Assembly (NCBI RefSeq): GCF_027812955.1
Contig: NZ_JAPYZV010000008.1
Location: forward strand, 124,001-188,000
Direction: 5' to 3'
DNA length: 64,000 nucleotides
From: Pedococcus sp. 5OH_020
Lineage (GTDB): Bacteria; Actinomycetota; Actinomycetes; Actinomycetales; Dermatophilaceae
Position 1 is the first letter of the stretch, and each line of letters starts with the position of its first letter. Made by a program: the position numbers and the translations under genes. Shown here piece after piece: positions 1 through 64,000 of the stretch. The notes below the pieces were generated by a model. The model did no database searches. It was not told where the DNA came from and was given only the letters and a program-made list of their open reading frames with translations.

Positions 1-41
1 CGACCCGTCGTTCGAGGACAAGAACCCAGCCAGGAGGAACC

Positions 42-572
42 GTGCCCCGGGACGACGAGTTCGCCGCTTATGTTGCGGCGCGGTGGCAGTTGCTCGTCCG
101 CTCAGCGGTCCTCCTGGGCTGCGCGCTGTCAGAAGCCGAGGACGTGACGCAGACGGCACTGACGCGGTGCTACACCCGCTGGGACAAGGTCAGCGTGGCT
201 GATGACCGCGACGCCTACGTGTATCGCGTACTGGTGAACTGTCTGCGCGACTCCAAGCGTCGACGTTGGTGGGGTGAACGGCCGGTCGCCGACCCAGAGC
301 AGCACCGTGCCCGCGCTCCGCTGTTCGACAACACCGACGCCGTTGCGGCCGCCGACGCGGTGGCGAGGGCCGTCGGCGGGCTGTCGGCCGAGCAGCGCGC
401 CGTCGTCGTACTGCGGTTCTACAGCCACCTGAGCGAGGCCCAGACGGCGCGAGCGCTGGGTATTCCCGCAGGCACAGTCAAGAGCCGGATGTCCCGAGCG
501 CTGGCCACGCTGGCGTCCAACCCGCACCTGGCCGACCTAACAGGTACGCCACGCGATAGGAGTCCCTCGTGA
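42..572 (+). CDS. SigE-family ECF RNA polymerase sigma factor
   Basis: A 176-residue extracytoplasmic-function sigma factor. Region 2 lies at about residues 8–75, with the typical 'EAEDVTQTAL' stretch, and region 4 at about 110–160 ('LSAEQRAVVVLRFY', then a helix-turn-helix ending 'GTVKSRMSRAL'). It would redirect RNA polymerase to a stress or envelope regulon. The GTG start is preceded by AGGAGG at 32–37. Its TGA overlaps the GTG of the next gene by 4 nt, so the two are translationally coupled. That partner is a membrane protein with an outside PASTA domain and may act as its anti-sigma or sensor; this role is inferred from context only. Confidence 0.9.
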   Translation: MPRDDEFAAYVAARWQLLVRSAVLLGCALSEAEDVTQTALTRCYTRWDKVSVADDRDAYVYRVLVNCLRDSKRRRWWGERPVADPEQHRARAPLFDNTDAVAAADAVARAVGGLSAEQRAVVVLRFYSHLSEAQTARALGIPAGTVKSRMSRALATLASNPHLADLTGTPRDRSPS

Positions 573-1450
573 ACGAGCACCAGGCCACCGAACTGCTCGA
601 GCGGCTCGCCGGTTCTATCCCCGCCGGGGTCGCCCCGGTGGATGACCTACTCGAAGCGGGGCGGCGAGCGCGAAGGCGCCGGACCGTCCTGGGCGGCGGG
701 ATGGGCGTCGTCGCTGCGGTCGGCATCGTGGTCGCCGTGTCCGCAGTGGTGCCCGGAGCCGTCGGAGGGCACTCGGCCGACCAACCAGCGGTCCCTGCCA
801 ACGAGCCGGCCGCTCACCCGGCCATTCCCAGCGGAATGCGGTTGGTGGGCCTGAACGACGTCGTGGTCGCTGTCCCCCAGTCGTGGAGCACCAACGACGT
901 GCGCTGCGGAACCCCGGTGGCTTCTACGGTGCTCTACGACCTTCGTGTCACGACAGCGTGTCTGGTGCCGGCGAGGCCCGGGGTCAACATCGTGCGCATC
1001 TTCGACACCGACTCAGCAGAGATGGGATCCGTGAAGCGCGGGGCGCTGCGAAAGGCGACCATCAACGGTGTCGCCGTGGAGCGCAGCGGAGTCAGCTGTC
1101 TTCTCAGCGACCCCCCCAAGTGTGTCGAGTCCCTCGTGGTCCCGAGCGCGCACGTCGCCTTCCGCGTCGAAGTCAACGATGGCAGCAACATCATGAACGC
1201 GATCACGGAGTCGCTCCACTCGCTACCCGCCGGCTGGGTCACCGTCCCCGCGCCACCTGTCGCGGACCCTGCGCAAGCGCCCAGGAGCGCCGATATGGTT
1301 GCCGAGCTCCAGCGCGTCGGGCTGGTCCCGCAGGTCGTCAGGCAGCGCGTTCCAGGAGTTCCTGCCGGCCAGCTGCTCAGCCAGTCGCCGGCTGTCGGCC
1401 TCCCGGTCCGCGTCGGAAGCACCGTCACCATCACCGAGACGGGGCTCTGA
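569..1450 (+). CDS. Membrane-anchored PASTA-domain protein coupled to the sigma factor
   Basis: A 293-residue protein. The N-terminal ~35 residues are charged and cytoplasmic (RRARRRR stop-transfer), followed by one membrane helix at about 39–65, a proline-rich stretch, a central domain of unknown fold (about 85–225, with several Cys), and a C-terminal PASTA domain at about 232–292 ('VPAGQLLSQSPAVGLPV', 'GSTVTIT'). PASTA domains bind peptidoglycan fragments or beta-lactams in kinases and PBPs. The layout (short inside tail, one helix, outside sensor) and the 4-nt overlap with the sigma gene fit a transmembrane partner of that factor. No zinc-binding anti-sigma motif is visible, so the anti-sigma role is inference. 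Confidence 0.8.
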   Translation: MNEHQATELLERLAGSIPAGVAPVDDLLEAGRRARRRRTVLGGGMGVVAAVGIVVAVSAVVPGAVGGHSADQPAVPANEPAAHPAIPSGMRLVGLNDVVVAVPQSWSTNDVRCGTPVASTVLYDLRVTTACLVPARPGVNIVRIFDTDSAEMGSVKRGALRKATINGVAVERSGVSCLLSDPPKCVESLVVPSAHVAFRVEVNDGSNIMNAITESLHSLPAGWVTVPAPPVADPAQAPRSADMVAELQRVGLVPQVVRQRVPGVPAGQLLSQSPAVGLPVRVGSTVTITETGL

Positions 1451-1545
1451 CACCAAGTCGCCCACAGTCGGTGACTGGCGGTGTCTCAGATCCGCGCCAC
1501 CTCCTGTGCAGCAGGTGCAGCACGGTGGTCGTCCACGGTGGCCGG

Positions 1546-2003
1546 CCATCGGCCGCAACCAACTTGGCGCCTGGTGACACCAACGGCAGGCAGGACGTCT
1601 TCGTCCGCGAGTGGACCCTCAATATGGCGAGCCGCGTCAGCGTCGCGACCGACGGCACGCAAGGGGACTTCAACAGCAGCAGCAGCGCGCTCAGCGGCGA
1701 CGGCCGGTACGTCGCAGACACGGCGGGACACGCGTCAGCCCGCAGAACGGCCACGATGTTTCGCAACCTACTCCCACCTGAGGCCCGACCCGGATTCCAG
1801 ACGGTCACCCGGCCCGCAACGTTGGACGACACGCTGGCAACGGCGATCTGCCGCCGGGAGTCCCTGCCCACCTTCGACCTGCTGCGGCGTCCTGCCTCGT
1901 GCACGTACCGGATCACCAGACCGGTTGGTCGCAAGTCGACCTCTGACAAGGCTCGAGCGGTCGCGTTTGAGAGCTTCTCCTCTGACGAGCCCAACCTCCG
2001 GCG
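1546..2003 (+). pseudogene. Decayed PD40/TolB-like beta-propeller gene remnant
   Basis: One reading frame holds two blocks that look like PD40 beta-propeller repeats: 'NLAPGDTNGRQDVFVRE' followed by 'RVSVATDGTQGDFNS' and 'SGDGRYVA' (about 1561–1725), and 'AVAFESFSSDEPN' (about 1957–1995). Full genes of this kind encode secreted proteins with several such blades. Here there is no signal peptide or credible start, and the stretch between the two blocks has no propeller character. I read the 560 bp between the PASTA gene and the acyltransferase as a degraded relic. The call rests on motif recall, not on an alignment. Confidence 0.5.
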
Positions 2004-2009
2004 CGGCCC

Positions 2010-4064
2010 TCACCGGGGGGCGCGCATGGGTCCCAGCAGCTGCGGCATCAGCCATGGCCCCAGGTGACTCACAGCAGCCTGCCGAAGGTGCACCCCGTCG
2101 AACCTCAGCTGCTGCCCGTCGATGGACTCCTTGAAGTGCCCGTCGGGGCCAGTCTTGCGGTCCAAGGCGATCACTGGCACGTGATCGGACGCCGCCACTT
2201 GCCGTAGCAAGGCGTTCCAGCGATCGGTGCGCGCGGGGACGTCCTCAGGCCACAGCGTGCCGTCCGGCTGCTCACCGCGCCGGTAGTAGGGCGCCGCCAC
2301 CCACACGACCCGTGCACCGGTGGACGCCTCCACGGCTGCGGCTGCATGCAGCTGACGCACGAGGTACGCGTCGTATGCCGGGTCGCCGATGTGCGTCCAT
2401 CGCCCCTGGAAGACGCGGTCCATCACCTCCCACCTGCCCACGAGCATCACCACGACGTCCGGCCGGGTGCTGGTGATGGCTCCTCGCCACCGGCTCTGCC
2501 ACACGGCGCAGAGCTTTCTCTGGCGGCGGAGCTGGCCGAAGTAGTGGTAGCTCCCACCGATCGTCAGTCCACAGCCCAGGACCGCCGCGTCGGTGACGTG
2601 GATCCCTCGCGCGCGGAGATAAGGGCTCAATCCGGCAGCCAGGCTCTTTCCCACCGAGTCACCGACGACGAGTACGTCGCGGGCTGAGGGTGCTGGGGAT
2701 CGGGTCCCTGGTGCGCGGGCAGCGCGTACGGCGCGCTGACCAGCCGTGGAAGGGGTCGGTGAGATCTCGTCCGCGCTGCGTACAGCGGTCGAGACGTCGG
2801 CCTCTCCCGTCGCCAGCTCTGCGGGCGGTGTGCCGCTCCCCGGCGCCAGGAGGAGAACCGCTCCGATCTCAGCGACTGCCAGGAAGCCAACCATCGCACG
2901 GCGGCGGACGGACGACAGGCACGCGGTGCGGAAGGGACGCTCCACCAGCATGAAGGAGCCCGAAGCGACTGTAAGGGTCACGATGATGCGAACCGCCAGC
3001 AGCCAGCCGCCGTGTAGGCCGGTGCGTTCGGCGGTCAGCAACCCGAACAGCGGCCAGTGCCAGAGGTACACCCCGTAGGAGATGACCCCGAGCCATCGCA
3101 GCAGAGGAGTGCTCAACACCCTGGCCAGCACAGAGAACTGGTCCGTCACGACGGCCGCGATGACCAGTGTCGCGGCCACTGCGCCAAGCGCCATCCCACC
3201 CTGGTACAGCCACGGCGAGGAGCCGCTGGCACGCGCCCACAAGGCGCCGATGGCGACGGCGCCGGACCAGCCCGCCACAGCGATGAGCAGTCGCCCGAAC
3301 GGTCGCACAGGACGGTCGCCATTCGAAGCCCGCTCCGTCAGTATGAAAGCCAGCGCCGCTCCAAGCAGAAGACTCGCCGCACGGGTGTCCGTTCCGTAGT
3401 AGACACGGGACGGGTCGGCTCGGGGCTTGGCCTGCAGGGCCATGTCCGTGATCGACGCGGCGGCCGCAAGCACCGTCACCCCCAAGGCCCACGCCGTACG
3501 ACGGCGGAGACCGGCTGCGCCCGAGGCGGTGTGCCACAGTCCCGCGGCGAGCAACAGAGGCCAGACCAGGTAGAACTGCTCTTCGATCGACAACGACCAG
3601 GTGTGCTGCAGTAGTGACGGCAGCGTCGTCTGCTCGAAGTAGCCGTTCCCCGCCGCGAGAAGGTGCCAGTTCTGGACGTAGGCCAACGTCGCCAGCACGT
3701 CCCCGCGCGGCGCCGTCGGCGACCCGTCCCCAGCCCAGCGGCTCAGCGGCACAACGACGGCAAGCAGCAGCGCGAGCGCCGGCAGAAGACGGCGGGCACG
3801 CCTTCCCCAGAACCGCCAGATGTCGATGTGACCGGTCGAGCGGAGCTCCTGAAGCAGCAGTGAGGTGATAAGGAAGCCGCTGAGGACGAAGAACGCGTCC
3901 ACGCCGAGAAAGCCGCCCCCCATCCAGCCCGCACCGCCGTGGTACAGCACAACGGCGATAACGGCGAGGCCACGCATGCCGTCGAGTGCCCGAACGTGGC
4001 CTATCCGCTGAGGCGCCACGGTCGCAGCCGAAGGGCGGTGCTCGCTCACACCTTCGCCCAGCAC
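2010..4064 (-). CDS. Acyltransferase-3 / SGNH-hydrolase fusion membrane protein (OafA/YrhL type)
   Basis: A 684-residue protein. The N-terminal acyltransferase-3 domain (about 25–390) has the family signatures 'RALDGMRGLAV…LYHGG' (putative catalytic His near residue 42), 'VDAFFVLSGFLI' and 'SIEEQFYLVWPLLL', spread over about ten membrane helices. A Pro/Ser/Ala linker leads to a C-terminal SGNH domain with 'VVGDSVGKS' (nucleophile Ser) near 465 and 'DGVHLRQ' (catalytic Asp/His) near 664. Such proteins move an acyl group across the membrane and place it on surface sugars or lipids. The GTG start has no clear Shine-Dalgarno, and another GTG lies at 4049. The gene stands alone. Confidence 0.9.
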   Translation of the reverse strand: MLGEGVSEHRPSAATVAPQRIGHVRALDGMRGLAVIAVVLYHGGAGWMGGGFLGVDAFFVLSGFLITSLLLQELRSTGHIDIWRFWGRRARRLLPALALLLAVVVPLSRWAGDGSPTAPRGDVLATLAYVQNWHLLAAGNGYFEQTTLPSLLQHTWSLSIEEQFYLVWPLLLAAGLWHTASGAAGLRRRTAWALGVTVLAAAASITDMALQAKPRADPSRVYYGTDTRAASLLLGAALAFILTERASNGDRPVRPFGRLLIAVAGWSGAVAIGALWARASGSSPWLYQGGMALGAVAATLVIAAVVTDQFSVLARVLSTPLLRWLGVISYGVYLWHWPLFGLLTAERTGLHGGWLLAVRIIVTLTVASGSFMLVERPFRTACLSSVRRRAMVGFLAVAEIGAVLLLAPGSGTPPAELATGEADVSTAVRSADEISPTPSTAGQRAVRAARAPGTRSPAPSARDVLVVGDSVGKSLAAGLSPYLRARGIHVTDAAVLGCGLTIGGSYHYFGQLRRQRKLCAVWQSRWRGAITSTRPDVVVMLVGRWEVMDRVFQGRWTHIGDPAYDAYLVRQLHAAAAVEASTGARVVWVAAPYYRRGEQPDGTLWPEDVPARTDRWNALLRQVAASDHVPVIALDRKTGPDGHFKESIDGQQLRFDGVHLRQAAVSHLGPWLMPQLLGPMRAPR

Positions 4065-4234
4065 TTGGCGAGGCCCAGCGTCGTCATCTGCTCTCGGGCG
4101 GCGAGACCGGCGGGGTCCTCGACGGCCACCGCGCGGAGCAGGAGGTGCTGAGCACGAACACCATGCTAGGGCGGCGGGCGGCAGGCGGCGACGTCACCTA
4201 TCGGCACCTGGCGCAGATCAAGGATGACGCCGGG

Positions 4235-4609
4235 TCAGTGGAGCTGCGTGAGCGAAAGGATGTTTCCGTCGGGGTCCGTGAACCACGCCACGCGGTCGCC
4301 GTTGGGAGCAGTCCACACCCCTTGAGCGTCCAGCTCCACGCCCTCGTAGCGGACGAACTTGACTCCGGCTGACCCCAGTGATGTAACAGTCGTGGTGATG
4401 TCAGGAACGCGCCAGCCGAGCACTGTATAGCCGGGGTGGCCGACCTGGGCTACCGCTGTGACCCGGAGCATCGTGCCATGGGCGTTGAACGAACAGGCAT
4501 ACGGATCCTCGTGCACGACGGGGAGTCCGAGGACGCCTTCGTAGAACGACCGGGCGCGGGCCAGGTCCGTTGTGGCAGCGAAAGCGACCACGTCGCACGT
4601 CTCAAGCAC
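4235..4609 (-). CDS. VOC-family (glyoxalase/bleomycin-resistance fold) protein
   Basis: A single beta-alpha-beta-beta-beta module pair of about 124 residues, the length usual for small VOC proteins. Family features are 'ARSFYEGVLGLPVV' near the N terminus and 'DPDGNILSLTQLH' at the C terminus, where the Asn/Leu strand usually ends the metal site. The substrate cannot be told. I place the start at the GTG at 4609 because AGGAGG lies 5 nt upstream; the GTG at 4615 overlaps that ribosome site. It is transcribed away from a small membrane-protein gene with its own promoter. Confidence 0.8.
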   Translation of the reverse strand: MLETCDVVAFAATTDLARARSFYEGVLGLPVVHEDPYACSFNAHGTMLRVTAVAQVGHPGYTVLGWRVPDITTTVTSLGSAGVKFVRYEGVELDAQGVWTAPNGDRVAWFTDPDGNILSLTQLH

Positions 4610-4714
4610 GGCCACCTCCTTCGGTCCCCCCGGAAGGGTACGTGCGCATCTCGAGGTGTCTCCTCGGACCGGACCGACGCGCCCACTGAAGGGCGCCGCC
4701 CTCCTGAGCGGACC

Positions 4715-4720
4715 TATCCT
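4715..4720 (+). promoter_or_regulatory. -10 box (TATCCT) of a likely leaderless promoter
   Basis: TATCCT ends 6 nt before the GTG at 4727, so transcription would start at or next to the start codon. This is the main support for the small gene that follows. Confidence 0.5.
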
Positions 4721-4726
4721 CGAACC

Positions 4727-4858
4727 GTGGACGGTCCATACTTCTCCAAGTGGCTCGCCGGCCTGGTGCTGGGGTTGCCGTCGATACTAGTGCTGCTGTG
4801 GCTGCGGAAACGGGCCCGCAATGACCAACAGTCGGCTCGCGGCCAGCTCGGCACCTGA
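4727..4858 (+). CDS. Small single-span membrane protein, 43 aa
   Basis: A short frame encoding an N-terminal 'MDGPYFSKW', one hydrophobic helix at about residues 9–25 ('LAGLVLGLPSILVLLWL') and a basic tail starting RKRARN, which predicts the N terminus outside and the C terminus inside. Nothing is recognised by family. The -10 hexamer placed 6 nt before the start and the membrane-protein composition argue that it is expressed. It is short enough that chance cannot be excluded. Confidence 0.4.
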   Translation: MDGPYFSKWLAGLVLGLPSILVLLWLRKRARNDQQSARGQLGT

Positions 4859-4988
4859 GGACGTCCGCCGGTTGGCCGGCGGTGGACGCAGGCGTCAGAA
4901 CGTGAAGCGAGCTAGGCCGCCGGGGTCCGCCGCCGCCCCACAGTCGCGGTGCGTGGCTCGATTCGATACACGTTCCACGGCGGTGGTC

Positions 4989-4994
4989 CCTAGC
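4989..4994. repeat. Left target-site duplication of the IS481 element (CCTAGC)
   Basis: CCTAGC here is repeated at 6106–6111, directly outside both terminal inverted repeats. It matches the NCTAGN target known for IS481-type elements. Confidence 0.85.
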
Positions 4995-5983
4995 TGTACT
5001 GACCGGTGAGATTGGTTAAGCGGCTGATGGGTGTTGCCTTGCCGATCGCGGGTGTGGGGCCGGTGGTGGTTGTACTGGTGAAGCCATGCTGGCAGGGCTT
5101 TGCGGCGGGTGTCTTCGGAGGCATAGAACTTCTTGAAGGCCCACCCGTCGGCCAGGGTGCGGTGGAATCGTTCGATCTTGCCGTTGGTCTGTGGTCGGTA
5201 GGGCCGGGTCCGCTGGGGCGTGATGCCCAGCTCGGCGCAGGTGTCGCGCCAATGATGTGCTCGGTAACAGCTGCCATTGTCGGACAGCACCCTCTCGACG
5301 ACGACGCCTCGGGCAGCGAACCAGGCGACCGCGCGGCGCAGCACCGCGGCGGCCGTGGCGGTGGTCTCGTCGTTGTGGATCTCGGCGTAGGCGACCCGGG
5401 AGTGGTCATCGAGCACGGTGTGCACGAAGGCGGTGCCCATCTTGCGGTGGCTGTGGGCGTTCATCGGCTTGCCAGGGGTGAGCGTGCGGCTGCGGTCGCC
5501 CTGTCGCCGTCCGACGTACCGCCAGCCGCCACCATCGGGGAGGTTGCCCAGCTTCTTGACGTCCACGTGCAGCAGGGCACCGGGGTAGGGGTGCTCGTAA
5601 CGGCGGACCGGTTCGCCGCTGACCCGATCCACATGGCTGAGCCGGTTGAGCCGGCACCGCACGAGGACCGCGTGGACCGTCGATGCGGCCACCCCCACCT
5701 GGTCGGCGATCGCGACCGGCCCCAACCGCTGCTTCCATCGCAGGTGAACGATCCGCCGCACGACCGGTGCTGGGGTCCGGTTTGGGGACCGGTGCGGACG
5801 TGAGGACCGGTCGCCCATCCCGTCCGGACCCATTACGGCATACCGGTCGGCCCACCGCTTCGCGGTCGGCCACGACACGTCGTACCGTTCCGCGGCCCGG
5901 GCCACCGGCCAGCCCTGGTCGACGATCAGCCGCGCCAGCCGGAACCGGGCGCGCGGGGTCAGAGCAGCGTTAGCGTGGGACAC
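4990..5983 (-). pseudogene. IS481 transposase with a 1-nt frameshift near its C terminus
   Basis: DDE transposase. It has N-terminal helix-turn-helix domains ('SHANAALTPRARFRLARL', then 'AAERYDVSWPTAKRWADRY') and an RNase-H-like catalytic core with Asp in 'HVDVKKLG', Asp in 'LSDNGSCY' and Glu in 'NGKIERFHRTL'. The start is GTG at 5983 with AGGAGG 5 nt upstream. After 'HHRPHT' (about 5060) one extra C throws the frame; the expected family tail 'AIGKATPISRLTNLTGQYS' follows in the next frame and stops at 4990. The shifted frame runs on to 4895 instead. The catalytic triad is intact, so activity may be only partly lost. The ancestral stop codon TAG lies in the target duplication, not in the element. 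Confidence 0.85.
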
Positions 5984-6105
5984 GAAGACCTCCTGGGTGG
6001 CGGAGCGGTTCCTAGACAGCTCCACGTCACGCCCGGAGGTCTTCCCCTATCAAGCACTCAGATTGTGTCGTCACACAACCTCAACCAACGTGCCCGGTCA
6101 GTACA
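4995..6105. mobile_element. IS481-family insertion sequence, 1111 bp
   Basis: The ends are the inverted repeats TGTACTGACCGG (4995–5006) and CCGGTCAGTACA (6094–6105). Weaker similarity extends inward to about 25 bp (TTGGTT at 5021–5026 mirrored by AACCAA at 6083–6088). Both ends are flanked by CCTAGC. The element carries one transposase gene on the minus strand. The intact ends and exact target duplication suggest a fairly recent insertion into ordinary intergenic DNA. Confidence 0.9.
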
Positions 6106-6111
6106 CCTAGC
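6106..6111. repeat. Right target-site duplication of the IS481 element (CCTAGC)
   Basis: Identical to the hexamer at 4989–4994 and directly abuts the right inverted repeat. Confidence 0.85.
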
Positions 6112-6200
6112 GGCGCTCAGCAGCCAGGTGCTGACCGGCTCTTTGACGACGTCCGCCTGGTCGGTCGGCATCGGCCGAGCGCGTTTTTGGACGGCCACGT

Positions 6201-6203
6201 GAT
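6201..6203. repeat. Left target-site duplication of the IS30 element (GAT)
   Basis: GAT lies immediately outside the left inverted repeat and recurs at 7520–7522. A 3-bp duplication is usual for IS30. Three bases can match by chance. Confidence 0.6.
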
Positions 6204-7519
6204 GGTGGGTTCTAGTCAACGTCGCAACACTGGCTGGTTCTGGGAGGCTAGCAGCGCGGCGAAGAGGTCGGCTGGCGCGCGGTTGTTGAGCACGAGTCTG
6301 GGTCGCCTGTTGAGCTCGTTCTCGACCTCCAGCAGGTGCTTCGCCGAGTGCGTGCTCAGGTTGGTTCCTTTCGGGAAGTAGTCGCGCAGCAGGCCGTTCA
6401 TGTTCTCGTTGGAGCCGCGCTGCCAGGGCGAGTGGGAGTCACAGAAGTAGACCGGTGCCCCCAGAGTTTTGGCGATGGTGAGGTGACGGGCCATCTCCGT
6501 GCCCTGGTCCCAGGTGATCGATCGCAGGAGGTGAGCCGGTAGGTCGCCCATGCGGTGCTTCAACGCTTCGTGGAGGGTGTCGCCGTCGCGTCGGGGAAGA
6601 TGTAGCAGCCGTACCAGGCGGGTCTTGCGTTCGACGAGGGTGCCGATCGCCGACCGCTGGTCCTTGCCGATGATGAGGTCGCCCTCCCAGTGCCCGGCCT
6701 GCGAACGGTCCTGGGGCAGGAACGGGCGCTGATGGATCGACAGCATCGGCTGCTCGAACCGCGGCCGGCGCCGCTCGACCCGTTGATGGGCACGCCGGTG
6801 ATCGCGGCCGGTGCGCAAGGGCGAACGGTGGTGCGGGGCCAGCCGTGATGGCCGGAACAGCACCGATCCGGGCTGATAGACGGCCTGGTAGATGCTCTCG
6901 TGGCAAAGGCGCATTGAGCGGTCCTGCGCAAACCGGCCCTTGAGGTGCCGGCTGATCTGCTGCGGGCTCCACCGCTGCGCCAGCAGGTGCGCGACGAGAT
7001 CTCGCAGCTCGTGGTTGGTCTCGAGGCGGCGCCGGTGATGGCGGGCACGACGGGCGGTCGCCTTCCGGTGGGCCTGGAACGGTCGGTAGCCGCCGCGGCC
7101 GGTGGCGTTGCGGCGCAGTTCGCGCGAGACCGTCGAGGGCGCCCTACCGAGCCGGTGCGCGATCTGACGGATGCTCAGCCCGGCACGGCGCAGGTCGGCG
7201 ATCTCGATCCGCTCGTCCTCGGACAGGAACCGGGCGCTGACCTGGCGAACCGCGAGGCGGTCCAGCGGGGGCACGAACCCGACCAGAACACCGTTGCGGT
7301 AGGTCTTGTACCCGCGAGCCCAGTTGTTGCCCGCGCTGCGCGACGCGCCGACCTCTCGAGCAGCCGCGCGGATGCTGAACCCCCGCGCCCGCAGCTCCAT
7401 GAACCGCTGCCGCTTGGCCGACTGTGGGCGCCGCCCCGGCCCCTTCTTCACACGACGCGTAGATGTCAACACGACCTCCAAGAATGTCGGAAGTGTTGCG
7501 ACCGTCGCTGGAAACCGCC
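6204..7519. mobile_element. IS30-family insertion sequence, about 1316 bp
   Basis: The 28-bp imperfect inverted ends match at about 21 positions. The left end begins GGTGGGTTCTAG and the right end, read inward, begins GGCGGTTTCCAG. Both reach the shared core GTCGCAACACT (6221–6231 and, as AGTGTTGCGAC, 7492–7502). GAT flanks each side. One transposase gene fills the element on the minus strand. It sits about 90 bp from the IS481 element. Confidence 0.85.
6216..7472 (-). CDS. IS30-family transposase
   Basis: About 418 residues, slightly long for IS30. There is an N-terminal helix-turn-helix ('MELRARGFSIRAAAREVGAS'), then a second one ('SIRQIAHRLGRAPSTVSREL') typical of IS30. The DDE core shows Asp in 'GHWEGDLIIG', Asp in 'TWDQGTEMA' and Glu in 'SPWQRGSNENMNGLL'. 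The frame is open upstream past the element's end, so the start must be inside: GTG at 7472 or TTG at 7469, the latter 5 nt after GGAGG. The stop codon falls within the left inverted repeat. No damage is visible. Confidence 0.9.
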   Translation of the reverse strand: MLTSTRRVKKGPGRRPQSAKRQRFMELRARGFSIRAAAREVGASRSAGNNWARGYKTYRNGVLVGFVPPLDRLAVRQVSARFLSEDERIEIADLRRAGLSIRQIAHRLGRAPSTVSRELRRNATGRGGYRPFQAHRKATARRARHHRRRLETNHELRDLVAHLLAQRWSPQQISRHLKGRFAQDRSMRLCHESIYQAVYQPGSVLFRPSRLAPHHRSPLRTGRDHRRAHQRVERRRPRFEQPMLSIHQRPFLPQDRSQAGHWEGDLIIGKDQRSAIGTLVERKTRLVRLLHLPRRDGDTLHEALKHRMGDLPAHLLRSITWDQGTEMARHLTIAKTLGAPVYFCDSHSPWQRGSNENMNGLLRDYFPKGTNLSTHSAKHLLEVENELNRRPRLVLNNRAPADLFAALLASQNQPVLRR

Positions 7520-7522
7520 GAT
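7520..7522. repeat. Right target-site duplication of the IS30 element (GAT)
   Basis: Matches GAT at 6201–6203, adjoining the right end of the element. Confidence 0.6.
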
Positions 7523-7944
7523 GCAGGGGTGGCACGGCTGGGCCGGTGAGATCGGGCAGGTGTGCGTCGCCCCCCGACGGTCCGCCCTGCCCGTGTGGGG
7601 CGATATGGTGCCGCGAGCAGTATGCCGGGCGTCGCGCGACCCCGGCGGCGGGCCTGCCGACAGGGACCACCCTAGGGGACCTGGGCGACGCCGCCCGCTC
7701 GGGCGGTCAGCAGGCGTGAGGAGCCGTGCTCGGCGCCGCGACGTCCTGGCCCCTAGCTGGAGAGGCAACTGGCTTCGAGGGCCCAAGGTCTTCTGACCGC
7801 GCAGGGCACACATCGGACCGACAGCAGTCAGAACGATGGCCGATGTCTTGACTGACCTTGCGGCCCCCTTCATTGTTCGACCGTCGAACAAATAGTTCGG
7901 ATGCGCCGTGGCCGCACGACGGCCAGACCCGGAAGGGGATTCAC
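7523..7944. other. Non-coding stretch between IS30 and the sugar-transport genes
   Basis: About 420 bp with no frame that looks like a protein. Its only clear structure is the palindromic operator near the 3' end (7873–7891). The rest is ordinary GC-rich intergenic DNA, probably including the promoter of the transport operon. Confidence 0.5.
7873..7891. promoter_or_regulatory. 19-bp palindromic operator upstream of the sugar ABC operon
   Basis: TTGTTCGACCGTCGAACAA is a perfect inverted repeat: 9-bp arms around one C. A third half-site, AGTTCG, follows at 7895–7900. It lies 53–71 bp before the likely start of the binding-protein gene, the usual place for a sugar-responsive repressor site. The regulator is not encoded nearby. 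Confidence 0.6.
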
Positions 7945-9270
7945 GTGGCACCAAAGGAAACACGCATGCGGCCGGCCTGGAAGGCGCTCGCCGGAACCAT
8001 CGTCCTCCTAATCGCCGGCTGCGGCGGGGGGTCCACCGCTAGCCAGCAGAGCGCATCCACGCATCCGCCAGCGGGGCCGGTCGCCGAGCCCACCGGCCCC
8101 GTCACCATCACCTTCGCGTCCTGGGTCGGCAACGAGCCGGTGATCCAGTCACTCGCCCGGAAGTTCCACTCGCAACATCCCAACATCACGGTGAAGTTCC
8201 AGAACGTGCCGGCGGAGGAGGCGACGCAGAAGCTCACCACGCAGATCGCTGGCGGAAACGCCCCTGACGCTGCGTACGTCGACGCGAGCACCGTGGCCGC
8301 CTTCGCGTCCCGCGGTGCCCTCACCCAGCTCGACGACTACATCGCCCGGGGCAGGGGCATCGACCCGAAGGATTACGTCCCCGCCTTCAAGACCTCGACG
8401 GTCTACAAGGGCAAGATGTACGGACTGCCCTTCGACGGCGAGTCCACGGGCCTGTTCTACCGGACCGACTTGTTTGCGGCAGCGGGCATCACGGCCCCGC
8501 CTAGGACGTGGGAGGAGTTCCAGGCTGACGCGGCGCGGCTGACGCAGCCGGACAAGAAGCAGTACGGCTACATCCTCTTTGCTCCGGAGTCGGCCTACTA
8601 CTGGTACCCCTGGCTCTGGCAGAACGGCGGGCAGCTGCTCAACGAGGACGGCACGGCGGCGGCCTTCAACTCGGACAAGGCGAAGACTGCCGCCTCGTTC
8701 TACGTGGGTCTGGCGAAGTACTCGCCCAAGGACTTCCTCAACTCCAACTCCTACGACGGCCGCGTGGCGTTCGCGACCGGCAAGGTCGCCATGTACATGG
8801 CCGGCGCCTGGTTCGCCGGCGTCCTCGACGGCGAGTTCCCGAAGATCAAGGGCAAGTGGGCCGCAGCGCCCCTGCCAGAAGGTCCCGCCGGCTGCGCCAC
8901 GACCGTCGCAGGCGACAGCCTCGTCATGTTCAGTGGCGGCAAGAACCAGGACGCGGCGTGGAAGTGGCTGGAGTTCCTCTCACAGCCAGAGAACATCGCT
9001 TTATGGACATACAAGAGCAAGGGCAGCACCCTGTTGCCCCCCCGCACGTCGCTGCTGGAGTCTTCCGACCTCACGGCCCAGAAGCCGATCCTCAAGGGCT
9101 TCGCCGACCAGATGAAGTGCGGCGTGAGCAACGTTATTGCCAACCCCAAGTGGCCCAAGGTCGAGGACAAGCTCAACCAAGACCTGGGGAAGGCGTTCTA
9201 CGGCGACGAGTCCGTCTCCGATGCCCTCGACCACGCAGCCCAGCAGGCTGACCAGATCCTCAGACACTGA
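7945..9270 (+). CDS. Sugar ABC transporter substrate-binding lipoprotein
   Basis: A solute-binding protein of family 1 (MalE/UgpB type), about 441 residues. A signal peptide ends in the lipobox 'LIAGC', giving a lipid-anchored Cys near residue 32. The mature part begins with the class features 'ITFASWVGNEPVIQSLARKF' and 'FKTSTVYKGKMYGLPFDGE'. It would capture an oligosaccharide outside the cell and hand it to the two permeases that follow. GTG at 7945 has GGAAGG 8 nt upstream; ATG at 7966 (with AAAGGA) is a close rival and gives a shorter signal peptide. The operon has no ATPase, as is common in actinomycetes, where one ATPase such as MsiK serves several importers. Confidence 0.9.
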   Translation: MAPKETRMRPAWKALAGTIVLLIAGCGGGSTASQQSASTHPPAGPVAEPTGPVTITFASWVGNEPVIQSLARKFHSQHPNITVKFQNVPAEEATQKLTTQIAGGNAPDAAYVDASTVAAFASRGALTQLDDYIARGRGIDPKDYVPAFKTSTVYKGKMYGLPFDGESTGLFYRTDLFAAAGITAPPRTWEEFQADAARLTQPDKKQYGYILFAPESAYYWYPWLWQNGGQLLNEDGTAAAFNSDKAKTAASFYVGLAKYSPKDFLNSNSYDGRVAFATGKVAMYMAGAWFAGVLDGEFPKIKGKWAAAPLPEGPAGCATTVAGDSLVMFSGGKNQDAAWKWLEFLSQPENIALWTYKSKGSTLLPPRTSLLESSDLTAQKPILKGFADQMKCGVSNVIANPKWPKVEDKLNQDLGKAFYGDESVSDALDHAAQQADQILRH

Positions 9271-9316
9271 GCCGGCCGACATGCGCGACGACTATGCAGG
9301 ACAAGGAGGTACGACG

Positions 9317-10273
9317 GTGGCGCAGAGCCGCGCCGAGCCGAGGTCAGCCCACGTACCGCTGAGAGGTGCGGCCGTGCCGCAGGCACTGCGGCGCACGCTT
9401 CGCGCGATGCGCCGGGAGTGGAGCGCCTACCTCTTCCTCGCACCAGGACTCCTGCTGTTCTCGGTCTTCACCCTCTTTGCCCTCGGCTTTGCGCTCTACC
9501 TCACGTTCCACCAGTGGAGCATCATCGAGCCGGACAAAGCCTTCGTGGGGCTGCAGAACTACCGCGACATGGCCACTGACACCGACTTCCGCAACTCGGT
9601 TCTCAACACCGCCTACTTCACCGGCGGCTCGGTGCCGTTCACCATGCTCATCGGCCTCGCCCTGGCCCTCCTGCTCAACCAGCCGCTCCCGGGACGGGGC
9701 CTCCTGCGCACCATGTACTTCCTGCCGGCCGTGACCCCTTTTGTAGTGCTCTCGATCATCTGGAAGTGGCTATACAACGGCGACTTCGGCCTCTTCAACT
9801 ACTACCTGCTCAAGGCCCACGTCATCGACAAGCCGCTGCTGTTCCTGTCCGACAAGCACCTGGCCATGCCTTCAGTCATCCTCATGACGGTCTGGTCCGG
9901 GGTCGGCTTCTCGATGATCGTCTACCTTGCCGGGCTGCAGGGCATTCCAGCCGAGCTGTACGACGCCGCCAAGGTGGACGGTGCCGGTGCGTTGGCCCGG
10001 CTGCGGTACATCACCATCCCACTGCTGGCGCCCACCACGCTGTTCCTACTGGTGATGGGGATCATCGGCTCATTCCAGGTCTTCACCCAGATCTTCGTCA
10101 TGACCAGCGGCGGGCCGGTGGACCGGACCACCACGGTCGTCTACTACATCTACCAAGCGGCCTTCCAGAACTACGAGATGGGCTACGCAAGCACGCTGGC
10201 CTTCGGACTCTTCGCGATGCTGTTCGTCTTCACCGTGATCCAGCTGAGCCTCTACCGACGGGAGGACTCGTGA
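9317..10273 (+). CDS. Sugar ABC transporter permease (MalF type)
   Basis: A permease of about 318 residues with six predicted membrane helices. The EAA loop that docks the ATPase reads 'ELYDAAKVDGAGALARLRY', followed by 'ITIPLLAP'. The start is chosen at GTG 9317 because AGGAGG (9304–9309) lies 7 nt upstream; the earlier ATG at 9281 has no ribosome site. Its TGA overlaps the GTG of the next permease by 4 nt. It would form the channel together with that protein. Confidence 0.92.
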   Translation: MAQSRAEPRSAHVPLRGAAVPQALRRTLRAMRREWSAYLFLAPGLLLFSVFTLFALGFALYLTFHQWSIIEPDKAFVGLQNYRDMATDTDFRNSVLNTAYFTGGSVPFTMLIGLALALLLNQPLPGRGLLRTMYFLPAVTPFVVLSIIWKWLYNGDFGLFNYYLLKAHVIDKPLLFLSDKHLAMPSVILMTVWSGVGFSMIVYLAGLQGIPAELYDAAKVDGAGALARLRYITIPLLAPTTLFLLVMGIIGSFQVFTQIFVMTSGGPVDRTTTVVYYIYQAAFQNYEMGYASTLAFGLFAMLFVFTVIQLSLYRREDS

Positions 10274-11250
10274 TTCCCGATCTGCGCCCCGGCGGCTCGC
10301 CTCCCAACGGGCTGGGCGGCGAGCCCCGGAGTCGGCCAGCGCCACGGCGGCCGCGTAGGCCGCAGCGTCGCCACCTCGGGATGGCGGCCGCCTACCTCGT
10401 GCTGGTACCCGGTGCCGTGCTCTTCGTCGCCCCATTCGCCTGGATGGTCAGCGCCTCGTTGCAGCACCTAGGCGACATGTTCTCGTGGCCGCCGCAGTGG
10501 CTGCCCCGCCACGCCACCCTCGACGGCTACCGGACGTTCCTCGGGATCGGCCCGGATGCGAGCCGGGGCGCGCAGGACGCCGGGCGGTGGTTCCTTAACA
10601 GCGTCTTCGTCGCCACCTCCGTCACCGTCCTCCAGTTGTTCTTCAACTCGCTGGCCGCTTACGTTTTCGCCAAGCGGCGATTTCCGGGCCGAGACGGGAT
10701 CTTCCTGCTCTTCCTTGGCACCATGATGGTTCCCGGCCAAGTGACGCTGATCCCGAATTACCTCGTGCTCAAGCACATCCCGCTGTTCGGGGGCAACAAC
10801 CTGCTTGGGGTCGGCGGCCACGGCTGGCTCGACTCCTACTACGGCCTCATCCTTCCCGGCGCCGTGAGCGCGTTCGGCATCTTCCTCATGAGGCAGTACA
10901 TGAGGTCCATCCCCGACGAGCTCCTCGACGCCGCGCGCATCGACGGGGCGTCGGAACTGCGGATCTTCCTGCAGGTGGTGCTGCCCCTATGTACCCCTGC
11001 TCTGGCCGCCATGGGGATCTTCACGTTCATCTACGCCTGGGAGGACTTCTTCTGGCCACTGATCATCGTCTCCAGCCCTGAGCACTACACCGCGCCGCTT
11101 GGGCTGGCCCTCTTCGTCGTCAAGAACCGCACGGCCTGGGACGTCCTCATGGCCGGCTCGGTCATCGCCACTCTTCCGATGGTGGCGGTCTTCCTGCTTT
11201 TCCAACGTAGGTTCATCCAAGGCATCGCGCTCACGGGCCTCAAGGGCTGA
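10270..11250 (+). CDS. Sugar ABC transporter permease (MalG type)
   Basis: About 326 residues, six membrane helices, with the EAA loop 'ELLDAARIDGASELRIF' followed by 'VVLPLCTP'. The basic, Pro-rich N-terminal tail (about 40 residues) is longer than usual. GTG at 10270 overlaps the previous stop (GTGA) and has GGAGG just upstream, so the two permeases are made as a coupled pair. Together with the lipoprotein at 7945–9270 it forms an importer that must borrow an ATPase from elsewhere. Confidence 0.92.
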   Translation: MIPDLRPGGSPPNGLGGEPRSRPAPRRPRRPQRRHLGMAAAYLVLVPGAVLFVAPFAWMVSASLQHLGDMFSWPPQWLPRHATLDGYRTFLGIGPDASRGAQDAGRWFLNSVFVATSVTVLQLFFNSLAAYVFAKRRFPGRDGIFLLFLGTMMVPGQVTLIPNYLVLKHIPLFGGNNLLGVGGHGWLDSYYGLILPGAVSAFGIFLMRQYMRSIPDELLDAARIDGASELRIFLQVVLPLCTPALAAMGIFTFIYAWEDFFWPLIIVSSPEHYTAPLGLALFVVKNRTAWDVLMAGSVIATLPMVAVFLLFQRRFIQGIALTGLKG

Positions 11251-11593
11251 CTGGAAGCCGCAGCAGGTAGCGCGAGGGCTCGAGACGGCTCCCGGTCGTG
11301 TTGACGTCGTGCACTCTCTTGGATGGGCCCAGCGCCGTACGCATGCGCTGGCAGAGGGCACTCAGTGTCCGCATATCGCTGCTGAGCGAGAATGGTCCGC
11401 CACGGGGCCTTGTGAGACGCCAGAGCGGACGTGACCAGCTGACCTGGGCCGTCGCCTTTAGAGGCTCGGCTTGCGGCGGGCTGCAGCTGCTGGCGGCCGG
11501 GCCAGGGGCAGTCATTGCCGCCGGGTCAGCGGCGTTTGCCATCCGCGGTGCGCAACTGTCGCCCTATCGACGGCAAGCCTCTGACGCGGTTGA
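11251..11593. other. Intergenic stretch after the sugar transporter, nothing recognised
   Basis: About 340 bp. Both strands have short open frames, but none shows a recognisable domain, ribosome site or promoter. It could hold the degraded end of another gene. Confidence 0.4.
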
Positions 11594-12895
11594 GTGGGTC
11601 TCGTGTCGTATGCCTCTCGCGTCTCGACGGCACGCGGGGTCGTGCGGACCTACCTACTGCTGGTGCTCGGCAACACCCTGGCCCAGGCCCTGATCTGGGG
11701 TATCAACACGATCTTTCTGCTCGACGCCGGCCTGTCGAACCTGCAGGCCTTCGCGGCGAACGCGTTCTTCACCGCGGGCATGGTGATCTTCGAGGTGCCC
11801 ACCGGGGTCGTCGCCGACACGATCGGTCGCCGCGCGTCCTACCTGCTCGGGACGGTCACCCTCAGCTCGATGACGCTCGCGCACGTCGGGCTCTGGCACT
11901 GGCACTCACCATTCTGGCTGTGGGCGCTGGCGTCGATCGGGCTCGGACTGGGCTTCACGTTCTTCTCGGGCGCGGTGGAGGCGTGGCTCATTGACGCCCT
12001 GGAAGCGGCCAACTTCACCGGCACGGTCGAGTCCGTCTTCGGCCGCGGCCAAGTGGTGGGAGGGTCTGCGATGCTGGTCGGCTCGCTCGGCGGGGGCCTG
12101 ATCGCCCAGCAGACCTCGCTCGGAGTGCCATTCGTGCTGCGGGCCGCGATCCTGGCGTTGATGTTCCTCTTCGCGTTCGTCGTGATGCACGACATCGGCT
12201 TCACCCCCGATCCGCACGGACGTCCGCTCGCCGAGATGCGACGGATCGCCGTGACGTCGGTGGACCTGGGGTGGCGGGTGCCCGCGGTCAAGTGGCTGAT
12301 GGTCGAGTCGCTGTTCACCGGCGGCGTGGCCATCTACGCGTTCTACGCGCTGCAGCCGTATCTGTTGGAGCTCTACGGTGACCCCGGGGCGTACCAGGTC
12401 GCGGGCCTGGCCGCGGCGATCGTCGCCGGCGCCCAGATCCTGGGCGGTCTGGTCGCTCCCCGGCTGCGCCGCGTGGTCCACCGCCGGACGACCGCCCTGC
12501 TCGCCATCTCGGCTCTGGGCACGGTGGCGTTGGCGCTAATCGGGATCCTGCACAGCTTCTGGGCCGTCATCACGCTGGTGAGCCTGTGGGGTCTGCTCTA
12601 CGCCGCCGCGATGCCCATCCGCCAGACCTACATCAACGGCCTGATCCCCTCCAAGCAACGCGCCACCATCCTGTCCTTCGACTCCCTGATGGGCTCCAGC
12701 GGTGGCGTGTGGGGTCAGCCGGTCCTCGGAAAGTCAGCCGACCTCTGGGGGTACGGACCGTCGTACGTGTGCGGAGCCGCGATCTCTGGGTTCGCGCTGC
12801 CCGCCCTGCTGCTCTCACGTCGACAGGACGCACCTGCCGACCGCGTCACGGCAAGCCCCACCACCCTCGGCTTGGACCCGACCGAGCCAAGCTGA
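11594..12895 (+). CDS. Major facilitator superfamily transporter
   Basis: About 433 residues with twelve predicted helices. The loop after helix 2 carries the MFS motif A variant 'PTGVVADTIGRRASYLLG'. The second half has a basic loop ('RLRRVVHRR'). The domain pattern resembles drug or metabolite exporters of the YfmO/EmrD-like type, but the substrate cannot be read. The start is uncertain: GTG at 11594 or 11603, neither with a strong ribosome site. A 12-bp palindrome 49 bp after the stop may be part of the terminator. Confidence 0.85.
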   Translation: MGLVSYASRVSTARGVVRTYLLLVLGNTLAQALIWGINTIFLLDAGLSNLQAFAANAFFTAGMVIFEVPTGVVADTIGRRASYLLGTVTLSSMTLAHVGLWHWHSPFWLWALASIGLGLGFTFFSGAVEAWLIDALEAANFTGTVESVFGRGQVVGGSAMLVGSLGGGLIAQQTSLGVPFVLRAAILALMFLFAFVVMHDIGFTPDPHGRPLAEMRRIAVTSVDLGWRVPAVKWLMVESLFTGGVAIYAFYALQPYLLELYGDPGAYQVAGLAAAIVAGAQILGGLVAPRLRRVVHRRTTALLAISALGTVALALIGILHSFWAVITLVSLWGLLYAAAMPIRQTYINGLIPSKQRATILSFDSLMGSSGGVWGQPVLGKSADLWGYGPSYVCGAAISGFALPALLLSRRQDAPADRVTASPTTLGLDPTEPS

Positions 12896-12943
12896 GTACC
12901 TACCAGACACGGGCGTCACCGGTCGAGGAACAGGAAGGCAGAG

Positions 12944-12955
12944 AAGCCGCGGCTT
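12944..12955. terminator. Possible short hairpin after the MFS gene
   Basis: AAGCCGCGGCTT is a perfect 12-bp palindrome in the 238-bp gap after the transporter gene. No U-run follows, and the loop would have to come from the stem itself, so terminator function is doubtful. Confidence 0.25.
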
Positions 12956-13133
12956 GCGCGGCAGCGCCCCTTCAGCAAACCTCAGACTGGGTCGTCAAGA
13001 AGCGGTTCTTCCATGGTGCGGCCAGTGAACCTGCGGGGGCAGGCGAGGGGCGCCGCAGGCGGGATGCAACGTGGGCTGAAGTGCAGCAGGGCTGCGAGCC
13101 TACGTGCTGGGCGGCTGCGCCAGGTGCGGCTGG

Positions 13134-14000
13134 CTAAGGGGTCTGCTGCGACGGAGTCGACGCCTCAGGTGCGGACGGTGCGGTCGGCTCAGTTGTCGGA
13201 CCGTGATCGGTGGGGGCGTTGGTGGACGGCCCTGACTCGGACGGCGTGCCGGTCGGCTGTGACTCACTGATGGGCGGAGCCGTGGCGATTTGGGTGGCAG
13301 ATGCGGCCCTCGTCGAGGTCTCGCTTGCGCCAGGTGTGCCAATCCGCTGCGGGGTGGAGGGGTCTTTGGGCGTCTTCTGCGACGTGGGCCCCGAGCCATC
13401 GAACGCCGTTGACAGCGTGGTCCCCTTCGCGGAGCTGTTGGACACCGGGTGTCCCAGCAGCGCCTCGGCGCCCGTGATGGCGCCCAAGGCGAGTCCCGCG
13501 GCGGCGACGACTGCGACGCCGCCTGCGGCCCAGCGCGGGACGGAGGGGGTCCGACGGGGCCGGTGGGCGGCGGCGTTGGCGTTGGCGTCATCTCCGTTGT
13601 CGGCCACGGCGGTGGTTCCTGGTCCGTGCACGACGTGGACGCGGCCGACGGCGTCACGGGTCATGACGATGGGGCGCACCTCGCGGATTCGCGTGCTGGC
13701 ATGGCGCAGAGAGTGCGCATACACCGCGGAGGCGATGGTGGCCACCAGGGAACCGAAGACGGCGCCGATGATCGTTCCGGCGACGCCGAGGAACGACGCG
13801 GCGAGAGCCGAGGTCGCAGCGGCCAAGGCGCTGCCGACGACCTGTGCTGGGCTCAGGCCGAGGGCGTTGCTGGCGGGTTCGCGGGTGTTGGTACTTGAGG
13901 TCTGGGAGGAGCTGGTCGTAACGGGGGGAGCCATGGCGAGGTTCGGGACTTCCGTCGGGTGCGTCAGGAGACGTCCGCCGCCATTGCCGGACCAGTTCAT
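13134..14000 (-). CDS. Two-span membrane protein with Ser/Thr/Pro-rich outside tail, function unknown
   Basis: A 288-residue protein. The first hydrophobic zone, rich in Ala, Gly and Ser, is at about 55–95 ('ALAAATSALAASFLGVAGTIIGAVFG'-like, glycine-zipper in character). A basic middle region follows ('RHASTRIREVRPIV'), then a second helix at about 155–178 ('WAAGGVAVVAAAGLALGAI'), and a low-complexity tail of Ser, Thr, Pro and Gln to the end. No known domain is recognised. Codon use looks normal for the genome. The start is uncertain (ATG 14000 or ATG 13934); neither has a good ribosome site. It lies next to a recombinase relic and may have arrived with it. Confidence 0.6.
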   Translation of the reverse strand: MNWSGNGGGRLLTHPTEVPNLAMAPPVTTSSSQTSSTNTREPASNALGLSPAQVVGSALAAATSALAASFLGVAGTIIGAVFGSLVATIASAVYAHSLRHASTRIREVRPIVMTRDAVGRVHVVHGPGTTAVADNGDDANANAAAHRPRRTPSVPRWAAGGVAVVAAAGLALGAITGAEALLGHPVSNSSAKGTTLSTAFDGSGPTSQKTPKDPSTPQRIGTPGASETSTRAASATQIATAPPISESQPTGTPSESGPSTNAPTDHGPTTEPTAPSAPEASTPSQQTP

Positions 14001-14269
14001 AGTCTAAGGCTCGAGTCCCGATGCCCCGACGCGGCGGCGGTTCAAGGACAAGGTCGGCCCTGGCCCGTACACGGGCGCGCGCGCCTCGACGCGGGTCGGC
14101 GGTTGGCACGTAGAGGAACTCCGCCTGTGACATGCAACGGGTCGGGGCGTGTAATGGTCTATCATCTATATGGGTCATTACAACGACCTAAGTGGTCTTA
14201 TCGGCGCACGGCAGCGTCATCTTCGCCGACTGCGTAGCCGTCCAGCATCGAGGCCACCGGGAAGGGGCT

Positions 14270-14692
14270 TCAGAGGGACTGCGGCCTGCCGTGCTGCTGG
14301 GCGCGTTCGTAGGACTGCGGCTGGCTGAGGTGGCGGCACTACGCGTCTCGGACATCGACTTCATGCGTGGCGTCGTAAGCCCAACCACCCAGTACCCGAC
14401 GCGGCCGCTCAAGTCCGGGACGTCACCAACACCCATCCCAATCCCGTCCAACTTGGCCCTGATGCTGTCGGTCCGGTTCCACGACCTGCGGCACTACTTC
14501 GCCTCCCTGCTCATCGCGGCAGGGCTCGACGTCAAGGTCGTCCAGGCGCGACTGAGGCACGCGAGCGCCATGACGACCCTCAACACCTACGGGCACATGT
14601 GGCCAGACAAAGACGAGTCCTCACGGGCTGCCGTCGCCGTAGCTCTGGCAGCCCGTGAGGACAATCCAAGGACAAAGGGGGTGGTTGACTGA
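14270..14692 (+). pseudogene. Tyrosine recombinase (phage-type integrase) C-terminal remnant with internal deletion
   Basis: The frame, open from about 14192, becomes integrase-like at about 14270. It retains the catalytic Arg in 'FVGLRLAEVAALRVSDIDF', the 'HDLRHYFASLL' motif, the His in 'RLRHASA' and the nucleophile Tyr in 'TLNTYGHMW'. Between 'SNLALMLS' and 'VRFHDLRHY' some 40 residues that the family carries are missing, in frame, and the whole N-terminal DNA-binding part is absent. It is therefore a dead fragment of an actinobacterial phage or integrative element. No attachment-site repeat or tRNA gene was found beside it. Confidence 0.8.
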
Positions 14693-14709
14693 CGTTGTTG
14701 CAGGTCAGC

Positions 14710-14721
14710 GCCTCGCGAGGC
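14710..14721. terminator. Palindrome directly after glnA
   Basis: GCCTCGCGAGGC abuts the glnA stop codon (14722–14724). As RNA it would form a short GC stem. No U-run is present, so it is only a candidate terminator. Confidence 0.35.
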
Positions 14722-16146
14722 TCAGATGTCGTAGTACATCTCGAACTCGTGCGGGTGCGGCCGGAAGCGGATCGGGTCCACCTCGTTCTTGCGCTTCCAC
14801 TCGATCCAGGTGTCGATCAGGTCCTGCGTGAACACGTCGCCCTCGAGCAGGAACTCGTGGTCGGCCTCCAGGGCGTCGAGAACCTCCGGCAGCGAGGCGG
14901 GCACCTGAGCGATGGCGTCGTGCTCCTCCGGAGGAAGCTCGTAGAGGTCCTTGTCCACCGGCTCCGGGGGTTCGATCCGGTTCTTGATGCCGTCCAAGCC
15001 GGCCATCAGCATGGCTGAGAAGGCGAGGTACGGGTTCGCCGACGGGTCCGGGACGCGGAACTCGATGCGCTTGGCCTTCGGCGAGTCGCCGGTGATCGGG
15101 ATGCGCACACACGCGGAGCGGTTACGCGCGGAGTACACCAGGTTGACGGGCGCCTCGTAACCCGGAACCAGGCGGTGGTAGGAGTTGACGGTTGGGTTGG
15201 TGAAGGCGAGTACTGCGGGCGCGTGCCGGAGCAGACCCCCGATGTACCACCGGGCGATGTCGGACAGCCCGCCGTAGCCGCGCTCGTCGTAGAACAGCGG
15301 CTCGCCGTCCTTCCATAGCGACTGGTGCGAGTGCATCCCCGAGCCGTTGTCCCCGAAGAGCGGCTTGGGCATGAACGTGACGGTCTTGCCACCGTTCCAT
15401 GCGACGTTCTTGACGATGTACTTGAACTTCAGGACGTCGTCCGCGGCCTGCTTCAGCGAGTTGAAGCGGTAGTTGATCTCCTGCTGGCCGGCCGTCCCCA
15501 CCTCGTGGTGGGCGCGCTCGACGGTCAGACCCGCGTCCTCCAAGGCCAGGGTCATCTCGTCACGCATGTCGGCGAAGTGGTCGACCGGCGGGACGGGGAA
15601 GTACCCGCCCTTGTAGCGGGTCTTGTAGCCGCGGTTACCGCCGTCCTCGTCTCGGCCGGTGTTCCAGGCGGCCTCCACCGAGTCGATGAAGTAGTAGCCC
15701 GCATTCTGCTTCGTCTCGAACCGCACGTCGTCGAAGACGTAGAACTCGGCCTCGGCACCAAAGAACGCCGTGTCCGCGATACCGGTCGACTTCAGGTACG
15801 CCTCGGCCTTGGCCGCGATGTTTCGGGGGTCGCGCGAGTACTCCTCGCCCGTGAACGGGTCGACGATCGAGAAGTTGAGGATCAGCGTCTTCTCTTTGCG
15901 GAACGGGTCCAGGTAGGCGCTCGTGGGGTCCGGGATCAGCTTCATGTCCGACTCGTGGATCGCCTGGAAGCCACGGATCGAGGACCCGTCGAACATCTGG
16001 CCGTCCTTGAAGAAGTCGGCGTCCACGCTCTTGGCCGGCACGTTGAAGTGCTGCATGACGCCTGGCAGGTCGCAGAACCGCACGTCGATGAACTGCACGT
16101 TCTCGTTTTCGATGAACTTCAGGACCTCTTCAGCGTTGCTGAACAA
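14722..16146 (-). CDS. glnA: Glutamine synthetase type I
   Basis: Makes glutamine from glutamate, ammonia and ATP in the cytosol as a dodecamer. At 474 residues it has the standard length of GlnA1. Visible landmarks are '[10 protein letters not shown]' and '[10 protein letters not shown]' (metal site), '[12 protein letters not shown]' (ATP/glutamate site), '[17 protein letters not shown]', and '[11 protein letters not shown]' with the adenylylation Tyr near residue 402, so GlnE-type control is expected. The start is TTG at 16146 with AGGAGG about 5 nt upstream. A four-box GlnR-like site lies about 100–140 bp upstream. The divergent RDD gene is its usual neighbour in actinomycetes. Confidence 0.97.
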
Positions 16147-16245
16147 ACTGGGCCTCCTGGTAGTGGGCGAGGGCGCGGCGCCCCGTTGTGAGAACTGACA
16201 GGTCTGCCTGCGTTCTGGTGTCGCCCTCGACCCTAACGGCTGGGC

Positions 16246-16283
16246 ATTTCTCGCCCATGACCCGGATGTTTCACTGGTGTTAC
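16246..16283 (-). promoter_or_regulatory. GlnR-type binding site upstream of glnA
   Basis: Read on the minus strand: GTAAC, 6 nt, GAAAC, 6 nt, GTCAT, 6 nt, GAAAT. This copies the known actinobacterial GlnR pattern of alternating GTnAC and GAAAC boxes on a 6-nt spacing, with the first pair perfect and the second pair each off by one base. It sits in the glnA promoter region and overlaps the upstream flank of the divergent RDD gene. Confidence 0.75.
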
Positions 16284-16290
16284 GCAGCCC

Positions 16291-16296
16291 TAGGCT
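16291..16296 (+). promoter_or_regulatory. -10 box (TAGGCT) of the RDD gene
   Basis: TAGGCT ends 6 nt before the GTG at 16303; the transcript would be leaderless. Confidence 0.55.
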
Positions 16297-16302
16297 GTCG
16301 GC

Positions 16303-16776
16303 GTGGTCGACCGCAAGGACATCGGGTCGTGGCTCGAAGGGCCAGGATCGCGCTCCGGCGCCTCGTCGGCGTACCCAGGAGAACGGTTGGGTATGCCGCG
16401 CGGCGGAGCGGGCTCGGTCGGCCGGTTCGGTCGCCGGCTGGTCGCTGCGTTCGTCGACTGGGCGCTCTGCACGTTCATCGCCTCGGCCCTCTTCGCCGTT
16501 CCACTGCCCTTCAGCGGTCAGGCCGGAGGCCGCAGCTACGTCGTCCTGCTCGTCTTCGCGGCGGAGAACCTCCTCCTGGTCGGGACCCTCGGCTACACCG
16601 TGGGACAGCGGCTGCTCGGCCTGCGGGTCCGTTCCCTCGCGGCCGGTGCGGCGCGTCCGTTCCAGGTTCTGGTCCGCACCGTCCTCCTATGCCTTTTCCT
16701 TCCCGCGATGTTCTGGGACGGTGACGGACGCGGCCTGCACGACAAGGCAGCCGGCACTCTCATCGTCCGGACCTGA
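16303..16776 (+). CDS. RDD-family membrane protein
   Basis: 157 residues. The RDD domain occupies about 38–155: '[17 protein letters not shown]' holds the Arg and Asp that name the family, followed by three membrane helices and a C-terminal '[16 protein letters not shown]'. Function is unproven for most members; some are linked to ion exchange. Its place opposite glnA is conserved (Rv2219A beside glnA1 in M. tuberculosis). The last 17 nt overlap the 3' end of the convergent PadR gene. Confidence 0.88.
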
Positions 16777-17362
16777 GCACCACCTCGCGGATCCGCGCCG
16801 ACGCGTCCGTGACGATGTCGATGATCTCGCGGGTCTGTTCACCGGTCAGCCCGTGCCGCTTCCAGGCGTTACGGGCCTCCTGACGCAGCTGGTGGACGGC
16901 CTCCTCCACCTCACCGGCGGCCTTGGGCCGCGTCGAGTCCCACGGCTCATGGCCACCCACTGGTGTGGCAGTACGCCGGGCCTCCTGAGCGGCAGCACGG
17001 AGCTCGGCCCTGAGGTCCTTGGTCTGTCCGCGCACCCGCGACCGGACCTGCTCCGCGAGGTCGCGCACGGACAGGTCGAGGTCGGCTTCCAGGTCTGAGA
17101 GGTCGTCCTGCCGCGAGCGGACCTCCTCCCGGCCTGCTTCGGTGATGCGGTACACCGCCTTACGGCCCTCGTCGGTGCGCTCGACCAGCCCCTCCTCCTC
17201 CAGCTTGGCCAGGCGCGGGTACACGGTGCCAGCACTGGGGGAGTAGAGACCGTTGAAGCGCTGCTCCAGATCCTGGATGACCTCGTACCCGTGTCGGGGC
17301 CCTTCGTTCAGCAACGCCAGCACGTACAGCCGGAGCTGGCCGTGCGCGAACACCGGGCTCAT
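16760..17362 (-). CDS. PadR-family transcriptional regulator
   Basis: 200 residues. An N-terminal winged helix (about 8–85) has the PadR signature 'LRLYVLALLNEGPRHGYEVI', then 'SAGTVYPRLAKLEEEGLV' (recognition helix and wing). A long charged helical C terminus (about 90–195) would dimerise. It overlaps the upstream DUF4097 gene by 4 nt, so both are one operon. PadR proteins usually repress their own operon, and a double palindromic site lies just upstream of the first gene, which makes autoregulation likely. The ligand is unknown. Confidence 0.92.
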   Translation of the reverse strand: MSPVFAHGQLRLYVLALLNEGPRHGYEVIQDLEQRFNGLYSPSAGTVYPRLAKLEEEGLVERTDEGRKAVYRITEAGREEVRSRQDDLSDLEADLDLSVRDLAEQVRSRVRGQTKDLRAELRAAAQEARRTATPVGGHEPWDSTRPKAAGEVEEAVHQLRQEARNAWKRHGLTGEQTREIIDIVTDASARIREVVLRSGR

Positions 17363-18189
17363 GCCGAGCCCTCCTGTGCCGCTGCCCCCTGGAGGACCAC
17401 GACGTTGCCTGATACGGCATTGGCCTTGAGGCGCAGGCTGCCCGCGCCCTCCGTGAGCCTCTTCCCTGTAGCGCGGGAGCGCTTGTCGATCGTGCGCCCG
17501 TCGATGACGACGTGGCCCGAGGCGGTGTTGGCCGTGACGTCATACCCGTCATGCGGGGCCCGTACGGTGACGTCGCCGGAGACCGAGTTCGACCTGATGG
17601 ACGCCGTGCCGTTCACCAGGTCCAGGATCACGTCTCCACTCACGGTGTTGATGCTGACCTGCGGGGCGTCGCTGTGCTGAGCCGTGACCGCCCCTGACAC
17701 CGAGTGCACGGTGAGCGGTCCGCGGACGTTGCCGCACTCGACCTCACCGCTGACCGTGTTCACCTCCACTGGCCCGGCGACGTCGTCGATCGTCATGGAA
17801 CCCGACACGGTGTTGGCCTTGGCCCCGCAGCGCATGCCGGCCAGGAGCCCGGTGGCGCTGACCGTACTGACGGAGGTCTGGGCGTCCTCGGGGATCGAGA
17901 TGCTGACCGACACGCGGTTGTGTTCGAGCCCGTCGAACACCTGTCTCACCTTCTCCAGGATCCTGGAGCTGTCGACACCGTGCGTGATCTTCAGCTTCGC
18001 ACCGTCCCAGCGCACCTTCACGGGCATGCCCTCCACCTTGGCGATCTCCACACGGGCGGTGGGAGAGTCGGTGTGGGTCACCACGTCGACGCGCCCACCG
18101 ACGATGGCGACGCTGAGCTCCTGCACGCGCTCGTCGTCACCGCCGACGTCCAGCACGCGGGCCGTGTCGATGGACCATTCCTCACTCAT
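17359..18189 (-). CDS. DUF4097 beta-strand repeat protein
   Basis: 276 residues, nearly all short beta strands in a repeating pattern of the kind 'SVSGDVTVRAPHDGYDVTANT' and 'NTVSGEVECGNVRGPLTVHSV'; such proteins fold into a right-handed beta helix (DUF4097, adhesin-like). No signal peptide or membrane helix is visible, so this copy is cytosolic. It is co-transcribed with and precedes the PadR gene (4-nt overlap). The pair is common in actinomycetes and Firmicutes, and a link to envelope stress has been proposed for relatives. Start ATG 18189 follows GGAAGGA. Confidence 0.88.
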   Translation of the reverse strand: MSEEWSIDTARVLDVGGDDERVQELSVAIVGGRVDVVTHTDSPTARVEIAKVEGMPVKVRWDGAKLKITHGVDSSRILEKVRQVFDGLEHNRVSVSISIPEDAQTSVSTVSATGLLAGMRCGAKANTVSGSMTIDDVAGPVEVNTVSGEVECGNVRGPLTVHSVSGAVTAQHSDAPQVSINTVSGDVILDLVNGTASIRSNSVSGDVTVRAPHDGYDVTANTASGHVVIDGRTIDKRSRATGKRLTEGAGSLRLKANAVSGNVVVLQGAAAQEGSA

Positions 18190-18208
18190 GGCTTTCCTTC
18201 CGGAGGGA

Positions 18209-18246
18209 TTACGCTATATCGCGTCTTGGTTTACGCTATATCGCGT
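18209..18246 (-). promoter_or_regulatory. Tandem PadR-type operator, two identical 16-bp sites 22 bp apart
   Basis: TTACGCTATATCGCGT occurs at 18209–18224 and again at 18231–18246. Each copy holds the near-palindrome ACGC-TATATC-GCGT. The 22-bp spacing is two helical turns, so two dimers would bind the same face. The sites begin 20 bp before the DUF4097 start and would cover the core promoter. AT-rich dyads of this look are typical PadR targets. Confidence 0.7.
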
Positions 18247-18343
18247 GTGGCCGCGAGGCAAGCATCCGACGATCCATCCCGGCGACGCAAGCGCCCGGGG
18301 ACCGCGTCGCCCTTCGACCCGTGGGGGTCGTGGGCGCGGCTCC

Positions 18344-19078
18344 TCAGCGGCCGCGCATGGCCTTGCGGTCGACCCGGGCCCGCAGCGGGTCCATGCCGGC
18401 AGGAATGGGGGGCCGCAGACCGCCGAGCGACTTGAGCCGCTTGTTGACTGCCGAGACCTCCTCCTTGGTCAGCACCGGCTTCATCCGCGTGAGCTTGTTG
18501 CTGAGCTTGCGCACGGTCACCTGGCCCTCACCGTCGCCGACGACGACCGTGGTGACCGGGACGCCAGGAGCGACCCGCTCGACCTTCCGGCGCTCCTGCG
18601 TGACGAGCCGGGAGCGCCGGGCCTCCGGGCCCTCCGCGATGAGAACGATGCCAGGGCGTCCGAGGGCCCGGTAGACGAAGGCGGCTCCGGCCATGTCCTC
18701 AGGACGAGCACCGCGGGCGCCGTCCACGGCGACCGGCTGCTGGTCGAAGAACCAGCCGCGACGCAGCGAGCCGAGGGCGGCGCCGGCTGCTCCCGGCTGT
18801 CCTTCGATCGAGCTGTAGGCCGCCCTCTCGGCGCGCCGGCTGAGCACCAGGGTGGCGGCGAGCAGGCCGAGCGGAAGGCTGAGGATGAGGGCGTAGAGCC
18901 AGTGTCCGAGGAGCGCGCCGACGCCCACCGCGACCACCACCACGCCGAGGAAGGCGAGGAGCATCCACCACGGGATGGTCGGGTCCACCTGGCGCGCGGC
19001 CGTGAAGACCTGCCGAACCTGCGCGAACCGGCCGGGCTTGCTGGGCTTGTCCGAGTCGTGCTGCTGCTTCCTGGCCAT
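18344..19078 (-). CDS. DUF4191 membrane protein
   Basis: 244 residues: a charged N terminus, two close helices at about 37–80 ('PWWMLLAFLGVVVVAVGVGALLG' and the following span), then a cytosolic domain of about 160 residues ending in basic residues. It matches the actinobacterial family DUF4191 (Rv2219 in M. tuberculosis, next to lipA). Function is unknown; the steady neighbourhood suggests a link to lipoate metabolism or cell growth. A TATCCT box 7 nt before ATG 19078 indicates a leaderless transcript separate from lipA. Confidence 0.85.
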   Translation of the reverse strand: MARKQQHDSDKPSKPGRFAQVRQVFTAARQVDPTIPWWMLLAFLGVVVVAVGVGALLGHWLYALILSLPLGLLAATLVLSRRAERAAYSSIEGQPGAAGAALGSLRRGWFFDQQPVAVDGARGARPEDMAGAAFVYRALGRPGIVLIAEGPEARRSRLVTQERRKVERVAPGVPVTTVVVGDGEGQVTVRKLSNKLTRMKPVLTKEEVSAVNKRLKSLGGLRPPIPAGMDPLRARVDRKAMRGR

Positions 19079-19085
19079 GAGGGTC

Positions 19086-19091
19086 AGGATA
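19086..19091 (-). promoter_or_regulatory. -10 box (TATCCT) of the DUF4191 gene
   Basis: Read on the minus strand, TATCCT ends 7 nt before ATG 19078; leaderless. Confidence 0.5.
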
Positions 19092-19097
19092 CGGGCC

Positions 19098-20135
19098 TCA
19101 GGCTGGGGTCCCCAACGCGGCTGGGGTGCGTGCGGCCACCAAAGAGGCGGCCTCCTGGCGGGCAGGGTCGCCGGCTGCCTCCGCGAGGTGCCGCAGGTGC
19201 TCCGGGATCTCGCGGCCCCACTTCGTCATCGCGGTCGCCCACAGACGCCCGGCCCGGTAGGAGCTGCGCACGAGCGGCCCCGCCATGACGCCCTTGAACC
19301 CCGTCTCGAGCGCCAGGTCGCTCCAGTGCACGAACTCCTCCGGCTTGACCCACCGGTCGATCGGGTGGTGCAGCTTGGAGGGGCGGAGGTACTGCGTGAT
19401 CGTGAGGATGTCGCAGCCCGCGTCGTGCAGGTCCGCGATCGCCTGCTCCACTTCGTGGTCCTGCTCGCCCATCCCGAGGATGAGGTTGGACTTCGTGACG
19501 AGCCCGGCGTCGCGCGCCATGGACAGGACCTTCAGGGACTTGTCGTACGTGAACGCCGGCCGGATCTGCTTGAAGATCCGTGGCACCGTCTCCAGGTTGT
19601 GTGCGAACACCTCCGGGCGGGCGTCGAAGACCTGCCCCACCAGCCCCGGCCTGGCACCGAAGTCCGGTGGCAGAATCTCCACGCCGGTGTTGGGGTTGAG
19701 CGCGTGGATCTGGCGTATGGTCTCCGCATAGAGCCCGGCGGCGCCGTCCGGCTGGTCGTCGCGCGCGACGCCCGTCACCGTCGAGTACCGCAGCCCCATC
19801 CGGGCCACCGACTCGGCGACCCGTCGCGGCTCGTCGAGGTCGAGCGCAGTCGGCCGACCGGTGGCGATGTCGCAGAAGTCGCAGCGCCGCGTACAGACGT
19901 CGCCCCCGATGAGGAACGTCGCCTCCCTGTCCTCCCAGCACTCGAAGATGTTCGGGCAGCCGGCCTCCTGACAGACGGTGTGCAGCCCCTCACTCTTGAC
20001 CATGGAATGCAGGGCGCTGTACTCCGGACCCATCTTGGCGGTGGTGCGGATCCACTCGGGCTTGCGCTCGATGGGGGTCTCGGCGTTGCGCGCTTCGACG
20101 CGCAGCATGCGCCGGCCCTCGGGTGCCACGGTCAC
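19098..20135 (-). CDS. lipA: Lipoyl synthase
   Basis: A radical-SAM enzyme that inserts two sulfurs into octanoyl groups already attached to E2 and GcvH lipoyl domains. 345 residues. The auxiliary [4Fe-4S] cluster cysteines are in '[13 protein letters not shown]' and the radical-SAM cluster cysteines in '[10 protein letters not shown]'. '[12 protein letters not shown]' and '[18 protein letters not shown]' are typical LipA stretches. The start is GTG at 20135 after AAGGGAG. It follows lipB, which supplies its octanoylated substrate; the products serve SucB, encoded 4 kb away. Confidence 0.97.
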
Positions 20136-20237
20136 GAAGACTCCCTTGCCTCGCTCGGGTGCCCGACGCGGCTCGCGGATCGCTGCGTATGCCGCGGGGC
20201 ACAGTCACGCCCGGAGGTCACCGGGCGTTCCTCAAGA

Positions 20238-20924
20238 CTACGCCCGGCTCCTGACCGGTGTTTCCCCGGTGGCAGAGGCGCTGGCGCCGCGAGCACCGGC
20301 GAGCACGTCCGCGAGGTGCTTCTCGGCATACGGCAGGACGTCCCGGACGGTGACCTGGCTGCCGACCTCCTGGCTGATGGAGCTGACCCCCGCGTCCTCG
20401 ATCCCGCACGCGATGATGTTGTCCGCCCAGGACAGGTCGGCGTCACAGTTCAGCGCGAAGCCGTGCATGGTCACCTGCCGGCTGACCCGTACGCCGATCG
20501 CCCCCAGCTTCCTGTCCGGCCCCCGGTCGTCCGCGAGCACCCATACGCCACTGCGACCCTCGACCCGGGTGGTCTCGACGCCGAACTCCCGGCAGGTCCG
20601 GATCATCACCTCCTCGAGGCGCCGCACGTGGGCGACGACGTCGATGGGCACCCCGTGCAGCCGTACGATGGGGTACCCCACGAGCTGGCCGGGACCGTGC
20701 CAGGTGATCAGCCCGCCGCGGTCCACGTCGATGACGGGCGTCCCGTCCACGGGCCGCTGGTGCGGCTCCGTCCGCTTGCCCGCCGTGTAGACGGGGGAGT
20801 GCTCGAGCAGCAGGACAACGTCGTCGGCTCCGGCCACGACGGTCGCGTGCACCTCTCGCTGGTACGTCCAGGCGCTCTCGTAGTCGACGAGGTCTGGAGC
20901 GAAGCCCAGGTGCTCGAACCGCAT
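20238..20924 (-). CDS. lipB: Octanoyltransferase
   Basis: Transfers octanoyl from acyl carrier protein to the lipoyl-domain Lys of E2 and GcvH. 228 residues. The active-site Lys is in '[10 protein letters not shown]' (near 139) and the Cys in '[13 protein letters not shown]' (near 171). '[18 protein letters not shown]' is the substrate-binding signature. It lies 102 bp upstream of lipA on the same strand. A TACTGT hexamer 5 nt before ATG 20924 could be its -10 box. The gap behind it holds a short tandem repeat. Confidence 0.96.
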
Positions 20925-20951
20925 GCGCTCACAGTACGCCGCCGCGACCTG

Positions 20952-20992
20952 CCGACCTCCGACCGACCTCCGACCGACCCGCCGACCGACCT
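20952..20992. repeat. 11-bp tandem repeat between lipB and the peptidase E gene
   Basis: CCGACCTCCGA is repeated twice perfectly, followed by a 12-bp variant (CCGACCCGCCGA) and a partial copy (CCGACCTCG). It is upstream of lipB. Confidence 0.7.
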
Positions 20993-21043
20993 CGTTGGAC
21001 CTCCCGCCGACCCTCCAGAGGACCTCCGCGCCCCCTCACACGC

Positions 21044-21769
21044 CTAGAGCCGCCGCGGCTCGAGCCGCTCCTCCACCGCCTCACCGTCGACCTGCCTCAC
21101 GATGTAGGCCGCCTTGCCCTCGCGCTCGCTCACGGCCTCGACCAGCGAGGTCCCGTGGTACACCAGCCCCACGCCGTCGTCGGTGCAGTGGGTCGTCGGG
21201 AGAGCCCCATCCGCCACCAGCCGGTGGACCAGTGGCCGCCGTCGCTGCTCGGAGTCGTAGTGCACGCCGTTGCCGTACGGCAGGAGGCCGAGCCCGTTCG
21301 TCACCTCTTGCAGCGCGGGTCCGAAAGAGTCGGTCGTGCCGCCGGCATACCAGCAGATCGACCCGGCGGAGACGCCCGCGAGGACGACCCCTGCGCGCCA
21401 GACGCGCCGGAACACCTCGTCCAGTCCGTGCACCCTCCACACGGCCAGCAGGTTGGCCACGGAGCCGCCGTTCACCCACACGACGTCCTGGTCGAGCAGG
21501 TGTCCTTCGACGTCCTCGAGGTTCGGCATCGGGAAGAGGTGGAGGTTGACGAGGTCGTAGCCGGCGACCCGCGCCGCATCCGTCATCGCTTCGCCGGCGG
21601 ACCGCTGGTCGCCCGACGCGGTGCCGAGGTGGGTGATCCGCGGGCGGCTGCGTCGCGTTCCGGAGAGGTCGACGGCATGGTGGACGAGCGCGTCGAACTC
21701 GAACTGGAGCCGCTGCGACGGGCGGTAGCCACCCGAGGTGGCCAGGATCGTGGGCTGGTCGGCCGGCAT
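21044..21769 (-). CDS. Peptidase E-like protein (family S51, type 1 glutamine-amidotransferase fold)
   Basis: About 241 residues. The nucleophile elbow reads 'GVSAGSICWYAGG', with the Ser in the strand-turn-helix expected of peptidase E / cyanophycinase relatives, and 'VWVNGGSVANLLAVW' is the preceding conserved loop. Family enzymes cleave Asp-X dipeptides or related acidic substrates. Start ATG 21769 is chosen because TACAGT (a -10 box) ends 7 nt upstream; a longer frame up to 21841 would run into the divergent kinase gene. Confidence 0.85.
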   Translation of the reverse strand: MPADQPTILATSGGYRPSQRLQFEFDALVHHAVDLSGTRRSRPRITHLGTASGDQRSAGEAMTDAARVAGYDLVNLHLFPMPNLEDVEGHLLDQDVVWVNGGSVANLLAVWRVHGLDEVFRRVWRAGVVLAGVSAGSICWYAGGTTDSFGPALQEVTNGLGLLPYGNGVHYDSEQRRRPLVHRLVADGALPTTHCTDDGVGLVYHGTSLVEAVSEREGKAAYIVRQVDGEAVEERLEPRRL

Positions 21770-21776
21770 GCCGCCG

Positions 21777-21782
21777 ACTGTA
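21777..21782 (-). promoter_or_regulatory. -10 box (TACAGT) of the peptidase E gene
   Basis: On the minus strand TACAGT ends 7 nt before ATG 21769 and supports that start; leaderless. Confidence 0.5.
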
Positions 21783-21833
21783 GGGGCTGTGGACAGTCCC
21801 TCAGGCGGCGGGGCGAGCAGCCACACTCGGGTG

Positions 21834-23348
21834 ATGTCCACTCACGGGGCCGACGCGCCCGCGGTTCCCGGGTACGAGCTCGGCACGCTCATCGGCGCAG
21901 GCAGCAGCGGAACGGTCTGGTCGGCGACCAGGCGCCGGGACGGTGCTGAGGTCGCCGTGAAGGTGGTGTCTCTCGATCCTCCCGACGGTCGTGAGGCTGC
22001 GGCGCGCGAGCTCGCGGTGCTCGCCGGCGTCGAGGTCGAAGGACTGGTCGGCTTCCACGAGGCGATCGTCCTGGAGGACGATCCGGCGAGGCTGGCCCTG
22101 GTCCTCGACCGGGTCCGTGGTGGTTCGCTCCTGCGCGCGGTCACCGGGCGCGGCCACCTGAGCGCCGGTGAGTCTGTGACGGTCCTGACGCCGGTGGCCC
22201 GAGCGCTGGCCGGCCTCCACGCGGTCGGCGTGGTGCATGGCGACGTGACGCCTGCGAACGTGCTGCTCGAGCGCAGCGGCCGCCCGCTGCTGGCCGACCT
22301 TGGCGTCGCACGCGTGGTCGGCGACGCCCGCGGGGAGCTCGACGCGACGGAGGGCTTCGTGGCGCCCGAGCTCCTCGACGGCCACGCCCCCAGCGAGGCC
22401 TCCGACGTGTACGCCGTCGGCGCGCTGGCCTGGTGGTGTGTCACCGGCTCGGCTCCGGGGCCGGCGGCCGTTCGGCCGTTGGTGAGCGCGGTGGCGCCCA
22501 ACCTGCCCGCGGCGTGGGCTGAGGCGACGGCCTGGGCCTTGGCCGGGGTTCCCGCGGCCCGTCCCACCGCTGCTGAGCTGGCCCTCGCGTACTTCGACTC
22601 CACCGAGTGCGAACCCCTACGCCTCGTGGTCGGGCACGACGACACCTCGTTGCTGACCCGGCGGCTTCGTCACGCCGCCGCTGAGCCTGCGCCGCCCATC
22701 CTGAAGCCGCGGGCGCGGCCCTGGAGGCGCTGGCAGCCGGCGAGGCATCGCAGGTCTCGTCGTGGCGGCGCGGTTGCCGTGGGCGTCCTGGTGGTCACGA
22801 CGGCGCTGGCGGCAGGCGGCGTGGTCGTCGTCCGAGCAGCTGCCGGACCGCTGAGGGCAGCCCCCGGCACAGCAAGGTCAGCGTCGCCACGGTTGCGGCC
22901 CGCGCCGGCGTCGTCACCGACGCCGGCGTCAGCTGCGCCCCGCACGGACCCGGCCTCCGACCGTAGTGCCGCTCGTGGTGACCCTCTGTCGTTGATGCAG
23001 TCCCTTGCCACCCTTCGCGCTCAGGCGCTTGCCTCAGGGTCGAGCGCGACCCTGGCGATGCTGGATGCGCCGGCTTCCCCGGCCCTCACGCAGGACACCG
23101 CCGCGCTGGCCCGGACGGTGGCTGCGGGCTGGTCATACCGGCACGTGGAGCTCCGGGTCACGAGAGCCCGGACCGTGAGGCTCGAGGGCGCGAACGCCAC
23201 CGTCGAGGCCGCTGTGGACACCTCGGGGTACGAGGTGGTGAACGCCACCATGGCGTCGTGGAAACGCCCCGTACGGGGGCAGGCCCTCAGGTTCCAGCTG
23301 GTATGGAGCGCCGGACGTTGGCGGGTCCGAAGCGTCGGGAGGCCCTAG
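21834..23348 (+). CDS. Transmembrane serine/threonine protein kinase
   Basis: 504 residues. The kinase domain (about 14–285) has a Gly loop 'GAGSSGTVW' (21–29), the ATP Lys at 43 in 'VAVKVV' and Glu at 59. The catalytic loop is 'HGDVTPANVLL' (Asp 137, Asn 142) and the magnesium motif is DLG (155–157) instead of DFG. A basic stretch and a membrane helix follow at about 305–328, then a Pro/Ser/Ala linker and an outside domain of about 110 residues rich in beta strands. The catalytic-loop Lys of HRDLKPxN is replaced by Thr, a variation seen in some bacterial kinases, so activity is likely but not certain. Start ATG 21834 (or GTG 21831). Confidence 0.88.
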   Translation: MSTHGADAPAVPGYELGTLIGAGSSGTVWSATRRRDGAEVAVKVVSLDPPDGREAAARELAVLAGVEVEGLVGFHEAIVLEDDPARLALVLDRVRGGSLLRAVTGRGHLSAGESVTVLTPVARALAGLHAVGVVHGDVTPANVLLERSGRPLLADLGVARVVGDARGELDATEGFVAPELLDGHAPSEASDVYAVGALAWWCVTGSAPGPAAVRPLVSAVAPNLPAAWAEATAWALAGVPAARPTAAELALAYFDSTECEPLRLVVGHDDTSLLTRRLRHAAAEPAPPILKPRARPWRRWQPARHRRSRRGGAVAVGVLVVTTALAAGGVVVVRAAAGPLRAAPGTARSASPRLRPAPASSPTPASAAPRTDPASDRSAARGDPLSLMQSLATLRAQALASGSSATLAMLDAPASPALTQDTAALARTVAAGWSYRHVELRVTRARTVRLEGANATVEAAVDTSGYEVVNATMASWKRPVRGQALRFQLVWSAGRWRVRSVGRP

Positions 23349-23368
23349 GGGTGGACCTCCTTCGACCC

Positions 23369-24277
23369 TCAGGAAGGCGGCTGGTCGCTCAGCGCCCACC
23401 GCAGGGCCGACTCGAGCGTCTGGTCCTGATGGACGAACCCAGACGCTGTGAGCCGCCTCGGCACGACCCGCTTGCTCGTGAGCACCTCGTCGGCGAACCC
23501 GCCGAGGACGAGCCGGATGCCGAACGCTGGAGCAGGCAGCACGGCAGGACGTCCGATCTGGCGGCCGAGCTCCCGCGCCACCTCGATCTGACGGTCCGGG
23601 GCGGGGCCGACGAGGTTCACGGGGCCGTCGAGCTCGGGGTGGTCCACGAGATGCGCCAGCCCTGCGACGGTGTCCCGCAACGAGATCCACGGCCACCACT
23701 GACGCCCGCTCCCGAGCGGTCCGTTCAGTCCCCTCCGGGCCAGTGTCACCATGCGCGCCAGCGCACCGCCGCGAGCCGAGAGGACGATCCCCGTCCTCGG
23801 ATGCACCACCGAGAGGCCGGCGTCCCGGGCGGGCTGCGCGGCTGCTTCCCAGGCACGGACCACCTCGGGGAGGAAACCCTCGCCCATCGTGGAGCCCTCT
23901 GTGAGGACCTCCTCGCCGCGGTCGCCGTAGAAGCCGACGGCAGCGGAGCTCACCAGGCGGACCGGCTCACCGAGAACCGCGAGCGTGCGGGCGATCGTGG
24001 TCGTGCCGTCCACGCGGGAGGCGAGGATCGTCTGCTGGTATGCCGGCGTCCACCGGTGGTCACCGACCCCGGCTCCGGCGAGGTGCACGACGGCAGTCAC
24101 CCCCGCGAGGTCGTGCGGATCGAGCCGGCGTGCCTCTGGGTCCCACTGGACCTCCTCCGGGGAGGCGACGGGTCGCCGCACCAGGCGGACGACATCGTCG
24201 CCCCGGCCGCGCAGGAATGCCGACAGCGCGCCGCCGATCAGGCCGGAGGATCCGGTGATGGCGACGCGCTGCGGCAT
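23369..24277 (-). CDS. TIGR01777-family NAD(P)-binding SDR protein
   Basis: 302 residues. The Rossmann start is 'VAITGSSGLIGGALSAFL', followed by 'VVHLAGAGVGD' and 'LVSSAAVGFYGDRG' (active-site Tyr region); the DUF1731 C terminus includes 'LLGGFADEVLTSKRVVP'-like residues. It is an extended short-chain dehydrogenase of unknown substrate (YfcH/SulA-like; Rv2216 in M. tuberculosis). It sits 22 bp after sucB on the same strand, with its own AGGAGCT ribosome site. The placement beside lipB and sucB is widely conserved. Confidence 0.92.
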   Translation of the reverse strand: MPQRVAITGSSGLIGGALSAFLRGRGDDVVRLVRRPVASPEEVQWDPEARRLDPHDLAGVTAVVHLAGAGVGDHRWTPAYQQTILASRVDGTTTIARTLAVLGEPVRLVSSAAVGFYGDRGEEVLTEGSTMGEGFLPEVVRAWEAAAQPARDAGLSVVHPRTGIVLSARGGALARMVTLARRGLNGPLGSGRQWWPWISLRDTVAGLAHLVDHPELDGPVNLVGPAPDRQIEVARELGRQIGRPAVLPAPAFGIRLVLGGFADEVLTSKRVVPRRLTASGFVHQDQTLESALRWALSDQPPS

Positions 24278-24299
24278 ACGGGGAGCTCCTGGTCGCTCG

Positions 24300-26288
24300 T
24301 CAGAGACCGAGGTCAGCGTCGAACTTGCCTTCCTCCAGCCGGGCCTTCATCGTCGTGAGGAACCGGGCGGCGTCCGCCCCGTCGACGATCCGGTGGTCGT
24401 AGGACAGCGCCAGGAAGACCATCGACCGGATGGCGATCGTCTCGCCCCCTTCGCCGTCCGAGACGACCACCGGTCGCTTCACCACGGCTCCCGTGCCCAG
24501 AATGCCGACGTTGGGCTGGTTGATGATCGGGGTGTCGAAGAGCGCTCCCCGGCTGCCGGTGTTGGTCAGCGTGAACGTCCCGCCACCGAGCTCGTCAGGG
24601 GTGATCTTGTTGTTCCGCGTCCGGTCTGCCAGGTCGGCGATCTTGCGCGACAGGCCCGCGATGTTGAGGTCTCCGGCGTCCTTGATGACGGGCACGAGCA
24701 GGCCGCGCTCGGTGTCCACGGCGACCCCGAGGTTCTCGGAGGCGTGGTAATGGATCTGGTCGCCCTCGACGCTGGCGTTGACGATGGGGTGCGCCTTGAG
24801 CGCCTCCACTGCTGCGAGCGCGAAGAAGGGCAGGAAGCTGAGCTTGGTGCCCTCGCGACGCTCGAACTCGGTCTTGGCCTTGGCGCGCAGCCGCGCGATC
24901 TTCGTGACGTCGACCTCCACCACGGTGGTGAGCTGGGCCGAGACCTGCAGTGACTCGACCATCCGCTTGGCGATGACCTGACGAAGCCGCGACATCTTCT
25001 CGGTGGTCCCCCGCTTGGGGGACAGGGTGGCGCCGCCGGCCGCGCCACTCGCTGCGGCCGGGGCCGGGGCCTGCGGGGTGGCGGCGGGCGCCGGGGCCGC
25101 GGCGGCTTCCTGGGCCGCCTTCGCGGCGTCCAGCACGTCCTGCTTGCGGATCCGGCCGCCGACCCCAGTGCCCTTCAGGCTCCCCAGGTCGACTCGGTTG
25201 TCGGCCGCGAGCTTGCGCACCAGGGGAGTGACGTACGCCGAGGCGTCCTGGGCATTCTGGGTCGGAGCGCTGGCAGGTGCCTGCGCCCCGTCCGTGGCCT
25301 GGGCCGGGGCGGGCGCCTGGGAGGCGGCCGGAGCCTTGGTGGCAGTGGGAGCCTGGGTGGGGCTGGGAGCCTGGGTGGGGCTGGGCGCCTGGGAGGCGGC
25401 CGGAGCCGGTACCTGGGGTGCCGTCTGGGACGGGGCAGAAGGCTTCGGCTCCGCCTGGGGCGGGGGTACGGCCTCCTGCTGCGAGCCGGAGGAGTCGGCA
25501 TCAGCGGAGGACGGCGAACCGCCGATGATGGCGAGGTCTCCGCCTACCGGGACAGTGTCGTCCTCCTGCACGAGGATCTTGGTCAGGGTCCCGGCAACGG
25601 GAGAGGGGATCTCGGTGTCCACCTTGTCGGTGGAGACCTCCAGCAACGGCTCGTCGACCTCCACGGTGTCGCCTTCGGACTTCAGCCACCGGGTGACGGT
25701 TCCCTCGGTGACCGACTCACCGAGCGCCGGCATGGTCACCGTCTCGCCGCCACCTCCCGAGCTCCCGGACGAGCCACCGTCCGACGACGCCTGGCCGGAG
25801 GGCTGGTCGGACTGCTGCCCCTGCCTGGCCTGCTCGGGCTCCGACGTCGCCGGCTGGGGCGCCTGCTCGACGGAGGGTGCCTCAGCGGGCGGAACCGGCT
25901 GGTCTCCCTGCTCGGCGGACTGCTCGACCGGCGTCTGAACGCCCTCACCCTGACCGCCCTGGTCCTGGGCACTCTGGTCCTGGGCACTCTGGTCCTGGAC
26001 ACCCTGGTCCTGGGCACCCTGGTCCTGGCCGCCGCTGCTGGAGCCGTTGCTGCCGTCGCCGATGACGGCGAGGTCTGCTCCCACCGGAATCGTGTCGTCC
26101 TCCTGCGCCAGGATCTCCTGCAGGACCCCGGCGATGGGCGACGGGATCTCGGTGTCGACCTTGTCGGTGGAGACCTCGAGCAGCGGCTCGTCGACCTCGA
26201 CGGTGTCGCCGACGTTCTTGAGCCAGCGCGTCACGGTGCCTTCGGTGACGGACTCACCCAGGGCTGGCATGGTCACGCGTTCAGACAT
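24300..26288 (-). CDS. sucB: Dihydrolipoamide succinyltransferase, E2 of 2-oxoglutarate dehydrogenase (or shared E2)
   Basis: 662 residues. Two lipoyl domains (about 1–76 and 187–262) each carry the lipoylated Lys in '[13 protein letters not shown]' (first at residue 43). They are joined by flexible Gln/Asp/Ala/Pro linkers. An E3-binding domain (about 350–390, '[16 protein letters not shown]') and the catalytic acyltransferase domain (about 430–660) follow, the latter with '[16 protein letters not shown]' holding the active His and Asp. In actinomycetes this protein (DlaT/SucB) may serve both pyruvate and 2-oxoglutarate complexes. The linkers are encoded by tandem repeats. ATG start with AAGGAG 10 nt upstream; lpdA (E3) lies 86 bp upstream in the same direction. 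Confidence 0.95.
25959..26028 (-). repeat. 15-bp tandem repeat in the sucB linker
   Basis: About five copies of a unit close to CTGGTCCTGGGCACT (plus-strand reading) encode the peptide repeat DQxAQ between lipoyl domain 1 and 2. A whole-codon unit, so copy changes would keep the frame. Confidence 0.8.
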
Positions 26289-26374
26289 CTGCCTGTCATC
26301 TCCTTGTACTCGTGATCGCTGGCGACGCTGCGGGTGCGGTGCAGCGCGGGTCTGGCTTTCTCGGTTCCTGCTGT

Positions 26375-27754
26375 TCAGCTGTGTGCGTGGAGCGGCTTGC
26401 CTGCCAGAGCGAGATGCGCCTCACCGAGGGACTCGTTCTGGGTCGGGTGGGCGTGGACCAGGTTCGCGACGTCGGAGGGCAGCGCCTCCCAGTTGTAGAT
26501 CAGCTGAGCCTCCCCGACCTGCTCGCCCATCCGGGCGCCGATCATGTGGACGCCGACCACCGGCCCGTCCTTCTCACGGACGAGCTTGACGAAGCCCTGC
26601 GTCTGGAGGATCTGCGACTTGCCGTTGCCTCCGAGGTTGTACTCGCAGGTCTCCACCTCGCCGAGCCTCTGGCGCGCCTGGGCCTCGGTCAGCCCGACCG
26701 ACGCGATCTCAGGGTCGCAGTAGGTCACCCGCGGGATGCCCGTCTCGTCGATGATCGCAGGCGACAGCCCGGCGATCTCCTCGGCCACGAAGATGCCCTG
26801 CGCGAACCCGCGGTGGGCCAGCTGCAGCCCGGGGACGATGTCACCGACGGCGTACACGCCCTCCACCCCGGTTCGCAGCCGCTCGTCCGTCGTGACGAAG
26901 CCGCGGTCGAGCCTCACTCCGGCCTCCTCATACCCGAGGCCCTCTGTGACGGGACCACGACCGACGGCCACGAGCAGAAGGTCGGCCTCGATGGTCTCGC
27001 CGGTCTCCAGTGACACGCTCACCGTGTCGCCACTCTGGGTGGCGCCGGCGAGCTTCACTCCGGTCTTGAAACCGATCTTCCGCTTGCGGAACGAGCGCTC
27101 CAAAGTCTTGGAGACCGCCTCGTCCTCCGCGGCAACCAGCCGGGGCAACGCCTCGACGATGGTGACCTCCGACCCGAAGGACCTGAACACGGAGGCGAAC
27201 TCCACGCCGATGACTCCCCCGCCGAGGACGACCACGCGCGGCGGTACGAAGTCGAGCGACAGCGCCTGTTCGCTCGTCATGATCCGGCCGCCGATCTCCA
27301 GGCCGGGCAGGGACTTCGGGTAGGACCCGGTCGCCAGGACGACAGCCTCGCCGCGGAGCCTGCGACCGGCCACCTCGACGGTGGACCGGTCCACCAGCCG
27401 CCCGAAGCCCTCGACCAGCTCGATCTTGTGAGCCTTGGCCAGTCCTTGCAGTCCCTTGTACAGCCGCGCGATCACGCCGTCCTTGTAGGCGTTGACGCCC
27501 GACATGTCGACGGACTCGAACGTCGACTTCACGCCGAAGTGCGAGCCCTCCCGGGCCGTGTCGGCGACCTCGGCGGCGTGCAGCAGCGCCTTCGTCGGGA
27601 TGCACCCCACGTGGAGGCAGGTGCCCCCGAGCTTTCCCTTCTCCACGAGAGCCACCCGCAGCCCCAGCTCAGCGGCTCGGAAGGCGCAGGCATACCCACC
27701 GCTTCCCCCACCCAGGATGACGACGTCGAAGGTGGACTCGGCGTCAGCCGACAT
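26375..27754 (-). CDS. lpdA: Dihydrolipoyl dehydrogenase (E3)
   Basis: A flavoprotein that reoxidises the dihydrolipoyl groups of SucB and GcvH with NAD+. 459 residues. It shows the FAD dinucleotide fold '[14 protein letters not shown]', the redox disulfide in '[13 protein letters not shown]' (Cys 46 and 51), the NAD fold '[17 protein letters not shown]', and the dimer-interface '[13 protein letters not shown]' with the catalytic His-Glu. Start ATG 27754 is preceded by AAGGGAG. It is upstream of sucB on the same strand. Confidence 0.96.
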
Positions 27755-27941
27755 GCTCGCTCCCTTGCGTGGTGGGCACTGGACGGTGGTGCCGACCGTC
27801 GCGGCGACCACATCGTGGCGGCAGGGCGATCGACACAGTGCATCTTGTCACTGATTGTGTGAGCGGGCGCAAGCAGGTCAGCCGTTGGCGCGACCACGCC
27901 AGACGGCGCGGAATGACCGCTGATCGGACTGGGGCTGCCCG

Positions 27942-27947
27942 TATCGT
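27942..27947 (+). promoter_or_regulatory. -10 box (TATCGT) for the 111-aa gene
   Basis: TATCGT ends 6 nt before ATG 27954; leaderless. Confidence 0.5.
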
Positions 27948-27953
27948 TGGCCC

Positions 27954-28289
27954 ATGGCGTGGTGGAGGAGGGGTCGCAGAGGTGCCCGGCGTGGCCCTTC
28001 GGACGGACCGAACATGGCGGTGGACACGCAGGCGGTACGGCGCCACCTCAGCGACTTCGCCACCAGCAGGCGGGGCGTGGAGGCGTACGTCGAACCGCCC
28101 ACCAACGTGACAGCCACGACCGTCATCCTCATCGCGTACGACGGGGAGTGGACCCGTCGGGCGGCCGGCTCCCGGGCGGCCGCCTTCGACCTGGCGGCCA
28201 GCCTGGGGGTGCCGGTCTACGACGTCCTCCAGACCGGCTACCCCAACCGGATGCGCGAGTGGAACTCCCGGCAGCGCAAGCAGCACTGA
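27954..28289 (+). CDS. Conserved actinobacterial protein of unknown function, 111 aa
   Basis: A basic N terminus ('MAWWRRGRRGARRG') is followed by a compact alpha/beta stretch at about 45–105 with 'TATTVILIAYDGEWTRRAAG', 'AAFDLAASLGVPVYDVLQTG' and 'PNRMREWNSRQRKQH'. The pattern of one strand, a helix and a second strand looks like a small Rossmann-like or thioredoxin-related fold, but no family is recognised. Proteins of this shape recur near lpdA in actinomycetes. An internal ATG at 28014 would give an 91-residue form. Confidence 0.65.
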   Translation: MAWWRRGRRGARRGPSDGPNMAVDTQAVRRHLSDFATSRRGVEAYVEPPTNVTATTVILIAYDGEWTRRAAGSRAAAFDLAASLGVPVYDVLQTGYPNRMREWNSRQRKQH

Positions 28290-28417
28290 GACTCCGGCGA
28301 CACTGACTCGGGCAGCAGCAGTCGGGCACGGTTGGTGGCGGCGGGGGGTCGATGCCAAGGTGGGACCAGCGCGGGCCGGACCTCGGCCCCGCAGTCAGCG
28401 AGAAGGTGGGAGCCACC

Positions 28418-28627
28418 ATGGCCAAGTCCGATGGCGCGAAGAGGCCGGGCAGCCCTCAGGGTCCGAGCGATGACGTCAAGCGCAAGTTCCGCGAGGCCCT
28501 GGAGAAGAAGCAGGCCCATGCCGGCCGCGACGTCTCCGACGACAGCGAGCATGGCAAGGTGGGACACGCGCAGCAGGCCGCCACCACGGCGACCCAGCAG
28601 ATGTTCCGCCGCAAGAGTGGCGGTTGA
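28418..28627 (+). CDS. DUF5302 protein, 69 aa
   Basis: A small, highly charged protein: 'DDVKRKFREALEKKQAHAG' is the characteristic helix, followed by 'HGKVGHAQQ' and a basic end 'MFRRKSGG'. It matches the actinobacterial family DUF5302, whose role is unknown. ATG 28418 is preceded by AAGGTGGGAG. A strong hairpin follows 31 bp after the stop and ends both this gene and the convergent pepA. Confidence 0.8.
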   Translation: MAKSDGAKRPGSPQGPSDDVKRKFREALEKKQAHAGRDVSDDSEHGKVGHAQQAATTATQQMFRRKSGG

Positions 28628-28658
28628 TCGTCGCCCGAGCGCCGGCCGCGTCGGCAAG

Positions 28659-28704
28659 GGCATGGTGAAGGGCCCGTCGCTCCTGACGGGCCCTTCACCA
28701 TGCC
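28659..28704. terminator. Strong bidirectional terminator between the DUF5302 gene and pepA
   Basis: A perfect 20-bp inverted repeat: the core arm is CATGGTGAAGGGCCCGTC (28661–28678), mirrored at 28685–28702, with two more GC pairs outside and a 6-nt loop GCTCCT. It lies between convergent genes, with no U-run on either side. Confidence 0.85.
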
Positions 28705-28726
28705 GGCGCCAGCGCGGGTCGTTCTC

Positions 28727-30259
28727 TCAGGCTGCGTAGGTCTCCACGAGCGTCAGCAGGGTCCCGACTCCGAAGCCGGTGCCTCCCTTGGGCGTGTACC
28801 CCCACGGGGAGCCCTCGTTGAACGACGGGCCCGCGATGTCGACGTGCGCCCACGCAGTGCCCTGCGGCACGAACTCCTTGAGGAACAGTCCCGCGGTGAG
28901 CATCCCGCCCCACCGCTCGCCCTTGTGCGCGAGGTCCGCCACGGAGGAGTCGAGCTGGCTCCGAAGGTCCGCCGGCAGAGGCATCGGCCAGGCTGCTTCA
29001 CCCGACGCGTTGGCCGCCGCGCGCACCCTCTCGCGGAACCCGTCGTCGTTCGACATGATGCCGGCGACCCGTGCTCCCAGTGCCACCATCTGCGCCCCGG
29101 TGAGCGTCGCGATGTCGACGATCGCGTCGGGGCCCGACTCAGCGGCCAGGCAGAGGCCGTCGCCGAGGACCATCCGTCCCTCGGCATCCGTGTCCAGGAT
29201 CTCCACGGTGGTGCCGTTGCGCATGGTCACCACGTCGCTGGGGCGCTGCGCCGTTCCGCTCGGCATGTTCTCGGCCAGGCACAGGTATCCGGTCACCTTG
29301 ACGGGCAGCCCGAGCTCGGCCGCGGCGAAGACCGTTGCTGCCACCGCAGCCGCGCCGGCCATGTCGGACTTCATGGTCAGCATCGAGGCCGGTGGCTTGA
29401 TGCACAGGCCGCCGGAGTCGAACGTGATGCCCTTGCCCACCAGCGCGACCGACTGCTTCGCTTTGGCCGGCGCCCAGGTGAGGGTCACGAGCCGAGGCGG
29501 GTTCACGGAGCCCTGGCCCACTCCGACGATCCCGCCGAAACCGCCCTTCCGAAGCGCCTTCTCGTCCAGGACGGTGACCGTCACCGTGCCCTTACCGGTG
29601 GTCGACCGCTCCTTCACCGAGTCCGTGAAGGACTGCGGGAACAGCTTGTTCGGCGGGGTGTTGACGAGGTCGCGAGCGTAGGCCTTCGCCTCGGCGAGCA
29701 CTCCTGCACGGACGGCAGCGGCCTTGACGGCCTTGTCGCGTGCGTCGCTGGCCACGACGGTGACAGCCGAGACGGTGGGCGCGTCCTTGGAGCCGCGGCG
29801 TCCCCTGCTGCCGCGCTGCGCGGTCTCACCGCGCACGCCCGCGTACCGGTAGCTACCCAATGCTGCGCCCTCGGCCACCGCAGCCACACTCTCGGCGCCA
29901 GCCGCCGGCAGGGCGAGGACCACTTTGGTCGCGTTCTTGGCGGAGCGGACCGCCGCGCCGGCCGCCCGCCGAAGCACCTCGTGGCCGAACGAGGCGGTGT
30001 CGGGGGACCCCTTGCCGAGCCCGGTGAGGATGACCCGCCCGGCGCTGACCTCGGGCACCCCCGCCACGGTGACCACCTCTTCCGCGGCCCCGGTGGCCTG
30101 GAGGGCGGCGAGCTGCTGGGCCAGATGACCCGCTGCCGCCGTCGGCAGCCCATGACCCGCGGCCAGGACCGCGCTGCCGTCGGCGTCGAGGGTGCCGAGC
30201 ACGAGGACATCAGCCTTGAGCCCGTGGGCCGGACGGTCGGAAACGTTGACGGTGGTCAC
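28727..30259 (-). CDS. pepA: Leucyl aminopeptidase (family M17)
   Basis: A cytosolic hexameric two-metal aminopeptidase. 510 residues. The N-terminal regulatory part is about 1–180 and the catalytic part about 190–505, with '[16 protein letters not shown]', the metal site '[12 protein letters not shown]', and the family signature '[12 protein letters not shown]' present here as '[12 protein letters not shown]' (Asn to Asp). Start GTG 30259 has GAAGGA 7 nt upstream. It is divergent from gcvT. It is probably involved in general peptide turnover; M. tuberculosis keeps pepB in the same neighbourhood. Confidence 0.95.
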
Positions 30260-30335
30260 TTCGCATCCTTCGAGGTGGGGGCGGGTCGCTTCAGCGCAGG
30301 ATAGCCGGGCCGCCGGTGACCGCCACCGAGGGCGG

Positions 30336-30341
30336 TAGCGT
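30336..30341 (+). promoter_or_regulatory. -10 box (TAGCGT) of gcvT
   Basis: TAGCGT ends 7 nt before ATG 30349; leaderless transcript expected. Confidence 0.5.
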
Positions 30342-30348
30342 TCCGGCC

Positions 30349-31455
30349 ATGAGCGACGGAGCCTTGAAGGCCTCACCCCTGCATGACCGCCACCTGGCCC
30401 TCGGAGCCAAGATGGCTGACTTCGGCGGCTGGCAGATGCCGATCGAGTATCCCGGTGGGGGCGTGGTCCGCGAACACACGGCGGTGCGGTCGGCGGTCGG
30501 CGTCTTCGACGTCTCGCACCTCGGCAAGGCGCGCGTCTCAGGTCCGGGGGCCCGGGACTTCGTCAACTCCTGCCTGGCGAACGACCTGGGCCGGATCCAG
30601 AAGGGGAAGGCGCAGTACACGTTGTGCTGCAACCAGTCCGGCGGGGTCGTGGACGACCTCATCGCCTACCTGCGCAGTGACGAGGACGTGTTCCTCATAC
30701 CGAACGCCGCGAACACCGCCGAGGTGGTGTCGCTCCTCGACGCGGCCGCACCGGAGGGTGTCCACGTGGAGAACCTCCACCAGGCGTATGGCGTCCTGGC
30801 CGTCCAGGGACCGCGCAGCGACGAGGTGCTCCAGGCACTGGGCCTACCCACCGGTCACGACTACATGTCGTTCGTGGAGGCCGACTGGAACGGTGGACCG
30901 GTCATCGTCTGCCGCACGGGCTACACCGGGGAGCGCGGCTACGAGCTGGTGCCGACCTGGGACGCCTCGAGACCGCTATGGGACGCCCTCCTGGAGGCAG
31001 CGGCGCCCTTGGGGGGGCTGCCCTGCGGGCTGGGCGCGCGGGACACGCTGCGTACCGAGATGGGATATGCGTTGCACGGCAACGAGCTCTCCCCGACCAT
31101 CACCCCCATCCAGGCGCGGGTCGGCTGGGCGGTGGGGTGGAAGAAGGACACGTTCTGGGGCAAGGACGCGCTGGTCGCAGAGAAGGCAGCCGGTCCGGAG
31201 CGGGTGGCCTGGGGACTGCTCGCCACAAGCCGCGGCATCCCGCGCGCGCACTGCGTGGTGAGGTCCGACGGCGAGGTGGTGGGTGAGGTGACCTCGGGGA
31301 CCTTCAGCCCCACCCTCAAGAACGGCATCGCCCTGGCGCTGCTCACGCCCACGGTCGAGGAAGGGCAGGACGTCGTCGTCGACGTGCGCGGCCGGGACGT
31401 CACCGCGCGGGTGGTCAAGCCGCCGTTCGTGAAAGTGGACGTCCGACAGAGCTGA
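30349..31455 (+). CDS. gcvT: Aminomethyltransferase, T-protein of the glycine cleavage system
   Basis: Takes the aminomethyl group from lipoylated H-protein to tetrahydrofolate, releasing ammonia. 368 residues. Folate-binding features are '[38 protein letters not shown]' at the start (split: key Asp and 'DVSHLG'), '[13 protein letters not shown]', and '[20 protein letters not shown]'. No gcvP or gcvH is in the window, so the T-protein is split from its partners, as in M. tuberculosis (Rv2211c). It relies on LipA/LipB and LpdA encoded nearby. Confidence 0.95.
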
Positions 31456-31472
31456 GGACGGAGGCCGCGAAG

Positions 31473-31943
31473 GTGGTGCAGACCCATATCTACCGGGCCG
31501 AGGTGCAGTGGTCGGGCTCGACGGCCCTCGGCTACCCGAGCTACCGGCGAGCACACTCGGCGTTCCTGCCGCCGGCGACCGAGGGTTTCGACCTGTCCGC
31601 GGACCCGCACTTCCGTGGCGACCCCGACCTCCCCAACCCAGAACAGCTGCTGGTGCTCGCCGCCTCGTCATGCCAGCTCCTGTCCTTCCTCGCCGTGGCC
31701 GCCCGACGGAAGGTCGACGTCCTGCGGTACGAGGACGACGCAGTCGGTGAGATGCCGCAGGACTCGGTGCCGCTGCGCATCACCCGCATCGTCCTGCGCC
31801 CTCGGGTGACGGTGTCTGCGGACACGGACCGGCGGCTTGTGGAGCGGCTGCTGCTCGAGGCGCACGAGCAGTGCTACATCTCCAACTCCCTCACGACGCA
31901 GGTCACGGTCGAGGGCGCCGTCACTGTCAGTGGGCCCGACTAG
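31473..31943 (+). CDS. OsmC-family peroxiredoxin-like protein
   Basis: 156 residues of the OsmC/Ohr fold, in which two conserved cysteines reduce organic peroxides: 'LVLAASSCQLLSFLAVA' holds the first Cys and 'EAHEQCYISNSL' the second. An Arg/Glu near the N terminus would complete the site. It starts 17 bp after gcvT (GTG 31473, GGAGG upstream) and may be read with it. The physiological peroxide is unknown. Confidence 0.9.
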   Translation: MVQTHIYRAEVQWSGSTALGYPSYRRAHSAFLPPATEGFDLSADPHFRGDPDLPNPEQLLVLAASSCQLLSFLAVAARRKVDVLRYEDDAVGEMPQDSVPLRITRIVLRPRVTVSADTDRRLVERLLLEAHEQCYISNSLTTQVTVEGAVTVSGPD

Positions 31944-31946
31944 CGT
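31941..31946 (+). promoter_or_regulatory. -10 box (TAGCGT) of the LLM flavoprotein gene
   Basis: TAGCGT, overlapping the stop codon of the OsmC gene, ends 6 nt before ATG 31953. Confidence 0.4.
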
Positions 31947-31952
31947 CGAAGG

Positions 31953-32813
31953 ATGAGGTTCGGCTTCGTGGTGCCCTTCGCCGACCCCCACCAGTTCACG
32001 GAGCTGGCTGTTCTGGGGGAGCGACATGGCTGGGACGGCATCTTCACGTGGGAGGCGCTCTGGGGCACCGATGCCTGGGTGGCGCTGGGGGCGTCGGCGA
32101 TGGTCACCTCGTCCATACGACTGGGCACGCTGTTGACGCCGGCGGCCCGGCATCGTCCGTGGGACCTGGCCTCCCGGGTCGGGACCGTCGACCGCTTGAG
32201 CAAGGGCAGAGCCGTGATGTCCGTCGGCCTGGGGGCGCTACATGATGGGTGGCTGGCTTTCGAGGCGGACGAGGGACGTGCGACGCGTGCAGAGAAGCTG
32301 GACGAGTGCCTCGCTGTGTATGCGGGACTGATGCAGGGCCAGCCGTTCACCTTCGAGGGACGGCACTACAGCGCGCGGCCCACCGACTTCATGCTGCCGC
32401 CGCCACCGGAACACCGGCCTTACCCACCGGTGTGGGTCGTGGGGGCGCACGTACCGGGCCGGTCACGACAACCCTCGCTGGAGCGCGCTGCGCGCTGGGA
32501 CGGGGTGCTACCCACCGTGGTGGGTGACGCCGGCAACCAGGGGAAGCCTCCGTACGACCTAGAGTCGTACGCCGAGGTGCTGCACCTGGTGCGGGCGCTG
32601 CGAGAGGACATCGGCCTGCCGTGGGACGGGTACGACCGCATCGTCGAGGCGGACAGCTCGGGTGAGTTCGTCAGGCTCGAAGGCGCCCCACGGGACTGGG
32701 AAGAGGTCGGCGCGACATGGTGGGTGGAGAGCTGGTGGAGTCTGCCTGCCGATGGCGTCGGGGTAGCGGAGCTTCACCGACGTGTGCAGGCCGGGCCGCC
32801 GCGAGGAGACTGA
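31953..32813 (+). CDS. Luciferase-like (LLM) flavin-dependent oxidoreductase
   Basis: 286 residues of the TIM-barrel LLM class. Visible are 'ELAVLGERHGWDGIFTWE', 'TSSIRLGTLLTPAARHRPW' and 'GRAVMSVGLGALHDGWLAF', the last two forming the flavin/F420 pocket in relatives. Whether it uses FMN or F420 cannot be read. It is 9 bp after the OsmC gene. Its last 40 nt overlap the end of the convergent ATPase gene. Confidence 0.9.
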   Translation: MRFGFVVPFADPHQFTELAVLGERHGWDGIFTWEALWGTDAWVALGASAMVTSSIRLGTLLTPAARHRPWDLASRVGTVDRLSKGRAVMSVGLGALHDGWLAFEADEGRATRAEKLDECLAVYAGLMQGQPFTFEGRHYSARPTDFMLPPPPEHRPYPPVWVVGAHVPGRSRQPSLERAARWDGVLPTVVGDAGNQGKPPYDLESYAEVLHLVRALREDIGLPWDGYDRIVEADSSGEFVRLEGAPRDWEEVGATWWVESWWSLPADGVGVAELHRRVQAGPPRGD

Positions 32814-34441
32814 TCTCCTGGAGGCAGTGACCCGAGGACGTCTGCCACCGTGAGGTACGCCCGCGGGCTGAAGATCTTCGCGACCTGCGGGGCGAAGGCC
32901 GGGGATCCGGGAAGCACGGTGTAAGGGTCCCCGTCGACGACGATCTCGCCCTCGGCCAGGACGACGACGCGGCTTGCCAGCTCGGCGGCCAGCTCCACGT
33001 CATGAGTGGCGATCACCACGGTGCGTCCGGCGGCGGCGAGCTCGTCGACCAGCTCGACCAGGCGCGCCTTGGCGCCATAGTCGAGGCCGCGCGTCGGCTC
33101 GTCCATGAGCACCAGCGGAGCCGGGCGCGCCAATGCCAGCGACAGGGCCACGCACATCCGCTGCCCCTCCGAGAGTTCTGCCGGAGCACGCTCGACGGCA
33201 AGGCGCGGCGCCAACCGGTCGAGGAGCGACTGCGCCGCGCCGCCGGCAGCTCTCACCTGCTCCGCAACCGAGGCGTGCCCGAGGATCGACCAGGGGTCCT
33301 GCGGCGACAGCACGACGTCGGTCCCGCCGTCGGACGGCTGCCCTGGCCGGTTCCAGGTGCGCAGCGCCACCCGGCCGGTCGTCGGCGCAAGCTTCCCCGA
33401 CAGTGCGCCCAGCAGGCTTGACTTTCCGGCCCCGTTGCGCCCCATCAGAGCCACGACCTCGCCGGGGCGCACCTCGAGGTCGACCTCGCGCAGCACCACC
33501 GTCTGGCCGCGCAGGACGCCCAGCCGTCGCACGGAGACGGCGGGGGCAGCGCCGTACTGCCGCGCTGAGGCGCGCGAGCCGCCGTCGGCTCGCGCTTCGA
33601 GAGCCTTGGCGCGTGGCTGGACCTCGGTGACTGTCCGCAGCCGCGGTGCGAGGAGCGCAACGTTCCTGCGTGCCTGCCGGACCGACAGAGCGAGCGGTTG
33701 CCATCCGAGAGCCCGGCCAAGCGTCACGACGGGTGGCTGAACCACCGAGAGTGCCATCGCCTCGACCGGCAGCAACGGCGCCGAGACCTTCCCCTCCTTG
33801 ACGAGCAGCACGGTGTCGGCATGGTGGACAACCCGTTCCAGCCGGTGCTCCGCCACGACCACCGTGAGACCGAGATCGTGCACGAGGCGGTGAAGGGTCG
33901 CAAGGACCTCCTCGGAAGCCACGGGGTCGAGCGCGGAGGTCGGCTCGTCGAGGACCAGCACCCGGGGGCCGCCGACCAGGGCCGCTGCGATGGCGACCCG
34001 CTGCTGCTCGCCGCCAGAGAGCTGCGCCGGCCGCCGGGCCCGCACCGCGGTGAGTCGGAGCAGGTCCAGAGTCTCCTCCACGCGACGCGCGCCGCCGTGC
34101 CTATCGTCGGGCCGACGGTCCACTCGTGCGGTGAGGTTGTCCTCCACCGTGCCGGACCCCAGAGCGCCTGCGGGATCCTGGGGGACGTAGCCCACCAGAG
34201 CGCGGCGCTGCGGGGCAGTCATGGCAAACAGGTCGCGTCCATGCACCCACACGTGTCCCGACAAGGCGACAGCGGCGCCCCGGACGAGCCCAGGGTCCGC
34301 CAGGCTGCGAAGCAACGAGGACTTCCCCGACCCCGTGGGTCCGACCACGAGGACCAGCTCGCCCTCGGGGATCGTCAGGCTGGTCTGCTCGAGGACCCGG
34401 TGGGCGCCATACGCCAGTCCGAGCCGCTCCACCGAGATCAC
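32774..34441 (-). CDS. Double-ATPase ABC protein of the energy-coupling-factor (CbiO/YkoD) type
   Basis: About 555 residues with two nucleotide-binding domains. Domain 1 has Walker A 'GPTGSGKSS', signature 'LSGGEQQR' and Walker B 'VLVLDEPTSALD'; domain 2 has 'GRNGAGKSS', a weaker signature 'LSEGQRMC' (Gly to Glu) and 'LVLMDEPTRGLD'. Such fused pairs drive vitamin or cobalt importers of the ECF class, but no EcfT or S component is encoded in the window. A frame extends to TTG 34477, yet that TTG is the first three bases of a TTGACA -35 box, so I place the start at GTG 34441. The substrate is unknown. Confidence 0.88.
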   Translation of the reverse strand: MISVERLGLAYGAHRVLEQTSLTIPEGELVLVVGPTGSGKSSLLRSLADPGLVRGAAVALSGHVWVHGRDLFAMTAPQRRALVGYVPQDPAGALGSGTVEDNLTARVDRRPDDRHGGARRVEETLDLLRLTAVRARRPAQLSGGEQQRVAIAAALVGGPRVLVLDEPTSALDPVASEEVLATLHRLVHDLGLTVVVAEHRLERVVHHADTVLLVKEGKVSAPLLPVEAMALSVVQPPVVTLGRALGWQPLALSVRQARRNVALLAPRLRTVTEVQPRAKALEARADGGSRASARQYGAAPAVSVRRLGVLRGQTVVLREVDLEVRPGEVVALMGRNGAGKSSLLGALSGKLAPTTGRVALRTWNRPGQPSDGGTDVVLSPQDPWSILGHASVAEQVRAAGGAAQSLLDRLAPRLAVERAPAELSEGQRMCVALSLALARPAPLVLMDEPTRGLDYGAKARLVELVDELAAAGRTVVIATHDVELAAELASRVVVLAEGEIVVDGDPYTVLPGSPAFAPQVAKIFSPRAYLTVADVLGSLPPGDQSPRGGPACTRR

Positions 34442-34448
34442 GAGCGGA

Positions 34449-34477
34449 ACCGTCGCACCGGCGTCCGCGGGTGTCAA
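34449..34477 (-). promoter_or_regulatory. Promoter of the double-ATPase gene
   Basis: On the minus strand TTGACA (34477–34472), a 17-bp spacer, then GACGGT (34454–34449) ending 7 nt before GTG 34441. The -35 and spacing are ideal; the -10 is weak. Confidence 0.4.
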
Positions 34478-34501
34478 AAGCGGGGCGGCAGTCCAGCGAC
34501 C

Positions 34502-34507
34502 TAGAGT
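34502..34507 (+). promoter_or_regulatory. -10 box (TAGAGT) of the 71-aa gene
   Basis: TAGAGT ends 6 nt before ATG 34514; leaderless. Confidence 0.5.
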
Positions 34508-34513
34508 GCATCC

Positions 34514-34729
34514 ATGAGCGACGCCTGGACGTGGACCTATCTCGACTCAGAGGGCCGGGAGCTCTCCGGGGAGCACCTCGTCAGCACACCGTTCCCTTCA
34601 CAGTCCGAGGCCGAGAGCTGGTTCGGCGAGTGCTGGCACGAGCTCCAGGACGCCGGAGTCGACGCCGTGAACCTCTTCCACGACGGCGTGCGGGTCTACG
34701 GGCCGATGAGCCTGCGCGCCGCCGAGTAG
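34514..34729 (+). CDS. Conserved small actinobacterial protein, 71 aa
   Basis: An acidic, Trp-rich protein: 'DAWTWTYLDSEGRELSG', 'PFPSQSEAESWFGECWHEL', 'VDAVNLFHDGVRVYGPMSL'. A single alpha/beta domain is likely, with no membrane segment. Proteins of this type are common in actinomycetes, but the function is unknown. A clear -10 box precedes the start. Confidence 0.7.
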   Translation: MSDAWTWTYLDSEGRELSGEHLVSTPFPSQSEAESWFGECWHELQDAGVDAVNLFHDGVRVYGPMSLRAAE

Positions 34730-34812
34730 GCCCCAGTGGAAGGGACGCGCCGAGGCGCGGGAGGGACCCGGCGCGGCAGGGGACACCGACAGGGTCCGTG
34801 ACCGGCCCCCGG

Positions 34813-35394
34813 TCAGGACGGGAGCTGGCCGCGCTTCACCTGTGGTCGCGGCATGCGTGACCGGCGGATCTGGAAACCGCGCATCACCGCGTACATCGCC
34901 AGGCCACGCTCGACCTTGGCTTCGCCGAACTTCGCGGCGAGCCGCTTCTTGAGCCGTCGCCACATCAGGAAGGCGTCGACCGCCGCCACCAGGATGAGGA
35001 CGTACACGCCGACGGAGACGACGGCGAAGACCCAGGCGACCCGGATGAACGACAGCGCGAGAACGACGAGCATGACGGGCAGCATGAACTCGCCCAGGTT
35101 CCACCGCGCGTCCACGTAGTCCCGCACGAACCGCCGCACCGGTCCCTTGTCGCGGGCGGGCAGGTTGGCGTCGTCCCCCGTGACCATGGCGGAACGCTGC
35201 TTGAGCTGGGCCTCACGCCGGTGCGTACGCTCCGCCTCGCGCGCCGCCTTGCGGTCGGTCACCACAAGCGGCCGCTTGCGCGCCGCCTCCTGGTCCCTGC
35301 GCCTGGGCGTCGGGCGGTTCTTCGCACCCTCACGCTGGGGTCGCGCGACGGTCTCCGCCTGCTGCTCGTTGAGGGTCTTGTTGCGTCCGAACAC
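34813..35394 (-). CDS. DUF3043 membrane protein
   Basis: About 193 residues. A long, strongly basic N terminus (about 1–95; 'RPTPRRRDQEAARKRPLV', 'DRKAAREAERTHRREAQLKQR') is followed by 'RRFVRDYVDARWNLGEF', two helices (about 115–165) and a basic tail. This is the layout of the actinobacterial family DUF3043, function unknown. GTG 35394 begins 'VFGRNK', the usual family start; an ATG at 35433 is an alternative. Confidence 0.82.
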   Translation of the reverse strand: MFGRNKTLNEQQAETVARPQREGAKNRPTPRRRDQEAARKRPLVVTDRKAAREAERTHRREAQLKQRSAMVTGDDANLPARDKGPVRRFVRDYVDARWNLGEFMLPVMLVVLALSFIRVAWVFAVVSVGVYVLILVAAVDAFLMWRRLKKRLAAKFGEAKVERGLAMYAVMRGFQIRRSRMPRPQVKRGQLPS

Positions 35395-35481
35395 GAGGGC
35401 AACTGTATGCCGCGCCCGTGCCTTCTCCCGCATCGCGTCGGGCTGCGTCGCCTTCGACCTCCTGTGTCCGAAGGCACCGGT

Positions 35482-35487
35482 TAGGCT
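35482..35487 (+). promoter_or_regulatory. -10 box (TAGGCT) of the dipeptidase gene
   Basis: TAGGCT ends 7 nt before GTG 35495; leaderless. It also fixes the start of that gene. Confidence 0.55.
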
Positions 35488-35494
35488 CCGCGCT

Positions 35495-36859
35495 GTGACT
35501 GACGACGTGATCACGACTAACCAGATCTCCGCCCTGAAGGCCACCGTGGCCGGCCTCATGCCTGCCTTGCGCAAGGACCTCGAGGACCTCACCCGGATCC
35601 CGAGCGTCAGTCTGGACGCCTTCGACCAGCAAGAGGTCGAAGCGAGCGCCGAGGCGACCGCCGCACTGCTGCGCGGGGAGGGTCTGGACGTCGAGATCGT
35701 GCGAGAGGGGGGACGGCCGGCCGTGATCGGACACGTCGAGGGCCCGCAGGGTGCCCCGACGGTCCTGCTCTACGCCCATCACGATGTGCAGCCGCCGGGT
35801 GACGAGAAGGACTGGCAGAGCCCTCCTTTCGAGCCGACGGAGCGCGGCGGCCGCCTGTACGGACGCGGGGCCGCGGACGACAAGGCGGGCATCATGGCGC
35901 ACGTGGCGGCGCTGCGGGCCCACCGGGGAGCGCTGCCGGTCGGGGTCACAGTGTTCGTGGAGGGGGAGGAGGAGATCGGGTCCGACTCCTTGTCCACGAT
36001 CCTGGAGCGACACGGCGACAAGCTGCGTGCGGACGCGATCGTCCTGGCTGACTCGACCAACTGGGCGCTCGGGGAACCGGCCCTGACCACCACGCTGCGA
36101 GGGCTTATCCGGGTGGTCGTGACCGTCACGACGCTGGACCATGGGGTGCACTCGGGGATGTTCGGCGGTGCCGTGCCGGATGCCCTCACCACGCTCGTAC
36201 GGCTGTTGGCGACCCTGCACGACGGCGCAGGGAACGTGGCCGTCCAGGGGCTGAAGGCCGGCAAGGCGGGCGACCTCGACTTCGACGAGGCTCGTCTACG
36301 CGAGGAGTCTGGTCTCCTTGAGGGGGTGGAGGTCATCGGCACCGGCTCGCTGCTGGACCGCATCTGGGCCAAGCCCAGCGCAACGGTCATCGGCATCGAC
36401 GCCCCTTCGGTGGCCAGGTCGAGCAACACCCTCGTCCCGACCGCCAGCGCGAAGGTGTCCATCCGGCTGGCTCCTGACGAGGTCCCGCTCGAGGCGTACG
36501 CGGCGGTCCAGCGCCATGTCGAGGCGCACGTCCCATGGGGCGCGCGCGTCGAGGTGCGTCTGGACGACCAGGGAGCCGGCTTCGCCGCGGACGCGCAGGG
36601 GCCCGTGTACGACCAGGCGCGCGCCGCGTTTACCGACGCGTGGGGCGTCGAGCCCGTCGACATCGGGGTGGGCGGCTCCATCCCGTTCATCGCCGCGTTC
36701 GCGCAGAAGTTCCCGGAGGCCTCGATCCTCGTCACGGGCGTGGAGGACCCGGATGCCCGCGCCCACGGGGCCAACGAGTCGCTGCATCTAGGGGAGTTCG
36801 AGAAGGTCTGTGTCGCCGAGGCGGTCCTTCTCGCGAGGCTCGGAGCCTTGCCGCGCTGA
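35495..36859 (+). CDS. M20-family dipeptidase
   Basis: 454 residues. A two-zinc peptidase with metal ligands in 'LLYAHHDVQPPG' (His, then Asp), 'GRGAADDKAGIMAHV' (Asp), 'FVEGEEEIGSDSL' (Glu-Glu, including the general base) and a C-terminal 'GANESLHLGEF' (His). A lid domain (about 190–300) is inserted as in CNDP/PepV relatives. It would cut dipeptides or N-acyl amino acids in the cytosol. The start is set by the -10 box at 35482. Confidence 0.93.
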   Translation: MTDDVITTNQISALKATVAGLMPALRKDLEDLTRIPSVSLDAFDQQEVEASAEATAALLRGEGLDVEIVREGGRPAVIGHVEGPQGAPTVLLYAHHDVQPPGDEKDWQSPPFEPTERGGRLYGRGAADDKAGIMAHVAALRAHRGALPVGVTVFVEGEEEIGSDSLSTILERHGDKLRADAIVLADSTNWALGEPALTTTLRGLIRVVVTVTTLDHGVHSGMFGGAVPDALTTLVRLLATLHDGAGNVAVQGLKAGKAGDLDFDEARLREESGLLEGVEVIGTGSLLDRIWAKPSATVIGIDAPSVARSSNTLVPTASAKVSIRLAPDEVPLEAYAAVQRHVEAHVPWGARVEVRLDDQGAGFAADAQGPVYDQARAAFTDAWGVEPVDIGVGGSIPFIAAFAQKFPEASILVTGVEDPDARAHGANESLHLGEFEKVCVAEAVLLARLGALPR

Positions 36860-36875
36860 GCGCGGTTGCGGCCAC

Positions 36876-36881
36876 TAGGTT
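36876..36881 (+). promoter_or_regulatory. -10 box (TAGGTT) of the hydroquinone-reductase-like gene
   Basis: TAGGTT ends 6 nt before ATG 36888; leaderless. Confidence 0.5.
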
Positions 36882-36887
36882 CGAGAC

Positions 36888-37922
36888 ATGCCTGACACCA
36901 CCAGCGCCGACCCGAAGGGCAAGGGCTACGTCGAGCCCAGCTTCGAGCGCGACACCCGGTACATCACCGACCGCATCACCGAGAACGGAGACGGCGAACA
37001 CGAGTGGCCGGTCGAGCCCGGTCGCTACCGGCTCGTCGCCGCGCGGGCCTGTCCCTGGGCCAACCGCGCCATCATCGTCCGGCGCCTGCTCGGGCTGGAG
37101 GACGTGCTGTCGCTGGGGTTGTGCGGTCCGACCCACGACCAGGACAGCTGGACGTTCGACCTCGACCCGGGTGGTGTGGACCCGGTGCTCGGCATCCCGC
37201 GGCTCAAGGACGCGTACGAGGCGAGGCAGCCGGGGTACCCGCGCGGAATCACCGTTCCCGCGGTCGTCGACGTCCCCAGCGGGAAGGTGGTCACGAACGA
37301 CTTCGCCCAGCTGACCCTGGACCTGTCGACCCAGTGGGTGGCCCACCACCGCCAGGGCGCTCCGGACCTCTACCCGCGACCGCTCCGCGAGGAGATGGAC
37401 GAGGTCATGCGCCGCGTGTACACCGAGGTCAACAACGGCGTCTACCGCTGCGGGTTCGCCGGGACCCAGAAGGCCTACGAGGACGCCTACGAGAGACTCT
37501 TCACTGCGCTCGACTGGCTGGAGGAGCGGCTGTCGACCCAGCGGTACCTCATGGGCGACAGCATCACCGAGGCCGACGTGCGGCTCTTCACGACGCTGGC
37601 CCGGTTCGACCCGGTATACCACGGGCACTTCAAGTGCAACCGGTCGAAGCTCACCGAGCTGCCGGTGCTGTGGGCCTACGCCCGGGACCTCTTCCAGACA
37701 CCGGGTTTCGGGGACACCACCGACTTCGCCCAGATCAAGAAGCACTACTACGTCGTCCATCACGACATCAACCCGACAGGCATCGTCCCCGCCGGTCCGG
37801 ACCTGGCCGGGTGGCTCACGCCCCATGGGCGCGAGCGGCTGGGCGACCGGCCGTTCGGCGACGGCACCCCACCGGGCCCCCCGCCACCCCAGGAGACGGT
37901 GCCACCGCAGGGGCGGCCCTGA
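36888..37922 (+). CDS. Glutathionyl-hydroquinone-reductase-like protein (GST superfamily, YqjG/ECM4 type)
   Basis: 344 residues. The N-terminal thioredoxin-like part contains the catalytic Cys 55 in 'ARACPWANRA'. The all-helical C domain carries 'MDEVMRRVYTEVNNGVYRCG' and 'RFDPVYHGHFKCN', both diagnostic of the S-glutathionyl-hydroquinone reductase class. Actinomycetes make mycothiol instead of glutathione, so the natural thiol is probably mycothiol (inference). The C-terminal 25 residues are Pro-rich. Confidence 0.9.
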   Translation: MPDTTSADPKGKGYVEPSFERDTRYITDRITENGDGEHEWPVEPGRYRLVAARACPWANRAIIVRRLLGLEDVLSLGLCGPTHDQDSWTFDLDPGGVDPVLGIPRLKDAYEARQPGYPRGITVPAVVDVPSGKVVTNDFAQLTLDLSTQWVAHHRQGAPDLYPRPLREEMDEVMRRVYTEVNNGVYRCGFAGTQKAYEDAYERLFTALDWLEERLSTQRYLMGDSITEADVRLFTTLARFDPVYHGHFKCNRSKLTELPVLWAYARDLFQTPGFGDTTDFAQIKKHYYVVHHDINPTGIVPAGPDLAGWLTPHGRERLGDRPFGDGTPPGPPPPQETVPPQGRP

Positions 37923-37990
37923 GCCAGGGCCCAGCGGGGAGCCGGGACCGCAGCTAAGGTAACGGTGCCTGCTCACCCGCGGCCAGGGAC

Positions 37991-39187
37991 CTAGTCCTTG
38001 GTGGACTCGCCCGGCAGCGCCAGCATCTGGTCGAGGGCGACGCGGGCGTAGTGCGCCACCTCGTCGTCGACCCGGATGGGGTTGACCACGCGGCCCTGGA
38101 CGAGAGACTCCAGGGCCCACACGAGGTGCGGTAGGTCGATGCGGTTCATCGTCGAGCAGTAGCAGACGTTCTTCTCCAGGAACGAGATCTGCTGGCGTGG
38201 GAAGAGCTGTCCCAGCCTCCGCACGAGGTTCAGCTCCGTGCCGACGACCCACTTCGTGCCGTCGGGCGCGGCCGCGATGGTCTTGATGATCCTCTCGGTG
38301 GAGCCCACCTCGTCGGCGGCCCGGACGACCTCGTACCGGCACTCGGGGTGCACGATCACCTTGACGTCGGGGATCTCGCGGCGCGCCTGCTCGACAGCCT
38401 CGAGACCGAACCGGCCGTGGACCGAGCAGTGGCCGCGCCACAGGATCATGGTGGCGTCCTGCAGCTGCTGGGGCGTCAGTCCTCCCATCGGCTTGTGCGG
38501 GTCGAAGACGACGCACCCCTCCAGCGAGCCGCCGAGGTCGCGGACGTAGGTGTTGCGGCCGAGGTGCTGGTCGGGCAGGAAGAGGACCTTGCCGCCGTCT
38601 CCGGCCTTGTCCAGCGCCCAGGTCAGGGCCGTCCTGGCGTTCGACGACGTGCAGATCGTGCCGCCGTGACGGCCGGTGAAGGCCTTGATCGCGGCGGAGG
38701 AGTTCATGTACGTCACCGGCACCGTGAGCTCAGCGACCCCCGCATCCACCAGGTCGTCCCAGGCGTCCTCCACCTGCCGGATCGCGGCCATGTCGGCCAT
38801 CGAGCAGCCCGCGGCGAGGTCGGGCAGGATCACGGTCTGCTCGTCGCCGGTGAGGATGTCCGCCGACTCCGCCATGAAGTGCACGCCGCAGAACACGACG
38901 AAGGGCGCCTCGGGCCGTGCCGCCGCGTCCTTGGCCAGCTTGAAGGAGTCGCCGGTGACGTCGGCGAACTCGATCACCTCGTCCCGCTGGTAGTGGTGGC
39001 CCAGCACGAAGACCTTCTCACCGAGCGCAGCCTTCGCCGCCCTGGCGCGCTCGACGAGCCCAGGGTCGGACGGGGCGGGCAGGTCGCCGGGGCACTCCAC
39101 GCCGCGCTCGGTCCGCAGGTCGGTACCCCCGCCGAGAACGAGCAGCGGGAGCGGGCGGTGGGGCTGGGCGTCCGTTGTGATGCTCAC
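37991..39187 (-). CDS. nadA: Quinolinate synthase
   Basis: Condenses iminoaspartate with dihydroxyacetone phosphate to quinolinate for NAD synthesis. 398 residues. The three [4Fe-4S] ligands lie in 'VVFCGVHFMAESA', 'CSMADM'/'VHPECRYEV' and 'NVCYCSTMNRIDLPHL'. 'VLGHHYQRDEVIEFADVTGDS' is the substrate loop. nadB and nadC are not next to it. TACCAT 6 nt before GTG 39187 marks a leaderless promoter. Confidence 0.95.
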   Translation of the reverse strand: MSITTDAQPHRPLPLLVLGGGTDLRTERGVECPGDLPAPSDPGLVERARAAKAALGEKVFVLGHHYQRDEVIEFADVTGDSFKLAKDAAARPEAPFVVFCGVHFMAESADILTGDEQTVILPDLAAGCSMADMAAIRQVEDAWDDLVDAGVAELTVPVTYMNSSAAIKAFTGRHGGTICTSSNARTALTWALDKAGDGGKVLFLPDQHLGRNTYVRDLGGSLEGCVVFDPHKPMGGLTPQQLQDATMILWRGHCSVHGRFGLEAVEQARREIPDVKVIVHPECRYEVVRAADEVGSTERIIKTIAAAPDGTKWVVGTELNLVRRLGQLFPRQQISFLEKNVCYCSTMNRIDLPHLVWALESLVQGRVVNPIRVDDEVAHYARVALDQMLALPGESTKD

Positions 39188-39193
39188 ACCCCG

Positions 39194-39199
39194 ATGGTA
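39194..39199 (-). promoter_or_regulatory. -10 box (TACCAT) of nadA
   Basis: On the minus strand TACCAT ends 6 nt before GTG 39187. Confidence 0.5.
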
Positions 39200-39257
39200 A
39201 GTCGTTCGCAGCGCCGGCCTTGACGCGTTCCACGCCTGCGACGTCGGGCCTGTCCTC

Positions 39258-39263
39258 TAGGGT
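39258..39263 (+). promoter_or_regulatory. -10 box (TAGGGT) of the maleylpyruvate-isomerase-fold gene
   Basis: TAGGGT ends 8 nt before ATG 39272. Confidence 0.45.
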
Positions 39264-39271
39264 GCTCCGTC

Positions 39272-40051
39272 ATGGACGACGAAGCGGCGCTCGAGGCGCT
39301 CGCCGAAGCCACGGCGGCGATGGCTGCGACCGTCCACGACCTGGACCTCGCCGCGCCCGTTCCGGCGTGCCCCGGCTGGGATGCGGCGAAGCTGGTGGAC
39401 CACCTCGGACGCGTGCACCTGTGGGCCGAGCACTGCGCCCGCGTCGGGACCGAGCCCGACCCCTACCCGCACCGGGACCGTCGGCAGCCCATCGAGGACT
39501 GGTATGCCGCCGCCGCCGAAGCGCTCGTCACCACCCTGGCCGCGCTGCCCCCGGACCAGCCGGCCTGGAGCTTCTCGGCCGAGCCCGGCACCCAACGGAC
39601 GGGGTTCTGGCGCCGTCGACAGTTCCATGAGACGACCGTGCACCGTGTCGACGCCCTGCAGGCACTGGGGCGCGTGCCCACGTCGGGAATGGTGTCCTCA
39701 GTGCCGCCACTGAGCGCCGAGCAGGCCGCCGACGGGGTGCACGAGGTACTGGCGATCCTGGTCCCGCGGACCCTGGTGCGCCGAGCGGACGAGGCGCCGG
39801 CCCGGGTCGTGCCCGCCGAGCTGCCGGTCGCCCTTCGCTGTGACGACGTCGCCCGCGCGTTCACCGTCCGCCTACGGGAGGGGCGGGCGGAGGTGGCCGA
39901 CGGTGCCGCGGCCGACAGCGTCGCCTGCGTGCGAGGGCCGGCCACCCATCTGTACCTCTCCCTGTGGGGACGAGCAGACGGCTCGCTCCTCACGGTCGAG
40001 GGGGACCAGGAGGCCGGACGAGCGCTGCTCAAGGCCTCCCTCGTGCCCTGA
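39272..40051 (+). CDS. Maleylpyruvate-isomerase-family mycothiol-dependent enzyme
   Basis: 259 residues. The N-terminal DinB-like four-helix domain has 'VPACPGWDAAKLVDHLGRVHLW' (first metal His), 'DWYAAAAEAL' and 'RRQFHETTVHRVDA' (two more metal His). The C-terminal MDMPI domain is at about 160–255. Family members use mycothiol for isomerisation or conjugation. No partner pathway is visible nearby, so the substrate is unknown. Confidence 0.88.
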   Translation: MDDEAALEALAEATAAMAATVHDLDLAAPVPACPGWDAAKLVDHLGRVHLWAEHCARVGTEPDPYPHRDRRQPIEDWYAAAAEALVTTLAALPPDQPAWSFSAEPGTQRTGFWRRRQFHETTVHRVDALQALGRVPTSGMVSSVPPLSAEQAADGVHEVLAILVPRTLVRRADEAPARVVPAELPVALRCDDVARAFTVRLREGRAEVADGAAADSVACVRGPATHLYLSLWGRADGSLLTVEGDQEAGRALLKASLVP

Positions 40052-40077
40052 GAGGCCGCGGCTGTGGGAGCCGAACG

Positions 40078-40317
40078 TCAGAGGGGGTGGACCTTGCTGC
40101 TGTTCAGCGCGACGCTCACCGTGCTCTGCCCGAACCTGACCTCCATGCGGTCGCCGGTGATCCGGACCACGGACCCCATGCCGTGACGGTCATGGGTCAC
40201 CCGGTCGTTCACGGCGAACTCGGGCACGTCGGGCACCGGCTGGCTGCGGAACGGGCTGTTCGGCAGGTGCGGCTTCTTGGCTGGTTGGCGGGGGCGCATT
40301 CCTCTAGTGTCCTCCAT
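40078..40317 (-). CDS. Small conserved protein with a Tudor/CarD-like barrel, 79 aa
   Basis: A basic, Pro-rich N terminus ('MRPRQPAKKPHLPNSPFR') precedes a beta-rich core: 'DRVTHDRHGMGSVVRITGDRM' and 'VRFGQSTVSVALNSSKVHPL'. The 'V-H-RHGMGSVV' pattern resembles the small SH3/Tudor-like barrels found in CarD and at the end of UvrD helicases, which bind RNA polymerase. The role is therefore guessed at, not known. Start is ATG 40317 or ATG 40299. It is convergent with the preceding gene and divergent from glycerate kinase. Confidence 0.65.
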   Translation of the reverse strand: MEDTRGMRPRQPAKKPHLPNSPFRSQPVPDVPEFAVNDRVTHDRHGMGSVVRITGDRMEVRFGQSTVSVALNSSKVHPL

Positions 40318-40522
40318 TTCTCGGCGGCGTACGAATGCCCCGCCGAGACGCTGCCCTGAATGACCTGGCAAAGCGCAGCCCAGGACGCGCCGCCCGAAGC
40401 TCGACGGGGCGCTGACCTGCGCCGATACGGTCCAAGACGGCCCAGGAGGGCTCTCCGGCCTCCGGCTGGCGTCCTGGCTCCAGGAGGCGGCGCGGCGGTC
40501 CCGCCCCTGACAGGATGGCCCA

Positions 40523-41689
40523 ATGCATGTCGTCATCGCGCCGGACTGCTTCACGGGCACGCTTACGGCGAAACAGGCCGCGGAGGCCATGGCCCAGGGG
40601 TGGCGCTCGTCCGCCCCCCACGACCTCCTGACCCTGGTACCGCTCTCCGACGGTGGCCCGGGCTTCCTCGACGTCCTCGCGACCGCGCTGCCGGACGCGC
40701 AGACCATCGCCGTGACGGTCGCAGACCCGCTGGGGCGCGAGGTGCCCGCTGCGCTCCTCATGTGTGAGGGCGAGTCCGGGCTGACGGCGTACATCGAGTC
40801 CGCGCAGGCGACGGGTCTGCACCTGCTCGCCGCCGACGAGCGGAACCCCGCGGTGACGAGCACCTGGGGGGCGGGGCAGCTGCTCGAGGCCGCCGTGGCC
40901 GAAGGCGCGGACCGCGTCGTGGTGGGGCTTGGCGGCAGCGGCACCAATGACGGTGGCGCGGGCCTGCTGGGGGCGCTCGGCGTGGGGGCTCCTGAGCTCC
41001 TCGGCCGCGGCGGGCTGGCCCTTGCCGACCTCCCAGACAACGGGTTGGCAGGGCTGCACGACGCCCGCGCCCGGATGTCCACGCTACAGCTCGTCGTGGC
41101 TACTGACGTGGAGTCACCGCTGCTCGGGCTGCAAGGCGCCAGTGCGGTGTTCGCGCCGCAGAAGGGCGCCTCGCCCCAGCTGGCCCAGGCCTTGGAGGGC
41201 GCCCTGGGAAGGTATGTCGAGGTGGCTCGCCGGACCCTTCCTGAGGCCGTCGACCTGATGACCGGTAAGCCGCGCCGCCTGGACAAGGAGCCCGGGGCGG
41301 GCGCCGGCGGGGGGCTCGGCTACGCCCTCTATCTTCTGGGCGGCGCGCGGGTGAGCGGGGTGGCGGAGGTGCTCTCGGCGGTCGGCTTCCGCGACCTCCT
41401 ACCTGCTGCGGACCTCGTGGTCACCGGCGAGGGGTCCTTCGACTGGCAGAGCCTGCAGGGCAAGGTCGTGGCGGGCGTGGCCACCATGGCGCTGGAGACC
41501 GCCACCCCGAGCGTCGTCATCGCCGGTCAGGCCCTGGTCGGCCGCCGGGAGGCCATGACCCTGGGACTGTCGGGCACGTATGCGGTGGCCGAGACGCCGG
41601 AGCAGGTCGAGGCTGCCATGGCGGACCCGGTGGGAACCCTGGCCAGACGCACCGCCCGCGTGGCGGCCACCTGGTCTCCTGCCCGCTGA
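40523..41689 (+). CDS. Glycerate 2-kinase (GarK/GlxK family)
   Basis: 388 residues. It begins 'VVIAPDCFTGTLTAKQAAEAMAQGW', the family's N-terminal signature. 'VVGLGGSGTNDGGAGLLGALG' is the nucleotide/substrate loop, and 'DLVVTGEGSFDWQSLQGKV' is the C-terminal motif. It phosphorylates D-glycerate with ATP. M. tuberculosis has the orthologous Rv2205c next to erpA, as here. CAGGAT ends 6 nt before the ATG and may be its -10 box. Confidence 0.92.
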   Translation: MHVVIAPDCFTGTLTAKQAAEAMAQGWRSSAPHDLLTLVPLSDGGPGFLDVLATALPDAQTIAVTVADPLGREVPAALLMCEGESGLTAYIESAQATGLHLLAADERNPAVTSTWGAGQLLEAAVAEGADRVVVGLGGSGTNDGGAGLLGALGVGAPELLGRGGLALADLPDNGLAGLHDARARMSTLQLVVATDVESPLLGLQGASAVFAPQKGASPQLAQALEGALGRYVEVARRTLPEAVDLMTGKPRRLDKEPGAGAGGGLGYALYLLGGARVSGVAEVLSAVGFRDLLPAADLVVTGEGSFDWQSLQGKVVAGVATMALETATPSVVIAGQALVGRREAMTLGLSGTYAVAETPEQVEAAMADPVGTLARRTARVAATWSPAR

Positions 41690-41784
41690 CCACGACGTAC
41701 AGTGGTATGTGCGCGGGGAACATCTCGCGCCGACCGCGGGTTGGCACTGGTGGCCCACCTCCACTGACATGAAGGACGCATCAC

Positions 41785-42168
41785 ATGAGTGTTCAGGACC
41801 AGACCGCTCCCGCCGCCCAGGCTCCTGCCGAGGCGCCGGCCACGCACGGGGTTCTCCTCTCCGATGTCGCTGCTGCGAAGGTGAAGTCCCTGCTGGAGCA
41901 GGAGGGTCGTGACGACCTGCGCCTGCGCGTCGGCGTCCAGCCCGGCGGCTGCTCGGGGCTGATCTACCAGCTGTACTTCGACGAGCGCACCCTCGACGGG
42001 GACCTGGTGCGCGACTTCGACGGTGTCGAGGTCGTCGTCGACCGGATGAGCGCCCCCTACCTCGAGGGCGCGAGCATCGACTTCGCCGACACCATCGAGA
42101 AGCAGGGCTTCACGATCGACAACCCGAACGCCGGCAGCTCCTGCGCCTGCGGCGACTCCTTCAGCTGA
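41785..42168 (+). CDS. erpA: Iron-sulfur cluster insertion protein (HesB/IscA type)
   Basis: 127 residues. An A-type carrier that hands [Fe-S] clusters to client enzymes. The three ligand cysteines are in 'QPGGCSGLIYQLYFD' and the C-terminal 'AGSSCACGDSFS'. Clients in this very window could include LipA, NadA and the Rieske protein. An N-terminal Ala/Pro/Gln tail of about 25 residues is extra. Orthologue of Rv2204c. The gene ends in front of a strong hairpin. Confidence 0.93.
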   Translation: MSVQDQTAPAAQAPAEAPATHGVLLSDVAAAKVKSLLEQEGRDDLRLRVGVQPGGCSGLIYQLYFDERTLDGDLVRDFDGVEVVVDRMSAPYLEGASIDFADTIEKQGFTIDNPNAGSSCACGDSFS

Positions 42169-42201
42169 CCGAGTAGGTCAGCCGGGACATCTGCCCAGCA
42201 C

Positions 42202-42237
42202 CACGAGGGCCCTCACCGTTCGGTGAGGGCCCTCGTG
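42202..42237. terminator. Strong bidirectional terminator between erpA and the flavodoxin-like gene
   Basis: Perfect 16-bp arms CACGAGGGCCCTCACC (42202–42217) and their complement (42222–42237) around a GTTC loop, in the short gap between convergent stops. Confidence 0.88.
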
Positions 42238-42244
42238 CGTCGTC

Positions 42245-42970
42245 TCAGCGGTATTCGGGGTTCGGGTAGTCGAACCGTGCCCCGGCGTCCCACTCGGTGC
42301 GCTGGTTGCCGCCCACGGGGAAGCCGCCGGCTGCCTTCAGCATGGCCGCAAGGTGCATGAGGTTCCACGTCATGAAGGTTGTGTTGCGCTGGGTGAACTC
42401 GTTCTCCGGGCCGCCGCTGCCGGCGTCGAGGTAGGACGGCCCAGGTCCCGCCTCCCCGATCCACCCCGCGTCGGCGCCGGGCGGGATGGTGAAGCCGATG
42501 TGCTGGAGGCTGTACAGGATGTTGGACGCGCAGTGCTTGATGCCGTCCTCGTTGCCGGTGATGATCGAGCCCCCGACCTTGCCGTAGTACACGTACTGGC
42601 CGGAGGCGTTGGTCATCGACGAGGCGGCGTACAGCCGTTCGATCACCTTCTTGGTGATGCTGGAGTTGTCGCCGAGCCAGATCGGCCCCGCCAGCACGAG
42701 GATGTCGCACTCGATGATCTCGGCGAAGAGGGTCGGCCACTCGTCGCGCTCCCAGCCGTGCTCCGTCATGTCGAGGTAGACGCCGGTGGCGATGTCGTGG
42801 TCTACCGCGCGCACGACGTCGACCTGGACGCCGTGCCTGGACATGATGGAGGCGCTGATGTCGATCAGCCCCTGGGTGTTGCTCTGCTCGGGAGACCGCT
42901 TGAGGGTGCAGTTGACGAAGACCGCACGAAGTCCGGTGAAGTCGATCTCCCGGATGGCCGACTGACTCAT
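42245..42970 (-). CDS. NAD(P)H-dependent FMN reductase / flavodoxin-fold protein
   Basis: 241 residues. A flavodoxin-like fold beginning 'RAVFVNCTLKRSPEQSNTQGL' (FMN phosphate loop), then 'CDILVLAGPIWLGDNSS' and 'GKVGGSIITGNEDGIKHCA', the two loops that hold the isoalloxazine ring in the WrbA/IsiA-type reductases. The C-terminal extension (about 190–241) is longer than usual. It stands alone, divergent from the PfkB kinase. Confidence 0.88.
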   Translation of the reverse strand: MSQSAIREIDFTGLRAVFVNCTLKRSPEQSNTQGLIDISASIMSRHGVQVDVVRAVDHDIATGVYLDMTEHGWERDEWPTLFAEIIECDILVLAGPIWLGDNSSITKKVIERLYAASSMTNASGQYVYYGKVGGSIITGNEDGIKHCASNILYSLQHIGFTIPPGADAGWIGEAGPGPSYLDAGSGGPENEFTQRNTTFMTWNLMHLAAMLKAAGGFPVGGNQRTEWDAGARFDYPNPEYR

Positions 42971-43135
42971 GGGCCTGACTGTGCCGTCTCAGGCAGTCCG
43001 AGGCAATGGCCCGTCCGGGCGGCTCTTCGGCAAGCCGCACGCGGGTCGGCCCCCCGCTCCAGTCCTCCCGCCGACTTCCTCTCGCCCTCCCGTTCCCGCG
43101 ACCGGGCCTACGGTGCCTTCGGCGACACCAGCGGG

Positions 43136-43141
43136 TAGGTT
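43136..43141 (+). promoter_or_regulatory. -10 box (TAGGTT) of the PfkB kinase gene
   Basis: TAGGTT ends 7 nt before GTG 43149; leaderless, and it supports that start. Confidence 0.5.
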
Positions 43142-43148
43142 GCCGCAC

Positions 43149-44135
43149 GTGCGTATCGCCATCACCGGGTCCATAGCCACCGACCACCTCATGACCTTCC
43201 GGGGAAGGTTCCGGGACTCCCTGGTGGTCGAGCAGCTCGACAAGGTGTCGCTGTCCTTCCTGGCCGACGACCTCGAGGTAAGGCGCGGGGGCGTAGCGGC
43301 CAACATCGCGTTCGGGATGGCGTGCCTGGGCCAGCACCCTATCCTCGTCGGCGCCGTCGGCGAGGACTTCGGCGACTACCGCAGCTGGCTGGAGCGCCAC
43401 GGCGTGGACTGTGCGTCGGTGCACATCTCGCAGTCCAAGCACACAGCGCGTTTCGTCTGCACCACCGATGACGACATGGCGCAGATCGCCACCTTCTACG
43501 CCGGCGCGATGAGCGAGGCCCGGGCCATCGAGCTCGGTCCGATCGCGGAGCGCGTCGGAGGGCTCGACCTCGTGGTCGTCGGAGCCAACGACCCCGAGGC
43601 CATGCTCCGGCACACCCGCGAGTGCCGCTCCCGAGGCATCCCGTTCGCCGCCGACCCGAGCCAGCAGCTGGCCTTCGCCGACGGCGAGACGATCCGGCAG
43701 CTCATCGACGGGGCGGACTACCTGCTGACCAACGAGTACGAGGCGGCGCTCACCTCGCAGAAGACCGGTTGGAGCGCGGAGGAGATCGCCGACCGCGTCC
43801 ATACCCGCGTGGTGACCCGTGGCAAGGACGGGGTCACGGTCGAGCGCAAGGGCGAGGACCCGGTCGAGGTGTCCGTCGCCCGCGAGGTGCGGCGCGCCGA
43901 CCCGACGGGGGTGGGGGACGCGTTCCGGGCCGGCTTCCTGACCGGACTGTCCGCCGACCTTGGTCTGCGCCACTCCGCCGAGCTGGGGTCGATGCTGGCC
44001 ACCTATGTCATCGAGACGGTGGGAACACAGGAGTACACCCTCGGGAAGCGGAGCTTCCTGCAGCGTCTCGCCGACGCCTACGGCCAGGACTCCGCGGACA
44101 CCATCGAGCCGCACATCACCTGCGTCGCGCCCTGA
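43149..44135 (+). CDS. adoK: PfkB-family kinase, likely adenosine kinase (AdoK type)
   Basis: 328 residues of the ribokinase fold. 'ITGSIATDHLMTF' and 'RRGGVAANIAFGMACLGQ' form the substrate side, and 'RADPTGVGDAFRAGFLTGL' carries the anion hole and catalytic Asp. The M. tuberculosis protein at the same locus (Rv2202c, between erpA and ctaC) was shown to phosphorylate adenosine, so that activity is the best guess. Substrate residues cannot be confirmed by eye. The next gene (aat) starts 5 nt after its stop. Confidence 0.82.
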   Translation: MRIAITGSIATDHLMTFRGRFRDSLVVEQLDKVSLSFLADDLEVRRGGVAANIAFGMACLGQHPILVGAVGEDFGDYRSWLERHGVDCASVHISQSKHTARFVCTTDDDMAQIATFYAGAMSEARAIELGPIAERVGGLDLVVVGANDPEAMLRHTRECRSRGIPFAADPSQQLAFADGETIRQLIDGADYLLTNEYEAALTSQKTGWSAEEIADRVHTRVVTRGKDGVTVERKGEDPVEVSVAREVRRADPTGVGDAFRAGFLTGLSADLGLRHSAELGSMLATYVIETVGTQEYTLGKRSFLQRLADAYGQDSADTIEPHITCVAP

Positions 44136-44139
44136 CCCG

Positions 44140-44832
44140 ATGGACGCGACGGACCCGGTGGAGCCCCTGCCGACGTCCTGGGTGTTCGACCTCAGCGGCA
44201 TCGCCGAGGGCGAGGACCTCGTCGCGGTGGGTGGGGACCTGCGCGCCGGCACCCTGCTGGAGGCCTATCGCAGCGGACTGTTCCCGATGGGTCTGGGCGA
44301 GCACGGCCGGCGGCCGATGGGCTGGTGGTCCCCAGATCCCCGAGGCGTGCTGCTGCCGGGCGGGGTTCACGTCAGCCGCTCCCTGAGGCGTTCGCTGCGC
44401 CGGTTCGAGCTCCGAGTCGACACGGCCTTCGACGAGGTGGTCCAGGCATGCGCCGACCCAGCCCGCCAGGGCCGGTGGATCACCCCTGAGATCATGGACG
44501 CCTACGGCGAGCTGCATGCCCTCGGCTGGGCCCACAGCATCGAGACCTGGCAGGACGGTCAGCTGGTGGGCGGCCTCTACGGAGTCGTGGTGGGCGGTCT
44601 GTTCGCCGGGGAGTCCATGTTCCACCGCGTGACCGACGCCTCCAAGGCCGCGGTCGTGGCGATGGCGGGCTATGTCTTCGCCGATGGGAACCCGCGGCGG
44701 CTCGTGGACGTGCAGTGGGCCACGGACCATCTGCGGACGCTGGGCGTCGTGAGCATCCCGCGCAGCGACTATCTGCGCCGCCTGGCTGCCGCTGTGGCTC
44801 TGCCGCCGCCGACGTTCCGGCCCTGCCCCTGA
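44140..44832 (+). CDS. aat: Leucyl/phenylalanyl-tRNA–protein transferase
   Basis: 230 residues. An N-end-rule enzyme that adds Leu or Phe to proteins starting with Lys or Arg, marking them for ClpAP/ClpCP. Signature stretches: 'VAVGGDLRAGTLLEAYRSGLFPMG', 'WWSPDPRGVL', 'GRWITPEIMDAYGELHALGWAHSIETW', 'GLYGVVVGGLFAGESMFH' and 'LVDVQWATDHLRTLG' (read in order). It is directly behind the PfkB gene. Aat is not universal in actinomycetes. Its ClpS partner is not in the window. Confidence 0.93.
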   Translation: MDATDPVEPLPTSWVFDLSGIAEGEDLVAVGGDLRAGTLLEAYRSGLFPMGLGEHGRRPMGWWSPDPRGVLLPGGVHVSRSLRRSLRRFELRVDTAFDEVVQACADPARQGRWITPEIMDAYGELHALGWAHSIETWQDGQLVGGLYGVVVGGLFAGESMFHRVTDASKAAVVAMAGYVFADGNPRRLVDVQWATDHLRTLGVVSIPRSDYLRRLAAAVALPPPTFRPCP

Positions 44833-44850
44833 CCGTCGGTGTCCGCCGCG

Positions 44851-45174
44851 TCAGCCCACGAGCCGCACGTGGTACGCGGTGTGCTCGCCGTCGGGACCGG
44901 TGTGGTCCTGCGCCCCGAGGAACTCCTGCGCCTTCATCCGGCACCAGGCCGGGATGTCGGCCCGGGCGGCGGGGTCCGTGGCCAGGACCTCCAGCACTGC
45001 GCCGGCCGGGCACTCGCCAGCACGCTGCGCGAGGCGGATGACCGGCAGGGGGCAGCGCAGGCCACGGGCGTCCACGACGACCAGCGGCTGAGGCCCCGGT
45101 TCGGGCCTCCGTGTCGGCACCCGGCCGGGCCGCGGCGTGGGCTGCGTCGGCCCCGGTTCGGGCACCCCTGTCAC
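44851..45174 (-). CDS. TusA-family sulfur-carrier protein
   Basis: 107 residues: a Pro-rich N-terminal tail of about 30 residues, then the SirA/TusA fold. The sulfur-bearing Cys 41 is in 'VVVDARGLRCPLPVIRLAQ', the classic C-P-x-P motif. A second region 'DPAARADIPAWCRMKAQEFLG' matches the family's DPA…DI helix. TusA accepts persulfide from a cysteine desulfurase and passes it to tRNA thiolation, molybdopterin or other uses. Its GTG start overlaps the TGA of the desulfurase-like gene by 4 nt, so the pair is made together. Confidence 0.88.
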   Translation of the reverse strand: MTGVPEPGPTQPTPRPGRVPTRRPEPGPQPLVVVDARGLRCPLPVIRLAQRAGECPAGAVLEVLATDPAARADIPAWCRMKAQEFLGAQDHTGPDGEHTAYHVRLVG

Positions 45175-46352
45175 CACCGGGGGGCTCCGACTTCCGCCCG
45201 GACCGCTGCGACGACGGCGGGGATGGCTTCGGCGAACCGGGCCACGTCCTCGCTGCGCCCGCCAGCCACCCGCAGGAGGGGTAGCGTGACCCGGACGTTC
45301 CCGTGGGTCAGCGCCCCCATCGCGGCCAGGACGTGGCTGGGCTCGAGGGTGCTGGCAGTGCACGCCGAGCCGGAGGCGACGGCGAACCCGCGGCGGTCGA
45401 ACTCCCGGACAATGGCCTCGCCGTCGGCATAGAGGGCCGAGAAGGTGACGATGTGGGGGAGGCGATCCACAGGGTCCCCGACCACCTCGGTGTCCGGAAG
45501 GGCAGCGGCGGCGGCGCGCAGGGCATCGACCAAGGCGGTCGCCTCCCGGGCGTCCGCGTCGAGGGTCGCGCCCGTCTGCTGCCACGCCTCGGCCGCCGCG
45601 AGCGCAAGCGGGACCCACGGCGTGTGCCGCGTCGGACCGCTCAGGGCGCCGTCGGGGTCCGGTGGGCCGGGCAGGGCCCAGCGCGTCCCTTCCGGGACCA
45701 CGAGGATCCCCAGCCCACCGGGGCCTGCCCAGGACTGGGCGTCGCCGGCGAGAACGTCGTACGACGTCGGTGCCCCGGTTCGGCCCAGGCACGCCTGGGC
45801 GTCGACCACGAGTGGAACGCCCGCACGTCGGCAGGCGTCCCAGGCGTCCTCCAGGGGCTGCATCGTCCCGACCTCTCCGTTGGCCTGCTGGAGGGCGGCG
45901 GCCACGGTTCCAGGCACCTGGAGGGCGGCGTTCCAGGCCGGCAGGTCCAGAGCGCCCGACGGCTGGACCGGCACCTCGACGAAGAGGGAGGGGTCGCCCG
46001 CAGTAGTAGCTCGGTGCCGTCCTGGCGCCAGGACGGCCGAGTGCTCGACGGCCGAGGCGACCGTCCGGGCTCCGCGGCGACGCGCGGCATGTAACAGTCC
46101 CTCCATCGCCCAGCGCACCGCCGTGGGGCCGTCCGGCGCGAACGCCACCTCCGAGGGGCGGACCCCGAGGCCCTGCGCCAGGACCTCCCGTGCCTGGTCC
46201 AGGAGCCGGCGGGCGGTGCTGGCCTCTGCGTAGAGGCGGCGTGGGTCGGCCCAGCCCGCATCCATGGCAGCGAGCAGAGTCTGCCTCGCCACGGGGTCCA
46301 TGGGACCCGGCGACGCGTCCAGAATCGCCCGGTTCGGGGAGGTGCTCGCCAC
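45171..46352 (-). CDS. Cysteine desulfurase-like protein lacking the PLP lysine
   Basis: 393 residues of the class-V aminotransferase (NifS/IscS) fold. Preserved are the stacking His 104 in 'AVEHSAVLAP', Asn and Glu in 'QQANGEVGTMQPL', the PLP-N1 Asp 184 and Gln 186 in 'LVVDAQACLG', and the persulfide Cys 331 in 'ASGSACTASTLEPSH'. The Lys that binds PLP (expected in the family's S-x-HK-x-x-GPxG motif) is Ser 207 in 'GDAQSWAGPGGLGIL', and the whole protein contains no Lys residue. It is either catalytically altered or a scaffold for sulfur transfer. It overlaps tusA by 4 nt. TAACGT lies 6 nt before GTG 46352 as a -10 box. Confidence 0.88.
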   Translation of the reverse strand: MASTSPNRAILDASPGPMDPVARQTLLAAMDAGWADPRRLYAEASTARRLLDQAREVLAQGLGVRPSEVAFAPDGPTAVRWAMEGLLHAARRRGARTVASAVEHSAVLAPGRHRATTAGDPSLFVEVPVQPSGALDLPAWNAALQVPGTVAAALQQANGEVGTMQPLEDAWDACRRAGVPLVVDAQACLGRTGAPTSYDVLAGDAQSWAGPGGLGILVVPEGTRWALPGPPDPDGALSGPTRHTPWVPLALAAAEAWQQTGATLDADAREATALVDALRAAAAALPDTEVVGDPVDRLPHIVTFSALYADGEAIVREFDRRGFAVASGSACTASTLEPSHVLAAMGALTHGNVRVTLPLLRVAGGRSEDVARFAEAIPAVVAAVRAEVGAPRW

Positions 46353-46358
46353 ACCCTG

Positions 46359-46364
46359 ACGTTA
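46359..46364 (-). promoter_or_regulatory. -10 box (TAACGT) of the desulfurase-like/tusA pair
   Basis: On the minus strand TAACGT ends 6 nt before GTG 46352; leaderless. Confidence 0.5.
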
Positions 46365-46400
46365 GCCGCACCCTGACCGGACGGGGGGGTAGGGCTGGAG

Positions 46401-46406
46401 TAGGGT
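46401..46406 (+). promoter_or_regulatory. -10 box (TAGGGT) of ctaC
   Basis: TAGGGT ends 8 nt before ATG 46415. It competes with a TTG start at 46448 that has its own ribosome site. Confidence 0.45.
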
Positions 46407-46414
46407 TTGGCGCG

Positions 46415-47344
46415 ATGGCCCATCACTGCTTCGAAGAAGGTGCACCGTTGCGTCAGCTCGACGTCTCTGCGCCGCGCCCTGAGCGGCGGCGGACTGCCAG
46501 TAGGACCGCGACCATGTCCTTCGTGCTGTCGGTGGTGGCGCTCGCCCTGTCGGGCTGCGCGGGCCGGTTCCAGGACGGCTTCCTGCCGCGGTCCGCGAGC
46601 GCCAACGGTGAGCACGTCACGCGGCTCTGGAACGGCGCTTGGATCGCCGCGCTGGCGGTGGGGGTCCTCGTCTGGGGTCTGATCCTGTGGTGCGTCGTCG
46701 CGTACCGCCGCAAGAAGGACGACACGGCTCTGCCGGTGCAGTTCCGCTACAACGTCCCCATGGAGATCCTGTACACGGTCATCCCGGTGTTCATGATCTC
46801 GGTGCTCTTCTACTACACGGCACGCGACGAGGCCACGCTGCTGGACACCTCCAAGACTCCCGACGTGGTCGTCAACGTCGTGGGGAAGAAGTGGAGCTGG
46901 GACTTCAACTACGTCAAGGAGCAGACCTTCGAGTCGGGGACGCAGGCGGAGATGACCGGCGAGCCGGGCACGGAGGAGGTCCTGCCGACGCTCTACCTCC
47001 CGGTCAACAAGCGCGTCGAGTTCGTCCTGACCTCCCGCGATGTGAACCACTCCTTCTGGGTCCCCGCCTTCCTGCAGAAGCTGGACCTGATCCCGGGCCG
47101 GGTGAACAGGTTCCAGGTCGTGCCGACTCAGGTCGGCAGCTTCAAGGGCAGGTGCGCCGAGTTGTGCGGGGCCTACCACTCGCGGATGCTGTTCAACGTG
47201 CGGGTGGTCGACCAGTCCGCCTTCGAGTCGCACATCTCCCAGCTCAAGGCTCGGGGGAACACCGGCCAGCTCGACAACAGCCTCAGCCCTGAGAAGGTCA
47301 TGAACGAGGACCAGAACCGCCTCCAGGATTCAGGAAGCAAGTGA
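46415..47344 (+). CDS. ctaC: Cytochrome c oxidase subunit II (aa3 type)
   Basis: 309 residues. A signal sequence ends in a lipobox-like 'LALSGCAG'. Two membrane helices (about 68–95 and 112–132) precede the outside CuA domain: '[13 protein letters not shown]' is the electron entry, and the binuclear copper ligands are in '[12 protein letters not shown]' (Cys, Cys, His, Met) plus the upstream His in '[13 protein letters not shown]'. It receives electrons from the bc1 complex. A -10 box supports ATG 46415; TTG 46448, 7 nt after GAAGG, is the alternative. The TGA overlaps the ATG of ctaD. Confidence 0.95.
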
Positions 47345-49143
47345 TGGCAGCCGCAACCGAGTCCACCTCGACCTACCTGCGCAGCACCGGGGCCCACGCG
47401 ACCCGTCGGTTGAGCAAGGGCCGGACCGTCGTCAAGTGGATGACCACGACCGACCACAAGGTGATCGGCAACCTCTACTTCATCAGCTCGTTCGTCTTCT
47501 TCATGTTCGGCGGTGTGCTCGCGCTGCTGATCCGTGCCGAGCTGTTCCAGCCCGGCCTGCAGGTGGTGGACAACCCGGAACAGTTCAACCAGCTGTTCAC
47601 CATGCACGGCACGATCATGCTGCTGCTCTTCGCGACGCCTCTCTTCGCCGGCTTCGCGAACGCGCTGATGCCCATCCAGATCGGCGCGCCCGACGTGGCG
47701 TTCCCGCGCCTCAACATGTTGGCGTACTGGATGTACCTCTTCGGGGGCCTCATCGCGTCCGCCGGTTTCCTGACCCCCAGTGGCGCCGCCTCCTTCGGAT
47801 GGTTCGCCTATGCGCCGCTGTCGGACGCCTCCAACAGCCCTGGGCTCGGCGGAGACCTGTGGGTCTTCGGCCTGGCGCTGGGTGGTTTCGGGACCATCCT
47901 GGGGGCCGTCAACTTCATCACCACGATCATCTGTATGCGCGCCCCCGGTATGACGATGTTCCGCATGCCCATCTTCACGTGGACCGTCCTGGTGACGTCC
48001 CTGCTGGTGCTCATGGCGTTCCCTGTCCTGGCCTCCGCCCTCTTGGCTCTGGGCGCGGACCGCAAGTTCGGGGCTCATGTGTTCGACCCGGAGAACAACG
48101 GACCGATGCTCTGGCAGCACCTCTTCTGGTTCTTCGGCCATCCCGAGGTCTACATCATCGCGCTGCCGTTCTTCGGCATCATCTCCGAGATCCTGCCCGT
48201 CTTCTCCCGCAAACCGATCTTCGGCTACAAGACCCTGGTCTTCGCCACGATCGGGATCGCGGCGCTCTCCGTGACCGTCTGGGCCCACCACATGTACCCG
48301 ACGGGACAGGTGCTCCTGCCCTTCTTCGCGGTGATGACGATGCTGATCGCCGTGCCGACCGGGGTGAAGTTCTTCAACTGGATCGGCACCATGTGGGGCG
48401 GCAAGCTCTCCTTCGAGACGCCGATGCTGTGGGCGATCGGGTTCCTGGTCACGTTCCTCTTCGGTGGGCTGACCGGCATCATCCTGTCGAGCCCCGCGCT
48501 GGACTTCCACCTCACCGACAGCTACTTCGTGGTGGCCCACTTCCACTACGTGGTCTTCGGCACGGTGGTGTTCGCCATGTTCGCGGGCTTCTACTTCTGG
48601 TGGCCGAAGTTCACCGGCCGCATGCTTGACGAGACCCTCGGCAAGATCCACTTCTGGATGCTGTTCATCGGCTTCCACACGACGTTCCTCATCCAGCACG
48701 TGCTGGGTGTCGACGGCATGCCGCGGCGCTACGCCGACTACCTGCCCTCGGACGGCTTCACGTGGATGAACCAGGTGTCCACGTTCGGTGCCTTCCTCCT
48801 GGGCGCGTCGACCCTGCCGTTCCTCTACAACGTCTGGAAGACCTGGCGGACTGCTCCGCTCGTGGAGACCAACGACCCGTGGGGCTACGGCGCCTCCCTG
48901 GAATGGGCCACGTCCTGCCCGCCACCACGGCACAACTTCGACTCGATCCCGCGGATCCGCTCCGAGCGTCCGGCGTTCGACCTGCACCACGCCGAGGCTG
49001 TGGGGCTGCGAGTGGTCCAGGCCGACCCCGACACGCTCACCCGCGTCATGGCCGACGGGACGACCGCGGACCAGACTTCGCACCGTACCGGCGAGTTCGA
49101 CGGTCCGGAGCGGCATGGCCGCTACCACGAGGAGCGTGACTGA
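47344..49143 (+). CDS. ctaD: Cytochrome c oxidase subunit I (aa3 type)
   Basis: 599 residues, twelve helices. It holds haem a and the haem a3–CuB site: '[17 protein letters not shown]' (haem a His), '[15 protein letters not shown]' (CuB His cross-linked to Tyr), '[10 protein letters not shown]' (two CuB His; the Tyr/Thr belong to the K channel), '[13 protein letters not shown]' and '[12 protein letters not shown]' (haem a3 and a His). The K-channel Lys is visible. The ATG start overlaps the ctaC stop and follows AGGAAG. In M. tuberculosis ctaD is elsewhere, so here the oxidase is more complete. Confidence 0.97.
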
Positions 49144-49145
49144 CC

Positions 49146-49547
49146 ATGAAGGTCGAGTACAAGCTCTTCGTGATCCTCGCCGCGTTCTTCGCCCCGGTGG
49201 GGCTGGTCTACGGCATCGCCACCGGGTGGAAGGAGCCCGTGGGCCCTGCCGGTCTCTTCCTGTCCGCCGGACTGGGCGCGATGATCGCCTTCTACCTCTG
49301 GGCGACGGCGCGCCGGCTCCCGGAGCGGCCGGAGGACAACCCTGGCGGCGAGATCGCGGAGCAGGAGGGCGAGTACGGCTTCTTCAGCCCACACTCCTGG
49401 TGGCCGCTGCCGCTGGCCGGCGCCGCGGCGCTGTGCTTCGCGGGTCTGGCCGTCGGCTGGTGGCTCTTCATCATCGGTGCCGCGCTCGGCGTGGTTGCCC
49501 TCGTGGGATGGACCTTCGAGTACTTCAAGGGCCCCTTCGCCGCCTGA
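49146..49547 (+). CDS. ctaF: Cytochrome c oxidase subunit IV, actinobacterial type
   Basis: 133 residues, four predicted helices, with the family stretches 'MKVEYKLFVILAAFF', 'YGIATGWKEPVGPAGLFLSAGL' (two parts) and 'GEYGFFSPHSWWPL'. It is the fourth subunit of the actinobacterial aa3 oxidase in the bc1–aa3 supercomplex. It lies 2 nt after the ctaD stop, so ctaC-ctaD-ctaF is one operon. Confidence 0.94.
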   Translation: MKVEYKLFVILAAFFAPVGLVYGIATGWKEPVGPAGLFLSAGLGAMIAFYLWATARRLPERPEDNPGGEIAEQEGEYGFFSPHSWWPLPLAGAAALCFAGLAVGWWLFIIGAALGVVALVGWTFEYFKGPFAA

Positions 49548-49599
49548 CAGCCGCGGGCGTCGACCCGTCGCCGCGTCCGGGGCACCCTGCTGCAGCCGG

Positions 49600-49605
49600 T
49601 AGGAT
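49600..49605 (+). promoter_or_regulatory. -10 box (TAGGAT) ahead of the L,D-transpeptidase leader
   Basis: TAGGAT would start a transcript near 49612, leaving about 208 nt before the L,D-transpeptidase gene. Confidence 0.4.
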
Positions 49606-49611
49606 GGGGAC

Positions 49612-49819
49612 CGGAGGCCGCGTAGGGGTGGTGTCCCAAGGGGCTGGGATCACGCGGGTGACCTCCTGGCGAGTCGCCGGTGCCGGCAGAGGCGCGGGGG
49701 ACAACCGGACCGGGTGCTCGTGCGTCCGTCCGGGTGAGGGTTCGCCTCGGCGAGAAGACCGTACCGAGGCGCGGTCACGGAGCGGCGTCGTCCTGCGGCG
49801 CGAGAGCACAGGAGTTCGC
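49612..49819 (+). ncRNA. Candidate structured 5' leader RNA of the L,D-transpeptidase gene
   Basis: About 208 untranslated bases that can fold into several stems: TCCCA/TGGGA (49634–49649) and a perfect 8-bp stem CGCCTCGG / CCGAGGCG (49743–49750 and 49764–49771) with a 13-nt loop. A long structured leader before a cell-wall enzyme recalls the c-di-AMP (ydaO) riboswitches of actinomycetes. 'GGGGGACAACC' and 'GGGTGAGGG' are loosely similar, but the diagnostic GTCAGCTAACC is missing, so the class is open. Confidence 0.3.
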
Positions 49820-51052
49820 GTGGTGGTGAGGACGGTAGGGCTGCGCCGGGTCGCAGCGGGTCTGGCGATGGTCGCAGCGGCGACGCTGACAGCGGCCTGC
49901 CAGAGCGGCGCCGTGAGTCCCAGCACCGAACAGTCTCCAGCGGCCGCGTCGGCCACCAACTCTCCCTCCGCCCCCACGCCGGAAGCCACGCCCGCCCAGC
50001 TCGACGTCACGCCCACCGACAACGCCACCGGCGTCCTCCCCACCACCCCGGTGGTCGTCAAGGCGGCCTCCGGCACGCTCACGCAGGTGAGCGTGGTCGA
50101 CGACAACGGCCGCGCCCTCAAGGGTCACCTTCGCTCCGGTGGCATGTGGACCTCCACGGGACGCCTCGCCCCCAACGGCATCTACAAGGTCACCATGACC
50201 GCCACCGGTTCTGATGGACGGCCGGCGACGACGACCTCCACCTTCAGCACGCTGAAGCCGAAGGTCACGGCCACGTACGGCATCCTCAACGCCGGCGAGA
50301 CGGTAGGGATCGGCATGCCGGCCAGCATCCAGTTCGACTCGCCTGTCGCCACCAAGGAGGAGCGCGCGCAGGTGGAGAAGCTGGTCAGTGTGATCACGTC
50401 CCCGAAACAGCAGGGCGCCTGGGGTTGGCTGGACAACCGTCAGCTCATGTGGCGCCCGGTGGGGTACTGGCAGCCCGGCACCAAGGTCACGATCCAGGCA
50501 CCCCTCACCGGAGTTCAGACGGGGCCGGACAAGTGGGTCGCCAACGACGACAGCGCGAGCTTCACGGTGGGGTCCTCGATGGTCTCGACGGTCGACATCA
50601 AGGCCCACACCATGACCGTGCGTCGCGGTGGGGAAGTCATCCGGGTCATCCCGGTGAGCACGGGCCGCCCCGGACCGCTCACCGAGACGCGCTCGGGGAC
50701 CAAGGTCATCATCCGCAAGGAGGGGGAGGTGACCATGGACTCCACAACCATCGGTATCCCCAAGGGAAAGCCCGGGTACTACAAGGTCGACACCAAGTGG
50801 AACCTGCGGGTCACCTGGACCGGCGAGTACCTGCACTCCGCCCCGTGGTCGGTGGGGGCGCAAGGCACCGCCAACGTCAGCCACGGCTGTGTCAACATGT
50901 CACCGGCCAACGCGCAGTGGATGTTCGAGACCTCCAAGGTGGGGGACGTCGTGAAGTTCGTGGGCTCCAGCAGGCCGTTCCTGCCCACCGAGGGCATCGG
51001 GGTGTGGCAGTACTCCTTCGACCGCTGGAAGGCGCAGAGCGCCCTCGCCTGA
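49820..51052 (+). CDS. L,D-transpeptidase lipoprotein
   Basis: 410 residues. A signal peptide ends 'TLTAACQSG' (lipobox Cys near 27), then a Ser/Ala/Pro linker and two Ig-like domains (about 55–150 and 155–245; the second includes 'ATKEERAQVEKL'). The YkuD catalytic domain (about 250–375) has 'SHGCVNMSPANAQWMF', with catalytic His 355 and Cys 357. It makes 3-3 cross-links in peptidoglycan outside the membrane (LdtMt2-like architecture). GTG 49820 is 5 nt after AGGAG; further GTGs follow at once. A phosphoesterase gene begins 7 nt after the stop. Confidence 0.94.
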   Translation: MVVRTVGLRRVAAGLAMVAAATLTAACQSGAVSPSTEQSPAAASATNSPSAPTPEATPAQLDVTPTDNATGVLPTTPVVVKAASGTLTQVSVVDDNGRALKGHLRSGGMWTSTGRLAPNGIYKVTMTATGSDGRPATTTSTFSTLKPKVTATYGILNAGETVGIGMPASIQFDSPVATKEERAQVEKLVSVITSPKQQGAWGWLDNRQLMWRPVGYWQPGTKVTIQAPLTGVQTGPDKWVANDDSASFTVGSSMVSTVDIKAHTMTVRRGGEVIRVIPVSTGRPGPLTETRSGTKVIIRKEGEVTMDSTTIGIPKGKPGYYKVDTKWNLRVTWTGEYLHSAPWSVGAQGTANVSHGCVNMSPANAQWMFETSKVGDVVKFVGSSRPFLPTEGIGVWQYSFDRWKAQSALA

Positions 51053-51059
51053 GGATGAC

Positions 51060-52118
51060 GTGCGGTCCTCGGTGCGCAGGATGAGCCGGCAGGTCGAGCG
51101 GCCCTTGGCGGCCCTGACCGTCGCCGCCCTGGCCATGCTGTCCGCCTGCGCCCCCGGCCGCGGCTCCGGTGCGCAGGCGCCATCTGCTGCCGCGTCCGCG
51201 GGGACCGTGAGCCGACAGCCGGCTGTCACCGCCGGCACCGGTCCTCCGCGGGCGGCCGCTCCCACCGCCGGCACCAGGAGCACCAGTGTCGCCTCCGGCA
51301 GCACCCGCGGCGGCAGCAGCGGCTCGCCCTCCGTGGCTCCGCGCAGGGTCGACAAGCTCCTCGTCGTCGTCGTGGAGAACCACTCACTAGGGCAGATGCG
51401 TCGCCAGATGCCCTACACCTACGGGCTGGCGCAACAGTACGGCTACGCGGACCACTACACGGCCATCCGGCATCCGTCACTGCCCAACTACCTCGCCATC
51501 GCCTCGGGAAGCACCCACGGCGTCCGTGACGACGACGCTCCTGCGGCCCACCTGCTGTCCGGAGCCTCGGTGTTCGGGGCCGCGGTCGCGGCCGGCCGCA
51601 CGGCAGGGGTGTACGTCGACGCCATGTCGTCGCCGTGCCAGAGCGCCAGCAGCGGCCGGTACGCCGTGAAGCACAACCCGTGGCCGTACTTCACGGCCGA
51701 ACGAGCGCTTTGTGACCGTGACGACCTCCCGCTGTCCGTCCTGGAAAGGACGGTGCGGGAAGGCGCCCTGCCCTCCGCCGGCATGATCGTCCCCGACCTG
51801 TGCCACGACGCCCACGACTGCTCGCTGCTGGTCGCGGACACGTGGTTCCGCACCGTGATGGAGCGGGTCATGGCAGGGCCGGACTGGCGCTCGGGGCGCC
51901 TCGCCGTCGTGCTCACGGCTGACGAGGACGACCGGACTGCGGGGAACCGCGTCCTGACCGTCGTCGCGCATCCGTCCCTGCGCCACGTGGTGGTCGCCCA
52001 GCCGTTGACCCACTACTCGCTGACCCGGCTCTATGCCGAGGTGACCGGCACGTCGCCACTGGGTCGTGGCGCACAGGCGCCCTCCATGGCGCAGGCGTTC
52101 GGCCTGCCGCTCCGCTGA
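51060..52118 (+). CDS. Secreted phosphoesterase (alkaline-phosphatase superfamily), lipoprotein
   Basis: 352 residues. A signal peptide with lipobox 'MLSAC' (Cys near 30), a low-complexity Ser/Thr/Gly/Pro linker to about 95, then a phosphoesterase domain of the acid-phosphatase/phospholipase C type: 'LLVVVVENHSLGQM' (Glu-Asn-His), 'HPSLPNYLAIASGSTHG' and 'VVLTADEDDRTAGNR' (metal Asp/Glu). It acts outside the cell on an unknown phosphate ester. It is 7 nt after the L,D-transpeptidase gene, so the two are co-transcribed, suggesting a shared envelope task. Confidence 0.88.
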   Translation: MRSSVRRMSRQVERPLAALTVAALAMLSACAPGRGSGAQAPSAAASAGTVSRQPAVTAGTGPPRAAAPTAGTRSTSVASGSTRGGSSGSPSVAPRRVDKLLVVVVENHSLGQMRRQMPYTYGLAQQYGYADHYTAIRHPSLPNYLAIASGSTHGVRDDDAPAAHLLSGASVFGAAVAAGRTAGVYVDAMSSPCQSASSGRYAVKHNPWPYFTAERALCDRDDLPLSVLERTVREGALPSAGMIVPDLCHDAHDCSLLVADTWFRTVMERVMAGPDWRSGRLAVVLTADEDDRTAGNRVLTVVAHPSLRHVVVAQPLTHYSLTRLYAEVTGTSPLGRGAQAPSMAQAFGLPLR

Positions 52119-52159
52119 GGGTTCGTCCTTCATAAGGCTGCCAAGGTAGGGGACGCAGC

Positions 52160-52231
52160 GAGGAAGGGGCGCTGAGGAAGGGGCGCGCAGAGGACGGGGC
52201 GCAGAGGACGGGGCGCAGAGGAAGGGCGGCG
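52160..52231. repeat. 14-bp minisatellite between the phosphoesterase and metallopeptidase genes
   Basis: Five copies of a unit close to GAGGACGGGGCGCA: two perfect (52190–52217), flanked by GAGGAAGG variants of 14–16 bp. It separates convergent stops. Confidence 0.8.
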
Positions 52232-52233
52232 GC

Positions 52234-52584
52234 TCAGGCCCAGCCCAGCTCGTGCAGCCGTTCGTCCGGGATGCCGAAGTGGTGTGCGATCTCGTGCACC
52301 ACGGTGATGGCGATCTCGTCGAGAAGCTCCTCGCGGTCCCGGCACATCCGGGTCAACGGGCCGCGGAAGATGGTGATCCGGTCCGGCAGCGCGCCGGCCC
52401 AGGCGTCGCCTCGCTCCGTCAGCGGGGTCCCGTCGTAGAGTCCCAACAGGTCCGGGTCGTCAGCCGGCGGCTCCTCCTCGACGAAGAACACCACGTTGTC
52501 CAGCAGGGCCATGAGCTCCGCCGGGACGGCGTCCAGAGCGTCACCGACGGCGTCCTCGAAGGCGGCCGGATCCATCTGCACCAT
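52234..52584 (-). CDS. Zincin-like metallopeptidase (DUF2342/MetalloPept family type), 116 aa
   Basis: A small protein with the zinc motif 'VVHEIAHHFGIPDERLHELGW' (HExxH with a downstream Asp/Glu), preceded by 'ITIFRGPLTRMC' and 'LDEIAITV'. It belongs to the short 'metallopeptidase family' found in many actinomycetes, function unknown. ATG 52584 (or ATG 52575) lacks a clear ribosome site. It follows qcrB on the same strand, 44 bp after its stop. Confidence 0.85.
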   Translation of the reverse strand: MVQMDPAAFEDAVGDALDAVPAELMALLDNVVFFVEEEPPADDPDLLGLYDGTPLTERGDAWAGALPDRITIFRGPLTRMCRDREELLDEIAITVVHEIAHHFGIPDERLHELGWA

Positions 52585-52628
52585 GGAGCGGGGCCTGCAC
52601 CGCGAGCGCTGTGTGACTGTTTCGCGCC

Positions 52629-54386
52629 TCAGGGGCGCTGAGGCGGCTCGCGCCGCGAGGTCTCCAACGCCGGCCGCGACTCCACTGGCCCGGGGGCGGA
52701 CTCGATGGACTCGTGACCGTGGCCGTCGTGGTGCGCCGCCGCGAGGTCCGCGGGGCTGGCCGGCTCCACGCGGTCGTCGAAGTAGAACCTGGACAGTCGT
52801 GCCCTCACCTTGTCCTTGCGGGCGGTGGGAGAGGCTACGCCGTGCTCGTCCGTCCCGCTCTGCAGCTGCAGAGGCTCGTGCGCCTCGTGCTGGACCAGGG
52901 TCCACCGGGTGAACTCGTCCAGCGGTTCGTGCTGCTCGAAGAAGCGGCCGTCGGCGGTGCGGACGATGCGTCCGGTCTCGCGGCCGTGCAGGACGAGGTC
53001 CCTGTCCTTGCGCTGGAGCGACAGGCAGATCCTCTTCGTGACCCAGAACGCGATGGGAGGTGCGACGAAGAACGCCGCGCGGAGCACGTGTGTGATGTCG
53101 TTGATGGACAGGTGCAGCTTGATGGCCATGATGTCGTTGCCGGCGGCGAACATCAGGACCCCATACATCGTCAGGGCGGCGACGCCGAGCCCGGTGCGCG
53201 TGGGGTTGTTTCGCGGCCGGTCCAGGAGGTGGTGCTCACGCGTGTCGCCCGTGACCCAGCGCTCGAGGAAGGGGTAGGCGGCCATCAGCCCGTACATCAC
53301 GGGGATGAGGAGGATGGCCCCGATCATGACGTTGAACGAGAAGGTGAAGCCGAAGGCGGTGAACTCGAGCCAGCCGGGCAGCAGGCGCAGGGCCCCGTCG
53401 GCGAAGCCCATGTACCAGTCGGGCTGGGACCCGGCGGTCACCGGCGAGGGGTCGTACGGTCCGTAGGCCCAGATGGGGTTGATGGTGACCAGCGCGGAGA
53501 TCAGCGCGACGACCCCGAAGACGATGAAGAAGAAGCCACCCGCCTTCGCGGCGTACACCGGCATGACCGGGAAGCCCACGACGTTGTCGTTGGTGCGCCC
53601 CGGACCGGGGTACTGGGTGTGCTTCTGGATGAAGACGAGCCCGATGTGGACGGTGAACAGGCCCACCAGGATGGCGGGCAGGAGCAGCACGTGCACGGAG
53701 TACAGGCGGGGGATGATCGACTCGCCCGGGAACGGACCGTTGAAGACGAAGTACGAGAGGTACGAGCCCAGGACGGGGACGGAGCGCATGAAGCCCTCGG
53801 CTGCGCGCAGCCCCGTCCCGGAGAGGAGGTCGTCGGGCAGCGAGTAGCCGGCGAACCCCTCGATGAGAGACAGCATCGAGAGGACCGTCCCGATGACCCA
53901 GTTGATCTCCCGCGGCTTGCGGAAGGCGCCGGTGAAGAAGACGCGCAACATGTGCACGGACAGCGCGACGATGAACATCAGCGCGGCCCAGTGGTGGATC
54001 TGCCGGATCAGAAGGCCACCACGGATGTCGAAGGAGATGTCCACCGTCGAGCGGTAGGCCTCCGACATCGTCACGCCGCGCAGGGGCAGGTAGGAGCCGT
54101 CGTAGACCACCTGGCCAGCACTCGGCACGAACCAGAAGGTGAGGAACGTGCCGGAGAGCAGGCAGATGATCATCGAGTACATGGCGACTTCGCCGAGCAT
54201 GAAGGACCAGTGGTCGGGGAAGACCTTCTTCATGAGGTACCCCACGGGCTTGGCGGCGCCGGTCCGGTCGTCCAGCCAGCCGGCGACGCCGCCGACGGCC
54301 TTCAGGCCACCACTGGGCGAGCTCTTCGGGGCCTGGTCGTCGGCGCGCAGGCGGTCGGCGCCCGACGCGGTGTGGGTGGTGCTCAT
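52629..54386 (-). CDS. qcrB: Cytochrome b subunit of the bc1 complex
   Basis: 585 residues. The N-terminal cytochrome-b helices carry the four haem His residues in 'IRQIHHWAALMFIVALSVHMLR' (first part) and later 'HVLLLPAILVGLFTVHIGL'. The Qo motif PEWY is replaced by 'QPDWYMGFADGALRL', the actinobacterial form. A long C-terminal extension (about 430–585) is cytosolic and typical of Actinobacteria. It overlaps qcrA by 4 nt. It oxidises menaquinol and passes electrons to QcrC and CtaC. Confidence 0.96.
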   Translation of the reverse strand: MSTTHTASGADRLRADDQAPKSSPSGGLKAVGGVAGWLDDRTGAAKPVGYLMKKVFPDHWSFMLGEVAMYSMIICLLSGTFLTFWFVPSAGQVVYDGSYLPLRGVTMSEAYRSTVDISFDIRGGLLIRQIHHWAALMFIVALSVHMLRVFFTGAFRKPREINWVIGTVLSMLSLIEGFAGYSLPDDLLSGTGLRAAEGFMRSVPVLGSYLSYFVFNGPFPGESIIPRLYSVHVLLLPAILVGLFTVHIGLVFIQKHTQYPGPGRTNDNVVGFPVMPVYAAKAGGFFFIVFGVVALISALVTINPIWAYGPYDPSPVTAGSQPDWYMGFADGALRLLPGWLEFTAFGFTFSFNVMIGAILLIPVMYGLMAAYPFLERWVTGDTREHHLLDRPRNNPTRTGLGVAALTMYGVLMFAAGNDIMAIKLHLSINDITHVLRAAFFVAPPIAFWVTKRICLSLQRKDRDLVLHGRETGRIVRTADGRFFEQHEPLDEFTRWTLVQHEAHEPLQLQSGTDEHGVASPTARKDKVRARLSRFYFDDRVEPASPADLAAAHHDGHGHESIESAPGPVESRPALETSRREPPQRP

Positions 54387-55477
54387 GCGTGTCCACGCTC
54401 CCAGAAGCTCGGGCCGACCGCCTCGCGGAAGGGAGCGTCGGCCACCAGGTAACCCTCGGAATCAACGGTGATCTTGAGCTGGGGCAACGGCCGCTTGGCC
54501 GGGCCGAAGATCACCTTGCAGTCCTGCGTCACGTCGAACGTCGACTGGTGGCAGGGACACAGCAGGTGGTGCGTCTGCTGCTCGTACAGACCCACGGGGC
54601 AGCCCACGTGGGTACAGATCTTGGAGTAGGCCACGATCCCGTCGTGGCCCCAGTCGCGCTCCTTCGCCGGCTTGATGTCCTCCGGGTCCAGGCGCATGAG
54701 CAGTACGGCGGCCTTGGCCTTGTCCTCGAGAACGTGCTGGGAGTCCTTGATCGACTCGGGGAGCACGTGGAACACGGAGCCGATGGTCACCTGGTCGGCG
54801 CGGATGGGGGTGCGCTCGGGGTCGCGGACCAGCCGGTCGCCCTTCTTCCACATCGTGCGTGACAGCTGGTCCTTGGGAAGGGGTCCCAGACCGCCGAGCA
54901 GCGGCAGCAGCAAGGCCAACGGTGGCAGCGCCAACGCGCCCAGCAGGGAGAACTTGATGAGCGGACGACGGCCCAGCTGGGCAGCGGTGCCACCCTCGGT
55001 CAGGTTGGTGACGACGCGTTCGCGGTCGGCGTCGGAGGCGCGCTGCGGGTGCCGCATCTCGACCGACTCGGTGTCGGGCATCAGGGTCTTCGCCCAGTGC
55101 ACCGCGCCGACGCCGACGCCGAGAAGCGCGATCGCGAGCAGGACCCCGAGCACGACGTTGTAGAGGTTGGCCTCCCCTATCCCGGGGATGAAGGCGGTGT
55201 GCTTGGAGTCGATGGCGAAGTACGCCACGATGAAGACGATCGTGGCGAGGCTCGAGAGTCCGAAGAGCGTCGCGACCTGCTTCTCGGCACGCTTGGCCGC
55301 CCTCTCGTCAAGGTCCGCCATCCGAGGCACGTGCGGCGCTAGGCCGGGGTTCTCGAAGCGCTCCGGCAGGCGTCCGCTGCCCTGCACGTGTCCCTGGTCG
55401 AGCCGCACCGCCGTGGTGCCGTAGCCGGCAGACGTCGTGTGGCGGACCTCGCCGCGCGGCGCGTCGTGTTCGCTCAT
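54383..55477 (-). CDS. qcrA: Rieske iron-sulfur subunit of the bc1 complex
   Basis: 364 residues. Three N-terminal helices (about 70–95, 105–130 and 172–195), as in other actinobacterial QcrA proteins, then the Rieske domain with 'CTHVGCPVGLYE' and 'CPCHQSTFDVTQ' (two Cys, two His for the [2Fe-2S] cluster plus the disulfide Cys pair). 85 bp follow qcrC and 4 nt overlap qcrB. An ATG start has the operon's shared transcription. Confidence 0.96.
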   Translation of the reverse strand: MSEHDAPRGEVRHTTSAGYGTTAVRLDQGHVQGSGRLPERFENPGLAPHVPRMADLDERAAKRAEKQVATLFGLSSLATIVFIVAYFAIDSKHTAFIPGIGEANLYNVVLGVLLAIALLGVGVGAVHWAKTLMPDTESVEMRHPQRASDADRERVVTNLTEGGTAAQLGRRPLIKFSLLGALALPPLALLLPLLGGLGPLPKDQLSRTMWKKGDRLVRDPERTPIRADQVTIGSVFHVLPESIKDSQHVLEDKAKAAVLLMRLDPEDIKPAKERDWGHDGIVAYSKICTHVGCPVGLYEQQTHHLLCPCHQSTFDVTQDCKVIFGPAKRPLPQLKITVDSEGYLVADAPFREAVGPSFWERGHA

Positions 55478-55562
55478 CGTGTCGTCGGTCCTGTCCAGTC
55501 GCGGGAGTCAGTTCCATGGTGATGCACCAGCCAGGCGCCGGCGAGTCGCCGTGACCAAGTCG

Positions 55563-56342
55563 TCATGCGGCCTTCCTCCCCAGCCACACCGCGAACGCGA
55601 CCATCAGACCGAGGCCGAACACCCAGGCGAACAGGCCCTCGGAGACCGGCCCGAGGTTCCCGAGGTTCATGCCCCCGACGTTCTCCTCCTTGTCGATCGC
55701 GTGGAGGTAGCTGATGATGTCGTTCTTCGACTGGGGCGAGATGTTGGCGTCGTTGAAGACCGGCATGGACTGCGGCCCAGTCACCATCGCCTCGTAGATG
55801 TGCTTTCCCTGAACATTGCGCAGGCTTGGCGCGTACTTCCCGCGGGTCAGGGCGCCGCCGGATCCGGCGAAGTTGTGGCACATCGCGCAGTTCACCCGGA
55901 ACAGCTCGCCACCCTTGGCAACGTCACCGTCACCCTTGGTGTACTGGGCGTCCGGGATCGGCGGGCCGGGTGCCAGCGACGCGACGTACGCCGCCAGCGC
56001 CGAGATCTCCGGCTGCCTGAACCGCACCTTGGCCTTGGGCGCCTGGACGTCCGGCTTGGCCAGCGGCATCCGGCCCGTGCCCACCTGGAAGTCGACCGAG
56101 GCGGCACCGACACCCGCCAGGCTGGGGCCGACATTGGTCCCCTGCGCCTGCAGGCCGTGGCAGGTCGAGCAGTTCGCGAGGAAGAGCTTCTTGCCTTCTT
56201 CGACCTGGCTGGCCGCGGCGGGGGAGGCGTCGGCCTGCTTGGGCGCGAAGGTGGAGTAGGCGACCCCGGTCAGGACCAGGCCCAGGAGGAGGAGCAGGGC
56301 GATCGCCGCGGGATGGCGTCGACGGGCGGCCAAGGCGTTCAC
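55563..56342 (-). CDS. qcrC: Di-haem cytochrome c subunit of the bc1 complex
   Basis: 259 residues. A signal anchor (about 10–30) is followed by two cytochrome c domains with 'CSTCHG' and 'CAMCHN' haem sites and distal Met residues ('TGRMPLAKP', 'QSMPVF'), then a C-terminal membrane helix (about 232–255). The di-haem subunit replaces a soluble cytochrome c and wires bc1 straight to the oxidase. GTG 56342 is 7 nt after GAGGA. Confidence 0.96.
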   Translation of the reverse strand: MNALAARRRHPAAIALLLLLGLVLTGVAYSTFAPKQADASPAAASQVEEGKKLFLANCSTCHGLQAQGTNVGPSLAGVGAASVDFQVGTGRMPLAKPDVQAPKAKVRFRQPEISALAAYVASLAPGPPIPDAQYTKGDGDVAKGGELFRVNCAMCHNFAGSGGALTRGKYAPSLRNVQGKHIYEAMVTGPQSMPVFNDANISPQSKNDIISYLHAIDKEENVGGMNLGNLGPVSEGLFAWVFGLGLMVAFAVWLGRKAA

Positions 56343-56394
56343 AGTGCGGTCCTCATCATGGGGGCTGAAGCTGCGGACAGGGGCGGGTTGGCGG

Positions 56395-57078
56395 TCACTG
56401 GAGCAGGTAGATCGTGGCGAAGAGGGCGATCCAGACGACGTCGACGAAGTGCCAGTAGTACGACGTGACCACGGCACCGGCGGCCTGCGCGTGGCTGTAG
56501 TGCCGGGTCGTGAAGGTGCGCCCGATGATGAGCAGGAAGGCGAGCAGCCCGCCGGTCACGTGAAGAGCGTGGAACCCGGTGGTCAGGTAGAAGACGGAGC
56601 CGTAGGCGTTCGAGGACAGCGTGATGTTCTCGTGAACCAGCTCGGAGTACTCGAGCACCTGGCCGGACACGAAGATGGCCCCGAAGAGGTACGTCAGGAC
56701 GTACCACTCCCGCATGCCCCACCCCTTCGGGGAGAGCAGTCGGCCGTCGCCGCGGTGCGCCTTGCCGTGCTCGGCCGCATGGACGCCGAGCTGGCACCAT
56801 ACGGACGACACCACGAGGACGATCGTGTTCGCGGTCGCGTACGGCACGTTGAGAACGGACGTCTTCTCCTGCCACAGCTCCGGTGACACGGACCGGATGG
56901 TGAAGTACATGGCGAACAGGCCCGCGAAGAACATCAGCTCGCTGGCCAGCCACACGATGGTGCCCACCGACACCATGTTGGGCCGGGACACGGGCCCGTG
57001 ACCGGGGATGCTCCCGGTTGAGCGGGGGGGTTCGGAGGTCACCGCGGATGCTGTCGCCACAGGCGCCATTATTGCCAC
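56395..57078 (-). CDS. ctaE: Cytochrome c oxidase subunit III
   Basis: 227 residues, five helices. '[18 protein letters not shown]' and '[21 protein letters not shown]' are conserved subunit III stretches, ending '[20 protein letters not shown]'. It heads the ctaE-qcrC-qcrA-qcrB operon. Start GTG 57078, or ATG 57069; AGGGGA lies 3 nt before the former. Confidence 0.95.
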
Positions 57079-57142
57079 ATTCCCCTATCGGCACACCGTC
57101 GACCCCCCGACGGGTCCGCGGCCCCCTGGAAAGCCGCACGGG

Positions 57143-57148
57143 TAGCAT
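57143..57148 (+). promoter_or_regulatory. -10 box (TAGCAT) of the receiver-like gene and trpD
   Basis: TAGCAT ends 7 nt before ATG 57156; leaderless, divergent from ctaE. Confidence 0.55.
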
Positions 57149-57155
57149 CTGCGGC

Positions 57156-57608
57156 ATGACCGCTTCGCACGCGACGGCCGCCGACGGCGCTGCCACCTCA
57201 GGCTCTCCGGTACGCCAGATCTCGGTGCTGCTCTACAGCGACGACCGGACGACCCGGGACACCGTCCGGGTCACCGTGGGCCGTCGCCCAGCGCGGGATG
57301 TGGAGGTGGCCTCCTGGCGTGAGTGCGCAACGGCGCCGGCCGTCATCGAGGCGGTCGAGTCCGCCTCGTTCGACGTGCTCATCCTCGATGGCGAGGCGTC
57401 GCCCACAGGCGGCCTGGGGCTCTGCCGCCAGCTCAAGAACGAGATCTTCAACTGCCCGCCGGTGCTCGTCCTGATCGGACGTCCTCAGGACGGCTGGCTG
57501 GCCACCTGGTCGCTGGCGGACCTGGTGGTGCCTCACCCGCTCGACCCCATCTCGCTGGCCTCCGCCGTGGCCGAGCTGGGTCGTCGCGGGCGCCCGACCG
57601 CATCGTGA
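57156..57608 (+). CDS. Receiver-like domain protein, 150 aa
   Basis: A lone CheY-like fold: '[21 protein letters not shown]' (first strand and acidic pair), '[22 protein letters not shown]' (the Asp at the end of strand 3 in the phospho-acceptor place), '[15 protein letters not shown]' and '[18 protein letters not shown]' (Lys of the receiver signature replaced by His/Pro). Without the Lys it may be a non-phosphorylated signalling module. No kinase is nearby. Its TGA overlaps the trpD GTG by 4 nt. Confidence 0.75.
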
Positions 57609-58675
57609 CCGCCGAGGCGGCCCAGGCCTCGGCCGAGCACACCTGGCCGGACCTGCTCACCGCCCTCCTTCAGGGGCAGCACCTCACCGTGCAGCAGGCC
57701 TCCTGGGCGATGAACGAGGTGATGAGCGGAGAGGCGTCACCGGTTCAGCTGGCCGGCTTCCTCGTGGCCCTGCGCGCCAAGGGGGAGACCGTGGACGAGC
57801 TGCGCGGGCTCGCGGACGTCATGCTGGCTCACGCGAACCGCATCGACGTACCGGGGGTGAGCCTCGACATCGTCGGCACGGGGGGCGACCGGCTGCACAC
57901 GGTGAACATCTCGACGATGGCCTCCATCGTCATCGCGGCCAGTGGCATCCGGGTGGTCAAGCACGGCAACCGCGCCGCCTCGTCGTCCTCCGGCTCCGCG
58001 GACGTGCTGGAGGCGCTGGGAGTCGACCTGGGACTGCCCCCGCAGCGGGTGGCAGACGTGGCGCAGGAGGCAGGAATCACCTTCTGCTTCGCGCAGGCCT
58101 TCCACCCGGCGATGCGGCACGCCGCGGTAGCCCGCAGTGGCCTGGGCGTCGGGACCACCTTCAACGTCCTCGGTCCGCTGACGAACCCGGCCCAGCCGAC
58201 GTACGCCGCGGTCGGCGTGGCGGACGCTCGCATGGCCCCCCTCATGGCAGGGGTGTTCGCCGGTCGCGGCAAGGACGCAGCCGTGTTCCGCGGTGACGAC
58301 GGTCTGGACGAGCTCACCCTGAGCACCACGTCCACGGTGTGGTGGGTCCGCGGCGGCGCCGTGACGCAGCGCAGCCTCGACCCACGGGAGGTCGGGCTGG
58401 AACGCCAGCCCCTGGCGGCTCTGCGCGGCGCCGACGCGGCACACAACGCCCAGGTCGCCCGGGATCTCTTCGCGGGTGCGCAGGGAGCCGTCCGTGACGC
58501 GGTGGTGCTCAACGCCGGACTGGCGCTCGCTCTCACGGAGCAGGACCGGGGCCCCTCTCAGGAGGACTTCGTCGCGGGCGTCCGGGCCGGGATGGACCGT
58601 GCGGAGCAGGCCCTGGACTCCGGCGCCGCAAGCCGTCGGCTCGACGAGTGGGCCGAGGCCACGCGCCACGCGTAG
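57605..58675 (+). CDS. trpD: Anthranilate phosphoribosyltransferase
   Basis: 356 residues. Joins anthranilate and PRPP in tryptophan synthesis. PRPP-binding '[17 protein letters not shown]' and '[21 protein letters not shown]', then '[12 protein letters not shown]'. It starts with GTG overlapping the previous stop. It is separate from other trp genes, as Rv2192c is in M. tuberculosis, where it also lies next to ctaE. Confidence 0.95.
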
Positions 58676-58702
58676 GTCCGACCCGCGACGCCCTGCTGCT
58701 CG

Positions 58703-60079
58703 TCAGCCAGTCCGCCCGGCCACCCGAAGGACGGCCTCGACGGACCGGTCCACGTCGGCCTCCGTCGTCGACCAGCCGGACACGGAGATCCGCATCAGCC
58801 GGCGGCCCCGCCACGTCGTGCCGCCCAGCCAGCAGGTCCCTTCGCGCTGGACCGCCTCCACCACAGCATCGTTCCGTTCGTCGTCCCCGAAGCTCGCCAG
58901 CACCTGGTTCAGCACCACCTCGTTGACCACCTCCGCGCCCCCGGCCGCCAGGCCGTCGGCGAACCTGCGTGCCAAGGTGCAGGACCGCTCCACGAGGTCT
59001 GCGACGCCTTGCCGCCCGAGCTCACGCAGCGCGGCCCAGACGGTGAACCCGCGCGCGCGCCGGGACGACTCCGGGACGAGGTCACCGAGAACCGGCTGGG
59101 GGCGTTCCTGTCCCGTCAGGTATGCGGCGGTGTAGTGCAGCGCGTCGGCGTGGACCTGGGGCCGGGAGCAGATGGCGAAACCGACGTCGTACGGCACGTT
59201 GAGCCACTTGTGGCCGTCGACGGACCAGGAGTCGGCCAGGTCGAGTCCCGCCACCAGCGACGCGGTGGCCGGTGAGGCCGCCGCCCAGAGGCCGAACGCG
59301 CCGTCGACGTGGACCCAGGCACCGTGGTGGTGCGCCACCTCGCAGGCCGACAGCAGGTCGTCGCAGGCGCCGGTGTTGACGTTGCCCGCCTGCACACAGA
59401 CGATGGTCGGCCCGGCCCGCCCCGACGCCAGTACCGCGTCGAGCCGGCCTACGTCGATGGCACCGTCCGCCTTCGCCGCCACGGGTTCGAGGACTGCCGA
59501 GCCGAACCCCAGCAACCGCAGTGCCCTGTCGATGGTCGCGTGGCGCTCGGCCCCAGCCACGACTCGTACGACGGGGGCACCGCCAAGGCCGTCGCGCTCC
59601 ACGTCCCACCCCGCCTCCGCCAGAACGTGATGGCGCGCGGTGGCCAGGCAGGTGGTGTTGGCTCCCTGGGCTCCGGTGACGAAGCCCACGGAGCACCCGG
59701 GAGGCAGCCCCAGCACGCGCAGTAGCCATGAGGCCGCCACCTGCTCGGCGGCGGCCGCCGCCGGTGAAAGCACCGCGTTGAAGGCGCACTGGTCCCAGCC
59801 GACCGCAACCAGGTCCGCGGCGGTGGCCGCTGGCAGGGCGCCGCCGATGACGAACCCGAAGAACCGGGGGCCCGCCGTGGCCATGAGCCCAGGGGTGAAG
59901 CTGTCGACCAGTTCGCTGAGGACCTCGTCCGCGGGAGTCGGGTCGTCCCGCATCGTCCGGTCCAGACGGTGGAGCCACGTCATCGGCTCGGCTGCGTGGA
60001 CCGGTGCCTGCGGTAGGCCTTCCCGATGCTGCGCCGCGATCTCCGCCGCACGATGGAACAGCGCGCTGAGCTCCGTCAT
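58703..60079 (-). CDS. PLP-dependent decarboxylase / aspartate-aminotransferase-fold protein
   Basis: 458 residues of the group-II decarboxylase fold (glutamate/aromatic-amino-acid type). The PLP Lys is in 'SVDGHKWLNVPYDVGFAI'; 'GFVTGAQGANTTCLATARHH' and 'GAWVHVDGAFGLWAAAS' (Asp) hold the cofactor. 'TAGPRFFGFVIGGALPA' is the substrate side typical of the family. The substrate (Glu, aromatic or other amino acid) cannot be told. It is convergent with trpD. Confidence 0.9.
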   Translation of the reverse strand: MTELSALFHRAAEIAAQHREGLPQAPVHAAEPMTWLHRLDRTMRDDPTPADEVLSELVDSFTPGLMATAGPRFFGFVIGGALPAATAADLVAVGWDQCAFNAVLSPAAAAAEQVAASWLLRVLGLPPGCSVGFVTGAQGANTTCLATARHHVLAEAGWDVERDGLGGAPVVRVVAGAERHATIDRALRLLGFGSAVLEPVAAKADGAIDVGRLDAVLASGRAGPTIVCVQAGNVNTGACDDLLSACEVAHHHGAWVHVDGAFGLWAAASPATASLVAGLDLADSWSVDGHKWLNVPYDVGFAICSRPQVHADALHYTAAYLTGQERPQPVLGDLVPESSRRARGFTVWAALRELGRQGVADLVERSCTLARRFADGLAAGGAEVVNEVVLNQVLASFGDDERNDAVVEAVQREGTCWLGGTTWRGRRLMRISVSGWSTTEADVDRSVEAVLRVAGRTG

Positions 60080-60086
60080 GCCGGTG

Positions 60087-60092
60087 AACGTA
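60087..60092 (-). promoter_or_regulatory. -10 box (TACGTT) of the decarboxylase gene
   Basis: On the minus strand TACGTT ends 7 nt before ATG 60079. Confidence 0.45.
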
Positions 60093-60145
60093 GCGCTGCC
60101 CTCGCGCTTCCGCCTCCGTCGCGCGACGCACGGCAGCCGGGTGCC

Positions 60146-62650
60146 TCAGGTCATGGACGCGAGCCAGCTGAGGGCCTGCCGCGCGTCCGCCCGGCGCTGC
60201 TCGTACCTGGCACCGACGGCGAGGAGGACGATGCCGAGAGTCCCGAGGGTGAGGTACTGGGGCAGCTGCAGGGTCAGGGGGCCCAGTCGGGTCAGAGCGA
60301 CGATGACCGTGGCGACCGCGCCGACCACGACGGGCGCCTGCCAGCGGCGCGCCACGCCGGCGAGGAGTATGGCGACCGCAGTGGTGGCCGTGAGTACCGA
60401 CCTGACCGGCCCGGGGTCCGCCGCCGTCAGCAGTGCCGAGGGCAGCAGCGCCACGATAAGGCCCGGACCGAGGGTCCACCACGACACCTCTCGCAGCTGC
60501 CTGCGGGACCACCACCCGGCCGCCAGGAGGAACACCGCCAGCGGCAGTGTGTACGCCTCCGGGGTGTCCACACCGGCGTGGGCGCTCTCGACCCACGAGC
60601 CGGCGGTGAGGAAGAGAACGCCCACGATGACGGCCCGGCGGCGGGCCGGCAGCGCGGCGTACATCACCGCGAGCACCCCGTACGCGGCGCAGCACCCTGC
60701 CGCGGCGTGCGGCCACTCCCGCCCCACGGCGGTGGCCACCGCGTCGAGGGCCACTACCAGCGCTGCCACCGCAAGGACGACCTCTTCCTCGGTGCGCCTG
60801 CGCCAGGCGGCCAAGGTGAGCATGACGACGGGCAGAGCGGCCAGGAGACCCCAGCGCACCTGCGCAGAGGCAGGCTCGCCGACCAGCCACGTTGCCCACG
60901 TGCCGCTCGTGCACGCTGCGGCCGCCCACACAGCCCGCAGGCGGGGGCGCAGGACGGCCAGAGCGGCTCCGCTCGCTGTGATCGCCAGCAGAGCGGCGAG
61001 CTGCACCCAGGACGAGAGGCTCCCGGCGACCGCCACGCCGAGGGCGAGCAGCTGAGCCGTGCAGCCGACCCCGCCCACGGGACGCTCCTCGGCGGTTCGC
61101 GGGCGGGCCAGCGCGAAGAGCGTCAGTGCCAGACCCGTGGCGGTCAGGGCCAGGCTCTGGGCCGTCACGGAGACCATCGCTGCGGCGACCACCACGGCAC
61201 CCACCGTCGCTGTTGCTGCGGCGGCAGCAGCAGCCGCTCGCCACCCGGGCCGCAGCGCGGCGGCCGTCGTCGCGGTGAGGGCGCAGGAGAGCAGCACGAC
61301 CACGCAGGCGTACTGCTGCCCGTGGACGAAGGACACCAGGAGAAGGACGACGAGTCCCAGGAACGCCTGCAGCTCGAACCACTGCGACGCGACTCCGGTC
61401 CCCAAAGGCCGCAGACCGAGGAGCGCCACGGCGGTGAGTGCCGCCAGGACCGCCAGGACTGCCGTCCCGAACGCGCCGGCCTGGAGGCCCGAGCCGAGGA
61501 CGGCGGCGGGTAGCGACACGCTCGCGACCACAGCGACCACTCCGAGGGCGCGCCAGTCACCGCTGAAGGGCGCCCGCCGCCAGGCGGTGAGCACAGCGTG
61601 CGTGGACCCGTGGGTCACCACGCGTCCCCTCACGACCTCCCGTACGACGGTCGCCCCGGCTGCCGTGATGATCAGAAGCACCACCAGGCAGGCGAGGGCT
61701 GTGGCCTCAGGCCTGCCGTCCCCGTCAGGGCGGTAGGCGGCGAGCGCGCCGCCGAACGCGAGCAGGCCGGAGAGGGCGGTCCACAGGGCTGCGGGACCGG
61801 AGCAGGCTCGCCTCGTCAGGCCCCAGGTGCGGGGAAGCAGTACTCGGGCAGCCCCGAATACCGCTGCGCCCAGGAGCGCGAGGGTGGCCGCGGCTGCCGG
61901 CGAACTGTCCCCCAGGGACACCACCCCTGCCCAGCCGACGGAGGCCGAGGTCAGGGCGACCAGAGCGAAACCGGCAATGCGGTGGTCGCGCCGGTGAAGG
62001 GCTGCCAGAAGCAGGGCCACCAGCGCGCCGGATACGGCGGTGTAGACCCGGCCGTCGACCTGGTCGAGGGCGAACAACCCCAGGCGCCGGGCGGCCGCGG
62101 CGTCGAGCACCAGCAGACCTCCGCACACCAGGGCCAACGCTTCCGCGCTGCTCGGCAGGCGGCGGGAGGACAGCAGGAGCGCTGCCACCGCGGCCAGGGC
62201 GGTGAAGCCACCCATCAACAGGACCTGGCCGTAACGGCCGATCACGAACCAGGCGAAGGCCAGGGCGATGGACGATGCCACGAGCACGAGCAGGACCCCG
62301 ATGGCCAGCAACGTCTGCTGCGTGGTCCACGTCCGCAGCGGCACGGCTCCGGCGGGTGGCCGAGGCGCTGCGGGCGCACCGGGGACTCCCGGCACGCCGG
62401 GGAGTCCAGGGTCAGCGGGACGCTGGTCCCCGACCTGCCCGGAGGTCGTCACAGGGACCTGCGCGGGCGAACGTCCGCTCCGCAGGGCGGTCAAGAGCTC
62501 GACGCGCTCGGCCCGAAGCGTGGCCAGAGTTTGGTCGACATACCACAGGCGCGCGGCGACGGGGCCCGTGAGTGGGATCCGGCAGGCAGGGCAGCCGGAG
62601 GCGTAGGGCGGCAGAGGAGCCCCGCAGGAGGGGCAGGGAATGGGCGGCAT
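60146..62650 (-). CDS. Large polytopic membrane protein of the SCO7613 C-terminal type
   Basis: 834 residues. A zinc ribbon at the N terminus (Cys 6, 9, 20, 23) is followed by a short helical region and about 20 or more membrane helices. The hydrophobic part is very rich in Ala, Val and Leu with small polar gaps, as in the SCO7613-like/DUF2157 proteins of actinomycetes. Function is unknown. ATG start with GGGAGGA just upstream. Its GC-rich code gives long false frames on the other strand. Confidence 0.85.
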   Translation of the reverse strand: MPPIPCPSCGAPLPPYASGCPACRIPLTGPVAARLWYVDQTLATLRAERVELLTALRSGRSPAQVPVTTSGQVGDQRPADPGLPGVPGVPGAPAAPRPPAGAVPLRTWTTQQTLLAIGVLLVLVASSIALAFAWFVIGRYGQVLLMGGFTALAAVAALLLSSRRLPSSAEALALVCGGLLVLDAAAARRLGLFALDQVDGRVYTAVSGALVALLLAALHRRDHRIAGFALVALTSASVGWAGVVSLGDSSPAAAATLALLGAAVFGAARVLLPRTWGLTRRACSGPAALWTALSGLLAFGGALAAYRPDGDGRPEATALACLVVLLIITAAGATVVREVVRGRVVTHGSTHAVLTAWRRAPFSGDWRALGVVAVVASVSLPAAVLGSGLQAGAFGTAVLAVLAALTAVALLGLRPLGTGVASQWFELQAFLGLVVLLLVSFVHGQQYACVVVLLSCALTATTAAALRPGWRAAAAAAAATATVGAVVVAAAMVSVTAQSLALTATGLALTLFALARPRTAEERPVGGVGCTAQLLALGVAVAGSLSSWVQLAALLAITASGAALAVLRPRLRAVWAAAACTSGTWATWLVGEPASAQVRWGLLAALPVVMLTLAAWRRRTEEEVVLAVAALVVALDAVATAVGREWPHAAAGCCAAYGVLAVMYAALPARRRAVIVGVLFLTAGSWVESAHAGVDTPEAYTLPLAVFLLAAGWWSRRQLREVSWWTLGPGLIVALLPSALLTAADPGPVRSVLTATTAVAILLAGVARRWQAPVVVGAVATVIVALTRLGPLTLQLPQYLTLGTLGIVLLAVGARYEQRRADARQALSWLASMT

Positions 62651-62734
62651 CGGTCCTCCCGGACAGGAATGTGGTGCTGGTCAGGCGCTGCACCCAGTGT
62701 CCTGGTCGGACCTACCGCCCCGGATGAGGACTGG

Positions 62735-62786
62735 TACTCATCTCGGGCCTGTACTCATCTCGGGCCTGTAAGTCATCTCGGACCGG
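62735..62786. repeat. 17-bp tandem repeat upstream of the SCO7613-like gene
   Basis: TACTCATCTCGGGCCTG at 62735–62751 is repeated exactly at 62752–62768; a third, degenerate copy follows (TAAGTCATCTCGGACCGG). Confidence 0.75.
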
Positions 62787-62796
62787 CGGTCAGACC

Positions 62797-63081
62797 TCAG
62801 TCGCCGTCGAGACCCAGGCTGAACGCCGCTTCGAGGTCGTGCTTGGAGTACGTGCGGAAGGCGATGTGGGTGTTCGTGCCGATGACTCCCTGGACCTTGT
62901 TCAGGCGGTCGGCGATCACGTCGTTGAGCTGCTCGTGCTCTTTCACGCGGATCATCGCGATGAGGTCTGCGTCGCCGGCCACGGAGTAGACCTCGCTCAC
63001 GCCGTCCAGCTCGGCAATGGCTTGCGCGACCTCCGGAATGCGGTCGACTTCGGCGTTGATGAGCACGATGGCGGAGATCAC
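62797..63081 (-). CDS. Lrp/AsnC ligand-binding-domain protein, 94 aa
   Basis: Only the RAM (ligand-binding) half of an Lrp/AsnC regulator: 'ISAIVLINAEVDRIPEVAQAI' and 'VSEVYSVAGDADLIAMIRV', without the DNA-binding part. Such stand-alone domains form rings that bind amino acids. GTG 63081 follows the -10 box TAGATT by 6 nt. Confidence 0.88.
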   Translation of the reverse strand: MISAIVLINAEVDRIPEVAQAIAELDGVSEVYSVAGDADLIAMIRVKEHEQLNDVIADRLNKVQGVIGTNTHIAFRTYSKHDLEAAFSLGLDGD

Positions 63082-63087
63082 AGGCTC

Positions 63088-63093
63088 AATCTA
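63088..63093 (-). promoter_or_regulatory. -10 box (TAGATT) of the Lrp-like gene
   Basis: On the minus strand TAGATT ends 6 nt before GTG 63081. Confidence 0.5.
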
Positions 63094-63157
63094 GCCGCAG
63101 CGGGGGCCGGAGCCGCATCTGCCGGCACGGTCGCGTTTCCGGCCCGCGGGGGAGGCG

Positions 63158-64000
63158 TCAGGAGGCAGCCACGAAACCCGCGACGTCGTTGCGGGCCAGA
63201 ACCTCCGGCTCGAGATGGGCCCTGGCACCGCCGGCCCCACCGACGGGACACGTCCACTCCCCCTCCAGGTCGACGATGCGGACCCCGGGCAGCTCGAGCC
63301 ACCTCAGGATCTTCTCGGTCTCCTCCGGGATGGCGGCGGGCGCCGGCCACGGTGCCGGCAGCACCGCCTCGGCGGTGGTGCGCAGAGCCTCCACGTACGG
63401 CATGGGGTCCGCCCCTCGGGCGGAGAGCGCGGTTGCGGCCAGGCGACCGTGGCGCACGACGATCAGCTCCCAGCCACCGGGCGCCGCGGGCCGTGCCGCG
63501 ATGATCTCCGGGCTGGCGGCGAGCGGGGCGATGCGCTGCGCTCTGGCGATGCCGCGCACCAGTGCGAGCAGCCGGTCCCGCAGGGTGCCGGCGTCCTCGT
63601 ACCGTTCCTGTTCGGCCAAGGAGCCCATCCGCGTCCGCAGTGCGGTGACCACCTGCCGCGAATCACCGACCAGCGCATGGCCGGCCCTGTCGACGATGGC
63701 CGCATACTCCTGAACGGTCTGGGCCCCGGTGCAGGGCGCGCCGCAGCGGCCCATGTCCGCCAGTACGCAGGCCCCCACCCGACTGTGGGGCGTCAGCCGC
63801 TGGACGCACTGCCGCAGGGGGATCACCTCGTGCACCGCCGCCACCGCTGACTCCGCCGAGAGGCGGCTACTGAAGGGACCGATGTATCGCGCGCCGTCGT
63901 TGCGCACCTCCCGCACGATGGACAGCCGCGGGAACGCCTCGACGGTGAGCTTCACCCAAGAGGCCCGCTCGGGCGACCGGGAGCGGCGGTTGTAACGAGG
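63158..64000 (-). CDS. GIY-YIG (UvrC-like) region of a DEDDh exonuclease fusion, partial
   Basis: The frame is open to the window edge, so the start lies beyond 64000. What remains is the end of a UvrC-like GIY-YIG nuclease domain ('YNRRSRSPERASWVKLTVEAF', 'YIGPFSSR') and the Cys-rich helical part 'GACVLADMGRCGAPCTGAQT'. In actinomycetes this follows an N-terminal DnaQ-type exonuclease (Rv2191 in M. tuberculosis, next to trpD), and that half would be off-window. It probably acts in DNA repair. Confidence 0.88.
   Translation of the reverse strand, partial: PRYNRRSRSPERASWVKLTVEAFPRLSIVREVRNDGARYIGPFSSRLSAESAVAAVHEVIPLRQCVQRLTPHSRVGACVLADMGRCGAPCTGAQTVQEYAAIVDRAGHALVGDSRQVVTALRTRMGSLAEQERYEDAGTLRDRLLALVRGIARAQRIAPLAASPEIIAARPAAPGGWELIVVRHGRLAATALSARGADPMPYVEALRTTAEAVLPAPWPAPAAIPEETEKILRWLELPGVRIVDLEGEWTCPVGGAGGARAHLEPEVLARNDVAGFVAAS

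Follow-up and report, generated by a model that had tools for sequence, protein, structure and literature searches.

Two archaeal proteins and one bacterial complex are among the closest described systems. According to PMC7585200, the IscS of Archaeoglobus fulgidus had no desulfurase activity because its Lys is replaced by Asp, its Cys served as a ligand to the cluster on IscU, and IscS1 of Methanosarcina acetivorans also lacked the Lys. In Escherichia coli (PMC2854127), sulfur passes from IscS Cys328 to TusA Cys19, the two residues lying about 4 Å apart, and two Asp of TusA assist the transfer.

The window (the whole stretch of DNA analysed, 64,000 nucleotides from Pedococcus sp. 5OH_020) encodes a NifS/IscS-like protein with Ser at the site of the PLP-binding Lys, next to a tusA gene (Table 1). 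To our knowledge, Lys-less desulfurase relatives are known only from archaea using IscU, and searches of the open-access literature on actinobacterial TusA-desulfurase pairs, fusions and pseudoenzymes listed no title describing the family of the window protein. Like the two archaeal proteins, the window protein combines a class-V fold and a replaced PLP Lys with a kept loop Cys. It differs from A. fulgidus IscS, which is archaeal, IscU-paired and uses its Cys as cluster ligand, in being actinobacterial with TusA as partner; A. fulgidus IscS (Lys to Asp) is a precedent and the window protein is a bacterial, TusA-linked variant. The family of the window protein shares the TusA Cys and both Asp with the E. 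coli IscS-TusA pair. The E. coli IscS, by contrast, has Lys206 and is active with PLP, and it makes a Trp45 contact that this family does not keep.

The Lys-less protein and its gene neighbourhood

The minus-strand frame proved to be as the first-pass annotation described it, with 393 residues, no Lys in its translation, His104, Asp184 and Cys331 in place, and Ser207 (TCC) at the Lys site. The overlap with a normal-looking tusA was also upheld, TusA matching PF01206 (E 4.6e-17, 62.1 bits, cut-off 28.6) with its CPxP Cys41 and two conserved Asp present. One PF01206 match was found in the window genome, the window tusA itself. The genome also encodes class-V proteins with an intact SGHK/TAHK Lys motif (L001, L002, L003), and a normal IscS is among its proteins.

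Table 1. Positions of the desulfurase-like gene, its partner and its oxidase neighbours in the window
Feature	Position	Strand	Basis
tusA, 107 aa, GTG start at 45174, 4-nt overlap (GTGA) with the stop codon of the desulfurase-like gene	44851..45174	-	Pfam TusA
TusA Cys41 codon (RCPLP motif), equated with E. coli TusA Cys19 from the motif	45052..45054	-	
NifS/IscS-like protein without Lys, 393 aa, GTG start	45171..46352	-	ORF and translation
Cys331 codon, corresponding to persulfide Cys328 of E. coli IscS	45360..45362	-	Alignment; Cys in 226/226 in-class loci
Ser207 codon (TCC), PLP-binding Lys site (IscS Lys206)	45732..45734	-	Alignment to E. coli IscS
ORF of ctaC (cytochrome c oxidase subunit II), next door and divergently oriented; true start inside ORF	46190..47344	+	Pfam COX2, COX2_TM
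ctaD (cytochrome c oxidase subunit I)	47341..49143	+	Pfam COX1, E 2.2e-163

The protein belongs to the class-V aminotransferase family by its match to Pfam Aminotran_5 (PF00266; E 4.9e-22, 78.9 bits, cut-off 21.5). The NifS and IscS models of NCBIfam matched it far under their curated cut-offs, the best NifS model reaching E 2.1e-46 and 158.4 bits where 530.75 is required. Aligned to E. coli IscS, it carries Ser207 for Lys206, Pro76 for Thr76, Asp204 for Ser203, Gln206 for His205 and Ala187 for Gln183, and it leaves unchanged His104, Asp180 (Asp184 here) and Cys328, which is Cys331 on an SGSAC loop. The four positions of IscS replaced along with the Lys (Thr76, Ser203, His205 and Gln183) belong to the PLP site, and measured as a desulfurase the window protein has neither the PLP-binding Lys nor their equivalents. 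Gln186, previously read as a PLP-binding residue, is not the Gln of that function because IscS Gln183 falls on Ala187; position 186 itself is variable among relatives. The best matches among solved structures, 4r5f and 4eb5 (E 3e-31), which we take to be the A. fulgidus protein, have aligned chains with K and D at the site of the PLP Lys and Ala in place of Gln183.

Divergently upstream of the desulfurase-like gene lie ctaC, ctaD and a subunit IV gene. A gene for an A-type Fe-S carrier (PF01521) occurs at 41785-42168, some 3 kb away from the desulfurase-like gene and tusA, with pfkB and aat nearby.

Distribution and origin of the loss of Lys207

Relatives were drawn from a scan of named genomes (best 80 of 235 related stretches) and from genome searches of the phylum (matches in 327/396 genomes at E <= 1e-10, ordinary desulfurases included), the class (200/394 at 1e-45) and the order (75/297 at E <= 1e-35). 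DNA was read for 242 loci, representing part of the order (1e-35) and class (1e-45) matches, and 16 phylum-search loci (L028-L043) formed the outgroup. Removal of near-copies (more than 82% alike) and of the fragment L086 left 166 rows, 14 from the outgroup and 152 in-class.

Lys207 was present in 104 and absent from 122 of the 226 in-class loci, and Cys331 was found in every one of them, as in all 152 non-redundant rows. Among these non-redundant relatives, 81 were without Lys207, 74 of them in one clade and seven scattered (L080, L228, L229, L230, L235, L237 and L254); Asp was the commonest replacement within the clade (34/74 rows). Each of the 70 loci retrieved for the window's order lacked Lys207 and had Cys331. 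The absence of Lys207 is real because it is common to 81/152 relatives and to 70/70 order loci, and the latter count rules out a sequencing error or a lone mutation at position 207.

The complete lack of Lys in the window protein is not in itself the surprise that it first seemed. It is unremarkable and compositional, since Lys207 is the sole Lys in the aligned columns of 29 of the 71 rows that carry it. Neither another position of the protein nor TusA offered a substitute Lys as a general answer, as 54/74 clade rows had no Lys at all in these columns and the Lys of the window TusA (column 52) was not conserved. An order-wide tendency to lose the desulfurase Lys was likewise ruled out by ordinary IscS from the window's order, which kept its Lys in 30 of the 30 loci read, these being the best-scoring ones of a search that matched 104/119 genomes. 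One genome (G544) held two divergent copies of the gene, L190 and L191, neither with a ctaC match adjoining; in L190 a Cys-rich loop, CGCTC, replaces SGSAC.

In a quick tree built with the motif columns left out, the 74 Lys-less rows formed one branch (support 94), and eight changes of the Lys label were needed, of which the starred branches force at least four. Forcing all 81 Lys-less rows together was disfavoured (p-AU 0.0317), which rules out a single origin only weakly because the tree is quick, the group was defined by its trait and long branches lead to several of the scattered rows (L230 was flagged). Judging from the outgroups and the 71 in-class rows that carry it, the ancestor of the family had Lys207. 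The alignment and tree place every fetched locus of the window's order in the one large clade without Lys207, and argue firmly for one large old loss; several further losses are held only as likely, since the tree is quick. The loss looks separate from that of A. fulgidus IscS because the nearest Lys-bearing relatives of the window protein are actinobacterial.

Decay of the PLP site and conservation of the sulfur-transfer residues

Other residues of the PLP site have decayed along with Lys207. Thr76 was found in 68/71 Lys rows (Ser in the other three) versus 22/74 clade rows, Ser204 in 71/71 versus 4/74, His206 in 64/71 versus 0/74, Gln at position 187 in 37/71 versus 0/74, and His104 in 71/71 versus 30/74, the window protein being among the 30. 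Thr76 and Ser204 were retained together in only one of the 74 clade rows. The first-pass annotation had held that the protein cannot work as a desulfurase by the known PLP mechanism, and the alignment gives this good support, Lys207 and the equivalents of Thr76, Gln183, Ser203 and His205 being replaced in the window protein and in most clade rows; it is almost surely no longer a PLP desulfurase.

Cys331, Gly328 and Arg354 were present in 152/152 rows and Asp184 in 151/152 (the exception is L230). Median dN/dS was 0.226 for Lys-bearing loci (344 pairs, 84 loci) versus 0.232 for Lys-less ones (289 pairs, 89 loci), the pairs sharing loci and so not being independent. Purifying selection has been maintained on the Cys331 loop and the transfer residues of TusA.

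Adjacent or fused tusA was found in 69 of the 70 assessable Lys rows, 58/74 clade rows and 6/7 scattered rows. The TusA Cys was present in 69/69 partners of Lys rows and 63/64 partners of Lys-less rows, and the two Asp in 68/69 (one gap) and 64/64, respectively. Of the 18 desulfurase-TusA fusions found over all loci, 17 carry Lys207 and one, L141, does not. The Lys207-bearing desulfurases of actinobacteria that are linked to TusA belong to the same family and have the same tusA and ctaC neighbourhood as the window protein; they keep the remaining PLP-site residues, and their tusA is fused in the f5 genomes and adjacent in Nocardioides, Nonomuraea and others. The equivalent of IscS Trp45 was not kept in the alignment, even in Lys-bearing rows, and the geometry of the IscS-TusA complex may not carry over because Trp45 is a main TusA contact of IscS.

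No tusA match was found next door in 16/74 clade rows and 1/7 scattered rows. Among 22 genomes searched, G617, G659 and G502 (99-100% complete) had no TusA match anywhere, and their Lys-less gene retains Cys331. In several of the tusA-less loci of family f82 (L173, L174, L177, L180-L183 and L187) the loop reads SGSACGK, which brings a Lys to the second position after the persulfide Cys. In other f82 loci (L259-L263, L265 and L266) a TusA match lies apart from the desulfurase-like gene, in a long open frame (837-911 aa), and for this reason probably belongs to another, multi-domain protein. A second TusA Cys (Cys78, WC motif; frame 44854-45174) was present in 67/69 partners of Lys rows versus 28/64 partners of Lys-less rows, and where Asp stood at position 207 the Cys78 position of TusA was Ala in 22/22 cases.

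The ctaC gene was a divergent neighbour in 64/67 Lys rows, 66/69 clade rows and 7/7 scattered rows that could be assessed, tusA-less ones too. This link may have a functional basis or may simply reflect inherited gene order.

Possible functions of the Lys-less protein

We consider it slightly better than an even chance that the protein descends from an actinobacterial cysteine desulfurase linked to TusA, no longer contains PLP and handles persulfide as a partner of TusA. This is the best reading because the Cys loop, the TusA transfer residues and a Lys-less fusion have been kept. The desulfurase fold would be retained, and Cys331 would no longer be loaded from cysteine on the protein's own PLP. 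It would take persulfide sulfur from another donor, either a Lys-bearing IscS or SufS of the cell or a small-molecule persulfide, and pass it to TusA Cys41, the protein acting as a docking and relay subunit. A relay with TusA, already proposed in the first-pass annotation, agrees with the retention of Cys331 and of the Cys and two Asp of TusA, with the neighbouring position of the genes and with the natural fusions. Against a relay stand the clade rows without tusA and the residues that persist at the old PLP site, i.e., Asp184 in all rows but one, Arg354 in every row, Thr76 in 22/74 and His104 in 30/74 clade rows; the retention of Asp184 and Arg354 hints at some remaining ligand. Since G617, G659 and G502 have no TusA match, the protein would at least there do something else or use another acceptor.

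The same tusA-less loci would suit a protein that carries no sulfur, whose Cys is a metal-cluster ligand or whose surface is a docking platform, a scaffold for TusA or for an Fe-S or oxidase assembly factor. The inactive A. fulgidus IscS, a Cys of which is reported to coordinate the IscU-bound cluster (PMC7585200), provides a parallel, and the Asp that replaces its Lys is also the commonest replacement in the clade. The neighbour or fusion partner in most rows is nevertheless TusA, a sulfur carrier, and such a platform or ligand seems unlikely to us. Distinctly less probable is a regulatory pseudoenzyme that binds TusA, or pairs with a Lys-bearing IscS, and sets the flow of sulfur without carrying any. 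Pseudoenzymes typically lose catalysis while the rest of the protein stays under purifying selection, as seen here, and the window genome has a normal IscS with which the protein could pair; a purely structural role would, however, not require Cys331 to be invariant in 226/226 in-class loci.

Residual PLP chemistry, with the cofactor held without a Schiff base or the amine supplied by another residue or subunit, is very unlikely. The retention of Asp184 and Arg354 leaves room for the non-covalent PLP that was first suggested, but this is disfavoured because the residues lost with the Lys include those that hold the phosphate. A Lys of the partner cannot stand in generally either, since the window protein is Lys-free and 32 of the 64 tusA-bearing Lys-less rows show no Lys in either partner over the columns read. 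Least credible of all is a gene heading for loss and kept by chance beside ctaC. Gene loss is common in the order, 222/297 genomes having no match at E <= 1e-35, but dN/dS is the same as in Lys-bearing relatives and the Cys loop does not vary within the clade.

On a broader and doubtful extension of the relay reading, the root of one bacterial order, and some other lineages again, would have seen a class-V desulfurase fold turn into a persulfide relay subunit of TusA that works without PLP. Its place beside the genes for cytochrome c oxidase would have been kept because the assembly or protection of that oxidase draws on its sulfur.

The Lys-less genes are easily misannotated as cysteine desulfurases on sequence similarity alone. 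A large bacterial clade and further lineages keep the persulfide Cys and the TusA partner without the cofactor site, and the Lys-bearing, Lys-less, fused, unfused and tusA-less members of the family form a natural series for probing the role of the persulfide Cys apart from desulfuration.
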